Assembly: GCA_024711025.1 (NCBI GenBank)
Contig: JANJTP010000021.1
Span: 1-64,000 of the forward strand
Length of the DNA stretch: 64,000 bases
Direction: 5' to 3'
Source: Solirubrobacteraceae bacterium
GTDB lineage: Bacteria; Actinomycetota; Thermoleophilia; Solirubrobacterales; Solirubrobacteraceae
A model generated the notes under the pieces. That model had not been told where the DNA came from. It searched no databases and was given only the letters and a program-made list of their open reading frames with translations. Below, one piece after another: positions 1 through 64,000 of the stretch. Position numbers and translations under genes: made by a program. Every line of letters begins with the position of its first letter. The stretch's first letter is position 1.

Positions 1-61
1 GCGACGGCCGCCCGCGCGACGGTCGGGGGCTGTGCCCCGGCCTGTCGGCCGGCCGGCTGGG

Positions 62-87
62 GCGTTGCGCGGCCGGCCGCGCAGCGC
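62..87. terminator. GC-rich palindrome downstream of clpS
   Basis: A 26-base near-perfect palindrome (arms GCGTTGCGCGGCC / GGCCGCGCAGCGC, one T-G pair) lies just past the clpS stop codon. There is no U-tract, as is common for actinobacterial terminators. It probably ends the methyltransferase-MBL-clpS transcript. Confidence 0.5.
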
Positions 88-96
88 CGCCTCTGC

Positions 97-384
97 TCAC
101 CCCCGCTCGAGCGGCGCCATCGTCAGCCCCGCCGAGCGCAGCTGATCCCAGTAGTGCTCGGCGAGCTCGCGGTGCCCGCTCCAGACGATCGCGAGGCCGC
201 TGTTGTGGATGCGGTACGCGATCCGGTGGCCCTCGTCCAGCGTCACGCCCGGGATGTGGCGCGCGAGGGTCCCGGCCACGTGATCGAAGGTGTTGTGGTC
301 GTCGTTGCACACGATGACCAGCCACCGCCCACCCGCTCCCTGGACGGAGTCCGGCGCGCGCGGAAGCTCGACCACCCGGGACAT
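97..384 (-). CDS. clpS: ATP-dependent Clp protease adaptor ClpS
   Basis: This 95-residue protein has the ClpS fold signature: a short variable N-terminus, then NDDHNTFDHV at about residues 27-36 and a HNSGLAIVW-type strand near residue 60. ClpS binds the N-domain of ClpA/ClpC and delivers N-degron substrates to ClpP in the cytoplasm. The start chosen is ATG 384, four bases after the stop of the upstream MBL gene. A longer open frame upstream only reads the MBL gene out of frame. Its length fits the family. It is the last gene of a three-gene minus-strand unit and no clpA/clpC is nearby. The link to the MBL and methyltransferase genes is positional only. Confidence 0.88.
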   Translation of the reverse strand: MSRVVELPRAPDSVQGAGGRWLVIVCNDDHNTFDHVAGTLARHIPGVTLDEGHRIAYRIHNSGLAIVWSGHRELAEHYWDQLRSAGLTMAPLERG

Positions 385-388
385 CGCG

Positions 389-1249
389 TCACCGGCCGCC
401 GGAGGCGCCGTCCGCCTGCGCCCGACGGCGCCGGTAGAGCGCGAGCCCCGCGTACAGCGCGTCGGGCGGCATCGCCTGGACGTACGCGGCGAGCAGCTCC
501 CGGTCGACCCGCTCGCCGAGCCATGCGAGCAGCTCGGCCTCGTAGGCGCGCGCATCCAGCGACCGCGAGCGCTCTCCCGCCACGGCAAGACGCTCGCGCA
601 GCGTGGCGAGGTGCTCGCCGACGCCCTCGTGCACGCCGAAGTGCGTCAGCGCGAGCCGCGCCGGTGCCCAGCGCTCGATCAGCCCGATCGAGCGCTCCCA
701 GGCCTCGAGGTCGATGTCCGGCGGCGGCGTCGGCGCGAGCACCGGACCGTCGGCGATCCGCACCCCGGCGACGTCGCCGCAGAACGCGGTCCCCGTGGGC
801 TCGTGCAGATACGCGACGTGATGCTGGGCATGTCCGGGGGTGTAGGCGACCCGCCAGGCGCCGATCGCCTCCCCGCCGCGGAGCACGCGCAGGTTGGCCT
901 GCGGCACCGGGACGATCTCGCCCCAGAGGTTCGCCATCTCCTCGCCGTAGAGCCGCGTCGCGCTGGCGATGAGCCTCGACGGGTCGACGAGGTGCGGCGC
1001 CCCGCGCTCGTGCACCCAGACCTCGACGCCCGGCCACCGGCGCACGAGCGCGCCGACGCCGCCGGCGTGGTCGAGGTGGATGTGCGTCAGCAGGATCGCC
1101 CGCGGCGCCGAGTCCGAGAGCGCCTCGACCACGGCGCCGAGAGACACCTCCGGCCCGGGATCGACGATCACGTCGTCCTGGCGCAGGCAGCAGATGACGC
1201 GCTCGCGACCGAGATGCCGGACGTCGATCTGCTCGGGGCCGACGCTCAC
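389..1249 (-). CDS. MBL-fold metallo-hydrolase
   Basis: This 286-residue metallo-beta-lactamase-fold hydrolase has the two-metal motif THIHLDH at residues 55-61. Later ligands are the histidine of TPGH near 140, the aspartate of FCGD near 159 and a late histidine near 203 (THFG). After the catalytic domain comes a mostly helical C-terminal stretch of about 80 residues. The start chosen is GTG 1249, which overlaps the TGA of the upstream methyltransferase gene as GTGA and so suggests translational coupling. The open frame extends further upstream but there only shadows that gene. Glyoxalase-II-like or related thioester/ester hydrolase activity is typical of such proteins, but the substrate cannot be read from the sequence. 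Confidence 0.8.
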   Translation of the reverse strand: MSVGPEQIDVRHLGRERVICCLRQDDVIVDPGPEVSLGAVVEALSDSAPRAILLTHIHLDHAGGVGALVRRWPGVEVWVHERGAPHLVDPSRLIASATRLYGEEMANLWGEIVPVPQANLRVLRGGEAIGAWRVAYTPGHAQHHVAYLHEPTGTAFCGDVAGVRIADGPVLAPTPPPDIDLEAWERSIGLIERWAPARLALTHFGVHEGVGEHLATLRERLAVAGERSRSLDARAYEAELLAWLGERVDRELLAAYVQAMPPDALYAGLALYRRRRAQADGASGGR

Positions 1250-2034
1250 CGGCGCGCCACCAGCGCGTCCTGCGGACCGAGCCCGCCGTCCCGCGGCACC
1301 CACGTCCCGTGCCGGATCCCGGCCGTGCGGAATCCCGCCTCGGCCACGCGGTCGAGCAGCCACTCCTCGTCATGGGCGACGCCGATCTGGGCGCTCGGCG
1401 GCTCGCATCCGGCTCCGCCGCCGCCCGTCTCGGCGAAGTGCGGCCGCGCGCTCCCCTCGGCGATCGCCCCGCGAGCGACATCGTCGAGCAGGTACGCGGT
1501 CGCGAACAGCCGCCCGTCGATCGCGAGCACGCGCCGCGCCTCGCCGAGCAGGATTCGGATGCGGTCCTCGGCGAGACGCTCGACGACGCCCGCTGCGATC
1601 ACGAGGTCGAAGGCCCCGTCGGCGAAGGGCAGACGCACGCTCGGCACGTCACCGGCGGCTCCGGCGAGCGGATGGCGTTCCTCCGCCTCGACGAGGGTGA
1701 AGGCGAAGTCCGGGCGGTCGCGATAGGCGTACCGGCACCAGGCGAGCGCCTCGGGGCCGGTTCCCAGCCCGTCGTACGAGCCGCCGGGGCCCAGGCAATC
1801 CGCGAGCGGGCGGGCGAGCCGTCCGGCCCCGCAGCCGACTTCGAGGACGCGATCGTCGGGACGCAGCTTGGCGAGCCGCACCAGCCGGCTCAGCAGCTCG
1901 TCGCCGACGGCCACGAAGTCGCCGCCGTGCGCGCGCAGCCGGTGGGGCGGGACCAGCGGATCACGCCGCCCGGCGACCAGGTCGATCGCATCCCGCGCGC
2001 GCAGCTTGGCCTTCCCTGCAAGACCCAGGCTCAC
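1246..2034 (-). CDS. class I SAM-dependent methyltransferase
   Basis: About 262 residues. The SAM-binding motif VLEVGCGAG lies at roughly residues 63-71 and an acidic post-II strand (FDLVIAAGVVERL) follows about 85 residues later. A conserved small-molecule methyltransferase is likely, substrate unknown. The C-terminal 60 residues contain a glycine-rich loop that varies in this superfamily. I chose GTG 2034 because the only upstream ATG (2106) lies inside the divergent ecm gene. The short divergent intergenic (about 25 bases) must hold both promoters. It is the first gene of the unit with the MBL hydrolase and clpS. Confidence 0.72.
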   Translation of the reverse strand: MSLGLAGKAKLRARDAIDLVAGRRDPLVPPHRLRAHGGDFVAVGDELLSRLVRLAKLRPDDRVLEVGCGAGRLARPLADCLGPGGSYDGLGTGPEALAWCRYAYRDRPDFAFTLVEAEERHPLAGAAGDVPSVRLPFADGAFDLVIAAGVVERLAEDRIRILLGEARRVLAIDGRLFATAYLLDDVARGAIAEGSARPHFAETGGGGAGCEPPSAQIGVAHDEEWLLDRVAEAGFRTAGIRHGTWVPRDGGLGPQDALVARR

Positions 2035-2047
2035 TGCGAGCTGACTA

Positions 2048-2053
2048 TACGAT
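2048..2053 (+). promoter_or_regulatory. -10 box (TACGAT) of ecm, leaderless
   Basis: TACGAT matches TAnnnT and lies six bases before the ATG of ecm, so transcription would begin at or next to the A of the ATG. No ribosome-binding site fits at this distance. It is one of several identical arrangements in the window. Confidence 0.5.
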
Positions 2054-2059
2054 CCAGGA

Positions 2060-4048
2060 ATGAGCCATCGTCTTCCGGACCGCGACGAGCCGTGGATCAT
2101 GCGCACCTACGCCGGCCACTCGACGGCGGCGAAGTCGAACGAGCTCTACCGCTCGAACCTCTCCAAGGGCCAGACCGGCCTGTCGATCGCGTTCGACCTG
2201 CCGACCCAGACCGGCTACGACCCTGACGACGAGCTGGCGCACGGCGAGGTCGGCAAGGTCGGCGTGCCGGTCGCCCACCGCGGCGACATGATCGCGCTGC
2301 TCGACGGCATCCCGCTCGACCGGATGAACACGTCGATGACGATCAACGCGACCGCGGCATGGCTGCTCGCGCTCTACGTCGTGGCCGCCGAGGAGCAGGG
2401 AGTCCCCCAGGAGGCGCTCTCCGGCACGACGCAGAACGACATAATCAAGGAGTTCCTGGCGCGCGGCACGTACGCGTTTCCGCCCGAGCCCTCGATGCGG
2501 CTGATCGCGGACATGATCGCCTACGCGGTCGAGCACGTGCCGAAGTGGAACCCGGTCAACATCTGCAGCTACCACCTGCAGGAGGCCGGTGCGACGCCGG
2601 TCCAGGAGATCGCATACGCGATGAGCAACGCGATCGCGGTGCTCGACGCCGCGCGCCGGCGGGTCCCGGCGGAGCTCGTGCCGGCGGTCTTCGGACGGAT
2701 CTCGTTCTTCGTCAACGCGGGCGTGAGGTTCATCGAGGAGCACGCGAAGCTGCGCGCGATGAGCATCCTCTGGGAGGAGCTGGGCCGCGAGCGCTACGGG
2801 GTCGAGGACCCCAAGGCGCTGCGCTTCCGCTACGGAGTGCAGGTCAACTCGCTCGGCCTGACCGAGTCCCAACCCGAGAACAACGTCCAGCGGATAGTCC
2901 TCGAGGCGCTCGCCGTGACGCTCGGGCGGGACGCCCGGGCCCGCGCCCTCCAGCTTCCGGCGTGGAACGAGGCGCTCGGGCTGCCGCGTCCCTGGGACCA
3001 GCAGTGGTCGCTGCGCATCCAGCAGGTCCTGGCGTACGAGACCGACCTGCTCGAGTACCCGGACGTCTTCGAGGGCTCGAAGGTGATGGACGGCCTGGTC
3101 GCCGAGCTGCTCGACGGAGCGCGCGCCGAGATGGCCGCCGTCGCCGAGCACGGCGGCGCGGTCGCCGGGGTCGACTACATGAAGGCCGCGCTGGTCGACT
3201 CGCACCGTGAGCGCCTGCGCCGCATCGAGAGCGGCGAGCAGGTCGTGGTCGGGCTCAACCGCTTCGCCGAGAGCGAGCCCTCGCCGCTGCTCGAGGGGCC
3301 GGGCGGCGGCATCCTCACCGTCGACCCGCGCGTCGAGGTCGAGCAGCGCGCGGCGATCGAGCGCTGGCGCGCAGAGCGCGACTCGGCGGCTGCGGAGGCG
3401 GCTCTCGCCGAGCTCGCCCGCGTCGCCCGCGCACCGGAGGAGAACATCATGCCGGCGACGATCGCGGCTGCGCGAGCCGGCGTCACGACCGGCGAGTGGT
3501 CGCGCGCGCTGCGCGCGGCGTTCGGCGAGTTCCGCGCGCCGACCGGTGTCGGCGAGGCCGCGGCGGCGCTGGCCGGCAACGACGAGCTCGCCGCGCTGCG
3601 CGACGAGGTCGAGCGGGTCAGCGAGGCGCTCGGCAGGCGCGTGAAGATCCTCGTCGGCAAGCCCGGCCTCGACGGCCACAGCAACGGCGCCGAGCAGATC
3701 GCGGTGCGCGCGCGCGATGCCGGGATGGACGTCGTCTACGAGGGGATCCGCCTGACGCCGGCGCAGATCGCGGCGAGCGCCCTGCAGGAGGGCGTGCACG
3801 TCGTCGGCCTGTCGATCCTCTCCGGCTCGCACCGCGAGCTGATCCCCGCCGTGATGGCCGAGCTCGCTCGGCGCGACGTGGACGTGCCGGTCGTCGTCGG
3901 CGGGATCATCCCCGACGCCGACGTCGAGCTGCTTCGCGCCGCCGGCGTGGCGGCCGTCTACACGCCGAAGGACTTCGACCTCACGCGGATCATGCGCGAC
4001 GTCGTTGCGCTCGTGGCGCAGTGGCACGGCGCCGGCACGCCGGCCTAG
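2060..4048 (+). CDS. ecm: ethylmalonyl-CoA mutase (Ecm/MeaA)
   Basis: This adenosylcobalamin-dependent carbon-skeleton mutase of 662 residues converts (2R)-ethylmalonyl-CoA to (2S)-methylsuccinyl-CoA in the ethylmalonyl-CoA pathway of acetyl-CoA assimilation. The TIM-barrel part (about residues 10-480) carries MeaA-specific blocks such as RTYAGHST near 15 and the run YGVQVNSLGLTESQPENN near 258-275. The C-terminal B12 domain (about 527-655) has the base-off motif D538-x-H540-x-x-G543, then the SGSH and GGIIP loops. The single-chain length of about 660 and the MeaA-type blocks argue against methylmalonyl-CoA mutase, whose catalytic chain is longer and lacks them. The start is ATG 2060, probably leaderless. 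The chaperone gene meaB follows after 23 bases. Confidence 0.9.
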   Translation: MSHRLPDRDEPWIMRTYAGHSTAAKSNELYRSNLSKGQTGLSIAFDLPTQTGYDPDDELAHGEVGKVGVPVAHRGDMIALLDGIPLDRMNTSMTINATAAWLLALYVVAAEEQGVPQEALSGTTQNDIIKEFLARGTYAFPPEPSMRLIADMIAYAVEHVPKWNPVNICSYHLQEAGATPVQEIAYAMSNAIAVLDAARRRVPAELVPAVFGRISFFVNAGVRFIEEHAKLRAMSILWEELGRERYGVEDPKALRFRYGVQVNSLGLTESQPENNVQRIVLEALAVTLGRDARARALQLPAWNEALGLPRPWDQQWSLRIQQVLAYETDLLEYPDVFEGSKVMDGLVAELLDGARAEMAAVAEHGGAVAGVDYMKAALVDSHRERLRRIESGEQVVVGLNRFAESEPSPLLEGPGGGILTVDPRVEVEQRAAIERWRAERDSAAAEAALAELARVARAPEENIMPATIAAARAGVTTGEWSRALRAAFGEFRAPTGVGEAAAALAGNDELAALRDEVERVSEALGRRVKILVGKPGLDGHSNGAEQIAVRARDAGMDVVYEGIRLTPAQIAASALQEGVHVVGLSILSGSHRELIPAVMAELARRDVDVPVVVGGIIPDADVELLRAAGVAAVYTPKDFDLTRIMRDVVALVAQWHGAGTPA

Positions 4049-4071
4049 GTCGCCGCGGAGCTCCCGGCGCC

Positions 4072-5037
4072 ATGACGAGCACGATCGACGGAAGCGAGAT
4101 CGGCGCCCGCCTGCGCGCCGGCGACCTCGGCGCGGCGCCGCTCGCGCTGAACGTGCTCGAGAGCAGCGCGCCCGCCGATCGCGAGCGGTCGGCCGCGTTG
4201 CAGCGAGCGCTCTCGCCCGCCGCGCTCGGCCACGAGGCCGACGGCCACCTCATCGGCATCACCGGACCGCCGGGAGCGGGCAAGTCGTCGCTGCTCAGCG
4301 AGCTCGTCGCCGCCTGGCGCAGGCGAGAGCGCACGGTCGCCGTGCTCGCCGTCGACCCCTCGTCGAAGCGCACCGGCGGAGCGCTGCTCGGCGACCGCGC
4401 CCGGATCTCGTTCGACCCGCGAGACGAGGGCGTGCTGATCCGCTCGACGGCGGCCGCCGGCCGGCTGGGCGGCCTCGCGCCCGCGACGCGCGAGGCGGCG
4501 CTGGCGCTCGCGGCCGCGTTCGACGTCGTCGTGGTCGAGACCGTCGGCGTCGGCCAGAGCGAGACCGACGTCGCCGAGCTGGCCGATACCGTCGCGGTCG
4601 TCGTCCAGCCGGGGTCGGGCGACACGCTGCAGTTCCTGAAGAGCGGGATCATGGAGGTACCCGACGTGCTCGTTGTGACGAAGGCGGACCTGGGCGACAT
4701 AGCCCTGCGCGCGCGGCGCGATCTCAGCGCCGCGCTGCGCTCGATCGGCGGGCGCAGGACAAGGGTTCTCGCGGTCTCGGCGCTGCCGCCGGCGAGCGGG
4801 ATCGACGAGCTCGTCGAAGCGCTCGACGAGCACCGCGCGCGCGTCGACCTCCCCGCCCGCCGATTGCGCTCCCGCCGAGCGGCGGCGCTGGCGGAGTTCG
4901 GCGCCGAGCACGGGGAGCGCGGGCTGCGGGCGCTCGGCGGGGCGCGCGCGGCGCAGCGGCTCTTGGACGCCGCCGACCCCGGCGCCGACGCGCCGACGCT
5001 GGTGCGCCTGCTCGAGCGGCAGGCGGCGATCGCATGA
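4072..5037 (+). CDS. meaB: mutase-associated GTPase MeaB/ArgK
   Basis: This G3E-family P-loop GTPase of 321 residues protects and reactivates B12-dependent acyl-CoA mutases. Visible motifs are Walker A GPPGAGKS at about 65-72, the switch-region block VDPSSKRTGGALLGDR, the VVETVGVGQSE block typical of MeaB, and the guanine-specificity motif TKAD. ATG 4072 fits the family N-terminus. The long in-frame extension upstream only shadows ecm. The gene sits directly behind ecm in the same orientation, so its client is most likely that mutase. The downstream small membrane protein starts within its stop codon. Confidence 0.92.
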   Translation: MTSTIDGSEIGARLRAGDLGAAPLALNVLESSAPADRERSAALQRALSPAALGHEADGHLIGITGPPGAGKSSLLSELVAAWRRRERTVAVLAVDPSSKRTGGALLGDRARISFDPRDEGVLIRSTAAAGRLGGLAPATREAALALAAAFDVVVVETVGVGQSETDVAELADTVAVVVQPGSGDTLQFLKSGIMEVPDVLVVTKADLGDIALRARRDLSAALRSIGGRRTRVLAVSALPPASGIDELVEALDEHRARVDLPARRLRSRRAAALAEFGAEHGERGLRALGGARAAQRLLDAADPGADAPTLVRLLERQAAIA

Positions 5038-5192
5038 TCCGGTGGCCGCTCCAGCTGCTGATCCTGATCGCGGCCTTCGCGATCGCGACCGCCGTCGCCG
5101 CGGCGCTCGGCGCCGCGAACTTCGGCACCGCGCTCACGTTCGGCCAGCTCGCCTTCGCCGCGACGCTCGTCTGGCTCCTGCTGCGAGCCTGA
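5034..5192 (+). CDS. small two-helix membrane protein
   Basis: A 52-residue product begins with ATG overlapping the meaB stop as ATGA. It is almost entirely hydrophobic: one membrane segment at about residues 5-26, a short Asn/Gly/Thr turn, then a second at about 34-51. No enzymatic motif is visible. The overlap implies co-translation with meaB, but a functional link is unproven. It could be a small integral membrane protein of unknown role. Confidence 0.6.
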   Translation: MIRWPLQLLILIAAFAIATAVAAALGAANFGTALTFGQLAFAATLVWLLLRA

Positions 5193-5252
5193 CGTGCCGC
5201 CGGCCTCGACGGCGGTCCGCCGCTACCTCTACCCTGATCAGGCGTTGTAGCC

Positions 5253-5287
5253 GACGACCCGCCGCCGTCCAAAGGCAGCGGGTCGTC
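5253..5287. terminator. strong hairpin after meaB operon / in leader of next gene
   Basis: Arms GACGACCCGCCGCC and GGCAGCGGGTCGTC (14 bp with one mismatch) surround a 7-base loop (GTCCAAA). No U-tract follows. It may terminate the ecm-meaB transcript. Because a TACCCT -10-like box lies at 5230-5235, it could also sit in the leader of the gene at 5320. Confidence 0.5.
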
Positions 5288-5319
5288 TCGTGACGAACTT
5301 CGACGGAGGGGAGCGGCCA

Positions 5320-5559
5320 ATGCCGCACATCGCTCAGACTCTCGCCTATCTCGACCCCGGGAGCGGCAGCATGATCTTGCAGATCGTGCTCGGCGGCTTC
5401 GCCGCGGTCGGCGTGGCGCTCAAGATGTACTGGAAGAAGATCACCTCCATCTTCCGTCGCGACAACGGCGAGCCGGCCGACCCGGGGATCGCGCAGACGG
5501 CGTCCGAGTCGGGCGAGCCGGATCCGTCGGTCGAGTCGCCCGGGCGTCAGACCGTCTGA
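5320..5559 (+). CDS. conserved small membrane protein (LDPGSGS motif)
   Basis: This 79-residue protein has an N-terminal YLDPGSGS motif at about residues 9-16 immediately followed by a single membrane segment (about 18-36), a lysine-rich KMYWKKI stop-transfer and an acidic, Ser/Pro-rich cytoplasmic tail. I chose ATG 5320 over GTG 5290 because GGAGGGGAG lies seven bases upstream. Small proteins with an LDPGSGS-membrane-helix layout often sit next to cell-envelope genes. Here the next gene encodes a membrane phosphatase/sulfatase-fold protein 46 bases away, so a shared envelope role is plausible but inferred. Confidence 0.68.
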   Translation: MPHIAQTLAYLDPGSGSMILQIVLGGFAAVGVALKMYWKKITSIFRRDNGEPADPGIAQTASESGEPDPSVESPGRQTV

Positions 5560-5605
5560 CGCCGCTCGGAGCCTGCGGAGCGAGACGACGACGACCTTGC
5601 CCGCG

Positions 5606-7759
5606 ATGAGCGAGGCGACGCCGCAGGCAGGCCGTGACGCGACGGCGGCCACGGGCGAGCGCGCCGCGGCGACTCCGTGGCCCGGGCTTGCGGTGCGCGG
5701 TCTGCAGCTCGCCGCGCTCTGGGCGCTCGCCGTCGTCCAGCCGCTGTTCGACGTCGTCGACGACGACGCGGCGTTCTTCGTCGCGCGGGGCAACACGGCG
5801 GGCGACATCCTGATCCTGTCGATCGGGCTCGTCGTCCTGCCGCCGCTGGCGATGACGCTCGTCGAGGGCCTTGCGGGCGCCGTCTGGCGGCCCGCGGGCC
5901 GTCTGGCTCACCTGGCGTTGATCGCGCTGCTGACGGGCGTGCTCGCGCTCCAGCTCCTCAAGGGCCCGCTGCCGAACGACAGCGCCCTGCTGATGCCGCT
6001 CGCGCTGGCGGTCGGCGTGCTGCTGGCGATCGCCTATGCGCGCGCCCAGGGCGCGCGCACCTTCCTGACGATCCTGACGCCGGCGCCGCTCGTCTTCCTC
6101 GGCCTCTTCCTCCTCGTCTCGCCGGTGTCGAGCATCGTCTTCCCCGAGAAGGGAGCCGGCGCCGTGGCGCAGGCCGCCGGCAACGACACCCCGGTCGTGC
6201 TCGTGATCTTCGACGAGGTGCCCGTGTCGATGCTGATGGACGGCTCGGAGCGGATCGATGCCGCGCGCTTCCCGAGCTTCGCGCGGCTCGCGCGGACCTC
6301 CACCTGGTATCGCGGCAACACGACCGTCGCCGACGGGACGTTCGTCGCCGTGCCGGCGATCCTGACCGGAGAGCGACCGGGCGAGAAGATCGACCCGGGG
6401 CGGCGCTTCAAGAACAGCGTCTTCACGATGCTCGCCGGCACGCACGAGGTCCACTCCGTCGAGCCGGTCACCCGCGTCTGCCCCGACAGCATCTGCAAGC
6501 GACGCGCCAGCGGGTCGGTCCGCTCGCGGCTGAGCAGCCTGGTCCACGACCTGACGATCGTCTCGGGCCGGATCACGCTGCCCGCGGACCTCGCCGACCG
6601 CCTGCCGGCCGTCGACACCGACTTCGAGGGCTTCGACAACGCAGACGACGTGCAGATCGGCGAGAAGGACGCATCCAGCGCCGGGCGGCGCGTGTCGCTC
6701 GCCGGAAGGCCGATCGTGGGCAGCAGCCTGTCGAACCAGCGGCTGCGGGAGATCGCGACGCAGGTCAAGGGGATGCGCCAGCGCAGCCGGCCGCCGTTCT
6801 ACATGCTGCACATCGAGCTGCCGCACGTGCCGTGGCGCTTCCTGCCGACCGGCGACCAGTACCCGACCGAAGGCCCCAAGATCGTCGGCCTGAACGACCA
6901 GACCTGGACTCGCGACACCTACCAGACGGGGCTCGGGCTGCAGCGCTTCCTGCTCCAGGCGCGCTACATGGACCGCGTTCTCGGCGCGATCCGCTCACAG
7001 ATGCAGCGCACCGGCCTGTGGGACCGCTCGCTCGTGATCGTCACCGCCGACCACGGCGTGAGCTTCCGCGCCGGCGATTCGCGCCGGCCCGTGACGCCGA
7101 CGAACTTCGCCGACATCGCCAACACGCCGCTGTTCGTGAAGCTGCCCCATCAGCACGACGGCGCGATCAGCGACGCCCCCACGGAGTCGGTCGACATCGC
7201 GCCCACGATCGCCAAGGTCACCGGCACCGGCGCCGGGATGCGCTTCGACGGCGTCCCGCTCGGCGACCCGCCCGGCGAGCGCACCCCGGCGGTGCGCAAC
7301 GGACGCCGCTCGAAGTTCGTCAGCGTCTCCGCCGCCCAGCTCGCGAGCCAGCGTGCCTCGTGGGTCAGAACGCAGACGGCGCGCTTCGCCCCCGGCAACG
7401 AGTCGCTCTATCGCTTCGGCCCCAACGCGAGCCTGATCGGCCGGCGAGTCCCGGCCGGGGGCAGGCTCGGAGCGCCGCGCGCGAGCATCGACAACGCCGG
7501 CTTCTACACCCGCATACGCCCCGGCAGCGGTGTCCTGCCGGCGTACCTGACCGGACGGATCGCCGCTCCCGGGGTCCCGCTCGCGGCCGCGGTCAACGGC
7601 CGGATCGTCGCGGTCGGGCGCAGCTATCGCACGCCGCAGGGCACGCGCTACTCGATCGTCCTACCGCCCTCGGCCCTGAAGCGGGGGTCCAACCGCGTGC
7701 AGCTCTTCGCCGTCGGGGCAGGCAGGCGCCTGACGCTCGTCGGATCGGCCGGCAGGTAG
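5606..7759 (+). CDS. membrane-anchored alkaline-phosphatase-superfamily (sulfatase-like) hydrolase
   Basis: 717 residues. The N-terminal fifth holds about four or five membrane helices (roughly residues 28-175). An extracytoplasmic alkaline-phosphatase/sulfatase fold follows from about 190 to 590: metal-binding FDE near 206, a Thr/Ser-rich GNTTVADGTF segment where the nucleophile is expected, ELPHVPW near 410 and the late metal motif TADHG near 480. A beta-rich C-terminal domain of about 120 residues follows. Relatives transfer or remove phospho-groups on cell-envelope polymers, but the substrate is unknown. ATG 5606 was chosen; an in-frame TTG lies three codons upstream. Confidence 0.75.
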   Translation: MSEATPQAGRDATAATGERAAATPWPGLAVRGLQLAALWALAVVQPLFDVVDDDAAFFVARGNTAGDILILSIGLVVLPPLAMTLVEGLAGAVWRPAGRLAHLALIALLTGVLALQLLKGPLPNDSALLMPLALAVGVLLAIAYARAQGARTFLTILTPAPLVFLGLFLLVSPVSSIVFPEKGAGAVAQAAGNDTPVVLVIFDEVPVSMLMDGSERIDAARFPSFARLARTSTWYRGNTTVADGTFVAVPAILTGERPGEKIDPGRRFKNSVFTMLAGTHEVHSVEPVTRVCPDSICKRRASGSVRSRLSSLVHDLTIVSGRITLPADLADRLPAVDTDFEGFDNADDVQIGEKDASSAGRRVSLAGRPIVGSSLSNQRLREIATQVKGMRQRSRPPFYMLHIELPHVPWRFLPTGDQYPTEGPKIVGLNDQTWTRDTYQTGLGLQRFLLQARYMDRVLGAIRSQMQRTGLWDRSLVIVTADHGVSFRAGDSRRPVTPTNFADIANTPLFVKLPHQHDGAISDAPTESVDIAPTIAKVTGTGAGMRFDGVPLGDPPGERTPAVRNGRRSKFVSVSAAQLASQRASWVRTQTARFAPGNESLYRFGPNASLIGRRVPAGGRLGAPRASIDNAGFYTRIRPGSGVLPAYLTGRIAAPGVPLAAAVNGRIVAVGRSYRTPQGTRYSIVLPPSALKRGSNRVQLFAVGAGRRLTLVGSAGR

Positions 7760-7762
7760 GGT
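7757..7762 (+). promoter_or_regulatory. -10 box (TAGGGT) of LLM oxidoreductase gene
   Basis: TAGGGT, whose first three bases are the stop codon of the previous gene, ends eight bases before the GTG start. The spacing predicts a leaderless transcript. Confidence 0.4.
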
Positions 7763-7770
7763 TCGCCACC

Positions 7771-8739
7771 GTGCCCATCGGCTGCTTCGTCTCCACAGGA
7801 CGCTCGCTGACCACGGCGATCGACCGCGTCCGGCTCGCCGAGGACCTCGGCTACGACTCGGCGTTCGTGACGCACATCGCCGCTCGCGACGCACTGCAGG
7901 TCTGCATGGCGTACACGCAGCACACGGAGCGGATCCGCCTCGGCACCGGCGTCGTCCCGATCTACTCGCGCACTCCGGCGACCATGGCGCAGGAGGCTGC
8001 GACGATCCACGAGGCCAGCAACGGCCGCTTCGCACTCGGGATCGGCGTCTCGCACCGTCCGGTCGTCGAGCACTGGCACGGCCAGCGGATCGACAAGCCG
8101 GTGACGGAGATGCGTGAGTACACCGGGCTCGTACGCGCGATCCTGCGCGGCGAGCAGCCGCCGGAGGGCGCCAAGTGGCGGACGAGCTTCCAGCTGACGG
8201 GGCTGGGCCCGTTCCCCCGGCTGCCGCTGCTCGTCGCCGCGCTGTCGCCCAACATGCTGCGCCTCGCCGGCGAGATCGCGGACGGCGTCGTGCTCTGGCT
8301 CTGCAACCCCGCGTACATCCGCGACGTGGTCGTGCCATCGGTCCGCGCGGGGCGCGAGCGCGCCGGCAAGGGCATGGACGGCTTCGAGATCGTCGCCGCC
8401 GTGCCGGCCGCCGCGACAGACGAGCCGCAGGGTGCGTACGAGTCGATGCGCCGCGACCTGCTCCCCTACTTCGGCCTGCCGTTCTACAGGGCGATGCTAG
8501 AGCGATCGGGCTTCGCCGCGGACATCGCCGCCTACGACGCCGGCGCCGGCGACCCGCAGGCCATGGGCGTCGGGATCACCGACGAGTTCCTGGGCGTGCT
8601 GACGGCGATCGGCGACGAGTCGGCGGTGCGCGCCGGCGTCGAGCGCTACCGCGACGCCGGGGTGACGCTGCCCTGCGTCGGGGCGATCCCGCGCACGGAC
8701 TTCGAGGCGACGCTGCGCGCCGCCTCCGGCGCCCGCTGA
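7771..8739 (+). CDS. LLM-class (F420-dependent type) oxidoreductase
   Basis: A 322-residue luciferase-like monooxygenase-fold (TIM barrel) protein. It starts with the strand PIGCFVSTGRS, has the AEDLGYDSAFV helix-strand typical of the family, LGTGVVPIYSRTPATMAQEA at about residues 51-70 and the GIGVSHRP segment near 95, which all match F420-dependent or FMN-dependent family members. Start GTG 7771 is dictated by the reading frame and the close -10 box. The substrate is unknown. Its neighbours (envelope hydrolase, moaA) give no clear pathway. Confidence 0.78.
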   Translation: MPIGCFVSTGRSLTTAIDRVRLAEDLGYDSAFVTHIAARDALQVCMAYTQHTERIRLGTGVVPIYSRTPATMAQEAATIHEASNGRFALGIGVSHRPVVEHWHGQRIDKPVTEMREYTGLVRAILRGEQPPEGAKWRTSFQLTGLGPFPRLPLLVAALSPNMLRLAGEIADGVVLWLCNPAYIRDVVVPSVRAGRERAGKGMDGFEIVAAVPAAATDEPQGAYESMRRDLLPYFGLPFYRAMLERSGFAADIAAYDAGAGDPQAMGVGITDEFLGVLTAIGDESAVRAGVERYRDAGVTLPCVGAIPRTDFEATLRAASGAR

Positions 8740-8958
8740 CGCGCGAGAGCCTCCTTCTCCGCACCCCCGGCCGGCGCCTCCCCGCTCCTCGCGCTAGAGC
8801 CTCCTCCCCGCCGGCCGGCTCCCCCGGCTGCTCCCTGCGGCCGACTCGCAGGACGGCCCCCACCCGAACGCCCTTCCCCGGGCGGATCGCCGCGGCCCTG
8901 CGGCCGCCCGAGGACCCGGTCGCGTCCGGACGCATGATCATTCCCGCTGAACGTCCTG

Positions 8959-8964
8959 TAGCCT
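8959..8964 (+). promoter_or_regulatory. -10 box (TAGCCT) of moaA
   Basis: TAGCCT lies eight bases before the moaA ATG, with no Shine-Dalgarno between. This is compatible with a leaderless mRNA and argues against the Moco riboswitch found upstream of moaA in some bacteria. The 233-base intergenic upstream is C-rich and otherwise featureless. Confidence 0.45.
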
Positions 8965-8972
8965 GTCGGGGC

Positions 8973-9968
8973 ATGGCACGTGAGCAGCTGGTCGACGGTC
9001 ACGGAAGGCAGATCGGCGACGTTCGCGTATCGGTGACCGATCGCTGCTCCTTCCGCTGCCAGTACTGCATGCCGGCGGAGGGCATGCCGTGGCTTGCGCG
9101 CGACGAGCTGCTGCGCTTCGAGGAGATCGAGCGACTCGTGCGCCTGCTCGCGGAGATGGGCGTCGGCGACGTGCGGCTGACCGGCGGCGAGCCCCTCGTG
9201 CGGAGGGACTTCCCGCGGCTCGCGGGCATGCTGGCGAAGATCCCGGGGGTCGCCGACCTGTCGATCACGACGAACGGCTTCCTGCTCGAGCGCGACTCGC
9301 AGGCGCTCGTCGAGGCCGGGATCAACCGCTTCAACGTCTCGCTCGACGCGCTCCAGCGGGACCGCTTCTACGAGATGACGCGACGCGACGCGCTGCCCCG
9401 CGTGCTGCGCGGGCTGGAGACGCTCGCGGCCTTCCCCGAGGCCCACCCGATCAAGATCAACGCGGTCGCGATCCGCGGCTTCACCGAGCAGGAGATCCCG
9501 GCCTTCGTGCGCTTCGCCCGCGAGCATCCCTACGAGGTCCGGTTCATCGAGTTCATGCCGCTCGACGCCGACCGCAACTGGAAGCCGGAGAGCGTGCTGC
9601 GCGGCGAGGAGATCCGCGCGCTGGTCGAGCAGATCGAGCCGCTCGAGCCCGAGACGCGCGAGCCGCACGCGACGGCGCGCACCTACCACTTCGCCGACGG
9701 GCGCGGGCGCATCGGCTTCATCAACCCGGTCAGCGAGCCGTTCTGCGCCGACTGCAACCGGATCCGGCTGACCGCCGAGGGCAAGCTGCGGACGTGCCTC
9801 TTCTCGATCAACGAGACCGACCTGCGCGGGCCGATCCGCGACGGCGCGAGCGACGACGACCTCGAGGAGATCATCCGCGCGGCCGTCTGGCGCAAGGAGC
9901 TGAAGCACCGCGTGAACGAGCCGGGGTTCATCCAGCCGGCTCGCTCGATGTCCGCGATCGGCGGCTGA
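8973..9968 (+). CDS. moaA: GTP 3',8-cyclase MoaA
   Basis: This radical-SAM enzyme of 331 residues makes the first intermediate of molybdenum-cofactor biosynthesis from GTP. The N-terminal 4Fe-4S motif is C25-x3-C29-x2-C32 (DRCSFRCQYC). A TGGEP SAM-contact block is near residue 71. The C-terminal cluster CADC...C (about 256-273) binds GTP, and the protein ends in the catalytic Gly-Gly tail. Length and termini are complete. It probably supplies cofactor for the two molybdenum hydroxylases encoded at 30-38 kb. The other early Moco genes (moaC, moaE, moeA) are not in this window. Confidence 0.95.
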   Translation: MAREQLVDGHGRQIGDVRVSVTDRCSFRCQYCMPAEGMPWLARDELLRFEEIERLVRLLAEMGVGDVRLTGGEPLVRRDFPRLAGMLAKIPGVADLSITTNGFLLERDSQALVEAGINRFNVSLDALQRDRFYEMTRRDALPRVLRGLETLAAFPEAHPIKINAVAIRGFTEQEIPAFVRFAREHPYEVRFIEFMPLDADRNWKPESVLRGEEIRALVEQIEPLEPETREPHATARTYHFADGRGRIGFINPVSEPFCADCNRIRLTAEGKLRTCLFSINETDLRGPIRDGASDDDLEEIIRAAVWRKELKHRVNEPGFIQPARSMSAIGG

Positions 9969-9994
9969 GCGCGGTCCGCCAAGCACGGGTCGGC

Positions 9995-10022
9995 GGCGCC
10001 CCCGGTCAGTGCCGGAGGCGCC
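9995..10022. terminator. hairpin after moaA
   Basis: Arms GGCGCCCCCGG and CCGGAGGCGCC (11 bp, one mismatch) enclose a 6-base loop, 27 bases after the moaA stop. It is likely the moaA terminator. Confidence 0.5.
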
Positions 10023-10034
10023 CCCGACAGCACG

Positions 10035-10117
10035 CTATGGCGTGATCACGTCGATCGTCCCGGCGGCGTAGCACTTCGCGCCGGCGACGTTCAGGCCCAG
10101 CGCCCAGCCCTCGCCGC
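10035..10117 (-). pseudogene. duplicated C-terminal tail of the adjacent secreted protein
   Basis: About 82 bases are a diverged copy of the last 27 codons of the next gene (10200-10282), including its stop codon. Read on the minus strand it encodes EGWALGLNVAGAKCYAAGTIDVITP. No start or upstream coding sequence remains. The copies are 165 bases apart and separated by a perfect hairpin. This looks like the remnant of a tandemly duplicated gene whose 5' part was lost. Confidence 0.75.
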
Positions 10118-10148
10118 GCCGCAGGGGCGAGCGCGGGCGCCGGCTCGG

Positions 10149-10190
10149 CGGCGAACGGCGCCCCTGAGATGGCCGGGGCGCCGTTCGCCG
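10149..10190. terminator. perfect 16-bp hairpin after secreted-protein gene
   Basis: CGGCGAACGGCGCCCC pairs perfectly with GGGGCGCCGTTCGCCG across a 10-base loop, ten bases beyond the stop of the minus-strand gene ending at 10200. It is a strong intrinsic terminator candidate without a U-tract. Confidence 0.65.
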
Positions 10191-10199
10191 ACCGACCTC

Positions 10200-10886
10200 C
10201 TACGGCGTGATCACGTCGACCGTCCCCGCCAGGTAGCACTTCACTCCGACGACGTTGAGCCCCAGTGCCCAGCCCTCGCTGTTGATCGAGAGCATCGTCC
10301 CGTCGGGTGCCATCACGTAGCCCTGGTCGATGTTGCTGTTGACGTTTGGCGTGGCGCCCGTCGGCCTCACGTTCTGGATCAGGACGCGATCCTCCTCGAG
10401 CGTCGCCGGCTGCAGGAAGTTGGCTGCCGCCGCGCCTCCCGGCAGGTTGTCGTTGCCGTTCAGGAACGAGTTCGCGACGGTCGTCTTTGCGAGCAACCGG
10501 ACGCGATCGCTACCGGCGGACTGATCGCACTTCGCGTCGATGCCCACGCCCCCGGCGGCGATCAGCTCACGTGCCTCGCCGACCGCGAGCTTCACCGAGA
10601 AGCTCCGGTGCTGGCTCGTCGCAACATAGGCCGATGGCGGCTGGCCACCGAGCTTGTCGGCGTCCGCGGCCTTCGCGGCGGTGGCGGCCTTCGGCACCGT
10701 GCCGAGCGTGCTCTCCTTGATCTGCTTGCCGGTCAGGCTGTTCCGCTTGATCCGGTCGGCCGGGATCGAGCCCTTCTTGATGCTCTTGCCGCTGATCTTG
10801 GTGGCCGCGTAGCCGGCGCCCGACAGGGCGACGAACAGCGCCACGAAGGCCAGCACAATGGATGCCGACGGACGACGCGGTCTCAT
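10200..10886 (-). CDS. secreted protein with Thermoleophilia-type N-terminal module
   Basis: 228 residues. A basic start is followed by a hydrophobic export segment (about 9-28) ending in GYAA. A Lys/Ser-rich linker with repeated short blocks of the kind SGKSIKKGSI, NSLTGKQIKES (about 30-65) precedes a beta-rich domain with two conserved cysteines. This arrangement recurs in secreted proteins of Solirubrobacterales, and the function is unknown. ATG 10886 was chosen because GGAGGTG lies six bases upstream. The frame extends further only through non-conserved sequence. A TAGGCT -10 box (10973-10978, minus strand) would give a leader of about 80 bases. The 3' end is duplicated downstream. Confidence 0.72.
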   Translation of the reverse strand: MRPRRPSASIVLAFVALFVALSGAGYAATKISGKSIKKGSIPADRIKRNSLTGKQIKESTLGTVPKAATAAKAADADKLGGQPPSAYVATSQHRSFSVKLAVGEARELIAAGGVGIDAKCDQSAGSDRVRLLAKTTVANSFLNGNDNLPGGAAAANFLQPATLEEDRVLIQNVRPTGATPNVNSNIDQGYVMAPDGTMLSINSEGWALGLNVVGVKCYLAGTVDVITP

Positions 10887-11007
10887 GAGGCACCTCCACG
10901 GCGGGAACGGGATGCCCGCCCGCGGCGCCCCGCCGGCGCCGCCGGCCGGATGCCAGGCGCTCGAACCGTGCGAGCCTAGGGCAGCGGTACGGTAAGAACG
11001 AGTCGAC

Positions 11008-11023
11008 CTGTACGGACGTACAG
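11008..11023. promoter_or_regulatory. 16-bp palindrome upstream of secreted-protein promoter
   Basis: CTGTACG-GA-CGTACAG is a perfect 7-bp inverted repeat with a 2-base centre. It lies about 30 bases upstream of the predicted -10 box of the gene starting at 10886, so it could bind a dimeric activator. It is not a LexA-type box. Confidence 0.35.
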
Positions 11024-11184
11024 CGCCCGGCGGGGGCGAGCCGGTCAGACCGCGATCAGTGAGCATCGGTTGCGTCGTCTGGCGCGGACCCGGAGGCTCG
11101 TTGAAACCCGGCTTGTTCTCATTGGCGTGCTTGTTGCAGCCGCGGGCGAGCTCGGGTCGCCGGCCCGAGACGCTTTCGTGCGGG

Positions 11185-12117
11185 TCAGCGAGAGCGCGTG
11201 ACCCGCTCGCAGTTGCGGACCCTGTCGCTCCTGTCGACCCGCGCCCGGTCGTGCCCGCGGCCGCACGAGACGAGCTCGGCACGCCTGTTCATCGCGTTGA
11301 CGACGTCGTTGCCGGCGCCGGCGTCGTATCGGTTCACGCCCGAGCCGCCGACAAGCACGTCGGCGCCGGGGCCGCCTGTCAGTCGGTCGTGTCCGGGACC
11401 CCCGAGGAGGCGGTCGTTCCCGACGCTTCCGACAAGGCAGTCGTCGCTGCCGCGGCCGCGGATCAGGTCGTTCCCTCCCAGCCCGAAGATGAGCTCGGAC
11501 GCATGCGTGCCGTTGAGGATGTCGGAGCGTCTCGTGCCCTGCCGGACCATGGCGCAACCGCCGCTCCGCAGCGGGTCCCTCGGCCTGCCGAAGCCGGCAC
11601 GCGGGAAATCCTTCGTGCCCTGAGCGCCGTCACCGCCCGGAAGGCCGCCTCCTCCGGATCTGCCGTCCCGCACGCCGTCGCCGTTCTCATCCCCCAGGCC
11701 CGGCACCGAGACCGTGTTGCCGGTTACCTCGAAGGTGTTCGATCCGTGATAGCCGAAGCCGCCGTCGAAGCAGGAGGCCTTGAGCCTCGGCCGCATGCGC
11801 CGCGGCAAGCTGCGGCGCATGACCGGCTGGCTGTCGCTCCCCGACGCATGAGAGGTGCCGCCCATGTAGACCACCTCGTGGGAGTCCACGTCATCGAGGT
11901 TCAGATTGCCGGTGAAGAGGGCATTGCCGGGCGCCGGGCCCGAGCAGTTGATGCTCCAGTCCACGATGACCGCCCACGTGCTGTTGCTGAGGCGCTCGCC
12001 GAGCCGCGCCGACACCTGCGGGCTCGCGGTCACGTGATTCGCCAGGGCGGGCGCCGCTGGCAGCGCGACTGGCAGCGCGACGAACAGGGCCACAGAGAAG
12101 ACCAGTGCGCGGCGCAC
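11185..12117 (-). CDS. secreted RTX-like calcium-binding repeat protein
   Basis: 310 residues with an N-terminal signal peptide (hydrophobic 5-26, AxA site near ALA-NH). The central part is predicted to be beta-rich with several cysteines. From about residue 195 there are five or six glycine/aspartate nonapeptide-like repeats (GGNDLIRGRGSDD, GNDRLLGGPGHDRLTGG) typical of hemolysin-type calcium-binding beta-rolls. A basic tail with two cysteines ends the chain. Start GTG 12117. Such proteins fold outside the cell upon Ca2+ binding. The cargo function of the N-terminal part is unknown. A second RTX-like protein lies at 53.7 kb. Confidence 0.72.
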   Translation of the reverse strand: MRRALVFSVALFVALPVALPAAPALANHVTASPQVSARLGERLSNSTWAVIVDWSINCSGPAPGNALFTGNLNLDDVDSHEVVYMGGTSHASGSDSQPVMRRSLPRRMRPRLKASCFDGGFGYHGSNTFEVTGNTVSVPGLGDENGDGVRDGRSGGGGLPGGDGAQGTKDFPRAGFGRPRDPLRSGGCAMVRQGTRRSDILNGTHASELIFGLGGNDLIRGRGSDDCLVGSVGNDRLLGGPGHDRLTGGPGADVLVGGSGVNRYDAGAGNDVVNAMNRRAELVSCGRGHDRARVDRSDRVRNCERVTRSR

Positions 12118-12336
12118 GCTTCCAAGGTAACTACCAGAACGTGCTCAGGTCCAGGCGACAAACGCGATCGAATCCGTCGCCAAGCAGACCGGGGGTGTGC
12201 AACCTCCATCGCGACGGACCAGAGCGCGCCGACAACGTGCGCTCCCGATCGCCTGCAAACCCGACGAAACCCACGCTGCCGAGCCGCCCGACAGACCCGA
12301 CGAGCACCACGAAGACGACCTGCTCAGGGGGCCAGG

Positions 12337-15300
12337 TCAGCGAAGCCGAGGCGCGTCGTCGACGATCCGGTCCTTCGGGCGATGATCGGTGCGCCGCGAC
12401 GTCCTCGTACGGACGGCGCGACGCCGACGACCGCCGCCCGTCTCCGTCGAGGGCTCCGTTTCCGTCGAGGGCTCCGTCTCCGTCGGGCGCCGCGTCTGCG
12501 TTGGGAGCGGCATCTCCGTCGGGAGCGGCGTCTCCGTCGGGAGCGGCGTCTCGCTCGACGGCGTCGCGCTCGGTACGGCCCCGCTCGCCAGCTCGTCGAG
12601 CTGGGCGGCGGCGGCGGCGCGGAAGCGCTCGACGCCGGCGAGCTTGACCTGCTCGTAGCCGCGGATCAGGTCCGGCAGCGCGGCTATCTCCGCCACGCGA
12701 GCCTGCGTGTGGGGCGAGAGGTGCTCGAGCGCGTCCCGAACCAGATCCCGGTACTCGTCGATCAGCTCCCGTTCCAGCCGGCGCATCGACATGTGCCGGA
12801 ACGGGTCCAGCGGCGTGCCGCGGAGCCTCCGCGCGACGCGCAGCGCGGCGAACAGCGGCCGTGTGCCACGGCCCAGACGGATCTTGCGATCGAGGCCGAT
12901 CGCGCGCAGTAGCGGCGGCTGGAGCAGCACCTCGGCTCGGGCGCCCGCGCCGAACGCCTCCTCTCGCCGGGCGACCTCGAGTGCGTCGAGATGCAGCCGG
13001 GCGACCTCGTACTCGTCCTTGTAGGCCATCAGCCTGTGGAGGCCGCGCGCGTAGGCCTCCGTCACCGGCCCGTCCGCCGTCGCCAGTCGGTCGCGCTCGG
13101 TGCCGAGGACGTCGAGCACGTCGTCGACATAGCGCCGCGCGTAGCGCTCGCTCTGGTAGGCCTGCAGGTCGGCGGCGCGCCTCTCGATCAGACGGCACAG
13201 CTCACCGTCCAGCCCGGCCTGCTCGAGGATCGCGCGCGCGCCGCCCGCGAGCGGCGGCGCGTCGTCGAGCGCCTGAGTCGCGCGGGCGCCGGTCACCGAC
13301 GCAGCGGCCACGGCAGCGGCCACCGTCTCGGGATCGACCGCGGCAGCGCGGCCCCATCGGAACGCCGCCAGGTTCGTCTCGACGGCGGTGCCGTTGAGGC
13401 CGATCGCCCGTTCGAGCGCGTCGGCACCCACCGGGATGCAGCCGTGCTGGTACGCGGCGCCCAGCAGGATGACGTTGGCCGGCATGTGGTCGGCGAACAG
13501 CCGCTCGGCCATCTCCCCCGCGTCGACCCACAGGGCGCGCTCCGCGCGGGTGGCGCCCTCGACCCGCGCGACCAGCTCGTCCAGCGGCGGCGACGGTGCG
13601 TCCGGGTCGGTCACCATCGCCGCCGTCGCGGTCACGTGCAGGTTGACGACGGCGATCGTGCGCCCCGGGTCGAGCGTCAGCAGCGTCTCGGGCGTGACCA
13701 CGCCGAGCAGGTCCAGCCCGAGCAACAGGTCGACCTCGCCGGCCCCGGCTCGCGGCGCCGCGTCCGACGGCCGCGGACCGATGCGCACGTCCGAGATGAC
13801 CGGGCCGCCCTTCTGCGCCACACCCGTCTGGTCGAGCCCCGAGACCCAGCGGCCGTCGATCACGGCGGCCATCTGCAGGATCTGCGAGACGGTCAGCACG
13901 CCGGTCCCGCCGGTCCCCGGCATCCGGACCAGCACCTCTGCGGACGGATCGAACGAGGCGACGGGCTCGGACAGCGCGAACGGGACCTCGGGCGGTGCGG
14001 AGGGGCGCCGCGCGGCGCGTGCCGGCGTCACGAGCAGGAACGACGGGCAGTCGCCCTCCAGACAGGCGAGGTCCTGGGTGCAGGAGGACTGGTGGATCTG
14101 CGTCTTGCGACCGAGCTCGGTGTCTACCGGCACTACCGACAGGCAGGTCGACTTGCGCCCGCAGTCGCCGCAGCCCTCGCAGACCCGCTCGTTGATCCAG
14201 ACGCGCTGGGCCGGCGTCGGCAGCTTGCCACGCTTGCGCAGGCGCCGCTCCTCGTTGGCGCAGCGGTCGGTGTGCAGCAGGACGGTGACGCCTCCGGTCA
14301 GCGCCAGCTCCTCCTGCGCCGCCTGCAGCTCGCGGCGGTCGCGGACCTCCGCGATCGCCGGCAGCTCCTCTCCCGCCAGCGAGCCGGGATCCTCGCCGGT
14401 GATGATGATCCGGCTCACCCCTTCGAGGGCCAGCAGGCGGGTCAGGTCGGCGATCCCCATGCGCCCGGGGGCCCGCTGGCCGCCTGTCATCGCGATCGCG
14501 TCGTTGTAGAGCAACCGGAAGGTGATGTCGAGATGGGCGGCGACGGCGGCGCGGATCGCCAGCGAGCCCGAGTGGAAGAACGTGCCGTCGCCGAGGTTCT
14601 GGATGTAGTGGTCGTCGGTCGTGAACGGCGCCATCCCGATCCACTGCGCGCCCTCGCCGCCCATCTGCGGGGCGCCGAGCAGGCGCCCGCGCATCCCGGC
14701 CGGATCCACGGCAATCAGCGTATGGCAGCCGATCCCGACGCCGACGAGCTGATCGGCCGGCGTGCGGGTGGAGAGGTTGTGGGGGCAGCCGGAGCAGAAG
14801 AACGGCGTACGCGCCAGCGGCAGGGGCTGCATCGCGCTCCTGGCGCGCTCGCTCGCCACGCCGAGCCTGCGTCGCGAGGCCTCGGGCAGGCGGTCCGCCC
14901 AGCGGCGACCCAGCAGCCGGCTGAGCGAGTCGCCGTCGACGGCGCCCTGGATCGGCACGAGCGGCCGACCGGACTCGTCGTGCTTGCCGAGCACGAGGGG
15001 GCCCCCGGCCCGCGAGTACAGCGCGTCGCGGATCTGACGCTCGACGAACGGGCGCTTGTCCTCGACGACGATGACCTCCTCCACCCCGTCCGCGAATCGG
15101 CTGACGTCGTCGGGGTGCAGCGGCCAGGCCAGCTCGATGCGAACCAGGCGCACGCCGAGCGCCTCGAGCTCGGGCTCGCCCAGCGCGAGCAGATCGAGCG
15201 CCCGCAGCACGGTGGCGAACGACGGGCCGGGGGCGACGAGCGCGACGCGCGGCCGCGTCGGCTCGAACACGACGCGGTTCAGCCGCTGGTCGCGGCCGTA

Positions 15301-16089
15301 CGTCCGGGCGCGCTCGAGGCGAGCGGTCATCAGGTCGTGCTCGGCCGCCACCGAGCTGGCGCCGAGCAGCACCGGCGGACCGCCGCGACTCTCGCTCGGC
15401 GGCATCGGGATGCCGGTCGCGGCGTCGTCGAGCGCGACGGCGGCGCTGGAGTCGGCCACGTCCGCCACGATCTCCACGGCGGTCCAGAGCCCGGCGTGGC
15501 GCGACATCGCGACGGCGTGCAGGCCGAGCCGCACGACGTCGGCGACGCCGGCCGGACTGAGCAGCGGCAGCATCAGGCTCTCGCACATCGGCCCGCACGA
15601 GCTGGGAAGCGTCGAGGACTTGCACGACGGATCGTCGCCGATCAACGCGACCGCGCCGCCGAGATGCGACGTGCCGCTGACGTTGCCGTGCCTGATGGCG
15701 TCGGCGGCGCGGTCCAGGCCGGGCGACTTGCCGTACCAGAACCCGACCACGCCGTCGTGCAGGCGTCCCGGCAGCTCGCCGACGAGCTGCGTCCCGGCGA
15801 CGGCGGTCGCCGCCAGCTCCTCGTTCAGGCCCGGCTCGAAGACGACGCCGGCCGGCTCGAGGTGGCGCCTGGCGCGCGCGATCTCGAGATCCAGCCCACC
15901 GAGCGGCGAGCCGGGGTAGCCGCTGACGAACACACGGGTGTCGAGCCCTCGGTTCTCATCGAGCCTGCGCTGGTCGAGCAGCAACCGGACCAGCGCCTGG
16001 ATCCCGCTGAGCAGGGCGCGACCGCCGCGCGCGGTGTAGCGATCGTCCAGCTCGACGCTCGCCGGCGCGTGAGCCACGGCGCCGGTCAT
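12337..16089 (-). CDS. fused indolepyruvate (2-oxoacid) ferredoxin oxidoreductase
   Basis: 1250 residues fusing the alpha (ThDP, 4Fe-4S) and gamma parts of an IorAB-type enzyme. This enzyme oxidatively decarboxylates aryl- or branched-chain 2-oxoacids to acyl-CoA and passes electrons to ferredoxin. Visible are the N-terminal PFOR-like domain, a CSGCPHN segment near residue 438, the ThDP-binding GDGTFFHSG loop, a cysteine-rich cluster (VCEGCGDCGRKSTC) near 640 and the GTGGTGVLT nucleotide-like loop of the gamma domain near 745. The normal fold ends near residue 1180. The remaining 65 residues are a Thr/Pro/Glu repeat tail encoded by 18-bp DNA repeats plus a basic end. ATG 16089 overlaps the upstream dehydrogenase stop as ATGA. 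The substrate is inferred from that neighbour. Confidence 0.85.
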   Translation of the reverse strand: MTGAVAHAPASVELDDRYTARGGRALLSGIQALVRLLLDQRRLDENRGLDTRVFVSGYPGSPLGGLDLEIARARRHLEPAGVVFEPGLNEELAATAVAGTQLVGELPGRLHDGVVGFWYGKSPGLDRAADAIRHGNVSGTSHLGGAVALIGDDPSCKSSTLPSSCGPMCESLMLPLLSPAGVADVVRLGLHAVAMSRHAGLWTAVEIVADVADSSAAVALDDAATGIPMPPSESRGGPPVLLGASSVAAEHDLMTARLERARTYGRDQRLNRVVFEPTRPRVALVAPGPSFATVLRALDLLALGEPELEALGVRLVRIELAWPLHPDDVSRFADGVEEVIVVEDKRPFVERQIRDALYSRAGGPLVLGKHDESGRPLVPIQGAVDGDSLSRLLGRRWADRLPEASRRRLGVASERARSAMQPLPLARTPFFCSGCPHNLSTRTPADQLVGVGIGCHTLIAVDPAGMRGRLLGAPQMGGEGAQWIGMAPFTTDDHYIQNLGDGTFFHSGSLAIRAAVAAHLDITFRLLYNDAIAMTGGQRAPGRMGIADLTRLLALEGVSRIIITGEDPGSLAGEELPAIAEVRDRRELQAAQEELALTGGVTVLLHTDRCANEERRLRKRGKLPTPAQRVWINERVCEGCGDCGRKSTCLSVVPVDTELGRKTQIHQSSCTQDLACLEGDCPSFLLVTPARAARRPSAPPEVPFALSEPVASFDPSAEVLVRMPGTGGTGVLTVSQILQMAAVIDGRWVSGLDQTGVAQKGGPVISDVRIGPRPSDAAPRAGAGEVDLLLGLDLLGVVTPETLLTLDPGRTIAVVNLHVTATAAMVTDPDAPSPPLDELVARVEGATRAERALWVDAGEMAERLFADHMPANVILLGAAYQHGCIPVGADALERAIGLNGTAVETNLAAFRWGRAAAVDPETVAAAVAAASVTGARATQALDDAPPLAGGARAILEQAGLDGELCRLIERRAADLQAYQSERYARRYVDDVLDVLGTERDRLATADGPVTEAYARGLHRLMAYKDEYEVARLHLDALEVARREEAFGAGARAEVLLQPPLLRAIGLDRKIRLGRGTRPLFAALRVARRLRGTPLDPFRHMSMRRLERELIDEYRDLVRDALEHLSPHTQARVAEIAALPDLIRGYEQVKLAGVERFRAAAAAQLDELASGAVPSATPSSETPLPTETPLPTEMPLPTQTRRPTETEPSTETEPSTETGGGRRRRAVRTRTSRRTDHRPKDRIVDDAPRLR
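12441..12553. repeat. 18-bp tandem repeats encoding the oxidoreductase C-terminal tail
   Basis: About six imperfect copies of an 18-base unit (for example GGGAGCGGCGTCTCCGTC and GAGGGCTCCGTTTCCGTC) encode six-residue blocks of the type PLPTET / EPSTET. They keep frame, so the tail probably expanded by slippage. Confidence 0.8.
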
Positions 16090-17144
16090 GCCGCCAGCGG
16101 TGCTTCGCGGTCCCGAGGCGCCCCATCGCCGAACGGCCGCCGACCGGCGCGGTCGAGCTGCGCGTACGCCGCCCGCTCGGCGACCTCCAGCGGCGTGACG
16201 CCCGCATGCGCCGCCTCCTCGAGAATGTCGCCGGAGCGCCTTCCGATGTCGAGCAGCGCGGCACGCAGCCGCGCCGCGGGCCAGCGGTCGCGCAGCGCAC
16301 GAACGTGGATGACCCCGCCCGCGTTGGCGACGAAGTCCGGGACGTGGGCGATGCCGCGGGCGGCGAGCTCCCTCGCGAGTCGCGGGTGGTCGAGGACGTC
16401 GTTCGCCGAGCCGACGACGACCCGCGCTCGCAGGCGCGAGATGGCCGCGCCATCGATCACGCGGGCGACGGCGCACGGCGCGAACACGTCGCACGCCGCC
16501 GCCACGACCTCCTCCGGTGCTACGACCGAGCCCGTTACGTCGCGCGCGACACGAGCTGCGCGGCGACCGTCCGTGTCGGCGACCAGCACGGCCGCCCCGT
16601 CTTCGGCAAGCAGCCGCGCGAGCTCCGCGCCGACGTTCCCGACCCCCTGCACGAGCACGACGACGCCCTCCAGCGACGGCGCAAGACCGGTCGTCCGGAC
16701 GGCTGCGGTGATCGCCGCGTGAACCCCGACGGCCGTTGCCGGAGACGGATCGACGTCGTCGCAGGCAACGTCGGATGCGGTCTCGGCGACGATCCGCAGA
16801 TCCTCGACGCTCGTTCCCATGTCAACCGCGGGGATGTAGGCACCGCCGGTGCGCGCAGCGAACCGACCGAACGCGCGGAGCGCGGCGGCGCGGCCGCCCG
16901 GCGGAGCCGCATGGAGGATCACCGCCTTGCCGCCGCCGAAGCCGACGCCGGCCAGGGCGTTCTTCAGCGTCATCACGCGCGCCAGCCGCCGGCACTCGGC
17001 CACCGCAGCTTCCTCGGACGGATAGGCCAGCATCCTGATGCCGCCGAGTGCCGGCCCGAGCGTCGTGTCGTCGATCGCGATGACGGCCACCAGGCCGCTG
17101 GCGCGATCTCGGCAGATGACGAGCTGCTCGGTCTCGGGAACCAT
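16086..17144 (-). CDS. Glu/Leu/Phe/Val-family amino-acid dehydrogenase
   Basis: 352 residues. The protein carries the family signature with catalytic lysine (TLKNALAGVGFGGGKAVI near residues 79-95), the second active-site loop PAVDMGT near 122, and a Rossmann NAD-binding segment VQGVGNVGAEL near 184. Family members reversibly deaminate leucine, valine or phenylalanine to 2-oxoacids with NAD+. Start ATG 17144 is preceded by GAGGGGG. The frame opens further upstream without conservation. The gene overlaps the downstream 2-oxoacid:ferredoxin oxidoreductase by 4 bases, so together they would turn amino acids into acyl-CoA, NADH and reduced ferredoxin. A divergent Lrp gene is the likely regulator. 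Confidence 0.88.
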   Translation of the reverse strand: MVPETEQLVICRDRASGLVAVIAIDDTTLGPALGGIRMLAYPSEEAAVAECRRLARVMTLKNALAGVGFGGGKAVILHAAPPGGRAAALRAFGRFAARTGGAYIPAVDMGTSVEDLRIVAETASDVACDDVDPSPATAVGVHAAITAAVRTTGLAPSLEGVVVLVQGVGNVGAELARLLAEDGAAVLVADTDGRRAARVARDVTGSVVAPEEVVAAACDVFAPCAVARVIDGAAISRLRARVVVGSANDVLDHPRLARELAARGIAHVPDFVANAGGVIHVRALRDRWPAARLRAALLDIGRRSGDILEEAAHAGVTPLEVAERAAYAQLDRAGRRPFGDGAPRDREAPLAA

Positions 17145-17243
17145 CTCAACCCCCTCGTGCCAGGATCGCTGCGGGCTTGATCTCCGGCAAGCCGCCGTCA
17201 CAATCGGGCGTGGAAGACGCAGGCTTCGCTCTCGGATCGACTC

Positions 17244-17738
17244 GTGGACGCAGGTTTCCGCTCATCTGACCCCAAGACCGGTCACCCTCCGGATCCGCTC
17301 GACCTGCGCATCCTGGCGCTGTTGCAGGAGGACGGCCGGCGCACGGTCGCCGACATGTCAGGCCGCTTGGGCCTCTCCCCCACGGCCGTCAAGCGGCGGA
17401 TCGAGCGGCTCGAGGCGGCCGGCGTCATCACCGGCTACTCGGCGCGGGTCGACTACACGAGGCTCGGCTGGGGCATCTCGGCCTTCACCGAGCTGCTGTT
17501 CTCCGGCACCACGATGCCGGACGAGATGGACCGGCTGGTCGCGCGGCTGCCTGAGGTGACCGCCGTCTACACGACGGCCGGAACGCCGGACGTCGTCGCA
17601 CTCGTGCGCGCGACGAGCGTCGCGCACCTGCGCGACGTCATCGACCGCCTGAGGGCGATCCCCGGCCTGCGGGGGACGCGCACGCACGTGATCCTCGACG
17701 CCCACGTCAAGGACGACTGGCGACCCGAGCTGGACTGA
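17244..17738 (+). CDS. Lrp/AsnC-family transcriptional regulator
   Basis: 164 residues. An N-terminal winged helix-turn-helix (DLRILALLQEDGRR, then GLSPTAVKRRIERLE at about 43-57) is followed by the alpha-beta RAM domain (about 80-155) that binds amino-acid effectors. GTG 17244 was taken as start. It is divergent from the amino-acid dehydrogenase/oxidoreductase operon across a 99-base intergenic, the usual layout for a local amino-acid-responsive regulator. The target genes are inferred from this position. Confidence 0.88.
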   Translation: MDAGFRSSDPKTGHPPDPLDLRILALLQEDGRRTVADMSGRLGLSPTAVKRRIERLEAAGVITGYSARVDYTRLGWGISAFTELLFSGTTMPDEMDRLVARLPEVTAVYTTAGTPDVVALVRATSVAHLRDVIDRLRAIPGLRGTRTHVILDAHVKDDWRPELD

Positions 17739-17789
17739 CCCCGGCGCGACCCGCGGACTCGCGGCCCCGACCGCACCCCGCTCAACCAC

Positions 17790-17936
17790 ACCCTCCCCGC
17801 GCACCGCGCCCTCCCCGCGACCGCGCCCTCCCCGCGACCGCGCACCGCGCCCTCCCCGCGACCGCGCACCGCGCCCTCCCCGCGACCGCGCCCTCCCCGC
17901 GACCGCGCACCGCGCCCTCCCCGCGACCGCGCACCC
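17790..17936. repeat. GC-rich 17/24-bp tandem array
   Basis: Seven copies of CCCTCCCCGCGACCGCG, some extended by GCACCGCG to 24 bases, fill the convergent intergenic between the lrp and mobA genes. The lengths alternate as about 18, 17, 24, 24, 17, 24, 19. No coding capacity is likely. Confidence 0.85.
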
Positions 17937-17996
17937 TCCGCCTGACGGCGCCCAGGCGACCCGACCGGGCCTCACGACCGAGCCGAGCGGGCCCGC

Positions 17997-18617
17997 CTAC
18001 CGACGCGCCACCCCCCCCCGAGCGCCGTTGCCGAGCAACTCGGCGACGGCAGCGAGGTCCTGCGGCGTGTTCACGTTCCGCAGCAACGAGCCGTCGACGT
18101 CCAGCAGCACCGGCCCGAGCGCCTCGACCTGCGGGACGGCGCGCCCGCTCGCGTCGAAGCCGGCGAGCAGCTCGAGCGCCCGCGGCTCGTAGCGGGCGCA
18201 GAGCGGCTGTATCCGCCCGTCCGCCCGTGCGACGACCGCCGGCGCGTCCAGGGAGTCGGCCGACGCAAGCAGCCCGACGAGTCCCGCGTCGACGAGCGGG
18301 AGATCGCAGGCGAGCACGACGACCGGCCTCCCGGCCGCCCAGCGCAGCGCCTCCACGACGCCCGCGAGCGGATGGCGCGGCTCCTCGGGCTCGCGACGCA
18401 CGACGACGTCCGCGAGCGGCGGAAGCGCCGTCGACGCCTTGGCGACCACCGCGATCTCGCCGAGTCCTGCGGCTTTCAGCGCATCGAGCGGCCAGGCGAT
18501 CAGCGGCCGTCCCGCGAGCGGAGCGCCGGGCTTTGCGCCGCCCATGCGCCGCCCCGCGCCCCCGGCGAGCACCGCGCCGACCGGCCCGGCCGTCCCGTGA
18601 ATCGCCGCGTCCGCCAT
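17997..18617 (-). CDS. mobA: molybdenum cofactor guanylyltransferase MobA
   Basis: 206 residues. The nucleotidyltransferase loop LAGGAGRRMGGAKP lies at about residues 17-30, followed by a lysine/aspartate-bearing ACDLPLVD block near 103 for metal and GTP contact. MobA attaches GMP to molybdopterin. I chose ATG 18617 over the upstream ATG 18650 because a TACGAT -10 box ends six bases before it and the family begins close to the GG loop. It belongs with moaA, mocA, xdhC, coxE and coxD to the window's set of molybdoenzyme assembly genes. MocA-type cytidylylation is the alternative, but the separate mocA homologue at 19.5 kb makes guanylyl transfer more likely here. Confidence 0.85.
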   Translation of the reverse strand: MADAAIHGTAGPVGAVLAGGAGRRMGGAKPGAPLAGRPLIAWPLDALKAAGLGEIAVVAKASTALPPLADVVVRREPEEPRHPLAGVVEALRWAAGRPVVVLACDLPLVDAGLVGLLASADSLDAPAVVARADGRIQPLCARYEPRALELLAGFDASGRAVPQVEALGPVLLDVDGSLLRNVNTPQDLAAVAELLGNGARGGVARR

Positions 18618-18623
18618 CGGCCG

Positions 18624-18629
18624 ATCGTA
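18624..18629 (-). promoter_or_regulatory. -10 box (TACGAT) of mobA
   Basis: Read on the minus strand, TACGAT ends six bases before the mobA ATG (18617). It is the same hexamer and nearly the same spacing as at ecm and at the XRE-cupin gene. Confidence 0.45.
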
Positions 18630-18658
18630 GACCAGGGCCACGACTCGCATCCGGCTCC

Positions 18659-18664
18659 TAGAAT
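18659..18664 (+). promoter_or_regulatory. -10 box (TAGAAT) of zinc-ribbon gene
   Basis: TAGAAT ends six bases before GTG 18671. It predicts a leaderless transcript divergent from mobA. Confidence 0.5.
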
Positions 18665-18670
18665 GGCCCG

Positions 18671-19231
18671 GTGGCCGTGGAGACGAAGGCGTGGCTGCGC
18701 TGCTACCGGTGCTGGTCGACGAACCTCGAGGTGCAGGTGCACTACGAGGGCATCCACCGAATCGACCCGCAGACCGGTGAGCGCGCCGAAGTCGTGGACG
18801 AGGTCCAGGAGGCCGTCGTGCAGTGCCTGGACTGCATGCACGACCAGCCGCACCTCGGCTTCCGCGAGAATCGCGTCGAGCCGATCGAGGACCGCTGGGA
18901 GCGGATGATCGCGGGCACCCCCTGGGTCGCCTCCTGCACCGTCGCCGTCCACGCCGACGACGTCGAGAGCTGCTCGGGCCCCGACGCCGCCGACTCCCTC
19001 TCGTATGCCGCGTTCGGTGACTTCGGCACGCGCGAGTTCTTCACGCACGTGCGCTTCCACAAGCACGAGGGCGATCTGATCGTCGTGCACCTGCTCGTCG
19101 AGCTCTACGCGCGATCGATCGAGGAGGCGGCCGAGGTCCTCGAGGAGACCGCTCGCGGCAGCCTCGCGATCACCTCGCTGGCCGAGGAGTCGCGTCCGCC
19201 GGCGGCGGCGAGCGAGGGACACGGGCACTAG
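18671..19231 (+). CDS. uncharacterised zinc-ribbon protein
   Basis: A 186-residue soluble protein that I cannot assign to a named family. Two CxxC knuckles (C11/C14 and C52/C55, sequences CYRC and CLDC) form a likely zinc ribbon enclosing a beta hairpin. The rest is a mixed alpha/beta domain with conserved-looking Trp, Phe and His (FFTHVRFHKHEGD near 120) and an acidic helix. No membrane segment or signal is seen. GTG 18671 is set by the close TAGAAT box. It is divergent from mobA, and whether it has anything to do with molybdenum is unknown. Confidence 0.65.
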   Translation: MAVETKAWLRCYRCWSTNLEVQVHYEGIHRIDPQTGERAEVVDEVQEAVVQCLDCMHDQPHLGFRENRVEPIEDRWERMIAGTPWVASCTVAVHADDVESCSGPDAADSLSYAAFGDFGTREFFTHVRFHKHEGDLIVVHLLVELYARSIEEAAEVLEETARGSLAITSLAEESRPPAAASEGHGH

Positions 19232-19267
19232 ACCGCGCACGCTCTGCGACAGAACCGCGCCACCTCC

Positions 19268-19323
19268 GTACAGTCGCCGTCGCGACGGGAACGTCGTACA
19301 GTCGTCGTCGCGACGGGAACGTG
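19268..19323. repeat. 28-bp direct repeat, two copies
   Basis: Two adjacent units each begin GTACAGTCG and contain CGTCGCGACGGGAACGT. They differ at two bases. Confidence 0.8.
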
Positions 19324-19363
19324 GCTGCAGAAACACAACCCATACCTGAGCTACTGCAGCCAC
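19321..19363 (-). repeat. dispersed hairpin element, copy A
   Basis: Arms GTGGCTGCAG/CTGCAGCCAC (10 bp, perfect) flank a 23-base loop. On the minus strand the 43 bases match the element at 57365-57407 at 35 positions, with AGCTCAGGTAT in the loop and TTTCTGCAG shared. The second stem pair is T-A here and C-G there, a compensatory change. Confidence 0.8.
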
Positions 19364-19534
19364 AACCTCGCGGGCGTGCCGCTCTGACGCCTCCGCGGCG
19401 ACGACGAACGCGCCGAGCGCTGGGAGGCAGCCACAACCTCGCGGGCGTGCCGCTCTGACGCCTCCGCGGCGACGACGAACGCGCCGAGCGCTGGGAGGCA
19501 GCCACAACCTCGCGGGCGTGCCGCTCTGACGCCC
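19356..19534. repeat. 71-bp tandem repeat, 2.5 copies
   Basis: Units start at 19356, 19427 and 19498 (GCAGCCACAACCTCGCGGGC...). Copies are practically identical, and the third stops after about 36 bases. The array starts inside the right arm of the hairpin element and runs up to the mocA stop codon. Confidence 0.9.
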
Positions 19535-19540
19535 GGCGCG

Positions 19541-20125
19541 TCAGTGGGCGTCGGCGCGGGCCCGAAGCTCCGCGAGATCAGCCGGCGTGTCGACGTCCGC
19601 CGGCTCGGCGACGTCCTCGCAGGGAACCCCGACGACGTCCGCGCCGGACAGCACCGCACGTGCCCCGACATCGCCGCGCAGGGCCAGCACGGCCGGCAGC
19701 ACCTCACGTTCGAGCAGGACCGGGTGCCCGGCGACGCCGTCGTACGTCGCCCGCACGGCTGCGCTCCCGGGACGTCGCGCTCGCAGGACCCGCTCGATCG
19801 CCGCAGCGCCGACGAACGGCTGGTCGACGAGCGTGACGAGCACACCGTCCACGTCGCCGAGCGCCGCGATCCCGCAGCGCAGCGAGGCGGCCTGCCCCTC
19901 CGACCAGTCAGGGCAGGTGACCACCCGCGCCCCGTCGAGCGAGGCGGTCCGCGCGATCAGCTCCGCGTCGGCACCGAGGACGAGAACCACGTCGTCGAGC
20001 TCGCCCACGCTCGCCATCTGACGGACGGCGCGCTCGACCAGCAGCTCGCCACCGACCGTGGCGAGCTGCTTTGCCCCGCCGAAGCGTCGCCCGGCGCCGG
20101 CGCCGAGGATCAGCCCGCCGATCAC
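19541..20125 (-). CDS. mocA: molybdenum cofactor cytidylyltransferase-like (MocA) nucleotidyltransferase
   Basis: 194 residues. The glycine-rich loop LGAGAGRRFGGAKQL at about 7-21 is the CTP/Mo-pterin binding signature. Further blocks are DWSEGQAASLRCG near 73 and LVDQPFV near 98, matching MocA-type enzymes that make the cytosine dinucleotide cofactor used by the xanthine-dehydrogenase family. GTG 20125 is preceded by AGGAGA. The gene follows xdhC by 11 bases as the last member of the coxD-coxE-xdhC-mocA unit. The neighbouring XdhC chaperone and the two XDH-family enzymes in the window support cytidylyl rather than guanylyl transfer. Confidence 0.85.
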   Translation of the reverse strand: MIGGLILGAGAGRRFGGAKQLATVGGELLVERAVRQMASVGELDDVVLVLGADAELIARTASLDGARVVTCPDWSEGQAASLRCGIAALGDVDGVLVTLVDQPFVGAAAIERVLRARRPGSAAVRATYDGVAGHPVLLEREVLPAVLALRGDVGARAVLSGADVVGVPCEDVAEPADVDTPADLAELRARADAH

Positions 20126-20136
20126 GGGTCTCCTGC

Positions 20137-21270
20137 TCAGGCGGCCGACCCGGAGCGCGCCACGTGACGGATCGGGCCGCTGGTCCGCGAGAGCGGCTCA
20201 CCCCGCCGGCCCGCTCGGCTCGCGATGATCTCGCCGAGCACCGAGACCGCTGTCTCGGCGGGGGTCGAAGCGCCGATGTCGAGCCCGCACGGCGCCGAGA
20301 TGCGCCCGATCTCCTCATCGCCCAGGCCGCTTGCGCGGAGTCGCTCGACCCGGCCCTCGTGGGTGCGTCGACTGCCGAGCGCCCCCACGAAGCCCGCACC
20401 GGAGCGCAGTGCCGCCAGCAGCGCCGGCTCGTCGAACTTCGGGTCGTGCGTGAAGACGAGCACGGCGTCGCGCTCGCCGAGCTCCTGCGAGTCGAGATAG
20501 CGGTCCGGCCAGTCGACGACGACGTCGGCGACCTCGCTGAACCGCGCGCTCTTGATGAACGGCTCGCGCGCATCGCAGATCGTCACCTGGTAGCCGAGGC
20601 CGCGGGCGAGCCAGGCGGTCGCCACCGAGAAGTCGATCGCCCCGAAGATCACCATCCGCGGCGGAGTGGCGAACGAGGCGACGAACACGCGCAGGGAGTC
20701 GCCGAGCGTCGCACCGTCGAGCCCGTAGCTGCGGATCATCGAGATGCCCTGGTCGAGCAGCCCGGCCGCGTCGCGCCGCACCGAGTGGTCGAGCAGCTCA
20801 GTCACGCCGAAGCCGCCGATCGCCTCACCGTCGACGAGCGCGAGCCGCCTGCCGACCATCTCGCCGTCGAGCAGCGTCGCGAACGCCGCCGGCCGACCGG
20901 CGCGGACGGCGTCGAGCACGGCCTCGACCGCGACCGCGTCCTCCGCCCGCAGCTCCGCGACGCAGATCCGCACCGTCCCCCCGCACATCAGGCCGACGGT
21001 CCCCGCAAGCTCGTCGGAGATGCCGTAGGTCTCGACGCTGGCGGCACCGCCGGCGAGCGCGCGGCCGGCGACCTCGACCAGAGCACCCTCGACGCAGCCG
21101 CCGGTGACCGACCCCTCGAGCGCGCCGTGCTCGTCGACGAGCATCGTCGCGCCGACGTCCATCGGTGCCGATCCGACGACCTCGACCAGCGTCGCGGTCG
21201 CGACGCGACGACCCTCCGCCAGCCACTCGAGTGCGGTCGACAGCCAGTGATGCGACAGCGCGGCGCTCAT
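20137..21270 (-). CDS. xdhC: XdhC/CoxI-family molybdenum cofactor chaperone
   Basis: 377 residues. The N-terminal XdhC/CoxI domain has VVGSAPMDVGATM near 30 and GSVTGGCVEGAL near 53. The C-terminal NAD-binding-like domain carries MVIFGAIDFSVATAWLARGLG near 210 and GALGSRRTHEGR near 308. XdhC binds and helps sulfurate the Moco before insertion into XDH-family apoenzymes. ATG 21270 overlaps the coxE stop as ATGA. The client enzymes are most likely the Mo hydroxylases at 30-38 kb. Length is typical. Confidence 0.9.
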   Translation of the reverse strand: MSAALSHHWLSTALEWLAEGRRVATATLVEVVGSAPMDVGATMLVDEHGALEGSVTGGCVEGALVEVAGRALAGGAASVETYGISDELAGTVGLMCGGTVRICVAELRAEDAVAVEAVLDAVRAGRPAAFATLLDGEMVGRRLALVDGEAIGGFGVTELLDHSVRRDAAGLLDQGISMIRSYGLDGATLGDSLRVFVASFATPPRMVIFGAIDFSVATAWLARGLGYQVTICDAREPFIKSARFSEVADVVVDWPDRYLDSQELGERDAVLVFTHDPKFDEPALLAALRSGAGFVGALGSRRTHEGRVERLRASGLGDEEIGRISAPCGLDIGASTPAETAVSVLGEIIASRAGRRGEPLSRTSGPIRHVARSGSAA

Positions 21271-22331
21271 GCAGACGCTCCAATCAGGTCGAACGACAGG
21301 AGGTCCTCGCCGCTCGAAAGGTGGTCGATGTACGGCAGGACGGCCTGCATCCCGCGTGTCAGGGGCTCGAAGCCGGGGTCGGCCGCGAGCGGGTTGAGCC
21401 AGACGATCTTCCAGGCCAGGCGGTCGAGGCGCGCCATCTGCAGCGCGAGCAGCTCGGGATCGCCCGTCTCCAGCCCGTCCGAGCAGATCACGACGAGCGC
21501 GCCCCGCGCCATGCCGCGGCGGCCGTACTCGTCGACGAACACGCGCACGCATTCGCCGATCCGGGTCCCGGCGTCGCGGTCGTGAAGCTGCTCGGCGACG
21601 CGCTCGAGCGCGATGTCGCCCGACGGCAGGCGCAGCTCGTGGGTCAGCCGCGTTAGGCGCGTGCCGAATGCGAAGACCTCGACGTGACGGCCGGCGCGCG
21701 CCGCGACGTGGCCGGCGAGCAGCCAGCGACGTGCGTGCTCGTGCATCGAGCGGGAGACGTCGACGAGCATCACGATGCGACGGGGCCGGGTGCGCTGGCG
21801 CCGGTGGACCAGCTCGACCGGCTCGCCGCCGCGCCTGAGAGCCCGGCGCAGTGTGCGCGCGACATCGAGGTCGCCGCGGTGAGCCGCGCGGGTCCGGTAC
21901 GAGCGGCGCCTCGGCAGCAGCGGCCGGGCGCTGCGCAGCCGGGCCTGCTCCTCCTCGTCCAGGGCGTCGAACGGCTTGTCGTGCAACACCTCGAGCGGGC
22001 TTGCGAGCTCGGCGTCCACGGAGACGCCCTGCGACTCGTCCTCTCCGTCCCGCGCGTCCTCGTCCCCGCGCTCCTCGGCGGACGACGGCTCCGGCGCCGG
22101 GGTCGGCGGCACCGGTGCCTGACGACCGAAGAACTCGGCGAAGACGCGATCGTAGACCGGGATCAGCTCCTCGTCCGGAGCCATGGTCGCGCGGCCGGCC
22201 CAGTAGAGGTCGGCGGGCGAGACGAGCGCCGCGGCCGTGCAGAGGTCGATCACCTGGGCCGGACTCGCGGGCAGGCCCGCCTCGCGCAGCGCGCCGCCAA
22301 AAGCGGCCAGGCGTGCGACGGGCTCACTCAC
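21267..22331 (-). CDS. coxE: VWA-domain protein CoxE
   Basis: 354 residues. The N-terminal half is helical with an acidic, low-complexity stretch (about 85-110). A von Willebrand A domain follows from about 190 with a MIDAS-like DVSRSM motif near 194-199 and CSDGLETGDPE near 276. CoxE works with the AAA+ protein CoxD in maturation of the active site in carbon-monoxide-dehydrogenase-type and related hydroxylases. I chose GTG 22331, which overlaps the coxD end by 8 bases, over an ATG 14 codons upstream that lies inside coxD. Confidence 0.85.
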   Translation of the reverse strand: MSEPVARLAAFGGALREAGLPASPAQVIDLCTAAALVSPADLYWAGRATMAPDEELIPVYDRVFAEFFGRQAPVPPTPAPEPSSAEERGDEDARDGEDESQGVSVDAELASPLEVLHDKPFDALDEEEQARLRSARPLLPRRRSYRTRAAHRGDLDVARTLRRALRRGGEPVELVHRRQRTRPRRIVMLVDVSRSMHEHARRWLLAGHVAARAGRHVEVFAFGTRLTRLTHELRLPSGDIALERVAEQLHDRDAGTRIGECVRVFVDEYGRRGMARGALVVICSDGLETGDPELLALQMARLDRLAWKIVWLNPLAADPGFEPLTRGMQAVLPYIDHLSSGEDLLSFDLIGASA

Positions 22332-23226
22332 GGGCGAGCTCCGAGAGCGCCTCGAGGACGCGGTCGCGGTCATCGTGGTTCTTGATCACCCAGCCGAGGG
22401 TGTCCTGCCACGCCTCGCGACTGCCGTTCAGCTCCTCCACGCCGAGCAGCGCGAGGGCGCCGGCCCAGTCGATCGCCTCGGCCGCGCCCGGCGGCTTGAC
22501 GAGGTCCAGCAGCCGCAGCCGCGCGACGGCGCCGGCGACCGAGCGTGCGAGGCGCGCGGAGGCGTCCGGGACGCGCAGCCGGATCACCTCGATCTCTCGC
22601 TCGATGTCGGGGAAGTCGATCCAGTGGTAGAGGCAGCGGCGCGCCAGCGCGTCGTGCAGCTCGCGCGTGCGGTTGGAGGTGATGACGACGAACGGCGGCG
22701 TGGGCGCGGCGATCCGCCCCAGCTCGGGGATCGTGATGGCCATCTCCGACAGCAGCTCGAGCAGGAACGCCTCGAACTCGTCCTCGGCCCGGTCGAGCTC
22801 GTCGATCAGCAGGACCGCCTCGTCGCCGGCCCGAAGCGCCTGGAGCAGCGGGCGCGCGAGCAGGAAGTCCTCGGTGTAGAGCGCGGCGCCGCGAACGTCG
22901 TCGGCGGTCCGCGCCAGCAGCAGCTGGCGCGCGTGGTCCCACTCGTAGAGGGCCTGCGAGCGATCGATTCCCTCATAGCACTGCAGCCGGATCAGGCGAC
23001 GGTCGAGCGCCCGCGCGACGGCCTTCGCGACCTCGGTCTTGCCGACGCCCGGCTCCCCCTCGAGCAGCAGCGGCCGCCCCATGCGGCCGGCGAGGAACAC
23101 GGCGACCGCAAGGCCGCGATCGGCGATGTACGACGCGTCGCGAAGCCGCTCCCGCGTCTCGCCGACGCTCGAGAACGGCGACGGGATCAGCATCGGCGAC
23201 GGAGTGCTCGAACCATGGCTGCTCAT
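22324..23226 (-). CDS. coxD: MoxR-family AAA+ ATPase CoxD
   Basis: 300 residues. Walker A GEPGVGKT is at 57-64, Walker B LLIDELDR near 130, sensor TSNRTRELHDALARRC near 170, and the C-terminal lid is helical. MoxR/CoxD proteins remodel molybdoenzymes during metal-site assembly in the cytoplasm. ATG 23226 was taken as start because upstream codons in the open frame are low-complexity and include an array of short repeats. It is the first gene of the unit with coxE, xdhC and mocA, lying immediately downstream of the catabolic island that encodes the likely client enzymes. Confidence 0.87.
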   Translation of the reverse strand: MSSHGSSTPSPMLIPSPFSSVGETRERLRDASYIADRGLAVAVFLAGRMGRPLLLEGEPGVGKTEVAKAVARALDRRLIRLQCYEGIDRSQALYEWDHARQLLLARTADDVRGAALYTEDFLLARPLLQALRAGDEAVLLIDELDRAEDEFEAFLLELLSEMAITIPELGRIAAPTPPFVVITSNRTRELHDALARRCLYHWIDFPDIEREIEVIRLRVPDASARLARSVAGAVARLRLLDLVKPPGAAEAIDWAGALALLGVEELNGSREAWQDTLGWVIKNHDDRDRVLEALSELARE

Positions 23227-23393
23227 GTGAGCGTAGTGGTACCGCCGTTTGCTTTCACCCGCTGCCCGGCCACGACCGAGGCCCGCGGATCCCCCTCGAT
23301 GCGCCGCGCGCGCCGACGAGCGCGCGCATGAGCTGCGCGCTCCGACGAGCGCGCGCATGGGCGCGCGCTCGATCGAGCCCGCGCCCTTCGCTG

Positions 23394-23435
23394 AGCATGG
23401 GCGGGGCGCGACCGAGGTCGCGCCCCGCCCATGCT
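23394..23435. terminator. perfect 20-bp hairpin ending the 14-kb catabolic operon
   Basis: AGCATGGGCGGGGCGCGACC pairs perfectly with its complement after a 2-base GA centre. It lies 18 bases beyond the stop of the nitrilase-family gene and before coxD. Just beyond it (23313-23371) are two copies of an 18-base sequence starting CCGACGAGCG, 29 bases apart. Confidence 0.8.
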
Positions 23436-23452
23436 GCTGGTTGCTTCGCGCC

Positions 23453-24364
23453 TCAGGCGTTGACCGCCTCGGCCTCGCCGGCCGGGTCGCGCGAGAGAAG
23501 CCGGTCGTAGACCGGGGTGTTGTAGCTGTAGTACTTGACGTACAGGTCGTTGCGCATGTCGCGCAGCGTCGGGACCGCGATCCGCGCCTTGTCGACCTCG
23601 CTGAGGTCGAGCGTCGCCGAGAGGACGATGTCCTGCTCGTCGCCGGCCGCCGCGATGACCTCGCCGAACGGGTTCACGATCATGCTGCCGCCGAAGTACT
23701 CGTTGTTCCACTCCTTGCCGGCGCGGTTCGAGTACACGGTGAACATGCCCGTGTCGACCGAGCGCATGCGGTTGAGCATCTCCCAGTGGACGCCCGAGGC
23801 GTAGCCCGGGGCAGCCGTGGGGACGAACAGGACCTCGGCGCCGAGCGTCGCGCAGATGCGGGAGCTCTCCGGGTAACGACGGTCGTGGCAGATGATCGTC
23901 GAGACCTTGGCGTGCGGCTCCTCGGCCATCTCCCAGACCTTGAACTCCGTGCCGTTGCGGAAGTAGATCTTCTCGAGCGCCTGGACGCCCGCGACGTGCA
24001 CCTTGCGGTAGTTCTGGATGACCGTGCCGTCCGGGCCGATCGTCGCAGCCGCGTTGTAGTAGATGCCCGGCGCGGCGCGCTCGAACATCGGGTAGATGAT
24101 GTAGACGCCGTAGCGCTTGGCGATCTCGCCGAGCAGGTCGGTGGTCGGTCCGGGGATCGACTCCGCGACCTCGAAGTACTCGGGGTCCTTGGAGTAGAAC
24201 TTCTCGTAGTCGGTGTCCGCCAGCTCGCCCGGCATGATGATCTGGCAGCCATCCTTCGCGGCCTCCTCGATCAGCCTGGCCTGCACCTCGAGCTTGTCGT
24301 CCTTCGACGAGCCCGGCATGGTGCCCTGCTGGACGGCGGCGACCTTGACTTCGCGCTTAGCCAC
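23453..24364 (-). CDS. nitrilase-superfamily carbamoylase/amidase (beta-ureidopropionase-like)
   Basis: 303 residues with the full carbon-nitrogen hydrolase triad: E47 (MPGELAD), K121 (NYRKVHV) and C159 (ICHDRRYPE). The fold spans the whole chain. Relatives include beta-ureidopropionase and N-carbamoyl-amino-acid amidohydrolases, which release NH3 and CO2 from ureido acids. Start GTG 24364 is preceded by AGGAGAA at a good distance and overlaps the hydantoinase stop by 8 bases. Standing directly behind a hydantoinase, it most likely acts on the ureido acid that enzyme produces, though a simple amidase is possible. Confidence 0.82.
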   Translation of the reverse strand: MAKREVKVAAVQQGTMPGSSKDDKLEVQARLIEEAAKDGCQIIMPGELADTDYEKFYSKDPEYFEVAESIPGPTTDLLGEIAKRYGVYIIYPMFERAAPGIYYNAAATIGPDGTVIQNYRKVHVAGVQALEKIYFRNGTEFKVWEMAEEPHAKVSTIICHDRRYPESSRICATLGAEVLFVPTAAPGYASGVHWEMLNRMRSVDTGMFTVYSNRAGKEWNNEYFGGSMIVNPFGEVIAAAGDEQDIVLSATLDLSEVDKARIAVPTLRDMRNDLYVKYYSYNTPVYDRLLSRDPAGEAEAVNA

Positions 24365-25805
24365 CTTGTGTTCTCCTTGTTTCGTTGGTTGTCTGACTTT
24401 CCCCGGGCAGGGACACGCCCTGGCCTTCGCGAGGCAGGAAGACGCCTTGACCCGGGTTGGCCTTCAGCTCGCCGTCCTCGACGAGCACCGCGCCGCGCTG
24501 CATGACCAGCGTGGGAGCGCCGACACACTCACGGCCCTCCCACATGCTGTAGTCGGTCTTCAGCCCCTGCTCGGCCGCACGAATGACGTGCTTCGCGGTT
24601 GGGTCGAAGACGACGAGGTCGGCGTCGGACCCGGGGCTCAGCGTGCCCTTTCTCGGGTACATGCCGAAGATCTTGGCCGGCGCCTCGCAGAGCACCTCGA
24701 CCAGCTTGGGAAGAGTGATCCGCCCCTCGTTCACACCCGCGTCGAAGACGATCGACAGCAGGTTGCCGATGCCGGGGAGACCCGATGGGGACTTGAAGAC
24801 GTCGTCCCAGATCGGCTCCTTCTTCTCCTGCGTATGACCGGCGTAGTCGGTCGAGACGACCTCGATGACGCCGTCGGCCACTCCCTGCCAGAGGGCGTCG
24901 AGGTCCTCCTGCTCGCGCAGCGGCGGACCGACCTTGGCCAGCGACCCCCGCTTGCGCAGCTCCTCGTTCTTGAGCGTCAGGTAGTGGATGCAGGTCTCGG
25001 TGTAGAGCGGGGTGCTCGAGCCCCACGAGCGCCAGAGGCGCACGAGGTCGACCGACTGCCGCGCGCTCAGGTGGACGAGGTAGAGCGGGCAGCCGACGGT
25101 CGACGCGAACGTCGCGATCCGCATGACCGCCTCGGTCTCGGCGAGGTTCGGCGCCGACAGCGAGTGGTACTCGGGCGTCGTCTTGCCCTGCGCGATGAAC
25201 TCGTCCTGGAGATGGTCGAGCAGGCTCCCGTTCTCGGCGTGCACCTGGAACAGACCGCCGTTGGCGGCGACGATCTCGAGCACCTGGAGCAGCTCCGGAT
25301 CGTCGAGCATCATTCCGCGCTTGCGGTAGGCCATGAACCCCTTGAACGAGGTGATGCCCATCTCGACGAGCTGGGGGATCGTCTCCGGGAGCAGCTCGAG
25401 GTCGTCGCGGCAGAGACTGCCGTGAGCGGAGAAGTCGATCATCGACTTCTCCTCGCCCTCCGCGATGAAGGTCTTGACGGCATCGACGATCGTGCCGGTC
25501 CCGCCCCACGCCTTGATCGCTCCGATGAAGCCGATCAGGGTCGTCGTCCCGCCGAGCGCGGCGGAGGCCGAGATCGTGTCGATCCGGTCGGTGTAGACCG
25601 GGTGGAGGTGAGCGTCGATGATCCCGGGCAGCACGTAGCGCCCGGTGGCGTCGATCACCGTCTCGGCGTCGGGCGCCTCGCCGGGGGGCACGACGGCCGC
25701 CACGATGCCGTCCTTGATGACGACGTCCCGTCGGCGCATGCCCTTGCCGTCGACGACGACGCCGCCGCTTACGACCACGTCGGGGGTCTGCTTCGGATCG
25801 CTCAT
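24357..25805 (-). CDS. hydantoinase/dihydropyrimidinase-family amidohydrolase
   Basis: 482 residues. It belongs to the cyclic amidohydrolases: metal ligands H66 and H68 (DAHLHP), the carbamylated lysine K155 in TSFKGFMAY, H189 (VHAEN), H245 (LVHLSA) and D320 (STDYAGH) are all present. These enzymes open five- or six-membered cyclic ureides or amides. The STDYAGH block differs from the STDHCPF of classical dihydropyrimidinases, so the substrate may differ from dihydrouracil. ATG 25805 has AGGACAGGAC just upstream. It lies 8 bases after the aspartase-family gene and is coupled to the nitrilase-family gene. Confidence 0.85.
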   Translation of the reverse strand: MSDPKQTPDVVVSGGVVVDGKGMRRRDVVIKDGIVAAVVPPGEAPDAETVIDATGRYVLPGIIDAHLHPVYTDRIDTISASAALGGTTTLIGFIGAIKAWGGTGTIVDAVKTFIAEGEEKSMIDFSAHGSLCRDDLELLPETIPQLVEMGITSFKGFMAYRKRGMMLDDPELLQVLEIVAANGGLFQVHAENGSLLDHLQDEFIAQGKTTPEYHSLSAPNLAETEAVMRIATFASTVGCPLYLVHLSARQSVDLVRLWRSWGSSTPLYTETCIHYLTLKNEELRKRGSLAKVGPPLREQEDLDALWQGVADGVIEVVSTDYAGHTQEKKEPIWDDVFKSPSGLPGIGNLLSIVFDAGVNEGRITLPKLVEVLCEAPAKIFGMYPRKGTLSPGSDADLVVFDPTAKHVIRAAEQGLKTDYSMWEGRECVGAPTLVMQRGAVLVEDGELKANPGQGVFLPREGQGVSLPGESQTTNETRRTQGG

Positions 25806-25813
25806 GTCCTGTC

Positions 25814-27250
25814 CTATCGCTCGGCCGGTGCGAGGAAGTTGTGGGGGTCGAGCAGCGCCTGTGCCGTCTCGCGATCGACGATGCCCATGTCCGTCACCAC
25901 GTCGACGACGGGACGGCCCTGGTCGAGTGCCGCGTAGGCGACCTTCGACGCCGCGTCGTAGCCGGTCACCGGCAGCAGCGCGGTGGCGAGCACGGGGCTG
26001 CGCGCGGTCATCTGCGCGCACGTCTCGACGTTCACCTCGATGCCGTCCACGCACATCGTGGCGAGCGTGCGGGCCGCGCGCTCGAGCAGCCTGAACGACT
26101 CGAGCATGCAGTACGCGACCATCGACCCGTGGGAGTTGAGCTCGAGCTCTCCGTCGGACACGGCCAGCGACACCGCATCGTCGTATCCCGCGACGAGGTA
26201 CGCCGTCTGGTTGACGAGCATCGGCACGACGGGGTTGACCTTGCCCGGCATGATCGACGAGCCTGACTGGACCGCCGGCAGGCGGATCTCGTTGAGGCCG
26301 GCGACGGGGCCCGAGCCCATCAGCTTGAGGTCGGTGGCGATCTTCGACATCGAGATGCCGGTGACGCGCGCGCGGCTCATCAGGAAGGCCATCGGCTCGT
26401 CGTTCTGCGTCGCCCCGACGAGGCTCTCCGGCAGGCGCCAGGTGCGCCCGGTGACCTCGGAGAGAAGCTCGACGACCATCGACTGGTAACCGGGCGGAGT
26501 GGCAAAGCCGGTGCCGATCGCCGTCGCGCCGAGGTTCACGACCTCCAGCGGCTCGAGCTCGCGCCGCAGCGCCTCGCGACAGCCGCGAATGGCGCTCGCG
26601 TAGCCGGTCCAGATCTGGCCGAACGAGATCGGCAGAGCGTCCTGGAGGCAGGTCCGCCCCATCTTGACGAAGTCCGCGTGCTCGGCCGCCTTGCGCAGGA
26701 ACGACTGCTCCAGCTCCTCGAGCGCCACCGAGAGCCGCTCGACGAGCTGCGCGGCGAGCAGGTGCAGTGCCGTGTGGATGACGTCGTTCGTCGACTGCGA
26801 GCGGTTGACGTGGTCGTTCGGGTGGATCGGCGAGTACGAGCCGAGCGGTGAGCCGAGGATCTCGCTCGCGCGGTTGGCGAGGACCTCGTTGACGTTCATG
26901 TTGTACGAGGTGTCGCTCGGCGCGAGGACGTCGACGATCAGCTGGTCGAGCAGGGCGCCTCCGAGCACCTCGTCGCAGGCCTGCGTGATCGCCGCCCCGT
27001 GCTGGGGCTCGATGACCCCGAGCTTCGTGTTTGCGGCGCAGGCGGCCTTCTTCACGAGGACGATCGCGTCCGTCAGCAGCGGGTACGCGCCGATCGAAGC
27101 GGCCCCCGGCACCACGCCTTCGGACGCTCGCTGGCTGTGGGCACCCCAGTAGGCGTCGGCGGGGATCTCGACGTCCCCCAGCAGGTCGTGCTCCACGCGG
27201 ACGGCCTTCGCGGCAGTGGTCTCGCCCATATCGCTCTCCAGGGTCGTCAT
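25814..27250 (-). CDS. aspartase/fumarase-family lyase (aspartate ammonia-lyase-like)
   Basis: 478 residues. Signatures are GSSIMPGKVNP at 330-340 with the catalytic serine loop, NDHVNRSQSTND at 145-156, and GATAIGTGF near 241-249. Overall alignment by eye is closest to AspA, which splits aspartate to fumarate and ammonia. The substrate loop reads PSDTSYNMN where AspA has GAGTSVNMN, so a related amino-dicarboxylate such as an N-substituted aspartate is possible. ATG 27250 overlaps the preceding MmgE/PrpD stop as ATGA. Its place beside hydantoinase and carbamoylase genes would allow a route ureidosuccinate to aspartate to fumarate; this is inference. Confidence 0.82.
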   Translation of the reverse strand: MTTLESDMGETTAAKAVRVEHDLLGDVEIPADAYWGAHSQRASEGVVPGAASIGAYPLLTDAIVLVKKAACAANTKLGVIEPQHGAAITQACDEVLGGALLDQLIVDVLAPSDTSYNMNVNEVLANRASEILGSPLGSYSPIHPNDHVNRSQSTNDVIHTALHLLAAQLVERLSVALEELEQSFLRKAAEHADFVKMGRTCLQDALPISFGQIWTGYASAIRGCREALRRELEPLEVVNLGATAIGTGFATPPGYQSMVVELLSEVTGRTWRLPESLVGATQNDEPMAFLMSRARVTGISMSKIATDLKLMGSGPVAGLNEIRLPAVQSGSSIMPGKVNPVVPMLVNQTAYLVAGYDDAVSLAVSDGELELNSHGSMVAYCMLESFRLLERAARTLATMCVDGIEVNVETCAQMTARSPVLATALLPVTGYDAASKVAYAALDQGRPVVDVVTDMGIVDRETAQALLDPHNFLAPAER

Positions 27251-28683
27251 TCCGTGCCTCTCGCTTGGGCGAGCAGCTCGCCGATGTCGTCGACCTGCTC
27301 GAGACTCCAGGCCAGATCGCGCAGAGCCGTGACCTGCGCTGCGGGCAGCGTGCGGCCCGCGCAGTCGAAGAACTTCTCGTCCAGCTCCGCGCTCGTGAGC
27401 TGATTGCCGGGGTTGCCCCTGGCCGCGTCGACCCGGCGACGGTGCACCTGTCCGCCCGCGGTCGTGATCTCGACCGATGCGGCGGGCCAGCGCCGGCTCG
27501 TGGGGCGCTCGAGATCGGTGTCGACGAAGACCTCGCAGCGGCGCATCAGATCCCGGATGGCCTCGTCGCCCACGATCTCGTCGGTGAAGTGCTCGAGTCC
27601 CAGACGCCCGTTGGAGAGCGCGACGGCGACCGCGAAGCCCATGCTGAACTTCGCCTGCGACCCGCTCGTCGGCCAGGGATGGAGCAGCTCGCCGGGAACC
27701 TCCGGGGTCGTGCCGATGCGGACCGACTCGACGTCCGCCGGCGCGATCCCCTCGTCGGCGACGATCGCGAGCACCGCGTCGACCGCCGGATGGCTGCCGG
27801 TGCATGACGGATAGCGCTTGAAGGCGACGCCGTCGGCGACGATCGCCAGCTCGTCCACCCCGGCCACGGCCTCGGGCGGCCGACGATCCGCGAACGCGGC
27901 GAAGAACCCCAGTCGGTCCTCGAGCGCCGTCGGGCACGCGGTCAGACCGGCCTGCGCGAGCAGCGCCGACTGCACGCCGTCCGCGGCGGCCATCCCCGCG
28001 TGGAACGGCTTGACCGTGTAGCCGAAGTTCGCCTTCAGCCCCGAGGCCCGGCTCGCGGCGATGCCGAGCGCACAGGAGAGCTGCTCGCGGCTCAGCCCGA
28101 GCAGGCTGCCGGCAGCGATCGCCGCGCCGAACACCCCGATGGCGCTCGTCAGGTGCCAGCCGCGGCGCGCGAACTCGTCGGTCAGCGACTCGCCGATGCG
28201 AGCAGCGACCTCCAGGCCGGCGACGTAGGCGGTGATCAGATCGCGCCCGCTGCTTGCGCGGGACTCGCCGATCGCCAGCGCGGCCGGCAGGATCACGGCG
28301 CTCGCGTGGCCGATGTAGGTCCAGCTCGTGTCGTCGTAGTCGAGCGCGTGGGCGAGCGTGCCGTTCGCGAGCGCGGCGCCCTCCGGGGCGACGCTGCTCG
28401 TCGTGCCGAGGATGCTCGACGGTCCCTCTCCGTACGAGGAGCGAACATGCTCGAAGACGATCGAGCTCTCGTCCTCGCTCCAGCCGGCGAGCGCGACGCC
28501 GAGGGTGTCGAGCACGCAGGCCTTGGCCTGGGCGATCGCCTCATCGGGCAGCGCGTCGAAACGCAGCGCGCCCGCGACGTCGAGCAGCCCGCCGGTGAAG
28601 GTCGCGACGCCGGAGCCCTCCGGGGACGACGGGGCGCGGCCAGTGCCGTCGCCCTTCCTCGATGCCTCACCGATCCTGTTCAT
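27247..28683 (-). CDS. MmgE/PrpD-family protein 1
   Basis: 478 residues with the two-domain MmgE/PrpD layout: a helical N-terminal domain (DTLGVALAG near 60; GTLAHALDYDDT near 110; WHLTS...GVFGAAIAA near 175) and an alpha/beta lid, then return to the helical domain. The family contains 2-methylcitrate dehydratase, cis-aconitate decarboxylase and iminodisuccinate epimerase. Start ATG 28683 lies 10 bases behind a TAAACG -10 box. This is the first gene after promoter A and is coupled to the aspartase-family gene, a pairing compatible with epimerase plus lyase on a substituted aspartate. The reaction is unproven. Confidence 0.78.
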   Translation of the reverse strand: MNRIGEASRKGDGTGRAPSSPEGSGVATFTGGLLDVAGALRFDALPDEAIAQAKACVLDTLGVALAGWSEDESSIVFEHVRSSYGEGPSSILGTTSSVAPEGAALANGTLAHALDYDDTSWTYIGHASAVILPAALAIGESRASSGRDLITAYVAGLEVAARIGESLTDEFARRGWHLTSAIGVFGAAIAAGSLLGLSREQLSCALGIAASRASGLKANFGYTVKPFHAGMAAADGVQSALLAQAGLTACPTALEDRLGFFAAFADRRPPEAVAGVDELAIVADGVAFKRYPSCTGSHPAVDAVLAIVADEGIAPADVESVRIGTTPEVPGELLHPWPTSGSQAKFSMGFAVAVALSNGRLGLEHFTDEIVGDEAIRDLMRRCEVFVDTDLERPTSRRWPAASVEITTAGGQVHRRRVDAARGNPGNQLTSAELDEKFFDCAGRTLPAAQVTALRDLAWSLEQVDDIGELLAQARGTE

Positions 28684-28693
28684 TGCAAGCGAA

Positions 28694-28722
28694 CGTTTAG
28701 CGAGAAAGAACACTGCTGTCAA
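28694..28722 (-). promoter_or_regulatory. promoter A: TTGACA-N17-TAAACG
   Basis: On the minus strand -35 TTGACA (28717-28722) and -10 TAAACG (28694-28699) are 17 bases apart. Transcription would start about 4 bases before ATG 28683. The block CGCTAAAC is shared with promoters B and C of the island. Confidence 0.65.
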
Positions 28723-28767
28723 CCCGAGAAAGCCGCAGAGCAGCCTCGCAGGCGCCACTCCGGCCCA

Positions 28768-30102
28768 TCAGCCGAGTGCGCTCGTCAGCTCGCCGAGGTC
28801 GGCGAGCTGCTCGAGGCGGGCGACCGTGCCCACCACGGTGCTGCCACGCCCGTCGAGCACCGGCGCGGTGAGCGAGAGGAACTTGTCTGTGACCTCCGAG
28901 CGCGGCACGGGGTTCGCCGCATCGCCGCGCAGCGTCATCGCCTCGCGCGTCAGCCGGCGCCCGTCCTTCAGCGCGATCGACACCTCCGCCAGCGGCTTGC
29001 CGCCGTCGCGCAGCGACATGCGCTCGTCGGTCTTCAAGGTCACGCGCGTGGCGAGAGCGAGCACGCGCGGGTCCTCGCGCGCCGGCAGCTGGAACGCGGC
29101 CACGTCCGTCGCGCCGAGCGCCAGCGAGGCGGCCAGCGCATAGGGGATGGAGAACTTGGCCGCGAGCATCGTCTTCGGTGCCGGGTCGGTCAGGCCGGCC
29201 GCGGTCGGGAATGTCGTGACCTCGATGCGCTCGACGTCGTCGGCCTCGAACGGGCTCTCCTGCCTGAGCGCCGCGAGCAGCTGCAGCGGCGCGTGGTTGT
29301 ACAGGCAGCAGGCGTGGAACTTGAAGTAGCCCTGCTGGATGCGAAACGGGGCGCCCCATCCCTCCAGCACCGCCTCGGGCTCGAAGCCGTCTCCGAGCAC
29401 CCTGCCGAACACGTCGCTCGGCCCGTCGGCCAGCGCCGTGTAGCCGCAGCGGTGCAGATGCGCGGCCAGGACGCCCTGGAGGCCCGACCGGCCCGGGTAG
29501 AGGTTCCGGACGGTGGCCCCCTCGAAGCACGGCGTCCACGAGTTCGCGGGGCTCATCGACGCGGCGAGGCTCACGACCGCGCGGACGTCGCGCTCGTCGT
29601 AGCCCAGCACCTTCGCGGTCGCGACGGCCGCGCCTACCGCTCCCCAGGTCCCGTGCGGATGCACGACGTCGCGCAGGTGCGTGGCCGTGCCCATCCGCGA
29701 GTAGACCTCGTAGCCGGCGACGACCGCTTCGAGGAAGCGCGCCCCGGAGGCGCCCGACTCCTCGGCCGCCGCCAGCGCCGCGGGCACGACGTGGACCGCG
29801 GGGTGACCGCCTCCGTGGCGGTTGCCCTCGTCCATCTCCAGCGACACCCCGGCGGTGCCGTTGACGAGCGTCGCCAGCAGCGGCTCGGCCTTGAGGCCGT
29901 GCCCGATCAGCGTCGCGGTGGGAGAGCCGGCGCGGGCGGCTGCCCAGCGGGCGGCGTTCGCATTGTCCTCGAGGGCGCTGCCGGCGAGCATCGCGCCGAG
30001 CGTGTCGAGCACGACGCTCTTCGTCGCCTCGAGCGCCGCCGCGTCCAGGTCTGCGAGCGAGAGCTCGCAGACCCGGCTGGCGACGCGGTCGAGGTAGTCC
30101 AT
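28768..30102 (-). CDS. MmgE/PrpD-family protein 2
   Basis: 444 residues, a second member of the family but clearly not a recent duplicate of the first. The N-terminal helices have DTLGAMLAG near 40, NGTAGVSLEMDEGNRHGGGHPAVHV near 80 with the conserved H/D positions, and HPHGTWGAVGAA near 148. A CCLYNHAPL segment lies near 276. ATG 30102 was preferred to TTG 30126, which is inside the preceding FeS-subunit gene. It is the last gene of the run that begins with the second hydroxylase and lies just before promoter A. The function is unknown beyond isomerase/dehydratase/decarboxylase chemistry known in the family. Confidence 0.76.
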   Translation of the reverse strand: MDYLDRVASRVCELSLADLDAAALEATKSVVLDTLGAMLAGSALEDNANAARWAAARAGSPTATLIGHGLKAEPLLATLVNGTAGVSLEMDEGNRHGGGHPAVHVVPAALAAAEESGASGARFLEAVVAGYEVYSRMGTATHLRDVVHPHGTWGAVGAAVATAKVLGYDERDVRAVVSLAASMSPANSWTPCFEGATVRNLYPGRSGLQGVLAAHLHRCGYTALADGPSDVFGRVLGDGFEPEAVLEGWGAPFRIQQGYFKFHACCLYNHAPLQLLAALRQESPFEADDVERIEVTTFPTAAGLTDPAPKTMLAAKFSIPYALAASLALGATDVAAFQLPAREDPRVLALATRVTLKTDERMSLRDGGKPLAEVSIALKDGRRLTREAMTLRGDAANPVPRSEVTDKFLSLTAPVLDGRGSTVVGTVARLEQLADLGELTSALG

Positions 30103-30115
30103 TGGTGCGCTCGGC

Positions 30116-30613
30116 TCAGGAGGCAACCGGAACCGCTTTGCCCGACGACTCCTTCTCGGCGGCCGAGAGCACGGCGCGCACGATCCCGGAGTAGCCGGTG
30201 CAGCGGCAGAGGCTCCCGCGCATGTAGTGGCGCACCTCGAGCTCTGTCGGGTTGGGGTTCTCGTTCAACAGAGCGCGGCTCATGACGACCATCCCGGGCG
30301 TGCAATAGCCGCACTGGACGCCACCCTCGTCGAGGAACGCCTCCTGGACCGGATCGAGCTGCCCGTAGCTGCCGATCCCCTCGACCGTGACGACCTCGCG
30401 ACCGTCGACGTCCGCGGCGAGCACGATGCACGAGAGCAGCGGCTGACCGTCGACGTGGACGGCGCACGCGCCGCACTCGCCGATTCCGCAGCCGTACTTC
30501 GTGCCGGTCAGGCTCTCGCGCTCCCGGACCACGTTCATGAGGAGCTCGTTGGGCTCGACGAGGATCTCCCGCGGCTCGCCGTTGAGAACGAACTTGATCA
30601 GGTGCTTGTTCAC
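30116..30613 (-). CDS. molybdenum hydroxylase 1, 2Fe-2S subunit
   Basis: 165 residues with both iron-sulfur clusters of XDH-family small subunits: the plant-type motif C42-x4-C47-x2-C50...C62 and the C-terminal helical-domain motifs CGYC (near 103) and CRCTGY (near 138). It passes electrons from the Mo site to the FAD subunit. GTG 30613 overlaps the FAD-subunit stop as GTGA and has AAGGAGA upstream. Gene order large-FAD-FeS with overlaps indicates a coexpressed heterotrimer. Complete length. Confidence 0.92.
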   Translation of the reverse strand: MNKHLIKFVLNGEPREILVEPNELLMNVVRERESLTGTKYGCGIGECGACAVHVDGQPLLSCIVLAADVDGREVVTVEGIGSYGQLDPVQEAFLDEGGVQCGYCTPGMVVMSRALLNENPNPTELEVRHYMRGSLCRCTGYSGIVRAVLSAAEKESSGKAVPVAS

Positions 30614-31554
30614 GAGATCTCCTTTCCTCCGGCCCGGAGCCAGGCGGACTCGAGCGCGTCGCGAACGATGGTGGCGACGATCCGACGGCGGTACTCGTCG
30701 GTCGAGCGCACGTCGGTGATCGGCGCCGACTCCGAGGCCGCGATCCGGCCGGCCTCGTCGAGCAACGCCGCATCGACCTGCTTGTCGCGCAGCGACCCGG
30801 CGGCCTCCATCGCCAGGAGCGGCGTCGGAGCGACCGAGCCGAGCGCGATCCGGGCCTCGGTGATCCTGTCGCCGTCGCGCACGACCCGTACGGCCGCCGC
30901 GACCTTCGAGATGTCTGCCATGACGCGGGCGACCTTGACGAACGCGCTCCCGGTCTCGGCGCCGCACCGCGGCAGGCGCACCGAGCGCACCAGCTCGTCC
31001 GCACGGATGACCGACTTGCCCGGCCCGGTGAACAGGTCCGAGAGAGCGACGGCACGCTCGCCGGACTTCGACACCAGGTCTACCACCGCGTCGAACGCCA
31101 GCAGCGCGGGCGCGCTGTCGGACGCCGGCGAAGCGTTGCGGATGTTCCCGCCGATCGTGGCCATCACCATGACCGGGACCGTGCTGAACGACTCACACGC
31201 CTCGGCCAGCGCCGTGTAGCGCTCGAGCACCGGCGCCGACCGGGCCACGCTGCGCACGCTCGTGGTCGCGCCGATCGTCAGGCCGTCGTCGGCCGTGATG
31301 CCCCGCAGCTCCGAGACGCTGGCGAGGCTGATCAGCCTCGCCGGGCTCAGGCGCTCCATCTTCATCTGCACGATCAGGTCGGTGCCGCCCGCGATCAGGC
31401 GGGCGTCGTCCCCGTGCTCGGCCAGCTCGGAGCAGGCCTCCTCGACCGACGCGGGCCGGGAGTACTCGAACTCGGTCACCAGCACGCGCGTGTTGGTGGC
31501 GGGCAGCACCCCCTCGTCGCCGGATCTCGTGACTTTCAGAACCTCTGTCGTCAT
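30610..31554 (-). CDS. molybdenum hydroxylase 1, FAD-binding subunit
   Basis: 314 residues of the CoxM/XdhB type: FAD-binding loops IAGGTDL near 55 and TIGGNIRNASPASDSAPAL near 132-150, plus the C-terminal CO-dehydrogenase flavoprotein domain. It carries the electron-exit flavin. The first 25 residues are an extension before the usual EFEYSRP start of the fold, so a shorter start is possible. ATG 31554 shares one base with the large-subunit stop. Confidence 0.9.
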   Translation of the reverse strand: MTTEVLKVTRSGDEGVLPATNTRVLVTEFEYSRPASVEEACSELAEHGDDARLIAGGTDLIVQMKMERLSPARLISLASVSELRGITADDGLTIGATTSVRSVARSAPVLERYTALAEACESFSTVPVMVMATIGGNIRNASPASDSAPALLAFDAVVDLVSKSGERAVALSDLFTGPGKSVIRADELVRSVRLPRCGAETGSAFVKVARVMADISKVAAAVRVVRDGDRITEARIALGSVAPTPLLAMEAAGSLRDKQVDAALLDEAGRIAASESAPITDVRSTDEYRRRIVATIVRDALESAWLRAGGKEIS

Positions 31555-33956
31555 CAGCTGGTCACCATCGTCGTCTCGCGCCGCGCCTCGACAGGCGCGC
31601 CGGTAGTGGCTTCGTTCTCGCGCAGCGCGGCGAGGATCTTCTCGGGGGTCACCGGCAGGTCGTAGAAGCGCACGCCGAGCGCGCCGTAGAGCGCGTTCGT
31701 GTAGGCCGCGGCCACCGGGTTCATCGAGGCCTCGCCGATGCCCTTGGCACCGAACGGGCCCGTGGGCTCGTACGTGTCGGCGAAGTCGATCGTCACGTCG
31801 CCCAGCAGCGGCGCCTCGGAGACCGACGGGGTCTTGCCGTCGATCCAGAAGCCCTTGCTGTCGAGCTGGCCGGTCTCGGGATCCCAGCCGATGTCCTCGA
31901 TCAGCGCGTAGCCCGCGCCCTTGCTGAGCCCGCCCTCCATCTGGCCGGCGGCGAGGATCGGGTTGACGACCGTGCCGCAGTCGGCACCGAGCGCCGCCCG
32001 CAGCGTCCGCACCGCGCCGGTGTAGGTGTCGACCTCGACCTCGATGAACTGGGTGACGTAGGCCGGCGGCGCCGTGACCTGGCGCACGCTCTCGACCGCG
32101 GCGATCGTGCCCCAGCTGTTGACGTGCGAGTGGCGCGCCACCTCGCCGACCGTCACCTTGTGGTCGGGCATGCCGGGGCAGAAGATGACGCCCTGGCCGA
32201 GCTCCTCGTCGGGCTCGATCACCAGTGCGTCGGGCATCACCTCGAGCATCCGGCCGGCGAGTGCCAGCAGTTTGGCCTTGGCGGTCTTCGCGGCCTTGTG
32301 CGCGGCCGCGCCGCCGGCGTAGACGCCGCGGGTCGCGTGAGTCGTCACGTCGTAGACGGTCGTCTTCGTGTCGACCGGCGAGATGCCGACCTTGTCGAGC
32401 GGGACGCCGAGCTCCTCCGCGACGATCTTCGCGATCGCCTCGAGCGTGCCGCCGCCGTGGTCCATCAGTGACTGGGCGAGGTCGACCGAGCCGTCCTCGT
32501 TGATCTTCACGATCGCGCCGGAGTAGTCGATCATCTCCGCGCCCTGCGCCTTGGGCTGGCCGACGCCGCTGGTGTGGAAGCCGCGTGCGAGGCCGATGCC
32601 GCGCCGGTGGCGCCCGGTCTGCTCCTCGGGCCTCGGCCGATCGGCCCAGCCGATGTGCTCGGCGCCGCGCTCGAGCAGCTCGGGAACGCCGTCGCTGAGG
32701 ATGATCGACTTGACGGTCGGGCCGTGGCCCCAGAACGTCCCGCCGAGGCCGACGTAGTTCTTCAGCTTCATCTCGAGCGGGTCGATGCCGAGCTCGACCG
32801 CGAGCTCGTCCATCAGCGACTCGACGGCGAAGTGGACCTGCGGAGCGCCGAAGCCCTGCATCGCGCAGGACGGGGTGCGGTTCGTGTAGACCGCCTTTCC
32901 GTTGTAGCGCATGTGCGGCATCTTGTAGAGCGAGGCGAAGAAGCCCGCGAGGACGCCCAGGAAGGGGAACGCCTGGATGTTGTGCGCGCCGATCTCGATC
33001 GTCGCGTCCATCTCGCCGGCGACCACCGTGCCGTCGCGCTTGACGCCCATCTTCAGCGTGAGCTGCGACGGGTAGCGCAGGTGGCTGTGCATGTCCTCTT
33101 CGCGCGTCGACGCGATCTTCACCGGGTGACCGGACTTGAGCGCTAGGCCGACGCAGACCGGCACGACGGAGTTGACCTGGATGCTCGAGCCGAACGTGCC
33201 GCCGACCAGGGTGCGCCGGACGTTGATCTTGTTCAGCGGGATGCCGTAGATCTCGCCGAGCAGGATGCGGACGTTGTGGATCGACTGGGCGCTCGCCCAG
33301 ACGGTGATCGAGCCGTCCCGCGCGGGCTCGCAGAGGACCGACTTGGGCTCCATCTGCGCGTGGTACTGCGGGACCGTCGTATACGACCGCTCCAGGATGA
33401 GGTCGGACTCGGCGAAGCCCTGGTCGACGTCGCCGACCTCGACGTGGCGCCGCACGGCGACGTTGTTCTCGATCGCGACCTCGCCGGTCCCGAGGATGAC
33501 CTTCTCGTAGAGCGCGTCCGCCTCGGGGCTCATCGCGGCCTCGGCGCTGAGACTCGCCTTGAGGGGCTTGTATTGGACGTCGATCGCGCGCAGCGCCTGC
33601 TCGGCCAGCGCCTCGGTCGGCGCCGCGACCGCGGCGATCGGCTCGCCGACGTGGCGCGCCTTGTCAGCCAGCACGTACCGGTCGCGGTACAGGTGCGGCG
33701 GGGTGCTCACGATCCGCTCGTTGTAGCGGACCTTCGGCACGTCGTCGAAGGTGAGGCAGACGGCACCCATCGCCTCAGCGGCGCTGGTGTCGACGCTGAC
33801 GATCTCGGCGTGGGCGAACGGGCTCCTCAGGACGCGGCCGAACCACTGGTGCGGAACGGCGACGTCGGGGGCGTACACCTGGGTTCCGGTGACCTTGGCG
33901 ATGCCATCCTTCCTCCAGGCCCCATTACCTATCGTGTGCAGTTTCTGCTGCGTCAT
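31554..33956 (-). CDS. molybdenum hydroxylase 1, Mo-binding large subunit (divergent)
   Basis: 800 residues of the XDH/aldehyde-oxidase large-subunit family. The catalytic glutamate is E742 in GAKGIGE. Several cofactor loops deviate: GGTFGSS near 252-258 where GGGFG is usual, AMQGFGAPQ at 365-373 where AFRGFG/AYRGVG is usual (Q for R), and DHGGGTLEA near 499-507 where GQGxxT is usual. The CO-dehydrogenase loop AYRCSF is absent, so it is not CODH. It probably hydroxylates or dehydrogenates an organic, perhaps heteroaromatic, substrate. ATG 33956 has GAGGAGGAAG upstream and lies 16 bases after the stop of the second large subunit. Confidence 0.88.
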   Translation of the reverse strand: MTQQKLHTIGNGAWRKDGIAKVTGTQVYAPDVAVPHQWFGRVLRSPFAHAEIVSVDTSAAEAMGAVCLTFDDVPKVRYNERIVSTPPHLYRDRYVLADKARHVGEPIAAVAAPTEALAEQALRAIDVQYKPLKASLSAEAAMSPEADALYEKVILGTGEVAIENNVAVRRHVEVGDVDQGFAESDLILERSYTTVPQYHAQMEPKSVLCEPARDGSITVWASAQSIHNVRILLGEIYGIPLNKINVRRTLVGGTFGSSIQVNSVVPVCVGLALKSGHPVKIASTREEDMHSHLRYPSQLTLKMGVKRDGTVVAGEMDATIEIGAHNIQAFPFLGVLAGFFASLYKMPHMRYNGKAVYTNRTPSCAMQGFGAPQVHFAVESLMDELAVELGIDPLEMKLKNYVGLGGTFWGHGPTVKSIILSDGVPELLERGAEHIGWADRPRPEEQTGRHRRGIGLARGFHTSGVGQPKAQGAEMIDYSGAIVKINEDGSVDLAQSLMDHGGGTLEAIAKIVAEELGVPLDKVGISPVDTKTTVYDVTTHATRGVYAGGAAAHKAAKTAKAKLLALAGRMLEVMPDALVIEPDEELGQGVIFCPGMPDHKVTVGEVARHSHVNSWGTIAAVESVRQVTAPPAYVTQFIEVEVDTYTGAVRTLRAALGADCGTVVNPILAAGQMEGGLSKGAGYALIEDIGWDPETGQLDSKGFWIDGKTPSVSEAPLLGDVTIDFADTYEPTGPFGAKGIGEASMNPVAAAYTNALYGALGVRFYDLPVTPEKILAALRENEATTGAPVEARRETTMVTS

Positions 33957-33972
33957 CGTCTTCCTCCTCTGA

Positions 33973-36375
33973 TCAGGTCGTGGCGGCCTGGGAGCTCGCC
34001 TGCGCCGCGCGCAGCAGCGCGCGGACGTCGTTGGGCGTAATGGGCGTGTGGTCGACCTCCACGCTGAAGGGGCTCAGCGCGTCGGCGACGGCGTTGACCA
34101 CAGCCGCCGGCGTGGCGATGATGCCGCTCTCGGCGACCCCCTTCATGCCGCTCGTGGTCGCCGGGGACGGCGTCACGACGTGCGCGATCTCCACCGAGGG
34201 CACGTCGCCCGCCGTCGGGTACAGGAAGTCCTTCAACGTGCCGGACAGGAGCTGGCCGTCGACGTCGTAGGCGAGCTGCTCGAGCAGCGACTGGCCGATG
34301 CCCTGGGCGACGCCGCCCGCGATCTGGCCGTCGACGATCATCGGGTTGAGGACCACGCCGCAGTCCTCGACGAAGACGATCCTCTCGGTCTTGACGATCC
34401 CGGTCTTAACGTCGACCTCGACGACCGCCACGACCGTCCCGTTCCCGTACGTCGGGTCGGGGTCGTACGACCGCGTCGAGACGAGCGCGGGCTCGCCGAT
34501 GTCCTCCGGCTGCTTCTCCGGCGCGAAGTAGGCGATCTGGGCGATCTCGCGGAACGTCAGCGCCTGCGACGGAGCGCCGCGAACGCTCGCCTTGCCGCCG
34601 CCGAACTCGATGTCCTCGACGGCCGCCTCGAGCTGGTGGGCGGCGATCTGCGCCATCTTCTCGCGCAGGTCCTCGGCCGCGCGCAGGATCGCGCCGCTGC
34701 CGACGACGCCGCTGCGGCTGCCGCGGGTGCCCATGCTGAAAGGCGTGCGCTCGGTGTCCGCCTGTACGACGCGCACCTGCTCCAGATCCGCCCCGAGGGC
34801 GTCCGCCGCGAGCTGCGCGAAGGTCGTCTCGTGGCCCTGGCCATTGGGCGTGAGGCCCGTCGCGACGACCACGGACCCGCCGGGCTCCACGGTCAACCGG
34901 ACGAGGTCGATGAACGGGCGGTCCGCGCCGTGCGCGCGGTAGGTCTTCGACCCCCAGGCGCCGTGCTCCATGAAGTTGCAGATGCCGATGCCGATGTAGC
35001 GGCCCTGCTCGCGAAGCTCCAGCTGACGTTCCCGCAGCTCGTCGTAGCCGAGCACGTCGCGCGCCTTGCGCAGGCACTCGGCGTAGCTGCCTCCGTCGTA
35101 GTGGTGGGGGCCGATCGGATTGACGCGCGGCTCGTCGCCGATGCAGTTGCGCAGCCGCAGCTCGAACGGGTCGATGTCGAGCTTGCGAGCGACGTCGTCG
35201 ACGATGCTCTCCCGCGCGCACTGGCCGACCGTCTGCCCGACGCCGCGGTATGCGCCCGTCGGGCACTTGTTCGTCAGCACCGCGTCCGTCGTGTAGCCGA
35301 CGTTGTCGATGTCGTACGAGCCGAGCATCGACTTGGCGGCCATTCCGACGTCGATCCACGGCGTGTACGGAACCGGCGAATAGGCGCCGACGTCGCCGAG
35401 GAACTTCATGCGCAGTGCCAGCAGGCGGCCGTCGTCGTCGGCCGCGGCCTCGATGTCGCAGAAGACCTCGCGAGCGTGGTTGCTGGCCGCGAGGTTCTCG
35501 TAGCGGTCCTCGATCCACTTGACGGGGCGATCGAGGGCGCGCGAGACGAGGGGGATCACCACGTCCTCGGTGAAGAGGTGCGCCTTGAGCCCGAAGCCAC
35601 CGCCGACGTCGGGGACGATGACGCGCAGGCGGCCCTCGGGCATCTGCAGCAGCTCCGAGAGGTACGTGCGCATCAGATGCGCCATCTGATGCGAGATCCA
35701 GACGGTCACGCCGCGATCGGCGCCCGTCGTCCAGTCGGCGATGATCCCGCGCGGCTCGAGCGGAGCCGGGTGGCAGCGCCCGTGATGGAAGCGCTTGCGG
35801 AAGACGTGCGGCGCCGAGTCCATCGCCGCCTGGACGTCACCGGTCTCGAAGTCCTTGTGGACGATGTTGTTGCTCGCGAGCGCCTCGTCGACCCGCGGCG
35901 AGTCGTCGGAGAGCGCCTCGTTGGCGTCGACGACGGCCGGCAGCGGCTCCCAGTCGACGTGGACGAGCTCGCAGGCGTCCTCGGCGAGGTAGCGGTCGCG
36001 AGCGACGACGACGGCGACCGCGTCGCCGACGTGGCGGGCCTTGTCCGCGGCCAGCAGCTGACGCTTGGTCTCGAGCAGGTCCGAGCCGAGCGTGGCGCCG
36101 CCGTAGTCGTTGCGGCCGGCGATCAGCGGGCCCGCGAGATGGTTGAGGTCCTTGCCGGTGAAGATGCCGAACACGCCGTCGAGCGCGAGAGCCGCCTCGA
36201 CGTCGATGCCGTTGATCCGCGCGTGCGGGAACGGGCTGCGGACGAACGCCGCGTGAGCCATCCCCGGCAGGTCGATGTCGTCGACGTACTGGCCCCGGCC
36301 GCGCAGCAGGCGCGGGTCCTCGACGCGGACGAGGCGCTCACCGACGTAGCGGTGCTGCGGAGTCTGGACGCTCAT
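33973..36375 (-). CDS. molybdenum hydroxylase 2, Mo-binding large subunit
   Basis: 800 residues with canonical XDH-family loops: GGGFG at 258-262, AYRGVG at 375-380, GQGHET at 512-517 and catalytic E749 in GMKGVAE. The active-site loop excludes CO dehydrogenase. It presumably hydroxylates a carbon next to a ring nitrogen or a similar position on the cluster's substrate. ATG 36375 overlaps the upstream FeS-subunit stop as ATGA. Gene order FAD2-FeS2-Mo2 differs from Mo1-FAD1-FeS1 of the first enzyme, so the two sets were assembled separately rather than by block duplication. Confidence 0.92.
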   Translation of the reverse strand: MSVQTPQHRYVGERLVRVEDPRLLRGRGQYVDDIDLPGMAHAAFVRSPFPHARINGIDVEAALALDGVFGIFTGKDLNHLAGPLIAGRNDYGGATLGSDLLETKRQLLAADKARHVGDAVAVVVARDRYLAEDACELVHVDWEPLPAVVDANEALSDDSPRVDEALASNNIVHKDFETGDVQAAMDSAPHVFRKRFHHGRCHPAPLEPRGIIADWTTGADRGVTVWISHQMAHLMRTYLSELLQMPEGRLRVIVPDVGGGFGLKAHLFTEDVVIPLVSRALDRPVKWIEDRYENLAASNHAREVFCDIEAAADDDGRLLALRMKFLGDVGAYSPVPYTPWIDVGMAAKSMLGSYDIDNVGYTTDAVLTNKCPTGAYRGVGQTVGQCARESIVDDVARKLDIDPFELRLRNCIGDEPRVNPIGPHHYDGGSYAECLRKARDVLGYDELRERQLELREQGRYIGIGICNFMEHGAWGSKTYRAHGADRPFIDLVRLTVEPGGSVVVATGLTPNGQGHETTFAQLAADALGADLEQVRVVQADTERTPFSMGTRGSRSGVVGSGAILRAAEDLREKMAQIAAHQLEAAVEDIEFGGGKASVRGAPSQALTFREIAQIAYFAPEKQPEDIGEPALVSTRSYDPDPTYGNGTVVAVVEVDVKTGIVKTERIVFVEDCGVVLNPMIVDGQIAGGVAQGIGQSLLEQLAYDVDGQLLSGTLKDFLYPTAGDVPSVEIAHVVTPSPATTSGMKGVAESGIIATPAAVVNAVADALSPFSVEVDHTPITPNDVRALLRAAQASSQAATT

Positions 36376-36896
36376 GCCCCGCCCCCGTCGGCGGAGGCGA
36401 TCTCGCGTGCGGCCTGCTGGACGGCGGCGACGATGCCCGCGTATCCCGTGCAGCGACAGACGTTGCCGGAAAGGTGCTCGCGGATCTCGGCCTCGGAGGG
36501 ATCGGGGTTGGACTCGATCAGGGCGCGCGTCGTGATCAGCATGCCCGGAGTGCAGAACCCGCACTGGAGGCCGTGGTTGTCCTGGAAGGCGCGCTGGATC
36601 GGGTGCAGCTCGTCCCCGTCGGCGATGCCCTCGACCGTCTCGATCCGCGATCCCTCGACCTGGGCGGCGAAGGTCAGGCATGACCTGCAGAGCTCGCCGT
36701 CGACGAGCACCGTGCACGATCCGCAGACGCCCTGCTCGCAGCCGACGTGCGTTCCGGTCAGCCCGAGCTCGTGGCGCAGGAAGTCGCTCAGCAGCGTGCG
36801 CGACTCGGCCATGCCGGTGTGCGTCTCTCCGTTGACGACCACGCGGATGACCCGCAGGTCCTGACTCCCGTCCGAGACGGGCGCGACGTTGCTCAC
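36372..36896 (-). CDS. molybdenum hydroxylase 2, 2Fe-2S subunit
   Basis: 174 residues. The plant-type cluster cysteines C53, C58, C61 and C73 and the second cluster motifs CGFC (near 112) and CRCTGY (near 148) are complete. The first 15 residues form an extra N-terminal extension. GTG 36896 overlaps the FAD-subunit stop as GTGA. It belongs to the heterotrimer with the genes on either side. Confidence 0.92.
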   Translation of the reverse strand: MSNVAPVSDGSQDLRVIRVVVNGETHTGMAESRTLLSDFLRHELGLTGTHVGCEQGVCGSCTVLVDGELCRSCLTFAAQVEGSRIETVEGIADGDELHPIQRAFQDNHGLQCGFCTPGMLITTRALIESNPDPSEAEIREHLSGNVCRCTGYAGIVAAVQQAAREIASADGGGA

Positions 36897-37765
36897 GCCG
36901 GGACTCCTTCCTGCGTAGTCAGTTGGCGCAGCGCAAGGCCGACGCGGTCCGCCGCGAGCTCGCGGCGGTACTCCACCGATCCCTGGACGTCCGGAATCGG
37001 GTCGATCTCCTGCGCTGCGTGGCGAGCGGCCTCGGCGACGATCGAGTCGTCGAGCTGCTGGCCGCGGATCAGATCCTCGACCCCGCTCGCGCGGAACGGC
37101 ACCTCGCCGACGCCGAAGAGCACGATCCGCGAGGAGCGCACGCGCTTGTCGTCGTCCATCTGCGCGACTGCGACGACCCCGACGAGCGCGAAATCACCGC
37201 GTCGCCTGACGACCTCGCTGAACACGCTGACCACGCCCGGCTCGCGCCTGGGGAGGCGGACCTCGGTCAGCACCTCGTCCTCGGCGAGATCGGTCGTGAA
37301 GTGCGCGATGAACAGGTCGTCGGCCGGGATCACGCGCTCGCCGCCCGGGCCCTTGGCGACGACCTCGCCGCCGAGCGCGAGCAGGACGGCCGGGATCTCG
37401 GCGGACGGATCGGCGTGCGCGATGCTGCCGCCGAACGTCCCGCGGCTCCGCGTCGCCGGATGGCCGACGTGCGACAGCGCCTCGGTCAGCACCGGCCAGG
37501 CGTCGGCGACGAGCGGCGAGGCGGCGACCGACGCCTGGCGCGTCGCGGCCCCGATCGTCAGGCCGCCGTTCGCGGATACGCCGCTGAGGCTCGCGATCCG
37601 GCAGACGTCGACCAGGGCCGTCGGCCTGGACATGCGCATGTTCATGAGCGGGATGAGGCTCTGCCCACCCGCGAGGACCTTTGCGTCTCCGCCATGCTCG
37701 GCGAGCACGGCGACCGCTTCATCGATGTCAGCCGGGGCTACGTACCGGAAGGCTGCGGGCTTCAT
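36893..37765 (-). CDS. molybdenum hydroxylase 2, FAD-binding subunit
   Basis: 290 residues. The fold starts with MKPAAFRYVAPADIDEA, continues with the FAD loop LAGGQSLIPLMNMR near 33-46 and TFGGSIAHADPSAEIPA near 105-121, and has the C-terminal flavoprotein domain. I chose ATG 37765 because the family usually begins at the AFRYVAP strand. ATG 37792 nine codons upstream is the alternative. It is the first gene after promoter B and so heads the long minus-strand run. Confidence 0.88.
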   Translation of the reverse strand: MKPAAFRYVAPADIDEAVAVLAEHGGDAKVLAGGQSLIPLMNMRMSRPTALVDVCRIASLSGVSANGGLTIGAATRQASVAASPLVADAWPVLTEALSHVGHPATRSRGTFGGSIAHADPSAEIPAVLLALGGEVVAKGPGGERVIPADDLFIAHFTTDLAEDEVLTEVRLPRREPGVVSVFSEVVRRRGDFALVGVVAVAQMDDDKRVRSSRIVLFGVGEVPFRASGVEDLIRGQQLDDSIVAEAARHAAQEIDPIPDVQGSVEYRRELAADRVGLALRQLTTQEGVPA

Positions 37766-37858
37766 GCCCACCGCCCCGGCAGCCGCCGGCATCGCTGTCC
37801 GCGATCGAGCGCGGATGACTGCTTTCTTGGAATCACGGCAAGAGCGACCACATACGGT

Positions 37859-37888
37859 TGTTTAGCGCAACTCAACAGCGTGTGTCAA
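37859..37888 (-). promoter_or_regulatory. promoter B: TTGACA-N18-TAAACA
   Basis: On the minus strand -35 TTGACA (37883-37888) and -10 TAAACA (37859-37864) are 18 bases apart, preceding the 290-residue FAD-subunit gene by about 90 bases. The spacer ends GTTGCGC, so the -10 lies in GTTGCGCTAAAC. It is divergent from the regulator gene. Confidence 0.65.
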
Positions 37889-37960
37889 GACATCACACCG
37901 CCGGAGTGCGCCCGACCAGCCCCACGGTACACCCGGCGGCTGGTCGTTTCGACGAGCCTC

Positions 37961-37966
37961 TACGAT
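37961..37966 (+). promoter_or_regulatory. -10 box (TACGAT) of XRE-cupin gene
   Basis: TACGAT ends seven bases before ATG 37974, predicting a leaderless transcript. It is a different -10 type from the TAAACA boxes of the surrounding catabolic promoters. Confidence 0.5.
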
Positions 37967-37973
37967 CCGTCGC

Positions 37974-38717
37974 ATGACAACCAAGGGGACCGAGCGGCCG
38001 GAGCGATTCGGGCGTCCGGCCAAGGCGGCGGCGCTGAAGGCCTCCGGGCCCGACCTCAAGGCACTCGGGCAACGGATCCGGGCCACTCGTGAGGCCAGCG
38101 GAATCGGCCTGCGCGAGTTGGCGCGAAGGATCGAGTGCTCGCCGGGGCTCGTCTCCCAGGTCGAGAACGGACTCGTCGCTCCCTCGGTCGGGACGCTCTA
38201 CGCGATCACCACCGAGCTCGGCGTGCCGGTCGACGAGCTGTTCCACGGGGCCCCCGTCCCCGTCCTCGCCAGCACGCCGGCTGCGCCCCCCGAGGTGCCG
38301 AACGGCCACGAGCCGCCCGCCCCCGCCGGGCGCAAGCCGCCCTCGCCGGGCGCCGGCACGTATGACCTGGTGCGCTCGAGCTCGGGGCGGCGTGTCCAGC
38401 TCCCGCATGAGGTCAAGTGGCGGATGCTGGCCGGGGGAAGCACCGATCTCATCGAGTTCCTGGAGATCACCTACCCGCCCGGCGCGATGTCCTGCGCCCT
38501 TGGCGAGATGCTCAGCCACGAGGGCGAGGAGCACGGATTCGTCGTCGAGGGCCGCTTCGACCTGCAGATCGGCGACGAGTCGATCGTGCTGTACTCCGGC
38601 GACTCGATCGCCTACGACGCCCACGTCCCCCACCGGCTCAGCAATCCGACCGACCAGACCTCCCGCGGCGTCTGGATCGTCGACGCACGCCACGGGTCCC
38701 ATGCCGACCATCACTGA
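37974..38717 (+). CDS. XRE-family regulator with C-terminal cupin
   Basis: 247 residues. A helix-turn-helix of the XRE/Cro type lies at about 28-85 (GLRELARRIECSPGLVSQVENG), then a Pro/Ala-rich linker (about 88-125), then a cupin_2 barrel (about 150-240) with metal/ligand-type residues (HEGEEHGFVVEGRFDL, AHVPHRLSN). Such proteins repress or activate catabolic, often polyamine or amino-acid related, genes and sense a small ligand in the cupin. It stands between the two arms of the island, divergent from the hydroxylase operon and just upstream of the ABC importer, so it is the prime candidate regulator of promoters A-D. Confidence 0.85.
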   Translation: MTTKGTERPERFGRPAKAAALKASGPDLKALGQRIRATREASGIGLRELARRIECSPGLVSQVENGLVAPSVGTLYAITTELGVPVDELFHGAPVPVLASTPAAPPEVPNGHEPPAPAGRKPPSPGAGTYDLVRSSSGRRVQLPHEVKWRMLAGGSTDLIEFLEITYPPGAMSCALGEMLSHEGEEHGFVVEGRFDLQIGDESIVLYSGDSIAYDAHVPHRLSNPTDQTSRGVWIVDARHGSHADHH

Positions 38718-38728
38718 CCGCCGATCGC

Positions 38729-38746
38729 CCCGCGCGGTCGCGCGGG
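38729..38746. terminator. short perfect hairpin after regulator gene
   Basis: CCCGCGCG-GT-CGCGCGGG, a perfect 8-bp inverted repeat 11 bases after the stop codon. Likely terminator. Confidence 0.45.
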
Positions 38747-39011
38747 TCTCTGCGAGTCAACGCCGCGTCGCGGTCGCCGGCCCCTGACGGCCTCGTAGCG
38801 GCGCACCGATCGACCCGTTGGGCGGCCTTGCCCCGCCCTGTGGAGCCGAGCCGAGCGGACGACCGGGGACTCGTCGGATGCGCCGACCGGCCGCCGCATC
38901 CGCGTTCGCGGCCCCGCGCCCCGTCCCGGGCCCGCCCCGAAGACCGGTCGAGCCCACCGGTCGCCGACCCTCCGGGAGAACCACGTGCCGTATCGTGGAG
39001 GTAAACTACGG

Positions 39012-39040
39012 TTGACCCCTTCGTTTGTCAGCGCTAAACA
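39012..39040 (+). promoter_or_regulatory. promoter C: TTGACC-N17-TAAACA
   Basis: -35 TTGACC (39012-39017) and -10 TAAACA (39035-39040), 17 bases apart, precede the importer operon. The sequence AGCGCTAAACA contains the palindrome AGCGCT at the -10 edge. Confidence 0.65.
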
Positions 39041-39097
39041 CTGCGCCGTGTGAATCTGGGTCGGTTCGTGGCCCCTGAGGAGAGAGGTAGGCACACA

Positions 39098-40273
39098 TTG
39101 GCAACGCCTGACAAGTCCCGCGACGAGCGGGGCACTTCAGCGGACGCTCGCCTGACGCGGCGCTCCCTGATGCGCAAGTCCGGAGCCTCGGCGCTCACGG
39201 TCGCCGGGTTGCCGGCGTTCCTCGCCGCCTGCGGCGGCGAGGACAAGGCCGCTACGACGAGCGGCTCGAGCACCACCAAGACGACCGCCGCCAAGCTCAG
39301 CGGCTCGATCACCGTCGCCTCCTGGGGCGGCACGTACAACGACGACCTGCAGAAGTACTTCGGCGAGCCGTTCACGAAGAAGACCGGCGTGCAGGTCAAG
39401 TTCGTCGCGAACACCTCGCTGGCGGGGCTCAAGCGCCAGGTCGCGGCCGGCAACGTGCAGTGGGACGTCGCCGAGCTGGCCGGATCGGACTACGCGATCG
39501 GCGTCAAGCAGAACGTCGGGTTCGAGCCGCTCGACTTCAACGTCATCGACAAGGCCAACATCCCGCCCTACGCCGTCGGCGACTACGGCATCCAGTATGC
39601 CTTCTTCACCTCGGTGATGAGCTGGGACAAGCGCCAGGTCAAGACGCCGCCGACCAGCTGGGCGGAGTTCTTCGACGCCGGCAAGTACCCCGTCAAGCGC
39701 TCGCTGTACGACGCGATCTACGACAGCTTCATCCTCGAGTTCGCGCTGATGGCGGACGGCGTGCCGCGCGAGAGCATCTACCCGATCGACGTCGACCGGG
39801 CGCTCAAGTCGCTCGAGCGGCTGCCGGCCGACAAGATGCTCTGGTACTCGACCAACGCCCAGGTCATCCAGCAGCTCAGCGACAAGGAGTCCGGCCTCGG
39901 AATGGCGTACACGCGGCGCGTGATCGAAGCGGTCAACGGCGGCATCCCGCTCGACTACACGACGACGGACGGTGGGGCGCTCGGCGACTACTTCGTCGTC
40001 CCCAAGGGGGCGAAGAACCGCGACGCGGCGATGGCGTTCATCGGCTTCATCTGCTCCGACGTCGACGCGGCCGCGGCGTTCATGAAGACGAGCTATTACG
40101 GCGTCTCCAACCTGAAGGCCGTCGAGTCCCTGCCGGCCGACGTCAAGTCGCAGATCCCCACGAGTCCGGAGATGCAGGAGAAGATCCTGATGCGCGACGA
40201 CAAGTGGTGGGCCGACAACCTCGAGGCCGTGACCCAGAAGTTCCAGGCCTGGCAGGCCAAGTACAAGAGCTGA
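39098..40273 (+). CDS. ABC importer substrate-binding lipoprotein (PotD-like)
   Basis: 391 residues. The leader carries a twin-arginine-like TRRSLMRK motif, a hydrophobic stretch and a lipobox ending at C45 (LAAC), so it is probably a Tat-exported lipoprotein. A Ser/Thr linker follows, then a type-II periplasmic-binding fold (SITVASWGGTYNDD near 70) like PotD/extracellular solute-binding family 1. Start TTG 39098 is preceded by AGAGGTAGG. The frame extends to GTG 39050, which would add 16 residues and lies three bases after the predicted transcription start. Substrates of relatives are polyamines or other small cationic compounds. Here it is unknown. Confidence 0.83.
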   Translation: MATPDKSRDERGTSADARLTRRSLMRKSGASALTVAGLPAFLAACGGEDKAATTSGSSTTKTTAAKLSGSITVASWGGTYNDDLQKYFGEPFTKKTGVQVKFVANTSLAGLKRQVAAGNVQWDVAELAGSDYAIGVKQNVGFEPLDFNVIDKANIPPYAVGDYGIQYAFFTSVMSWDKRQVKTPPTSWAEFFDAGKYPVKRSLYDAIYDSFILEFALMADGVPRESIYPIDVDRALKSLERLPADKMLWYSTNAQVIQQLSDKESGLGMAYTRRVIEAVNGGIPLDYTTTDGGALGDYFVVPKGAKNRDAAMAFIGFICSDVDAAAAFMKTSYYGVSNLKAVESLPADVKSQIPTSPEMQEKILMRDDKWWADNLEAVTQKFQAWQAKYKS

Positions 40274-40278
40274 GGGCT

Positions 40279-41112
40279 GTGCGCTCTTTCCTGAGCACGC
40301 GACTGGGAGGACGGCGACTGCTCGTCCTCCCAGTAGTCGTCTTCTTCGGCCTGATGCTGGTGTGGCCGCTCGTCGAGCTGCTCCAGGCGGCGATCCAGGG
40401 CGGCGGCACCAGCTTCGACAAGCTGCAGAACAACCCGACGACCGGGCTGATCGTCAAGAACACCCTCGTGATCAGCGCGTGGACGATGCTGATCGTCGTC
40501 GTCCTCGGCTACTTCCTGGCGTTCTGCGCCTGGCGCGCCAAGGGCGCCCAGCGGGCGCTGATCATCGCGTTCGTGCTGCTTCCCTTCTGGACCGGGGTGC
40601 TCGTCAAGAACTTCGCCTGGACGATCATCCTGCAGGAGCACGGCGTCGTGAACACCGTGCTCAAGTCGCTGCACATCATCGACGACCCCCTGACGCTGCT
40701 GCACAACCGCTTCGCCGTCATCGTGGGCATGGCCCACTACTGCCTTCCGTACGCGTTCTTCCCGATCTTCGCGGTGATGATCCCGCTCGACCCGCGCATC
40801 GAGCGCGCCGCCGAGAGCCTCGGCGCCAGCCGCTGGCGGCTCGCGCGCCACGTGATCTTCCCGCTCACGTTCTCGGGGATCCTGGCCTCGGCGCTGCTCA
40901 CGTTCATCATCTCCGCCGGCTTCTTCATCACGCCGGTCATCCTCGGCAGCCCGAGCGATCGGATGATCGCCAACATGATCGACCAGTACCAAAGCCAGTT
41001 CGTCGACCTCAACACGGCGTCGCTGCTCGCGATGCTCGTCACGGCGGCCTTCTCGGTGCTCGTCCTCCTCTACAACCGGGTTCCGAAGGAGGGGCAATAT
41101 GGCAATCTCTGA
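40279..41112 (+). CDS. ABC importer permease (PotB-like)
   Basis: 277 residues with about six membrane helices and the cytoplasmic EAA loop ERAAESLGASRWRLARHV near residue 175, the contact site for the ATPase. GTG 40279 is five bases after the binding-protein stop. The 3' end overlaps the next permease by 14 bases. It forms the membrane channel together with that gene. Confidence 0.88.
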   Translation: MRSFLSTRLGGRRLLVLPVVVFFGLMLVWPLVELLQAAIQGGGTSFDKLQNNPTTGLIVKNTLVISAWTMLIVVVLGYFLAFCAWRAKGAQRALIIAFVLLPFWTGVLVKNFAWTIILQEHGVVNTVLKSLHIIDDPLTLLHNRFAVIVGMAHYCLPYAFFPIFAVMIPLDPRIERAAESLGASRWRLARHVIFPLTFSGILASALLTFIISAGFFITPVILGSPSDRMIANMIDQYQSQFVDLNTASLLAMLVTAAFSVLVLLYNRVPKEGQYGNL

Positions 41113-42010
41113 GGCGGCCCCCGAGCTGGCCGGGACCCGGCCCCGGACGCTCTCCGTGAACTGGACGAAGATCGTGATGTGGGTGGCGCTCGCCCCGGTC
41201 TTCGTCTACCTGGTGCTGCCGTCGCTCATCGTCATCCCGATCGCGTTCACGTCGTCGAAGGTGATCGAGTGGCCGCCGCCCAGCCTCTCGCTCGACACGT
41301 TCGGCAAGTTCTTCGCGGACGACGCATGGACATCCGCGATAGCGAGCTCGTTCCTGATCGCGCTGATCGTGATGGTCGTCGCCACGATCGTCGGCACGCT
41401 GGCGGCGATCGGCCTGTCCGGCAAGCCCTTCCTCGGCCGCGGCGTGCTGGTCGGCGTCATCCTGATGCCGCTGGCGATCCCCGTCGTCGTCCTCGGGCTG
41501 GGCGACTTCGCCTTCCTCGCCCGCGCCGGCCGGATGCTGAACGGGCTCCAGCTCGTCGGCACGCGGCCCGGCATCGCCGTCGCGCAGAGCGTGCTCGCGG
41601 TGCCGTTCGTCTACGTCGTGATGTCGGCGGCGCTCGCCGGCCTCAACCCCCAGCTCGTGCGCTCCGCGCAGAGCCTCGGCGCCGGCACGTGGTCGCTCTT
41701 CCTCCACGTCTACTTCCCGGCCGTCAAGATGGGGCTCATCGCCAGCGCGCTGTTCGCCTTCATCGTCTCGTTCGACGAGCCGGTCGTGGCGTACTTCCTC
41801 CAGGGCCCGGACGCGATGACGCTCCCCGTCAAGATGTACACGGACATCCAGTACAACCTGACGCCGCTCATCGCCGTCTCATCGACGATCCTCCTCGCCG
41901 TCTCGACGACGATCTTCGTCGCGCTGATGCTCTTCGTCGGTCGGCGCTCAAAGGCCGTGCCGCTCCCCGGCGCGGCGATTCCCACGACCTCTTCCTCATC
42001 GGGGAACTGA
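41099..42010 (+). CDS. ABC importer permease (PotC-like)
   Basis: 303 residues. Six membrane helices, with the EAA-type loop near 192-210 (RSAQSLGAGTWSLFLHV) and a cytoplasmic Ser/Thr-rich tail. ATG 41099 has AAGGAGGGG upstream although it lies within the preceding gene. It is the second permease of a PotABCD-type spermidine/putrescine-family transporter. Confidence 0.88.
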   Translation: MAISEAAPELAGTRPRTLSVNWTKIVMWVALAPVFVYLVLPSLIVIPIAFTSSKVIEWPPPSLSLDTFGKFFADDAWTSAIASSFLIALIVMVVATIVGTLAAIGLSGKPFLGRGVLVGVILMPLAIPVVVLGLGDFAFLARAGRMLNGLQLVGTRPGIAVAQSVLAVPFVYVVMSAALAGLNPQLVRSAQSLGAGTWSLFLHVYFPAVKMGLIASALFAFIVSFDEPVVAYFLQGPDAMTLPVKMYTDIQYNLTPLIAVSSTILLAVSTTIFVALMLFVGRRSKAVPLPGAAIPTTSSSSGN

Positions 42011-42012
42011 AT

Positions 42013-43152
42013 ATGACCAAGACCGAGACCGCCGAGTCGCCGACGAAGCGACCTCAGACAGCTGGTGACGAAGTGCCGGCGATCGAAGGCCGCCACCTGT
42101 CCAAGTCCTACGACGGCCCCCTCGTGCTGGACGACGTCAGCTTCGCCGTCCAGCACGGCGAGTTCGTGACGCTGCTCGGGCCGAGCGGCTCGGGCAAGAC
42201 GACGACGATGATGATGGTCGCCGGGTTCGAGCGCCCCACCTCCGGTGACATCCTCGTGGAGGGCAAGTCGGTGATCGGAGTGCCGCCCAAGCGGCGGAAC
42301 CTCGGCATCGTCTTCCAGAGCTACGCGCTCTTCCCGCATATGACCGTCGTCGACAACGTGGCGTTCGCGCTGATGCTGCGCGGCATGGAGAAGAAGGAGC
42401 GCCGCAGGCGTGCCGGCGAGATGCTCGAGCGCGTCGGCCTCGGGCAGTTCGCCGACCGCAAGCCGGGACAGCTCTCGGGCGGTCAGCAGCAGCGAGTGGC
42501 CGTCGCACGCGCCCTTGTGTTCGATCCTGACGCGCTGCTGTTCGACGAGCCCCTCGGTGCGCTCGACAAGCGCCTGCGCGATCAGCTCCAGGTGGAGATC
42601 AAGGAGATCCACCAGCGGATGAACATCTCCGTGCTCTACGTGACGCACGACCAGTCCGAGGCGATGATGATGTCCGACCGCATCGCGGTCATGCGGGACG
42701 GCCGCATCGAGCAGATCGGCAGTCCCGAGGACCTCTACTCGCACCCTGCGACCGCCTTCGTCGCGACGTTCCTCGGTGAGACGAACCTGCTTCCGTGCTC
42801 GATCACCGGCCGCAGCGGCGAGTACGCGACGGTCACCCTCGAGGACGGAGGTCGCGCCGAAGCCCACCTCGGCGCCTCGGCACGCAGTCACCAAGGCGAC
42901 TGCGTGCTGTCGGTCCGCCCGGAGCGGGTGCAGATCGTCACCGACGGCGAGACGGCCGACTGCCGGATCTCCGGTACGCTTCGCGACCACACGTACCTCG
43001 GCTCGATGCACCGGCTGACGGTCGACGCGCTCGGGCGCGACATGGTGCTCACGCTCCCCGACAGCGCGGAGCTCCCATCTGTCCGGCCCGGCGATCAGGT
43101 GAAGCTGGGCTGGAGTCGGGCCGACGCCCAGATCCTCGCCAAGGAGGCCTAG
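42013..43152 (+). CDS. ABC importer ATP-binding protein (PotA-like)
   Basis: 379 residues. Walker A GPSGSGKTT at 56-64, Q-loop FQSYALFP, signature LSGGQQQR near 155, Walker B LLFDEPL, H-loop THDQSEA. A C-terminal TOBE-type domain (about 260-375) binds regulatory ligands in relatives. ATG 42013 is two bases after the permease stop. It completes the four-gene importer. Confidence 0.92.
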   Translation: MTKTETAESPTKRPQTAGDEVPAIEGRHLSKSYDGPLVLDDVSFAVQHGEFVTLLGPSGSGKTTTMMMVAGFERPTSGDILVEGKSVIGVPPKRRNLGIVFQSYALFPHMTVVDNVAFALMLRGMEKKERRRRAGEMLERVGLGQFADRKPGQLSGGQQQRVAVARALVFDPDALLFDEPLGALDKRLRDQLQVEIKEIHQRMNISVLYVTHDQSEAMMMSDRIAVMRDGRIEQIGSPEDLYSHPATAFVATFLGETNLLPCSITGRSGEYATVTLEDGGRAEAHLGASARSHQGDCVLSVRPERVQIVTDGETADCRISGTLRDHTYLGSMHRLTVDALGRDMVLTLPDSAELPSVRPGDQVKLGWSRADAQILAKEA

Positions 43153-43158
43153 CCCCGT

Positions 43159-43824
43159 ATGAAGCTCACGAACGCAGTTCCCATCGACGTTCCCGCGGAC
43201 GATCTCTTCGAGTTCGTCTCGGACATCGAGCGCGTCGCGCCGTGCCTCCCCGGAGCACGGATCGACGGACGCGACGGCGACGACTACCTCGGATCGATGA
43301 AGGTGAAGGTCGGCCCGATCGTCGTCTCCTACAAGGGGATCCTGCGGTTCGAGGAGCTCGACGCCACCGGCCGCCGCGCGGTCATGAGCGCCCAGGCCGA
43401 CGAGGTCAGCGGCACGGGCGCCGCGAACGCCCGGATCATCACCGCTATCGAGCAGGTCGAGCAGGGAAGCCTGATGCACCTCGACACGGACCTCGAGGTC
43501 CGTGGGCGCGCGGCGCAGTTCGGGCAGGGGACCATCCAGAAGATCTCCGAGCGGATGATCAAGCAGTTCGCCGACAACATCGAGAGCCGCGCCCGCGCGG
43601 CCGCTCCGGAGGCGGCCGCCGAGGCCGTCGCAGCCGCCGTGCCGGCGGCGGAGGGCGAGGCCCCCCCGCGCCCCGCGCCGGAGCCGGCCGCCGAGCCGGA
43701 GGCGCTCAACGCGTTCGACCTGCTCCTCAGTCCCGAAGCCAAGCGCTGGGTGACGCTCGGCGCGATCGGTTTCGTCGGGCTGCTGCTCGGCCTCCTGCTC
43801 GGCCGCGCCCGCTCCGGTCGCTAG
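43159..43824 (+). CDS. CoxG-like SRPBCC-domain membrane-anchored protein
   Basis: 221 residues. The N-terminal 150 residues form an SRPBCC fold with the CoxG signature (PADDLFEFVSDIERVAPCLPGA near 12-33). An Ala/Pro/Glu-rich linker (about 145-180) leads to a single C-terminal membrane helix (about 195-216). CoxG tethers or helps assemble CO-dehydrogenase-type molybdoenzymes at the membrane. Here it follows the importer genes by 6 bases, about 5 kb from the hydroxylase genes, suggesting that one of those enzymes works at the membrane and that both arms form one functional unit. Confidence 0.85.
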   Translation: MKLTNAVPIDVPADDLFEFVSDIERVAPCLPGARIDGRDGDDYLGSMKVKVGPIVVSYKGILRFEELDATGRRAVMSAQADEVSGTGAANARIITAIEQVEQGSLMHLDTDLEVRGRAAQFGQGTIQKISERMIKQFADNIESRARAAAPEAAAEAVAAAVPAAEGEAPPRPAPEPAAEPEALNAFDLLLSPEAKRWVTLGAIGFVGLLLGLLLGRARSGR

Positions 43825-43860
43825 CCGCGACCGAGCCGCGCCTCGCATGAGCCGGGCCAG

Positions 43861-45144
43861 ATGAGTGACTTCGCCGCCCTGGTCCGGCGCCAGCTCGCCG
43901 CTGACCTGCGTGCCCTGCCGGCCCGGGTGCGCGGCGCCGGCGGCACGCAGCAGCGACTCGGCCCGCTGCGGACGATCGCGGACGTGCGCGGCGCGGCGCG
44001 GCGCGCCCTCCCCCGCGCCGTCTTCGACTTCGTAGACGGAGCGGCGAACGACGAGCTTGCGATGCGCCGCAACCGCGCCGCCTTCGAGGAGCTGGCGCTG
44101 CATCCGCGGTTCCTGGTCGACGTGTCGTCGGTCGACACCCGGACCAGCGTGCTCGGCAGCGCCGTGCCGTCGCCGCTGCTCGGCGCGCCGACCGGGCTGT
44201 CGGGTCTCGTGCATCCCGGTGGCGAGGCTGCGCTCGCGCGCGCCGTCCAGCGAGACGGCTCGCTCTACGTGCTCTCGGGAATGGCCTCCTACTCGATCGA
44301 GGAGGTCGCCGAGGCCGCTTCGGGCCTGCGCTGGTTCCAGCTCTACGTCTGGAAGGACCGCGGCTTCGTGCGCGATCTGCTCAGGCGAGCCGCGGACGCC
44401 GGCTACCGGGCGCTCGTCGTCACGGTCGACGCGCCGCGATCGGGCGCCCGCGAGCGCGACGTGCGCAACGGGTTCAGTCTCCCGCCCCGGATCACGCTGC
44501 GCTCGCTGCTCGACGGCGCGCTGCATCCGCGCTGGTCGGCCGGCTTCGTACGCCACTCGAGGTTCGTGCTGGCCAACACCCCGCCGCGCCTCGAGCCCGG
44601 CGACGGCGGACAGGACCCGCTGGCGCTCGTCGAGTACTTCGCCAGCCAGTTCGATGCGAGCGTGACCTGGACCGACCTGAGCTGGCTGCGCGAGCAGTGG
44701 CCGGGGCCGCTCGTCGTCAAGGGACTGATGCGCGGCGACGATGCGCTGTCCGCAGTCGAGGCCGGAGCGGACGCGATCTGGGTCTCCAACCACGGGGGGC
44801 GCCAGCTTGACGACGCGCCGTCCGCGCTCAGCGCGCTGCCCGCCGTCGCAGACGCCGTCGGCACTCGCGCCGAGGTCTACTTCGACAGCGGCATCAGACG
44901 TGGCAGCGACGTGATCAAGGCGCTGGCGCTCGGCGCACGCGCGTGCTTCGTCGGCCGGCCGCTGCTCTACGGCCTGGCCGTCGCCGGCGAGGAGGGAGCC
45001 CACCACGCCTTCCGGCTGCTGAGGCGCGAGCTCGAGCTCACACTCGCTCTGACGGGCTGCGCCTCGGTCGCCGACCTGCCCTCGGCGTCGCTGCTGAGCC
45101 CGGGCTCGGGCGGGCGCGCGTCGTCGCCGGCCGAGGCGTCCTAG
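43861..45144 (+). CDS. FMN-dependent 2-hydroxyacid oxidase/dehydrogenase
   Basis: 427 residues of the lactate/glycolate/mandelate oxidase family. The TIM barrel begins near 30 (DFVDGAANDE near 56), FMN-contact and active-site blocks are QLYVWKD near 160, VVKG near 284 and NHGGRQLD at 310-317 with the catalytic histidine H311, then DSGIRRGSD and GRPLLYG. It oxidises an L-2-hydroxyacid to a 2-oxoacid. With the aldehyde dehydrogenase and ThDP enzyme downstream it could feed a hydroxyacid to oxoacid to aldehyde to acid sequence, as in the mandelate pathway. The identity of the acid is unknown. Start ATG 43861. Confidence 0.85.
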   Translation: MSDFAALVRRQLAADLRALPARVRGAGGTQQRLGPLRTIADVRGAARRALPRAVFDFVDGAANDELAMRRNRAAFEELALHPRFLVDVSSVDTRTSVLGSAVPSPLLGAPTGLSGLVHPGGEAALARAVQRDGSLYVLSGMASYSIEEVAEAASGLRWFQLYVWKDRGFVRDLLRRAADAGYRALVVTVDAPRSGARERDVRNGFSLPPRITLRSLLDGALHPRWSAGFVRHSRFVLANTPPRLEPGDGGQDPLALVEYFASQFDASVTWTDLSWLREQWPGPLVVKGLMRGDDALSAVEAGADAIWVSNHGGRQLDDAPSALSALPAVADAVGTRAEVYFDSGIRRGSDVIKALALGARACFVGRPLLYGLAVAGEEGAHHAFRLLRRELELTLALTGCASVADLPSASLLSPGSGGRASSPAEAS

Positions 45145-45186
45145 GGCCGCCCAGAGCGCCGCTCTCGACCGATCGACGTGACCGGC

Positions 45187-45215
45187 TTGACCGAGACGTT
45201 CAGCCTTAGTAAACA
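45187..45215 (+). promoter_or_regulatory. promoter D: TTGACC-N17-TAAACA
   Basis: -35 TTGACC (45187-45192) and -10 TAAACA (45210-45215), 17 bases apart, in the gap before the aldehyde-dehydrogenase gene. The leader would be about 58 bases. Confidence 0.62.
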
Positions 45216-45280
45216 ATGCCCTGGAGCTTGATCGCCCACCCGATGTGGGTGTGGCCAGGTACTCGACCACCGGAGGAATG

Positions 45281-46783
45281 ATGGCCCAGCCGACGCACAC
45301 CTACGACGAGTGGCGCACGCAGGCGACCACGCTGCAGCCGCGGACCCAGGCTTTCATCGATGGCGAGTACGTCGATGCCGCCGACGGCGCCACGTTCGAC
45401 TGCATCAGCCCGGTCACCGGTCGCTCGCTGGGTGCGATCGCGGCGTGCGGCTCCGTCGACGTCGACGTCGCCGTGCGGGCTGCGCGTCGCGCCTTCGACG
45501 ACGGCGAGTGGTCGCGCGCCGCGCCGGATGAGCGCAAGCGCGTCCTGCTCGCGCTCGCCGATCTGATCGACGCGCACAACGACGAGCTGGCGCTGATGGA
45601 GTCGCTGGACATGGGCAAGCTCGTCGAGGACGCGGCGACGGTCGACATCCCGGGATCGGCGGCGTGCTTCCGCTGGTATGCCGAGGCGGCCGACAAGGTC
45701 TACGGCGAGATCGCGCCCACAGGCCCGGGCGACCTGGCACTCGTCACACGCGAGCCGGTCGGAGTCGTCGGCGCGGTCGTTCCCTGGAACTACCCGCTGG
45801 ACATCGCCGTCTGGAAGCTCGCCCCGGCGCTGGTCACGGGCAACAGCGTCGTGCTCAAGCCCGCCGAGCAGTCTCCGCTGACGGCGCTGCGACTCGCCGA
45901 GCTGGCCGCCGAGGCCGGCATTCCGGCGGGTGTCCTCAACGTCGTCCCCGGCATGGGCGAGACCGCCGGCCGCGCGCTGGGCCTGCACCCGGACGTCGAC
46001 TGCGTCGCGTTCACCGGCTCGACGGCCGTCGGCAAGCTCTTCCAGCAATACGCCGGCCAGTCGAACATGAAGCAGGTCTGGCTCGAGTGCGGCGGAAAGA
46101 GCCCCAACCTCGTGTTCGCCGACGTCGACGACCTCGATGCCGCGGCCGACATGGCCTGCATGGGCATTTTCTACAACCAAGGCGAGGTCTGCTCGGCCAA
46201 CTCGCGGCTGCTCGTCGACCGCCGGATCAAGGACGATCTCCTGGCGCGGCTCGTCGAGCGTGCCAAGGCGATCCGGCTCGGCGATCCGCTGAACCCCGAC
46301 AACACGATGGGCGCCATGGTCGACGGGCACCACACCGGCCGCGTCATGGAGCACATCGAGCGCGCCCGCGGGCACGCCGTGCTCGTCACCGGCGGCGAGC
46401 GAGTCTCGGTCGACGGCTCGGACTGCTACGTGCGGCCGACGATCTTCGACGATGCCCGCAACGACACGCCGCTCGGCGCCGAGGAGATATTCGGGCCGGT
46501 GCTGGCCGTCATCCCGTTCGACGACGAGGCCGAGGCGGTGCGGATCGCGAACGCCACGCCGTACGGACTGGCCGCGTCGGTCTGGACCTCCGACCTCGGA
46601 CGGGCACACCGCGTCGCCGCGTCGCTGCGTGCGGGCACCGTCTCGGTCAACACGATGGACGCGCTGAGCTTCGCGACCCCGTTCGGCGGGTTCAAGCAGT
46701 CCGGCAACGGTCGCGACCTGTCGCTCCACGCGCTCGACAAGTACACGGCGCTCAAGACCACCTGGATCAAGTACGGAGCGTGA
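45281..46783 (+). CDS. aldehyde dehydrogenase, PuuC/KauB-like
   Basis: 500 residues of the NAD(P)+-dependent aldehyde-dehydrogenase superfamily. PWNYPLD, the NAD-binding loop FTGSTAVGK near 250, the general base in LECGGKSP near 270 and the catalytic cysteine in NQGEVCSAN near 306 are visible. The C-terminal block FGGFKQSGNGRDLSLHAL is very like PuuC (gamma-glutamyl-aminobutyraldehyde dehydrogenase), so an omega-amino or guanidino aldehyde is a plausible substrate. Start ATG 45281, preferred over ATG 45278 because of GGAGGA spacing. Promoter D lies upstream and the ThDP gene is coupled downstream. Confidence 0.88.
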   Translation: MAQPTHTYDEWRTQATTLQPRTQAFIDGEYVDAADGATFDCISPVTGRSLGAIAACGSVDVDVAVRAARRAFDDGEWSRAAPDERKRVLLALADLIDAHNDELALMESLDMGKLVEDAATVDIPGSAACFRWYAEAADKVYGEIAPTGPGDLALVTREPVGVVGAVVPWNYPLDIAVWKLAPALVTGNSVVLKPAEQSPLTALRLAELAAEAGIPAGVLNVVPGMGETAGRALGLHPDVDCVAFTGSTAVGKLFQQYAGQSNMKQVWLECGGKSPNLVFADVDDLDAAADMACMGIFYNQGEVCSANSRLLVDRRIKDDLLARLVERAKAIRLGDPLNPDNTMGAMVDGHHTGRVMEHIERARGHAVLVTGGERVSVDGSDCYVRPTIFDDARNDTPLGAEEIFGPVLAVIPFDDEAEAVRIANATPYGLAASVWTSDLGRAHRVAASLRAGTVSVNTMDALSFATPFGGFKQSGNGRDLSLHALDKYTALKTTWIKYGA

Positions 46784-46785
46784 TC

Positions 46786-48417
46786 GTGGGCAACGTCGCC
46801 GTCGAGCGCCGCCTCGGCGGCGACGTCGTAGCGGAAAGCCTGGCGGCGCTCGGTGCGAGCGCCGCGTTCGGTGTGCCGGGCGTCCACACGCTCGCGATCT
46901 GGGAGGGGCTGCGGCGGCTGGGCATGCGCTCGGTCGCCCTGCGCACCGAGACCAACAGCGCGCTCGCCGCCGACGGCTACGCGCGCGTGCTGCACAGCCC
47001 CGCGCCGCTGCTGCTCACGACCGGGCCCGGGGCGCTGAACTCGCTGATGGGCATCGTCGAGTCGGCCTCGGCGCACGTGCCGGTGCTGGCGATCGCCAGT
47101 CAGCTCCCCCGGGATCGCATGGCACGCCGGCAGGGCGGGCTGCACGAGGTGCCCGATCAGACCGCGTCGTTCACGCCGCTCGTGAAGTGGACCGGCCGGC
47201 CGACGAGCTGCGAGTCGCTGCCGGGAGTCATCGCCGAGGCGTGGCGCCGGGCGCTCGAGCCCCCATCGGGGCCGGTCTACGTCGAGATCCCGTATGACCT
47301 GCTCGACGCGCCGACCGACGTGCCGGCGGCCACGGCTGCCGACGCTGCTCCGCCGGCGCCGAGCGCTCCCTCGACGGAGCTGCTCGATCACGTCGCGGAG
47401 TTGCTCGACGGCGCCGAGCGGCCCGTCATCTGGGCCGGCGGCGGGGTCGTCCGCAGCGGCGCCTGGGACGAGCTGGCGGCGGTCGCCGAGCTCTTGCAGT
47501 CGCCGGTCGCGACCACCTACATGGGCAAGGACGCGATCCCGTACGACCACCCGCTGGCCGTGGGCGCGATGTGCGACGACGGGCCGTTCGCCGATCTGCT
47601 CACCGGGGCCGACGTGCTGCTCTGCGTCGGAACCGAGCTCGGCGAGTGGACGACGCAGCAGTACGGGCTGCGCTTCCGCGGGCGCCTGATCCAGATCGAC
47701 GCCTCGCCCGAGCGGATCGGCGCGACGTTCCCGGCGCTGCCCGTCGTCTCCGACGCCAAGGCCGCGCTCGCCGGCCTCGCCCAGCGGCTCACGCGGCGGT
47801 CGGCCGACGAGGCGCCGACCGAGCGCATCGCGGAGATCCGCCGCCGGATCCGCGAGGGCCAGGCGGCGGCCGGCCACGAGCGCGAGCACGCGGTCATGGA
47901 CGCGCTGCATGCCGGCCTCCCCCGCAACGCGATCGCTTCGGTCGACATGACCGTCGCCGGGTACTGGGCTGCGGCGCACCTGCCGGTCTACGAGCGGCGG
48001 AGCTTCCTCTACTCGCTCGGCTCCGGCGCGCTCGGCTACGCCGTCGCAGCGGCCGTCGGCGCGCAGGTCGCGGCTCCCGAGCGACCGGTCTTCACGATCG
48101 TCGGCGACGGTGGCTTCATGTACGCGCCGCAGGAGCTCGCGACGATCCGCGAGCACGAGCTTCCCGTCAAGCTCCTGGTGATCGACGACGGCGGCTACGG
48201 GATGCTGCGCGAGATCCAGGACAGGCGCTTCGGCGCGACCTACGCCGTCGATCTCTTCCGGCCCGACTTCGGCGCCCTCGCCGGAGCGTTCGGGGTCCCC
48301 GTCCGCGAGACGAGCGTCGACGATCTGGCCGACTCGCTCGAGTGGGCTACCTCGGTCGACGGCCCGGCGATCGTGCTGCTGCCGACGACGCTGCAGATGT
48401 ACCGCCCGATTCGCTAG
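46786..48417 (+). CDS. ThDP-dependent 2-oxoacid decarboxylase/acetolactate-synthase-family enzyme
   Basis: 543 residues with the three-domain ThDP fold. The N-terminal domain has FGVPGVHTLAIWEGL near 28 and ETNSALAADGYAR with the catalytic glutamate near 50. The C-terminal domain has GDGGFMYAPQELATIRE near 440 and IDDGGYGML near 470, where DD replaces the usual NN of the ThDP/Mg motif. The GVHT block recalls the arginine-pathway 5-guanidino-2-oxopentanoate decarboxylase (AruI) more than true acetolactate synthase. GTG 46786 has GGAG seven bases upstream. GTG 46780, overlapping the previous stop, is the alternative. It probably makes the aldehyde for the preceding dehydrogenase. Confidence 0.78.
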   Translation: MGNVAVERRLGGDVVAESLAALGASAAFGVPGVHTLAIWEGLRRLGMRSVALRTETNSALAADGYARVLHSPAPLLLTTGPGALNSLMGIVESASAHVPVLAIASQLPRDRMARRQGGLHEVPDQTASFTPLVKWTGRPTSCESLPGVIAEAWRRALEPPSGPVYVEIPYDLLDAPTDVPAATAADAAPPAPSAPSTELLDHVAELLDGAERPVIWAGGGVVRSGAWDELAAVAELLQSPVATTYMGKDAIPYDHPLAVGAMCDDGPFADLLTGADVLLCVGTELGEWTTQQYGLRFRGRLIQIDASPERIGATFPALPVVSDAKAALAGLAQRLTRRSADEAPTERIAEIRRRIREGQAAAGHEREHAVMDALHAGLPRNAIASVDMTVAGYWAAAHLPVYERRSFLYSLGSGALGYAVAAAVGAQVAAPERPVFTIVGDGGFMYAPQELATIREHELPVKLLVIDDGGYGMLREIQDRRFGATYAVDLFRPDFGALAGAFGVPVRETSVDDLADSLEWATSVDGPAIVLLPTTLQMYRPIR

Positions 48418-48492
48418 GCAACGGCCCGGCGGGGACCGACCAGGGCGTCGCGTCGCGTCGCGTCGTCTCGTACCGGCGGTGCGTCCTTTCGC

Positions 48493-48591
48493 GGGGGCGA
48501 CGCTTCGCGCGGCGACGCTTCGCGGGGGCGACGTTTCGCGGGGGCGACGTTTCGCGCGGCGACGTTTCGCGCGGCGACGCTTCGCGGGGGC
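48493..48591. repeat. 15-16-bp tandem array
   Basis: Six copies of GGCGACG(C/T)TTCGCG with GGG or GC joins lie between the ThDP gene and the pckG terminator. Units repeat every 15 or 16 bases. Not coding in any supported frame. Confidence 0.85.
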
Positions 48592-48600
48592 GTCCGGCAC

Positions 48601-48640
48601 CGTGTGCCGTTCCCGACCTCGCGGCCGGAAACGGCACACG
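48601..48640. terminator. bidirectional hairpin between ThDP gene and pckG
   Basis: CGTGTGCCGT (48601-48610) pairs with ACGGCACACG (48631-48640), and the stem can extend by one or more pairs with a bulge. It separates convergent genes. Confidence 0.6.
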
Positions 48641-48646
48641 TGAGCG

Positions 48647-50440
<1,794 letters not shown>

Positions 50441-50697
50441 GACGGGGTCAGCCTCCTGCGCGCTCGTTCAAGGGATTCGCCGATTCAAAGACCCGGAAAC
50501 GGCGATGGGGGCGCGCTCTGCAGCCGCCCCCTTGACCGAGCAGCCTACCGCGCACCCCGCCGCAGGGGCGTCAGGGCGTGCCCGGGGTCGAGATCCGTAG
50601 AGGCCCGCAGAGGAAGGCGTGGCCGCCGACCTTTGGTCGTGCGGTCCGACGTGGTGCCTAGGGTAAGCGGGCCCTGGCTGTCAGGAAAGGATCTCCG

Positions 50698-51546
50698 TTG
50701 CGCGTTCGGCTTCTGTCCCTCGCCCGCCAACAGCCGATCGCGCTGCTGGCGCTGTTCGTCGCGCTGGGCGGCAGCTCGTATGCCGCTGTCTCCGCGCGCG
50801 ATGCCCGTCCGTCCGGTGAGGTGATCCAGGCGTGCGTAGGCAAGAACACCGGCCGTCTGCGTGTCGTCGACAGCCCGATCCGCTGCGGCAGCCTGGAGGC
50901 GCCGCTGGCGTTCAACCGCGAGGGGCGCCGCGGCTCGCAGGGCAAGATCGGCCCGCGCGGCAAGCGCGGCTTGCAGGGCGACGCCGGGCCCGCCGGCACC
51001 CCTGGTGAGGCCGGGCTCGCCGGCACCCCTGGTCCACAGGGGTCGGCCGGCCCCCAGGGTCCCACCGGCCTCCAGGGTCCCGCCGGCCCGCAGGGCGACC
51101 GGGGAGACACCGGCGCTACCGGTCCGCAGGGCGACCAGGGAGACACCGGCGCCCAGGGCCCGGCCGGCACCAACGGCCTGTCGATCTCGTGGGAGCTCTG
51201 GTCCACGGCGGCCTGGACCGAGACGCCGGCGAGGACCTGGACGCAGATCGGCCAGCAGTCGATCCAGGTCCCCAAGGCCGGCTACCTGGCGATCGCGGTG
51301 ACCTTCGACGTAAGGAACCCCGGCAACAGCCTGGGCGAGGTCAACTGTGACGTGCAGGTCGACGGCGGCGGCCCCTCCGGCGAGTTCACCACCGCAGACC
51401 TGCTCGGCTATCAGCGCTCGCAGCTCGTCTGGATGAAACGTAGGTACCTCCAGGCCGGCGCACACACACTGTCGCTGCACTGCTGGACCGCCCTCGACAT
51501 GCAGGCCGTCACCGCCTCGGGGATCGCGGTGCTCACCACCAGCTGA
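50698..51546 (+). CDS. secreted collagen-like protein
   Basis: 282 residues. The N-terminal export/anchor segment (about 10-29) ends in GGSSYAA, the same block as in the secreted protein at 10.2-10.9 kb. A short beta region follows with cysteines (EVIQACVGKNTGRLR). Then come about 28 uninterrupted Gly-X-Y triplets (roughly residues 80-163), and a C-terminal beta domain of about 115 residues with two cysteines that may trimerise. Start TTG 50698 has AGGAAAGG seven bases upstream. A TAGGGT box at 50659-50664 gives a 27-base leader. Such proteins are surface or extracellular. The ligand is unknown. Confidence 0.8.
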   Translation: MRVRLLSLARQQPIALLALFVALGGSSYAAVSARDARPSGEVIQACVGKNTGRLRVVDSPIRCGSLEAPLAFNREGRRGSQGKIGPRGKRGLQGDAGPAGTPGEAGLAGTPGPQGSAGPQGPTGLQGPAGPQGDRGDTGATGPQGDQGDTGAQGPAGTNGLSISWELWSTAAWTETPARTWTQIGQQSIQVPKAGYLAIAVTFDVRNPGNSLGEVNCDVQVDGGGPSGEFTTADLLGYQRSQLVWMKRRYLQAGAHTLSLHCWTALDMQAVTASGIAVLTTS

Positions 51547-51720
51547 CCCGGCACGGTGCTGGCGCCGGTGCCCATGCGCCCGCCTGCCGTCCGCGCGCAT
51601 GGGCACCGCGCGATCCGCCAGGCGGCGCCTGCGATCGCCTACGCCGACCTGATGGCCGACGCCGACTTACAAACCGACTACGTGGCGCCCGCGAGCGCTG
51701 TACCGCGCTCCCGCGGCGCG

Positions 51721-52257
51721 CTAGCCCTCGACAGGGGCGCCCGGCACGCGCTTGGGCACCAGCACCAGGCGCTTGAACTCGGCGACCAGCAGACCGTCCT
51801 GGTTGAACACGCGCGTGTGGACCTTGACGACGCCGCGATCCGGCTTGGAGCGCGACTCCTTCTTCTCGAGCACCCCGGTCTCGACGAACAGCGTGTCGCC
51901 GTGGAAGACGGGGTTGGGGTGCGAGAGCTCCTCGGTGGCGAGGTTCGCGATCGCCTTGCCGGAGACGTCGCTCACGCTCATGCCGAGCGCCAGCGAGTAG
52001 ACGAGCGGGCCGACGACGACGTTGCGCCCCTGCTGCGACTGCGACGCGTAGACGTCGTTGATGTGCAGCGGGTGGTGGTTCATCGTGATCAGGCAGAAGA
52101 GGTGGTCGTCCGCCTCGGTGACCGTCTTGGCCGGCCAGTGCTTGTACGTCGCGCCTACCTCGAACTCCTCGAAGTAGCGCCCGTAGGAGTGCGCGCCCGA
52201 GGCCTCGCGCTCGGCTTGGTCGATCGTGAAGGCGCTGCTCTGAACGGTGTCGGACAT
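51721..52257 (-). CDS. MaoC-family acyl-CoA hydratase (mesaconyl-CoA hydratase-like)
   Basis: 178 residues forming a hot-dog fold: YFEEFEVGATYKHWPAKTVTEADDHLFCLITMNHHPLHIND with the hydratase-type D/H pair near 50-67, and QQGRNVVVGPLV near 75. This is the pattern of single- or double-hot-dog MaoC hydratases. Being divergent from malyl-CoA lyase, it probably hydrates mesaconyl-C1-CoA to beta-methylmalyl-CoA, the preceding step of the ethylmalonyl-CoA pathway. Characterised mesaconyl-CoA hydratases are about twice this length, so it may act as a dimer or on another enoyl-CoA. ATG 52257, AGGAGCC upstream. Confidence 0.75.
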   Translation of the reverse strand: MSDTVQSSAFTIDQAEREASGAHSYGRYFEEFEVGATYKHWPAKTVTEADDHLFCLITMNHHPLHINDVYASQSQQGRNVVVGPLVYSLALGMSVSDVSGKAIANLATEELSHPNPVFHGDTLFVETGVLEKKESRSKPDRGVVKVHTRVFNQDGLLVAEFKRLVLVPKRVPGAPVEG

Positions 52258-52381
52258 GGCTCGCTCTGGCTCCTGGACGGTGGACGAGGACGTGAAGCAT
52301 GCCGTACTGCCCGCCGCGTCGACTGGCGAGTCAATTATCTTCCGCGAGCCGTCCTAGACCGCCACCAGCCCGGAGACCGCC

Positions 52382-53446
52382 GTGCGCCACCCACGTGACT
52401 TCTTCAAGCCGCTCGCCGCAGGCGCGCCCGACCCGCTGACGGAGATCCCGTTCCCGCCGTCGCGGATGATCCACTTCTTCGACGCGGGCAACGAGAAGAT
52501 GCGCGCGAAGCTGCCCGAGATCGCGGCGAAGAGCGACATCGTCCTGGGCAACCTCGAGGACGCCGTGCCGGTCGACAACAAGGAGGCCGCGCGCGAGGGG
52601 CTCGTCACCGTCGGCAGGGAGATCGACCTCGGCGACACGCAGCTATGGACGCGCGTCAACGCGCTCGACTCCCCCTGGGTGCTCGACGACCTGACACGAC
52701 TCGTCGGCGAGATCGGCGACAAGCTCAGCGTGATCATGATCCCGAAGGTCGAGGGCGCCTGGGACATCCACTACGTCGACCGCCTGCTCGCGCAGCTCGA
52801 GGCGAAGGCTGGCGTCCGCCGGCCGATCCTCGTCCACGCGATCCTCGAGACCGCGCTCGGCGTCGCCAACGTCGAGGAGATCGCGTACGCGAGCCCGCGC
52901 ATGCAGGGCATGAGCTTCGGCCCGGCCGACCTCGCGGCCTCGCGGCGGATGAAGACGACGCGCGTCGGCGGCGGCCACCCCGGCTACCGCGTGATCGAGG
53001 ACCCCGACCCCCAGGTTCCGGACGCGCCGCGCGCAAGCGCCCAGCAGGACCTCTGGCACTACTCGATCGGGCGCATGGTCGACGCCTGCGCAAGCGCCGG
53101 CATCCTCCCCTTCTACGGTCCGTTCGGCGACATCAAGGACGTCGCCGGCTGCGAGGCGCAGTTCCGCAGCGCGTTCCTGATGGGCTGCGTCGGCGCCTGG
53201 TCGCTGCACCCGGTGCAGATCGACATCGCGAAGAAGGTCTTCTCGCCGGATCCCGACGAGGTCCGCTTCGCCCGCAAGGTGATCGCCGCGATCCCCGATG
53301 GGCGCGGGGTGCACATGATCGACGGCAAGATGCAGGACGACGCGACCTGGAAGCAGTGCCAGGTGATGGTCCAGCTCGCCGAGATGCTGGCGCGCAAGGA
53401 CCCCGAGCTGCGCGAGGCATACGGGCTCGACGGCCCGACGGGCTGA
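52382..53446 (+). CDS. mcl: malyl-CoA / beta-methylmalyl-CoA lyase
   Basis: 354 residues of the HpcH/HpaI-CitE aldolase family. Mcl-like features are the N-terminal [13 protein letters not shown], the metal/substrate residues in [13 protein letters not shown] near 57-69, [12 protein letters not shown] near 118, [12 protein letters not shown] near 152 and the long C-terminal part with SLHPVQID near 277. It cleaves L-malyl-CoA to acetyl-CoA and glyoxylate, and beta-methylmalyl-CoA to propionyl-CoA and glyoxylate. Start GTG 52382. Together with ecm at 2 kb and the MaoC gene it indicates the ethylmalonyl-CoA pathway. The tandem array at 53440 begins in its stop codon region. Confidence 0.88.
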
Positions 53447-53534
53447 TCGGGCCCGGCTCGGCAGCGCGGCGGGCTGATCGGGCCCGGCGCGGCGGCGCGG
53501 TGGGCTGATCGGCACGGCGCGGCGGCGCGGCGGG
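53440..53534. repeat. 31-bp tandem array over the mcl stop codon
   Basis: Three units begin GGGCTGATCGG at 53440, 53471 and 53502. The mcl stop codon TGA is part of the first unit. The array runs about 90 bases past the gene. Confidence 0.85.
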
Positions 53535-53653
53535 CCTTGGCCGGTGGCAACCGCCGAGGCGCCTATTCGTCGCCTGCCGTTGACGATCGATCGACACCCT
53601 GTCAGATTCGCCGCGCCGGTTACGCGGGCGGACAGACGAAAGGGCAGGGAAGC

Positions 53654-54739
53654 ATGAGGTCGCGACGACTGATGGTCGGCTTGCTCACCACGCTGGGGGC
53701 GCTGGCGGCATCCGGCAACGCCTGGGCGGTGACGACCGTCTCGCGCTCGGGCAACGTGATCACGATCACCGGCGGCCCGGAGGCCAACTACGTCGACCAG
53801 CCATCGTTCGGCGACAGCGGGCCGCTGCTCTACAGCGATCCGGCCGGCATCAACTACGGGCCCGGCTGCGCCGACAACCACACCGGCAACACCGTCGTCT
53901 GCGGTAACCTGGGCCCCGGCCTGGTCGCCAACGTCTCGCTCGGCGCCGGCGACGACACCTTCCGCCCCGAGGCGACGATGACGACCTCGCCCCGGCTGGT
54001 CGTCGACCTCGGCCCCGGCAACGACACGACGTGGGGCTCGGCGCACGGCGACGTGCTCGGCGGCGGTGACGGCAGCGACAGCATCAACGGCCGTGGCGGC
54101 AACGACACGATAGACGGCGGCGCGGGTCAGGACCAGCTGATCGGCGCCGGCGGCGACGACACCGTGATCGGCGGGCCGGGACGCGACAGCCTGTTCGGCG
54201 ACGGCGAGTTCACCGCTTTCAACTACGGCAACGACACGTTGCGCGCGCACGACGGCGAGGTCGACGCGCTCTCCTGCAGCTTCGGCGCCGACGTCGCCGA
54301 GGCCGACCCGACCGACGTCTTCGACGTGCTCGGCGACTGCGAGCAGGTCGATCGCAGCGGAGCCGGCGGGGGCTCCGGCGGGGGCGACCTCGCCGTCACC
54401 ATCGGCGCGCCGTCCGGCACGAAGCTCGGCGCGCTGCTGCGCGGCAAGTCGCTGCGCTTTCGCTCGACCTTCTCCGCGCCCTGCCGGGCCGCCGTGGGCC
54501 TCGTCGTACGCCGTCGCGAGGCGAAGCGGCTGGGCGTCGGGCGCAGTGACACGATCATCGGCCGCGCGGGCGGCGACGTCCCCGAGGCGGGCGCCTACGC
54601 GACGACGCTGAAGATCGCGTCCAAGTACCGACGCAAGCTGCGTCGCGCCCGCAGCGTCACCGCCTACATCGTGCTTGCCTGCACAGACGAGGGCGGTGCC
54701 ACCGGAACCGCCGCGCGCAAGGCCGTGCTGCGCCGCTGA
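53654..54739 (+). CDS. secreted RTX-like calcium-binding repeat protein 2
   Basis: 361 residues. Signal peptide at 1-26 (hydrophobic, AWA site). The first part is predicted to be beta-rich with a disulfide pair. From about residue 95 come Gly/Asp repeats (GAGDDTF, GPGNDTT, GGGDGSDSINGRGGNDTIDGG, GAGGDDTVIGGPGRD) of the hemolysin calcium-binding type. A Gly/Ser hinge near 240 leads to a basic C-terminal beta domain of about 110 residues with two cysteines. ATG 53654 follows AGGGCAGGGA. Different from the RTX-like gene at 11.2 kb in its C-terminal domain. The role outside the cell is unknown. Confidence 0.75.
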   Translation: MRSRRLMVGLLTTLGALAASGNAWAVTTVSRSGNVITITGGPEANYVDQPSFGDSGPLLYSDPAGINYGPGCADNHTGNTVVCGNLGPGLVANVSLGAGDDTFRPEATMTTSPRLVVDLGPGNDTTWGSAHGDVLGGGDGSDSINGRGGNDTIDGGAGQDQLIGAGGDDTVIGGPGRDSLFGDGEFTAFNYGNDTLRAHDGEVDALSCSFGADVAEADPTDVFDVLGDCEQVDRSGAGGGSGGGDLAVTIGAPSGTKLGALLRGKSLRFRSTFSAPCRAAVGLVVRRREAKRLGVGRSDTIIGRAGGDVPEAGAYATTLKIASKYRRKLRRARSVTAYIVLACTDEGGATGTAARKAVLRR

Positions 54740-54906
54740 CCACGCCCGCCACCCGATCCGCCGGCCGCCGGCGTGGCGTCCTCGAGGACCACGACCGGGG
54801 TCGCAGAACCGCGGCCGCCGTCCGATCCGCTGGCCGCCGCATGAGCCCGCCGCGCCGCGCCGCTGTAGGGTTCGCCGCCGCTCCGTTCCCCGCTATCCGA
54901 GGTTCG

Positions 54907-56118
54907 ATGAGGTTCTACGAGTACGAGGCGCGCGAGATCGTCCGTCGCGCCGGCATCCCGGTGACCGACTTCGGCTTCACGCGCGACGCGCGGGAGGCCG
55001 CCACGATCGCCGAGCGCATCGGTGGGCCGGTCGTCATCAAGTCCCAGGTGCTGACGGGCGGCCGGATGAAGGCCGGCGGCGTGAAGTTCGCCGATGGCCC
55101 GCAGGAGGCCGAGGCCCACGCGCGCGACATCCTGGCGCTCGAGATCGGCGGGCACATGCCGCGCGGCGTGCTCGTCGACCCCAGGGCCGACGTCGCCCAG
55201 GAGTACTACGCCGGCGTCGTCTGGGACGGCGCCGCCAAGCAGCCGGTGATCATCTTCTCGCCGGTCGGCGGGATCGACATCGAGCAGGTCGCCGAGGAGC
55301 AGCCCGACAAGGTCGGCCGGCGGCACTTCTCGAACGTCCTGCCGTTCAGCGAGTTCGCGGCAAAGGAGGTCATCGCCGCGACCGGCGTCAGCGGCGGCGA
55401 CCTGAACCGGCTGGTTCCCATCGTCGCCAAGCTCGCGCGGCTGTTCGTCGAGTACGACATGACGCTCGCCGAGATCAACCCCCTGGGCCGGCTCGCCGAC
55501 GGCTCGTTCGTCGCACTCGACGCGCACATGGACATGGAGAACGAGGCACGCGGCCGCCACCGGAAGCTGCTCCACGAGCTCGGCGTAGGCGACGAGGAGA
55601 CGCGCCAGGCCCGCGAGGCGACGCCGTTCGAGCTCGCCGGCGAGGCCGTCGACGCCCAGGACCACCGCGGCGTCGCGGGGAACGTCACCGAGTTCGACGG
55701 GAACCTCGGGCTCGTGATCGGAGCCGGCGGCGGCTCGCTCACGCTGTTCGACGCCGTGCGGGCACACGGCGGCCGGCCGGCCAACTACTGCGAGATCGGC
55801 GGCAACCCGTCGGTCGCCAAGGCGTGCGGGCTGGCGAAGCTCGTCCTGCAGAAGCCGGGCGTCGACAAGATCGCGGTGATGATGTCGATCGTCTCGAACA
55901 CGCGCGTCGACATCGTGGCGCGCGGCGTCATCAAGGCCTGCCTCGAGCTCGGGTACGACCCGGCCGAGAAGATCGCGATCTTCCGCATCCCGGGGGCCTG
56001 GGAGGAGGAGGGCTTCAAGATCCTCGAGCGCTACGGCGTCGAGTACGCCGACCGATCGGTGTCGATGCACGAGGCGGCCCGGAGGGCGGTCGCGAAGATC
56101 CAGGGAGCCGGCGCATGA
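54907..56118 (+). CDS. ADP-forming acyl-CoA ligase, beta (ATP-grasp) subunit, SucC-like
   Basis: 403 residues. The ATP-grasp half begins MRFYEYEAREIVRRAGIPV and has KSQVLTGGRMKAGGVKFA near 42 and AEINPLG near 197 for metal binding. The CoA-ligase half has GAGGGSLTLFD near 275 and GGNPS near 301. The start of the chain departs from TCA-cycle SucC (DLFEYQAKE), so the substrate may be another dicarboxylate such as malate, fitting the malyl-CoA lyase nearby, but succinate remains likely. ATG 54907 is the family start. The frame opens 22 codons earlier without similarity. It is coupled to the alpha subunit by ATGA. Confidence 0.8.
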   Translation: MRFYEYEAREIVRRAGIPVTDFGFTRDAREAATIAERIGGPVVIKSQVLTGGRMKAGGVKFADGPQEAEAHARDILALEIGGHMPRGVLVDPRADVAQEYYAGVVWDGAAKQPVIIFSPVGGIDIEQVAEEQPDKVGRRHFSNVLPFSEFAAKEVIAATGVSGGDLNRLVPIVAKLARLFVEYDMTLAEINPLGRLADGSFVALDAHMDMENEARGRHRKLLHELGVGDEETRQAREATPFELAGEAVDAQDHRGVAGNVTEFDGNLGLVIGAGGGSLTLFDAVRAHGGRPANYCEIGGNPSVAKACGLAKLVLQKPGVDKIAVMMSIVSNTRVDIVARGVIKACLELGYDPAEKIAIFRIPGAWEEEGFKILERYGVEYADRSVSMHEAARRAVAKIQGAGA

Positions 56119-57038
56119 GCATCCTCATCGACCAGGACACGACGTTCATCGTCCAGGGGATCACCGGCCGAGAGGCGGTCAACCTCACCCGCGAGTGCCT
56201 CGACTACGGCGCCGGCGCGAAGATCGTCGGCGGCGTCACGCCCGGCCGCAAGGGTCGCGAGGTGCACGGCATCCCGGTCTTCGACACGGTCGAGCAGGTC
56301 GTCTCGGCCCACGGCGGGCCGATCTACGGCTCGGTCGTCACCGTCCCCCCCGCATTCACCAAGGACGCCGTCTTCGAGGCGATCGAGAACGGCATCAGGC
56401 TGATCGTGATCGTCACCGAGCGCATCCCGCGACGCGACGTCGCGCAGATGGTCGAGCTGGCGACGCTGCGCGGCGCGCGGATCATCGGCCCCAACTGCCT
56501 CGGGATCATCGTGCCCGACGTCGTCAAGATGGGCGGCATCGGCGGCCCGGCGAAGGACGCCGCGAAGGCCTACGCCCCGGGTCCGATCGGCGTGATCTCC
56601 CGCTCCGGCGGTATGACGACCGAGATGTCCTCGACGCTCACCGCGGCCGGCCTCGGCCAGTCGACGGCGGTCTCGATCGGCGGCGACGCGATCATCGGCT
56701 CGTCGTACGCCGAGCTCATGCCGCTGTTCGAGGCCGATGAGCAGACGCAGGGCATCGTGATCTACACCGAGCCGGGCGGGCGGATGGAGGCCCAGCTCGC
56801 CGCCTGGGTCGTCGAGAACGATTCGCGCCTGCCGATCGTCGCCTTCATGGCCGGCCGGTTCATGGACGAGATGCCCGGCATGAGCTTCGGCCACGCCGGC
56901 ACGATCGTCGAGGGCAAGGAGGACACGGCCGCCGAGAAGATCGCGCGGCTCGCGGAGGCTGGGATCACCGTCGCCGAGGAGATCTCGCAGATACCCGACC
57001 TGATCCGGGCGAAGATCGCACAGAGGAGCGCGGCATGA
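56115..57038 (+). CDS. ADP-forming acyl-CoA ligase, alpha subunit, SucD-like
   Basis: 307 residues. CoA-binding Rossmann domain (TTFIVQGITGREAVN near 9-23; GGVTPGRKG near 39), then the ligase domain with GPNCLGII near 129 and the phosphohistidine loop GHAGTIVEG near 255. Phospho-His transfers phosphate between acyl and nucleotide. ATG 56115 overlaps the beta-subunit stop. The next gene, a ferredoxin, is again coupled by ATGA. Confidence 0.85.
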   Translation: MSILIDQDTTFIVQGITGREAVNLTRECLDYGAGAKIVGGVTPGRKGREVHGIPVFDTVEQVVSAHGGPIYGSVVTVPPAFTKDAVFEAIENGIRLIVIVTERIPRRDVAQMVELATLRGARIIGPNCLGIIVPDVVKMGGIGGPAKDAAKAYAPGPIGVISRSGGMTTEMSSTLTAAGLGQSTAVSIGGDAIIGSSYAELMPLFEADEQTQGIVIYTEPGGRMEAQLAAWVVENDSRLPIVAFMAGRFMDEMPGMSFGHAGTIVEGKEDTAAEKIARLAEAGITVAEEISQIPDLIRAKIAQRSAA

Positions 57039-57274
57039 GGCTGGACGGGACGTTCATCGGGGTCGAGGTCGACGATGCACGGGCGGCCGACGCGCAGGTC
57101 GCGGCGAAGCTCACCGAGGTCTGCCCGGTCGACATCTACGCCCAGAGGCCCGACGGGACGCTCGAGCTCGTCCAGGGGAACCTCGACGAGTGCGTCCTCT
57201 GCCGGCTCTGCCTGGACGCGGCGCCGGGCGCCGTCCGGGTGCTGAAGCTGTACGACGACGGCGCCGAGCTGTAG
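57035..57274 (+). CDS. small single-cluster ferredoxin-like protein
   Basis: 79 residues with four cysteines, C30 followed by Pro (EVCPVDIY) and C53-x2-C56-x2-C59 (ECVLCRLC). This is the reverse-order layout of FixX-like or ferredoxin-type proteins holding one 4Fe-4S cluster. Start ATG 57035, overlapping the alpha-subunit stop. AGAGGAGCG upstream. The coupling of a ferredoxin to a CoA-ligase pair is unusual. The partner oxidoreductase is not in the window. Confidence 0.75.
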   Translation: MRLDGTFIGVEVDDARAADAQVAAKLTEVCPVDIYAQRPDGTLELVQGNLDECVLCRLCLDAAPGAVRVLKLYDDGAEL

Positions 57275-57362
57275 GCGGCCCCGCGGCGCACCGGGCGCAG
57301 CGCCGCCGCCTCGGGAGGGCCGGGCGCCACGCGGGACGGGCGGACACGGGCGCTCAACCCGA

Positions 57363-57409
57363 ACGCGGCTGCAGAAGCTCAGGTATAGACCGCGTTTCTG
57401 CAGCCGCGT
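57363..57409 (+). repeat. dispersed hairpin element, copy B
   Basis: ACGCGGCTGCAGAA (57363-57376) pairs perfectly over 14 bp with 57396-57409. The 19-base loop contains GCTCAGGTATAGACC. Related to the element at 19321-19363 (same loop core, same stem core). Confidence 0.85.
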
Positions 57410-57448
57410 CCGCCGCCTGCTCCTGCTGCTGGTCGCCGCGCTCGTCGT

Positions 57449-57487
57449 GCTCAGGCATAGACCGCGTTTCTGCAGCCGCGTCCGCCG
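57449..57487 (+). repeat. dispersed hairpin element, partial copy C
   Basis: 39 bases identical except one to 57377-57415: loop plus right arm and CCGCCG tail, but the left arm is missing. It lies 72 bases downstream of copy B. Confidence 0.85.
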
Positions 57488-57490
57488 GGA

Positions 57491-57859
57491 TCAGTGGCGC
57501 GCCTTCTTCGTCCGCGCCCGCTCCTCCTGGCGCTCGACGACCTGCGCGATCAGCTGCAGGTACTGCTGCACGCCCGTCACCTTCACGCGGCCGGTCGACA
57601 GCGCGGCCCGCCAGTCGGCGAGCTGGTTCTTCTCGGCGAGGCGGTTGAACTCGTCGCGACGCAGCTCCACGCGAACCTTCGCGTCGGTCGGGAGCTCCTT
57701 CGTCACGCTCACGTCGGGGAGCTGCAGGCGCAGCTCCTGCACGTCGCCGCGACCGTGCAGCTCGACCGCGACCACGAGCTTCAGCGGCTTCAGCGCGGGA
57801 ACCTCCTCCAGTAGGCCGCGAACCGTCCGGGCTACCAGGGTGCGCGTGTCCTCGCTCAT
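57491..57859 (-). CDS. hypothetical protein, SCP2-like C-terminal half
   Basis: 122 residues. I do not recognise a named family with confidence. A helix is followed by a beta hairpin pair (KLVVAVELHGRGDVQELRLQLPD) and a helical stretch LSTGRVKVTGVQQYLQLIAQVVERQ resembling the end of sterol-carrier-protein-2 domains. A basic tail ends the chain. ATG 57859 was taken as start. It lies just behind the acyl-CoA dehydrogenase gene, and SCP2-like lipid binding would fit, but this is inference. Confidence 0.55.
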   Translation of the reverse strand: MSEDTRTLVARTVRGLLEEVPALKPLKLVVAVELHGRGDVQELRLQLPDVSVTKELPTDAKVRVELRRDEFNRLAEKNQLADWRAALSTGRVKVTGVQQYLQLIAQVVERQEERARTKKARH

Positions 57860-57867
57860 GCTCGCCC

Positions 57868-59079
57868 TCAGATCCTGTGACGCTCGAGCAGCTTCTTGCC
57901 GATGACCATGCGCTGGATCTCGCTCGTGCCCTCCCCGATCAGCAGCAGCGGCGCGTCGCGGTAGAGGCGCTCGATCTCGTACTCCTTCGAGTAGCCGTAG
58001 CCGCCGTGGATCCGGAACGACTCCTCGACGCAGAAGCGCCCGGCCTCGGAGGCGAAGAGCTTTGCCATGCCGGCCTCCATGTCCGAGCGCTCGCCGGCGT
58101 CCTTGAGACGCGCCGCGCGGATCGTCAGCAGCCGCGCCGCCTCGACCTGAGTCGCCATGTCGGCGAGCTTGAACTGGATCGCCTGGTGCTGGGCGATCGG
58201 CTTGCCGAACGTCCGGCGCTCCTGGCTGTACCTGAGCGCCAGCTCGAGCGCGCGCTGGGCGATCCCGACGCCGCGCGCGGCGACGTTCGCCCGGCCGACC
58301 TCGAGCGCGTCCATCATCTGCGAGAAGCCGCGGTTGAGGCCCGCCTCGACTCCGCCCAGCACGTTCGCGGCCGGGCAGCGATAGCCGTCGAAGACCAGCT
58401 CGGTCGACTCGACGCCCTTGTAGCCGAGCTTCTTGATCTGCGGCGGCACGGTCAGCCCCGCGTGCTCCCCGGTGTTCTCGTGGACGCCCGGCTCCTTCTC
58501 GGCGATGAAGCACGTCATCCCGCGGTGGGCAGGCTGGGCGTCCGGGTCGGTCTTGACGAGGACGAAGACGAGCCCGGAGCGCAGGCCGTTCGTGACCCAC
58601 ATCTTCTGTCCGTTGATCTCGAAGAAGCCGTCGCCTACGTCCTTGGCGGTCGTCTTGATCGCCTGGACGTCGGAGCCGAGCTCGGGCTCGGACAGCGAGA
58701 ACGCCGCACGGAGCTCGCCGGTCGCCATTTTCGGCAGGTACCTCTGGCGCTGCTCCTCGGTGCCGTACTTCATCAGCAGGTAGCTGCCGATGAAGTGCGT
58801 GTTGATCACGCCCGAGATCGAGATCCAGCCGCGCGAGAGCTCCTCGACGATCATCACGTACGTCGTCAGGTCGAGGCCCATACCGCCGTACTCCTCGGGG
58901 ATCGTCACCCCGAACAGCCCCAGCTCCTTCATCTGCTCGACGATCGCCTCGGGGAACTCGTCCGCGTGGTCGTACCGCTCCGCGTTCGGCAGGATCTGCT
59001 CGTCGGCGAACTGGCGCACCATCTCGGTGATCGCCTTCTGCTCGTCGGTCTTCTCCTCGAACGGAACGGCAGCGACCAT
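57868..59079 (-). CDS. acyl-CoA dehydrogenase
   Basis: 403 residues. N-terminal helical domain (about 10-120), FSLSEPELGSDVQAIKTTA near 127-145 for FAD/substrate contact, middle beta domain, C-terminal helices with RRTFGKPI near 290, HGGYGYSKEYEIERLYRDA near 355 and the catalytic glutamate in GEGTSEIQR near 386. It oxidises an acyl-CoA to enoyl-CoA with electron transfer to ETF. The chain-length specificity is unknown. It is too short to be methylsuccinyl-CoA dehydrogenase of the ethylmalonyl-CoA pathway. Confidence 0.9.
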   Translation of the reverse strand: MVAAVPFEEKTDEQKAITEMVRQFADEQILPNAERYDHADEFPEAIVEQMKELGLFGVTIPEEYGGMGLDLTTYVMIVEELSRGWISISGVINTHFIGSYLLMKYGTEEQRQRYLPKMATGELRAAFSLSEPELGSDVQAIKTTAKDVGDGFFEINGQKMWVTNGLRSGLVFVLVKTDPDAQPAHRGMTCFIAEKEPGVHENTGEHAGLTVPPQIKKLGYKGVESTELVFDGYRCPAANVLGGVEAGLNRGFSQMMDALEVGRANVAARGVGIAQRALELALRYSQERRTFGKPIAQHQAIQFKLADMATQVEAARLLTIRAARLKDAGERSDMEAGMAKLFASEAGRFCVEESFRIHGGYGYSKEYEIERLYRDAPLLLIGEGTSEIQRMVIGKKLLERHRI

Positions 59080-59230
59080 CTTGGGCTCCTCCTCGGATGA
59101 GCGACGGATCAGGTGGCGGCCACGGGACGGCGCCGCCGCGAAGGATACGGGCCGGCCGGCCGGGCCGCCCCTTGACCGGAGCCGTCCGATCCGGCCGCCG
59201 ACCGGGAGGCCGGCCGTCGCGCGTCCCTGG

Positions 59231-59236
59231 CAGACT
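59231..59236 (+). promoter_or_regulatory. possible -10 box (CAGACT) of small membrane protein gene
   Basis: CAGACT ends seven bases before ATG 59244. It is a weaker match than the TAnnnT boxes elsewhere but has the same spacing. Confidence 0.3.
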
Positions 59237-59243
59237 GCCGGCC

Positions 59244-59636
59244 ATGGACATCTGGGACTTCGTGCTGTGGATCCACCTGCTGGCGATGGCGATGTTCGTC
59301 GGTGGCCAGTTCTTCCTCGGCCTCGCGGTCGTGCCCGTCTACCTGAAGCAGGGCGGTGCCGGCAGCCCGGCCGTCGAGTGGCTCGTCCCGGTCGCGCGTC
59401 GCTACGGATACGCGTCGCTGGTGGCGCTCGCGATCGCGTTCGTCACCGGGACGATCATGGCCTCGCATCTCGACATCTGGAGCGAGACCGAGATGAGCAT
59501 CAAGATGGGCCTCGTGCTCGTGGCGATCGCCCTCGTGTCGCTCCACGTGTTCATCGCCCACGGCTCGAATAAGCTGCTGCAGGGGCTGATCCTGCTCGAC
59601 TCGCTGGCGATCGTCTTCGTGGCGACGCTCATCTGA
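59244..59636 (+). CDS. small four-helix membrane protein (CopD/DUF2269-like)
   Basis: 130 residues with four membrane helices at about 6-27, 50-70, 81-102 and 108-128. The N-terminal helix has WIHLLAMAMFVGGQFF, and a histidine in MASH lies between helices, the pattern of CopD-like or DUF2269 proteins. ATG 59244 was chosen because upstream codons are basic and low-complexity. It is followed after 17 bases by an acyl-CoA synthetase gene. Function unknown. Confidence 0.7.
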   Translation: MDIWDFVLWIHLLAMAMFVGGQFFLGLAVVPVYLKQGGAGSPAVEWLVPVARRYGYASLVALAIAFVTGTIMASHLDIWSETEMSIKMGLVLVAIALVSLHVFIAHGSNKLLQGLILLDSLAIVFVATLI

Positions 59637-59653
59637 GCGATGGCCGGGCGACG

Positions 59654-61141
59654 GTGAACTTCGCCCGCGACGTCGTCGAGGCCGCCCCGCCGGGAGCCCT
59701 CGCACTCGTCGAGCTCGCGCGCGACGGCTCGCGGCGCGAGTGGGCCTTCGGCGAGATCGCGGCCGGAGCCGCGGCGATGGCCGGCGCGCTGGATGCCGCC
59801 GGCGTGCGTCGTGGCGACGTCGTCCTGACGCTCGTCGGCAACCGCCCCGAGTGGGTGATGACGATGGTCGCCTGCCTGCGGGCCGGCTACGTGGCGCTGC
59901 CCTGCACCGAGCAGCTCCGGGCGCACGACCTGCGCCTACGGCTGGACGTCGCCCGGCCCGCCGCGATCGTCTGCGACGAGCGCAACCGCGATCAGCTGGA
60001 GGCGGCCGGGCCCGGCTGCCCGGTGATGCTGATCCCCGACCCTCGACTGTTCGATCCGCGGGCGCAGCCGGTTCCCCCGCCGCACGCGGCACTCGACGTC
60101 GCCGAGCCGTCCCTGATCACGTTCACCAGCGGCACCGCGGGAGAGCCGAAGGCGGTCGTCCACGGCCAGCGCTACCTGACCGGCCAGGCGCTGCAGGCCG
60201 AGAGCTGGCTCGACGCGCGTCGCGGCGAGCTGGTGTGGTGCACCGCCTCGAGCGGCTGGAGCAAGTCGGCCCGCAACGTCTTCATCGCGCCGTGGCTGCG
60301 GGGAGCGCCGGCGCTGCTGCACGACGCCCGCTTCGACCCGTACGAGCGACTCGCGATCCTCGAGCGGGAGCGCGTCGGCGTCCTGTGCATGGCGCCGACC
60401 GAGTTCCGGGTGATCGTGGCGCGTGCGCAGCCTCGCCGCGTACCGTCGCTACGCGGCCTCGTCGCTGCCGGCGAGGCGCTGAACCCCGAGGTCCTGCGTG
60501 CCTTCCACGAGGCGACCGGACTGTGGATCCGCGACGGCTACGGGCAGACCGAGACCGGCCAGACGACCGGCCAGCCGACCGGCGAGGCCCCCAGGCCGGG
60601 CTCGATGGGCAGGCCGCTGCCGGGGGTCGACCTGTGGATCGAGGACGGCGAGCTGTGCCTCGACCCGCGCAGCGACCCGACGTTCTTCGTCGGCTACCTC
60701 GGTGACGGGGTCCGGCGCGCGAACGGCGGCGGCTGGACGATCGAGGCCGACCGGCGCGACGGCGGCGTGTGGCGCACCGGCGACCGGGTGACCCGGGACG
60801 AGGACGGCTATCTCTTCTTCGAAGGGCGTGCCGACGACGTCATCATCTCCGCGGGCTACCGGATCGGCCCGTTCGAGGTCGAGTCCGCGCTCGTGGCGCA
60901 CCCGGCCGTCGCCGAGGCCGCGGCGGTCGCGGCGCCGGATGACGAGCGCGGCTCCGTCGTGCGCGCGGTCGTCGTGCTGCGCGAGGGCCACGCGCCCGGC
61001 GCCGCCCTGGCCCGCGAGCTCCAAGAGCACGTCAAGGCGCTGACGGCGCCCTACAAGTACCCGCGGATCGTGGACTTCGCCGTCGAGCTGCCCAAGACCG
61101 CCAGCGGCAAGGTGATCCGCGGGGCCCTGCGAGGGCACTAG
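59654..61141 (+). CDS. AMP-dependent acyl-CoA synthetase
   Basis: 495 residues of the ANL superfamily: P-loop-like FTSGTAGEPKAV near 156-167, DGYGQTETGQTTG near 297, hinge TGDRVTRDEDGYLFFEGRADDVI near 377-398, and the C-terminal lysine in KTASGKVIRG near 485. It activates a carboxylate to acyl-CoA with ATP. Overall similarity is to medium-chain or aryl-acid ligases, the exact acid unknown. Start GTG 59654. The nearby acyl-CoA dehydrogenase gene points to fatty or short-chain acid use. Confidence 0.88.
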   Translation: MNFARDVVEAAPPGALALVELARDGSRREWAFGEIAAGAAAMAGALDAAGVRRGDVVLTLVGNRPEWVMTMVACLRAGYVALPCTEQLRAHDLRLRLDVARPAAIVCDERNRDQLEAAGPGCPVMLIPDPRLFDPRAQPVPPPHAALDVAEPSLITFTSGTAGEPKAVVHGQRYLTGQALQAESWLDARRGELVWCTASSGWSKSARNVFIAPWLRGAPALLHDARFDPYERLAILERERVGVLCMAPTEFRVIVARAQPRRVPSLRGLVAAGEALNPEVLRAFHEATGLWIRDGYGQTETGQTTGQPTGEAPRPGSMGRPLPGVDLWIEDGELCLDPRSDPTFFVGYLGDGVRRANGGGWTIEADRRDGGVWRTGDRVTRDEDGYLFFEGRADDVIISAGYRIGPFEVESALVAHPAVAEAAAVAAPDDERGSVVRAVVVLREGHAPGAALARELQEHVKALTAPYKYPRIVDFAVELPKTASGKVIRGALRGH

Positions 61142-61266
61142 CGGCGCGGCGGCAAGGCGATCCACGACCTACCGTGCGACGACCCGCACCGCGGCGCCAA
61201 GGCGACCCGCCGCCGTACTGCGCGACAAGTCCCCCGGCCGTCGACGAGCCGTGCGGCCGCTCGCGA

Positions 61267-62298
61267 TCAGGTGAGCAGCACGACCTTCGTCATCTCGCGC
61301 GCGTCGAAGGCGCGGTACGCCTCGACGGCGTCGTCGATCGAGACCTGGTGGGTCAGCACCGTCGAAGGCTTCATCTTGCCGGCCTGGATCGCCGCGAACA
61401 GAAGCTCGCGATCGCGGCCCGGGTTGCCGATCGAGAACGTCAGGGTGAGCTCCTTCTCGAACATCACCGCGTTGTTGAGCGGGTAGTCCGGCTCGAAGTG
61501 GGCGCCGATGACCGACACCACCCCCTGAGCGCGCGCGAGCCCGAAGCTCGCGTCGAGCGCCGGGACCGCTCCGGCGGCCTCCACGACGACGTCGGCGCCG
61601 ATTCCGCCGCTCGCCTCGGCGACCGCCTCGGCCGCCTCCTCGGGCGCGACCGCTTCGGCGCCCAGCTCGCGGGCCAGCCGCCGGCGCTCCTCGACGCCGT
61701 CGACGGCGATCACCTTACGCGCCGGGCCGACCGACGAGATGACCGCCATCAGCCCGACCGGGCCGCAGCCCACGACGGCGACGAGGTCTCCGTTGGAGAC
61801 ACCGCCGCGCTGCACCCCGGCGAACGCCGTCGGCAGGATGTCGGCGACGAAGACGGCGTCCTCGCTGCTGACGTCGTCCGGCACCGGCCAGAGGCACCGA
61901 TCGGCCTGGGGCACCCGGACGAGGTCCGCCTGACCGCCCTCGAGCCGCGGGTACACCCCTGAGTAGCCGAACAGCGAGCGCGTCTCGCACTGCGTCGCAC
62001 GGTTCGCCCGGCAGTGCACGCACGTCCCGTCGGAGGTCATGCTCGTGTTGACGACGCGCTGGCCGGGCTTGATCCGGTCGACATGGTCCCCCACGTCGAC
62101 GACCACCCCGACGAACTCGTGCCCCAGGATCGTCCCGTCCTCGAAGCCCGGCGTCCAGCCGTGATACGGCAGCAGATCGGCGCCGCAGAGCGCGCTGTGC
62201 GTCACGCGCACGATCGCGTCTCCGTCACCCCGAAGCTTCGGGTCCGGCACCTCGTCGACGCGGACCTGCTCCTTCGCCACCAGCCGTACGGCCCTCAT
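61267..62298 (-). CDS. zinc-dependent alcohol dehydrogenase (MDR family)
   Basis: 343 residues. Catalytic-zinc motif LCGADLLPYHG...GHEFVG near 36-63, structural-zinc-type cysteines (CVHCRANRATQC near 93-104), and the NAD-binding GCGPVGLMA near 173. Family members oxidise alcohols or formaldehyde adducts. ATG 62298 overlaps the VOC gene stop as ATGA. Last gene of the minus-strand run from the window edge. Confidence 0.88.
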   Translation of the reverse strand: MRAVRLVAKEQVRVDEVPDPKLRGDGDAIVRVTHSALCGADLLPYHGWTPGFEDGTILGHEFVGVVVDVGDHVDRIKPGQRVVNTSMTSDGTCVHCRANRATQCETRSLFGYSGVYPRLEGGQADLVRVPQADRCLWPVPDDVSSEDAVFVADILPTAFAGVQRGGVSNGDLVAVVGCGPVGLMAVISSVGPARKVIAVDGVEERRRLARELGAEAVAPEEAAEAVAEASGGIGADVVVEAAGAVPALDASFGLARAQGVVSVIGAHFEPDYPLNNAVMFEKELTLTFSIGNPGRDRELLFAAIQAGKMKPSTVLTHQVSIDDAVEAYRAFDAREMTKVVLLT

Positions 62299-62696
62299 GC
62301 CAGCTCCTCCAGCTCGATCAGGAAGCCGTCGGGGTCGAGCGCGAAGCAGCGACCGCCGCCCCATGGCGGGGAGAACGGCTCCGAGGCGAAGGCGACGCCC
62401 TGCGCCTTCAGCGTCTCGTATGCGTCCCTGACGCTCGGCACCTCGAGCACCAGGAGCGCCTGGGGAGAGCCGTGTCCCGTCGGCGCCGTCGGCACCACGC
62501 CCGGCAGGTCGCCGGCCTCGTGCCCCTGCTCGGCGAGCGACAGGCGGACGCCGCCCCGCGTCAGGATCGCGTAGGCGGGGCCCTCGAACTCGGCCTCGAC
62601 GGCGAAGCCCAGGCGCCCCGTGTAGAACGCCTTCGAGCGCTCCACGTCGGCGACCGCGAGGATCACGCCGACGCGGCTTACCTCGAGCGCCGCCAT
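62295..62696 (-). CDS. VOC-family (glyoxalase/bleomycin-resistance fold) protein
   Basis: 133 residues with paired beta-alpha-beta-beta-beta modules: VILAVADVERSKAFYTGRLGF near 11-31 and the closing FALDPDGFLIELEEL near 117-131. Metal-binding residues typical of the fold are present in part (E129). Activity cannot be assigned. ATG 62696 lies one base after the SDR stop. Confidence 0.82.
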   Translation of the reverse strand: MAALEVSRVGVILAVADVERSKAFYTGRLGFAVEAEFEGPAYAILTRGGVRLSLAEQGHEAGDLPGVVPTAPTGHGSPQALLVLEVPSVRDAYETLKAQGVAFASEPFSPPWGGGRCFALDPDGFLIELEELA

Positions 62697-62697
62697 C

Positions 62698-63432
62698 TCA
62701 GTTGCGGACGTGGCCGGCGTCGACGACGAGCGTCTGGCCGGTGACCCAGCCCGACTCCTCGGAGGCGAGGAACGCCGCCGCCGGCGCGATGTCCTGCGGC
62801 TCGCCGTGGCGCGGGAGGGCCTGCAGCGACTGGACGAAGTCGAAGGAGTCCTTGTGCGGAGACGCCAGCGCGCCCTCCGAGCGGATGATGCCGGGCGCGA
62901 TCGCGTTGGCGGTGATCCCGTGCTTGCCGAGCTCGGTCGCCTGCGCCCGCGTCAGGCCGATCACGCCGCCCTTTGCGGCGAGGTAGGGACCCATGTTGGG
63001 AGTGCCGGCGAAGAACGAGTTCGAGGCGATGTTGACGATGCGGCCATAGCCCGCCTCGCGCATCGGCTTCTCGACCGCGCGGCCGATGAGGTAAGTGCCG
63101 TCGAGGTTGACCGAGATGATCTTGCGCCAGAAGGCGAAGTCGACGTCGTCCCACGGCACGAACGGCACGATCGCGGCCGCGTGCACGAGCACGTCGAGCC
63201 GGCCGTGAAGCGCGAGCGTCGCGTCGACGATCCGCTGCGCGTCGGCCTCCTGCGAGACGTCGGCCTGCACGGCACTGCCGCCCAGCTCCTGCGCCGCCCG
63301 CTCGGCGCCCTCGCCGTTCAGGTCGGCGACGACGACCGCCGCGCCCTCCTCCACGAGCTTGTCGGCGATCGCGCGACCGATGCCCTGAGCGGCTCCGGTC
63401 ACGACCGCGACCCGGTTCTCCAGCTTGCCCAT
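62698..63432 (-). CDS. short-chain dehydrogenase/reductase
   Basis: 244 residues. Nucleotide-binding TGAAQGIG near 11-18, NLDG near 107, serine-rich IASNSF segment near 133 and catalytic YLAAK near 147-151, then the PGII block near 179. NAD(P)-dependent oxidoreductase of unknown substrate. ATG 63432 is preceded by GAGGGAGG. Coupled tightly to the VOC and alcohol-dehydrogenase genes. Confidence 0.9.
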   Translation of the reverse strand: MGKLENRVAVVTGAAQGIGRAIADKLVEEGAAVVVADLNGEGAERAAQELGGSAVQADVSQEADAQRIVDATLALHGRLDVLVHAAAIVPFVPWDDVDFAFWRKIISVNLDGTYLIGRAVEKPMREAGYGRIVNIASNSFFAGTPNMGPYLAAKGGVIGLTRAQATELGKHGITANAIAPGIIRSEGALASPHKDSFDFVQSLQALPRHGEPQDIAPAAAFLASEESGWVTGQTLVVDAGHVRN

Positions 63433-63446
63433 TGATCCGTCCTCCC

Positions 63447-64000
63447 TCACGCCTCGTAGCAGTCGGGCGCGAGCTTGTAGGTGTTGAACTCGTCCATGTC
63501 GTGGGTGAAGAAGATCTCCGCGTCCCACTCCTTCGCGAGCTGCTTGATGCGGCGAATCGAGCGCACGCCGGCCACCGGGTCCCAGTGGAACCCGGCCTGC
63601 TGGTCCTTCGCGTAGGCGGCCGGCGTGTAGGAGACGTCCGCCATGAACAGCAGCGGCCTGCGCCCCTCGATCTCGACAAGCAGCGAGTAGTGGCCGATGG
63701 TGTGCCCGGGGGTGTGGAAGAGGTGCAGCCCCTTCGCCAGCTCGACGTCCCCCGAAAGCAGGCTGAACCGCGCCCCGGGGTGGTCCCAGCTCGTGTCCGC
63801 GTAGCCGAGCACCTCGAACGGCTCAGGCGAGCGCGCCTCGCGGATCTCGTCGACGTGCACGTACGTCGTGGCCTTCGTGAGGTGCTTGTTTCCACCGCAG
63901 TGATCGAAGTGCAGATGCGAGTTGACCACCGCGTCGACGTCGTCCGTGGCGAAGCCCGCGAGCCGAAGCTGCGCCGGGATCGTCTGCTCGTCGGTCTGCT
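63447..64000 (-). CDS. MBL-fold hydrolase (lactonase-like), truncated by window edge
   Basis: The visible 183 C-terminal codons contain the metal motif HLHFDHCGG, the second histidine HTPGHTIGH and an aspartate in FMADVSY, as in N-acyl-homoserine-lactone lactonase-like MBL proteins. The start lies beyond base 64000. It heads the SDR-VOC-ADH operon as seen here (14-base gap). A ring-opening lactonase would fit with dehydrogenases downstream, but this is inference. Confidence 0.82.
   Translation of the reverse strand, partial: QTDEQTIPAQLRLAGFATDDVDAVVNSHLHFDHCGGNKHLTKATTYVHVDEIREARSPEPFEVLGYADTSWDHPGARFSLLSGDVELAKGLHLFHTPGHTIGHYSLLVEIEGRRPLLFMADVSYTPAAYAKDQQAGFHWDPVAGVRSIRRIKQLAKEWDAEIFFTHDMDEFNTYKLAPDCYEA

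What the first reader, a model, noticed from the sequence alone, without database searches (positions are those of the whole stretch)
19321..19363. Dispersed hairpin element with compensatory stem change
The 43 bases at 19321-19363 (minus) and 57365-57407 (plus) agree at 35 positions. The stem pair at position 2/42 is T-A in one and C-G in the other, and the loop core AGCTCAGGTAT is unchanged. Both lie between convergent genes, and a third partial copy (57449-57487) lies next to copy B. Selection on the folded form, or a REP/MITE-like mobile repeat, would explain this.
Basis: seen in the sequence. Interest (0 to 1): 0.78.

Follow-up and report, generated by a model that had tools for sequence, protein, structure and literature searches.

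The report
Dispersed palindromic DNA element family
The two hairpins belong to about 46 copies of a short DNA palindrome scattered between the genes of this bacterium; related palindromes with different but matching arms occur in distant relatives, where some sit in frame inside conserved genes, so it looks like a small selfish repeat whose means of spreading is unknown.

Summary
The 43-bp element has 46 full copies plus one partial copy in this 3.1-Mb genome. All are intergenic, in both orientations and all gene contexts. The pair 2/42 cited as compensatory does not covary beyond shuffling among 27 copies, so that argument fails. The folded form is conserved on a wider scale. A covariance model finds similar 43-45-bp palindromes, with different but complementary arms, in 17 of 231 other genomes of the order, but in none of 16 same-genus genomes. 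Covariation there is strong, also at four inner pairs the model did not contain. At window copy B, a same-genus genome with both flanking genes has an 8-bp spacer where the window has 216 bp with hairpins. In one relative genus, copies lie in frame inside intact ORFs (MurC, IspE, glycine oxidase); MurC orthologues lack the insert or carry a decayed copy. No Y1/RAYT transposase was detected in 13 carrier genomes, and no GTAG tag, target duplication or Rfam match was seen. Best reading: a REP/RPE-like non-autonomous palindromic element family, a new variant of a known kind, with unidentified mobilisation. A terminator-only role and plain sRNA genes are disfavoured.

The parts
19321..19363 (-). 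Copy A of the 43-bp palindromic element (GTGGCTGCAG ... CTGCAGCCAC)
57365..57407 (+). Copy B of the 43-bp palindromic element (GCGGCTGCAG ... CTGCAGCCGC)
57449..57487 (+). Copy C, partial: loop, 3' arm and 8 bp of flank of copy B repeated 72 bp downstream, 5' arm missing
19356..19533 (.). 71-bp tandem array (2.5 units, 100% matches) that begins inside one arm of copy A
19267..19322 (.). 28-bp tandem duplication abutting the other end of copy A
57275..57490 (.). 216-bp convergent spacer holding copies B and C; 8 bp in the orthologous place of same-genus genome G015

Best explanation
Copies A, B and C belong to a family of short, self-complementary, non-autonomous dispersed DNA elements of the REP/RPE type. 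The element is a 43-45-bp palindrome with a roughly 16-20-bp stem around a short centre. It has inserted many times into intergenic DNA of this genome and, in another genus of the order, also into open reading frames, where insertions that add a multiple of three bases persist as short extra loops in proteins. After insertion it tends to be duplicated locally (direct dimers, 71-72-bp period, tandem arrays) and then decays. The single-stranded hairpin is most likely the form recognised by whatever moves it. Shown here: copy number, intergenic placement, patchy distribution, one empty orthologous spacer, in-frame intragenic copies, and conserved complementarity of the arms between species. Inferred: that it moves or once moved, that the hairpin is the substrate, and that an enzyme acting in trans is responsible; no enzyme was found.
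For: 46 full copies plus a partial one in the own genome, all intergenic and in both orientations. Patchy distribution: 18 of 232 genomes of the order including the own one, none of 16 same-genus genomes. Empty orthologous spacer in G015: 8 bp against 216 bp. Seven ORFs of relatives read through a copy in frame; at the MurC site orthologues lack it or hold a decayed copy; IspE and glycine oxidase show matching gaps of about 14 residues against solved homologues. Arms covary between species, also at pairs outside the search model.
Against: No mobilising enzyme was found; Y1_Tnp is absent from 13 carriers and other families were not searched. No target-site duplication was recognised. No single-copy, junction-exact presence/absence between strains was available. 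The eight relative sequences that seeded model R2 were picked by eye as palindromic, and the model scores pairing. Shared ancestry of the own-genome element with those of family f3 is likely, not proven. Stem arms within the own genome covary little.
Confidence: 0.68

Rival explanations
1. The palindromes act mainly as bidirectional transcription terminators or 3'-end mRNA stabilisers and are kept by selection for that role.
For: Strong hairpins (-23.7 and -29.7 kcal/mol). In relatives 28 of 68 placed copies lie in convergent spacers, many within 20 bp of both stop codons, and only 6 in divergent ones. Both window copies are convergent.
Against: In the own genome 12 copies are in divergent spacers against 14 convergent. 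No run of T follows the stem. In relatives several copies lie inside ORFs. A terminator does not need the nearly invariant half-sites and loop.
Confidence: 0.12
2. Arm symmetry is maintained by mutation, not selection: template switching within quasi-palindromes copies one arm onto the other, so covariation says nothing about function or mobility.
For: Such arm-correcting mutation is described (PMC3820800, abstract). Within single genera arms change together in many positions.
Against: It does not create dispersed copies, empty sites or in-frame inserts. In the own genome inner arm positions stay unpaired in many copies.
Confidence: 0.12
3. The element is a binding site of a chromosome-organising or regulatory protein, dispersed and kept by selection.
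For: Invariant half-sites at fixed spacing; exclusively intergenic in the window's genome.
Against: Absent from 16 same-genus genomes, unlike a core chromosome function. Half-sites differ between genera while staying complementary. Copies occur inside ORFs in relatives.
Confidence: 0.07
4. A family of small regulatory RNA genes.
For: Conserved loop core in the own genome; stable fold.
Against: No Rfam match in the window or in relatives. No common promoter context was seen; copies occur in all spacer types and inside ORFs. The loop is not conserved between genera.
Confidence: 0.04

Closest known systems
GTAG REPs with RAYT (IS200/IS605-like Y1) transposases
   Same: Short palindromes, many copies per genome, mostly intergenic, sometimes within ORFs, dimers, lineage-specific sequences
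   Different: No GTAG tag, longer symmetric stem, direct rather than mostly inverted dimers, no Y1 transposase found in carriers
CGTC REPs (include RPE-4 and RPE-6 of Rickettsia conorii; PMC3733652)
   Same: Short palindromes without a known dedicated transposase, in spacers near 3' ends and in ORFs
   Different: Those have a terminal CGTC, 8-9-bp stems, 4-5-nt loops and a CCA-like tail. Here the stem is 16-20 bp and untailed; CGTC appears only inside the paired stem of one relative lineage. The five phyla the paper lists (Proteobacteria, Chlorobi, Bacteroidetes, Spirochaetes, Thermotogae) do not include Actinobacteria, my untested guess for this host
Rickettsia palindromic elements (long RPEs, about 150 bp)
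   Same: Palindromes inserted in frame in unrelated protein genes
   Different: About a third of the length; the window's own genome has them only in spacers; other lineage, no sequence link tested
MITEs
   Same: Short non-autonomous repeat with inverted ends
   Different: No target-site duplication and no autonomous partner identified

Membership tests
GTAG REP / RAYT system | Short palindrome in many intergenic copies | tested here: met
   46 full copies, all intergenic
GTAG REP / RAYT system | GTAG tetranucleotide at one end of the hairpin | tested here: not met
   Flanks of all 47 listed copies show none as a rule
GTAG REP / RAYT system | Y1 (PF01797) transposase in the genome | tested here: not met
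   0 of 13 carrier genomes; the control rings in 5 of 14 known genomes. Drafts are incomplete
GTAG REP / RAYT system | Dimers chiefly head-to-head or tail-to-tail | tested here: not met
   The four own-genome dimers are direct repeats
CGTC REP | Terminal CGTC, 8-9-bp stem, 4-5-nt loop, unpaired tail | tested here: not met
   Own element has none of these; definition from PMC3733652
CGTC REP | No dedicated transposase | tested here: inconclusive
   Only PF01797 was searched
Rickettsia palindromic element (as a way of working) | In-frame insertion in ORFs | tested here: met
   Met in relatives; not in the window's own genome
Rickettsia palindromic element (as a family) | Sequence relationship to RPE families | not tested
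   No RPE sequences were fetched; lengths differ
MITE | Target-site duplication | tested here: not met
   Flanks are complementary extensions, not direct repeats
MITE | Autonomous element with the same ends | tested here: inconclusive
   None seen among the copies; transposase families other than Y1 not searched
Intrinsic terminator | Hairpin followed by T run, downstream of genes | tested here: not met
   No T run; 12 copies in divergent spacers
Known Rfam RNA | Match above gathering score | tested here: not met

The most novel reading that the evidence does not exclude
An order-wide lineage of symmetric 43-45-bp palindromes spreads into spacers and, in frame, into essential genes such as murC and ispE, without a Y1 transposase or target duplication. 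The arms keep changing together, so the element would propagate as a structure rather than as a fixed sequence, by a mechanism not yet described.
Probability: 0.3. Interest if true: 0.78.

Novelty: new variant of a known kind. Interest (0 to 1): 0.52.

Why it matters
In-frame palindromic insertions in proteins are best known from Rickettsia and some REP carriers. Another lineage with an untagged element and no detected Y1 transposase would make the question of how such palindromes move testable in other bacteria. It also gives ready comparative sites: the murC insert, its decayed version and its absence within one genus, and the 8-bp spacer in the orthologous place of window copy B.

Tried and rejected
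Compensatory change at 2/42 as evidence for RNA structure within this genome: rejected, no excess over shuffles. RAYT-mobilised REP: no Y1_Tnp in any carrier tested. Terminator as the general role: rejected on context in the own genome. Element confined to this species: first concluded from the strict pattern and R1 searches, then overturned by the relaxed pattern and R2. Larger transposon with ends CTAGACGAGTNGTTCCACGG around the C3 copy: those ends occur next to few copies, so it is not the carrier of the family. CRISPR-like arrays (43-bp repeat, 28-bp spacer in the dimers): rejected by reading, since copies are mostly solitary and the 71-bp unit next to copy A holds only part of an arm. attC-like site: the flank GTTC does not fit GTTRRRY (from memory, by reading). 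tRNA-like reading of TAGCTCAG: not pursued. Phage carriage: no hits in IMG/VR. Alignment of MurC by align_proteins failed on coordinates and was done in Python. Structure prediction of the MurC insert was not submitted because such loci are outside the tool's stated inputs.

Full report
OBSERVATION. The stated bases and coordinates are right. Copy A (19321-19363, minus) and copy B (57365-57407, plus) agree at 35 of 43 positions, while unrelated 43-mers of the window reach 23-25. The partial copy at 57449-57487 repeats 57377-57415 with one difference. Both sites lie between convergent genes.

CENSUS. A pattern search of the window's genome, a covariance model R1 built from 27 copies and a weight-matrix scan of fetched regions give 46 full-length copies plus the partial one, on many contigs. 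All are intergenic by a codon-usage gene model of my own, in sequence that is 85% coding: 14 convergent, 12 divergent, 17 co-directional, 4 at contig edges. Flanks suggest that the palindrome often extends further (GAAC...GTTC). Hairpin-bearing spacers are rich in tandem repeats: 24% of bases against 9% in other spacers and 1.5% in genes. Four direct dimers (contigs C5, C6, C23 and the window's B/C) and the array next to A share a 71-72-bp period; the reason is unexplained.

WITHIN-GENOME COVARIATION. The stem arms GGCTGCAG/CTGCAGCC are nearly invariant. Pair 2/42 varies independently on both sides (UA14, CG4, UG3, CA6), and no measure exceeds shuffles. Adding all 43 distinct copies gives a modest excess (22 double changes against 13.7+-2.8). 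The argument in the finding is therefore weak for this genome.

RELATIVES. Strict searches found nothing convincing in 100 relatives, nothing in GTDB contigs beyond two stray matches in Legionella and a Prevotellaceae MAG, and nothing in viral contigs. A relaxed pattern over the 232 genomes held for the order returned mostly chance hits, but among them palindromes of the same size in other families. Model R2 (18 own copies, 8 relatives) then found 18 of 232 genomes with matches at E<=0.01, the own one included. Match rows, which can list one site on both strands, number 20 in G125, 18 in G128, 15 in G124, 13 in G130 and 11 in G132; no same-genus genome matched. The arms differ by lineage yet stay complementary: GTGGCTGCA here; CCGTCTGCA, GCGTTCGCA, GAGTCTGCA, GTGGGTGCA, GAGATTGCA, TCCTGTGCA elsewhere. 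G7, C8, G36 and C37 are invariant in 58 sequences not used for R2. Because R2 scores pairing, the fair test is at pairs 17-20/24-27, which it did not contain: 68% paired against 49% shuffled, and 55 double changes against 27.6+-3.8. The whole 20-bp stem gives 211 against 75. Shared ancestry of the own and the relatives' elements is likely but not proven. The eight seeds were picked by eye as palindromic.

EMPTY SITE FOR THE WINDOW. In the same-genus genome G015 the two genes flanking copy B are adjacent and convergent (82.5% and 69% identical), with an 8-bp spacer. The window has 216 bp there, holding B and C. This fits insertion in the window's lineage; loss in G015 is not excluded.

COPIES INSIDE GENES. 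In the relatives (six of the seven in genus g45 genomes G124, G125, G126 and one in G128 of the same genus) copies are read through in frame in long ORFs with normal codon statistics on both sides. These are MurC, IspE, a glycine-oxidase-like enzyme, an alkyl-DHAP-synthase-like enzyme, a glycosyltransferase, a GNAT-type protein and a polysaccharide pyruvyl transferase (names by Pfam and by solved homologues). A 43-bp element needs two extra bases to keep frame, and the modal palindrome in relatives is 45 bp. At the MurC site G125 has the palindrome, G122 a decayed version with the outer arms intact, G124 and G130 a different insert, and G126, G091, G129 none; the element accounts for 15 of the 25 extra residues of G125 over G126. 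IspE and the glycine oxidase show gaps of about 14 residues at the insert against solved homologues. For L220 the alignment is not conclusive. ORFs broken by the element would not have been called intragenic, so the all-in-frame result is partly by construction.

WHAT IT IS. The behaviour is that of REP and RPE elements: dispersed palindromes in spacers, near gene ends and sometimes within ORFs (PMC3733652; PMC10969869). It fails the defining tests of the named families: no GTAG tag, no terminal CGTC with short stem and tail, no Y1 transposase in 13 carriers, no target-site duplication. It is therefore filed as a new variant of a known kind. The mobilising step is inferred only. A rival for the covariation, though not for the dispersal, is template-switch correction of quasi-palindromes (PMC3820800).

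LIMITS. Transposase families other than PF01797 were not searched. CM E-values are rough. Gene boundaries are my own predictions.

Noticed in passing
L138-L147 (own-genome contigs C63, C58, C27, C50, C17, C67, C22:96168 and others): A second dispersed repeat of about 107 bp (GACGAGCGGCTGCGGGATGGATGACG...), 24 matches in the own genome, often in head-to-tail units of about 107-110 bp and next to some of the 43-bp palindromes.
   Followed up: partly
own genome C3:21622-21731, C56:3080, C60:69805, C68:51001 (L128-L132): The C3 palindrome copy is flanked by a longer inverted repeat CTAGACGAGTNGTTCCACGG; the same sequence lies upstream of the C56 and C60 copies and once elsewhere.
   Followed up: partly
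L237 2233-2274 (-) and L238 2170-2211 (+): MurC of G124 and G130 carries a different, also palindromic-looking insert (ends GTCCGNCGGGCGTC) at about the site where G125 has the 43-bp palindrome.
   Followed up: partly
window 50698-51546 (+): Gene for a collagen-like protein with GPQGDQGDTGA-type repeats.
   Followed up: partly
spacers of L108, L111, L117, L119, L122, L126 and others: Hairpin-bearing spacers often hold 17-19-bp tandem repeats, one array of about 17 units (L126); cause unknown.
   Followed up: no
window 17797-17935 and 48487-48592: Further short tandem arrays not tied to the hairpin family.
   Followed up: no
L194 1501-1595, L232 970-1052: In relatives, two palindromes stand 52 bp apart (L194) or overlap by 3 bp (L232), as if one had joined the end of another.
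   Followed up: no
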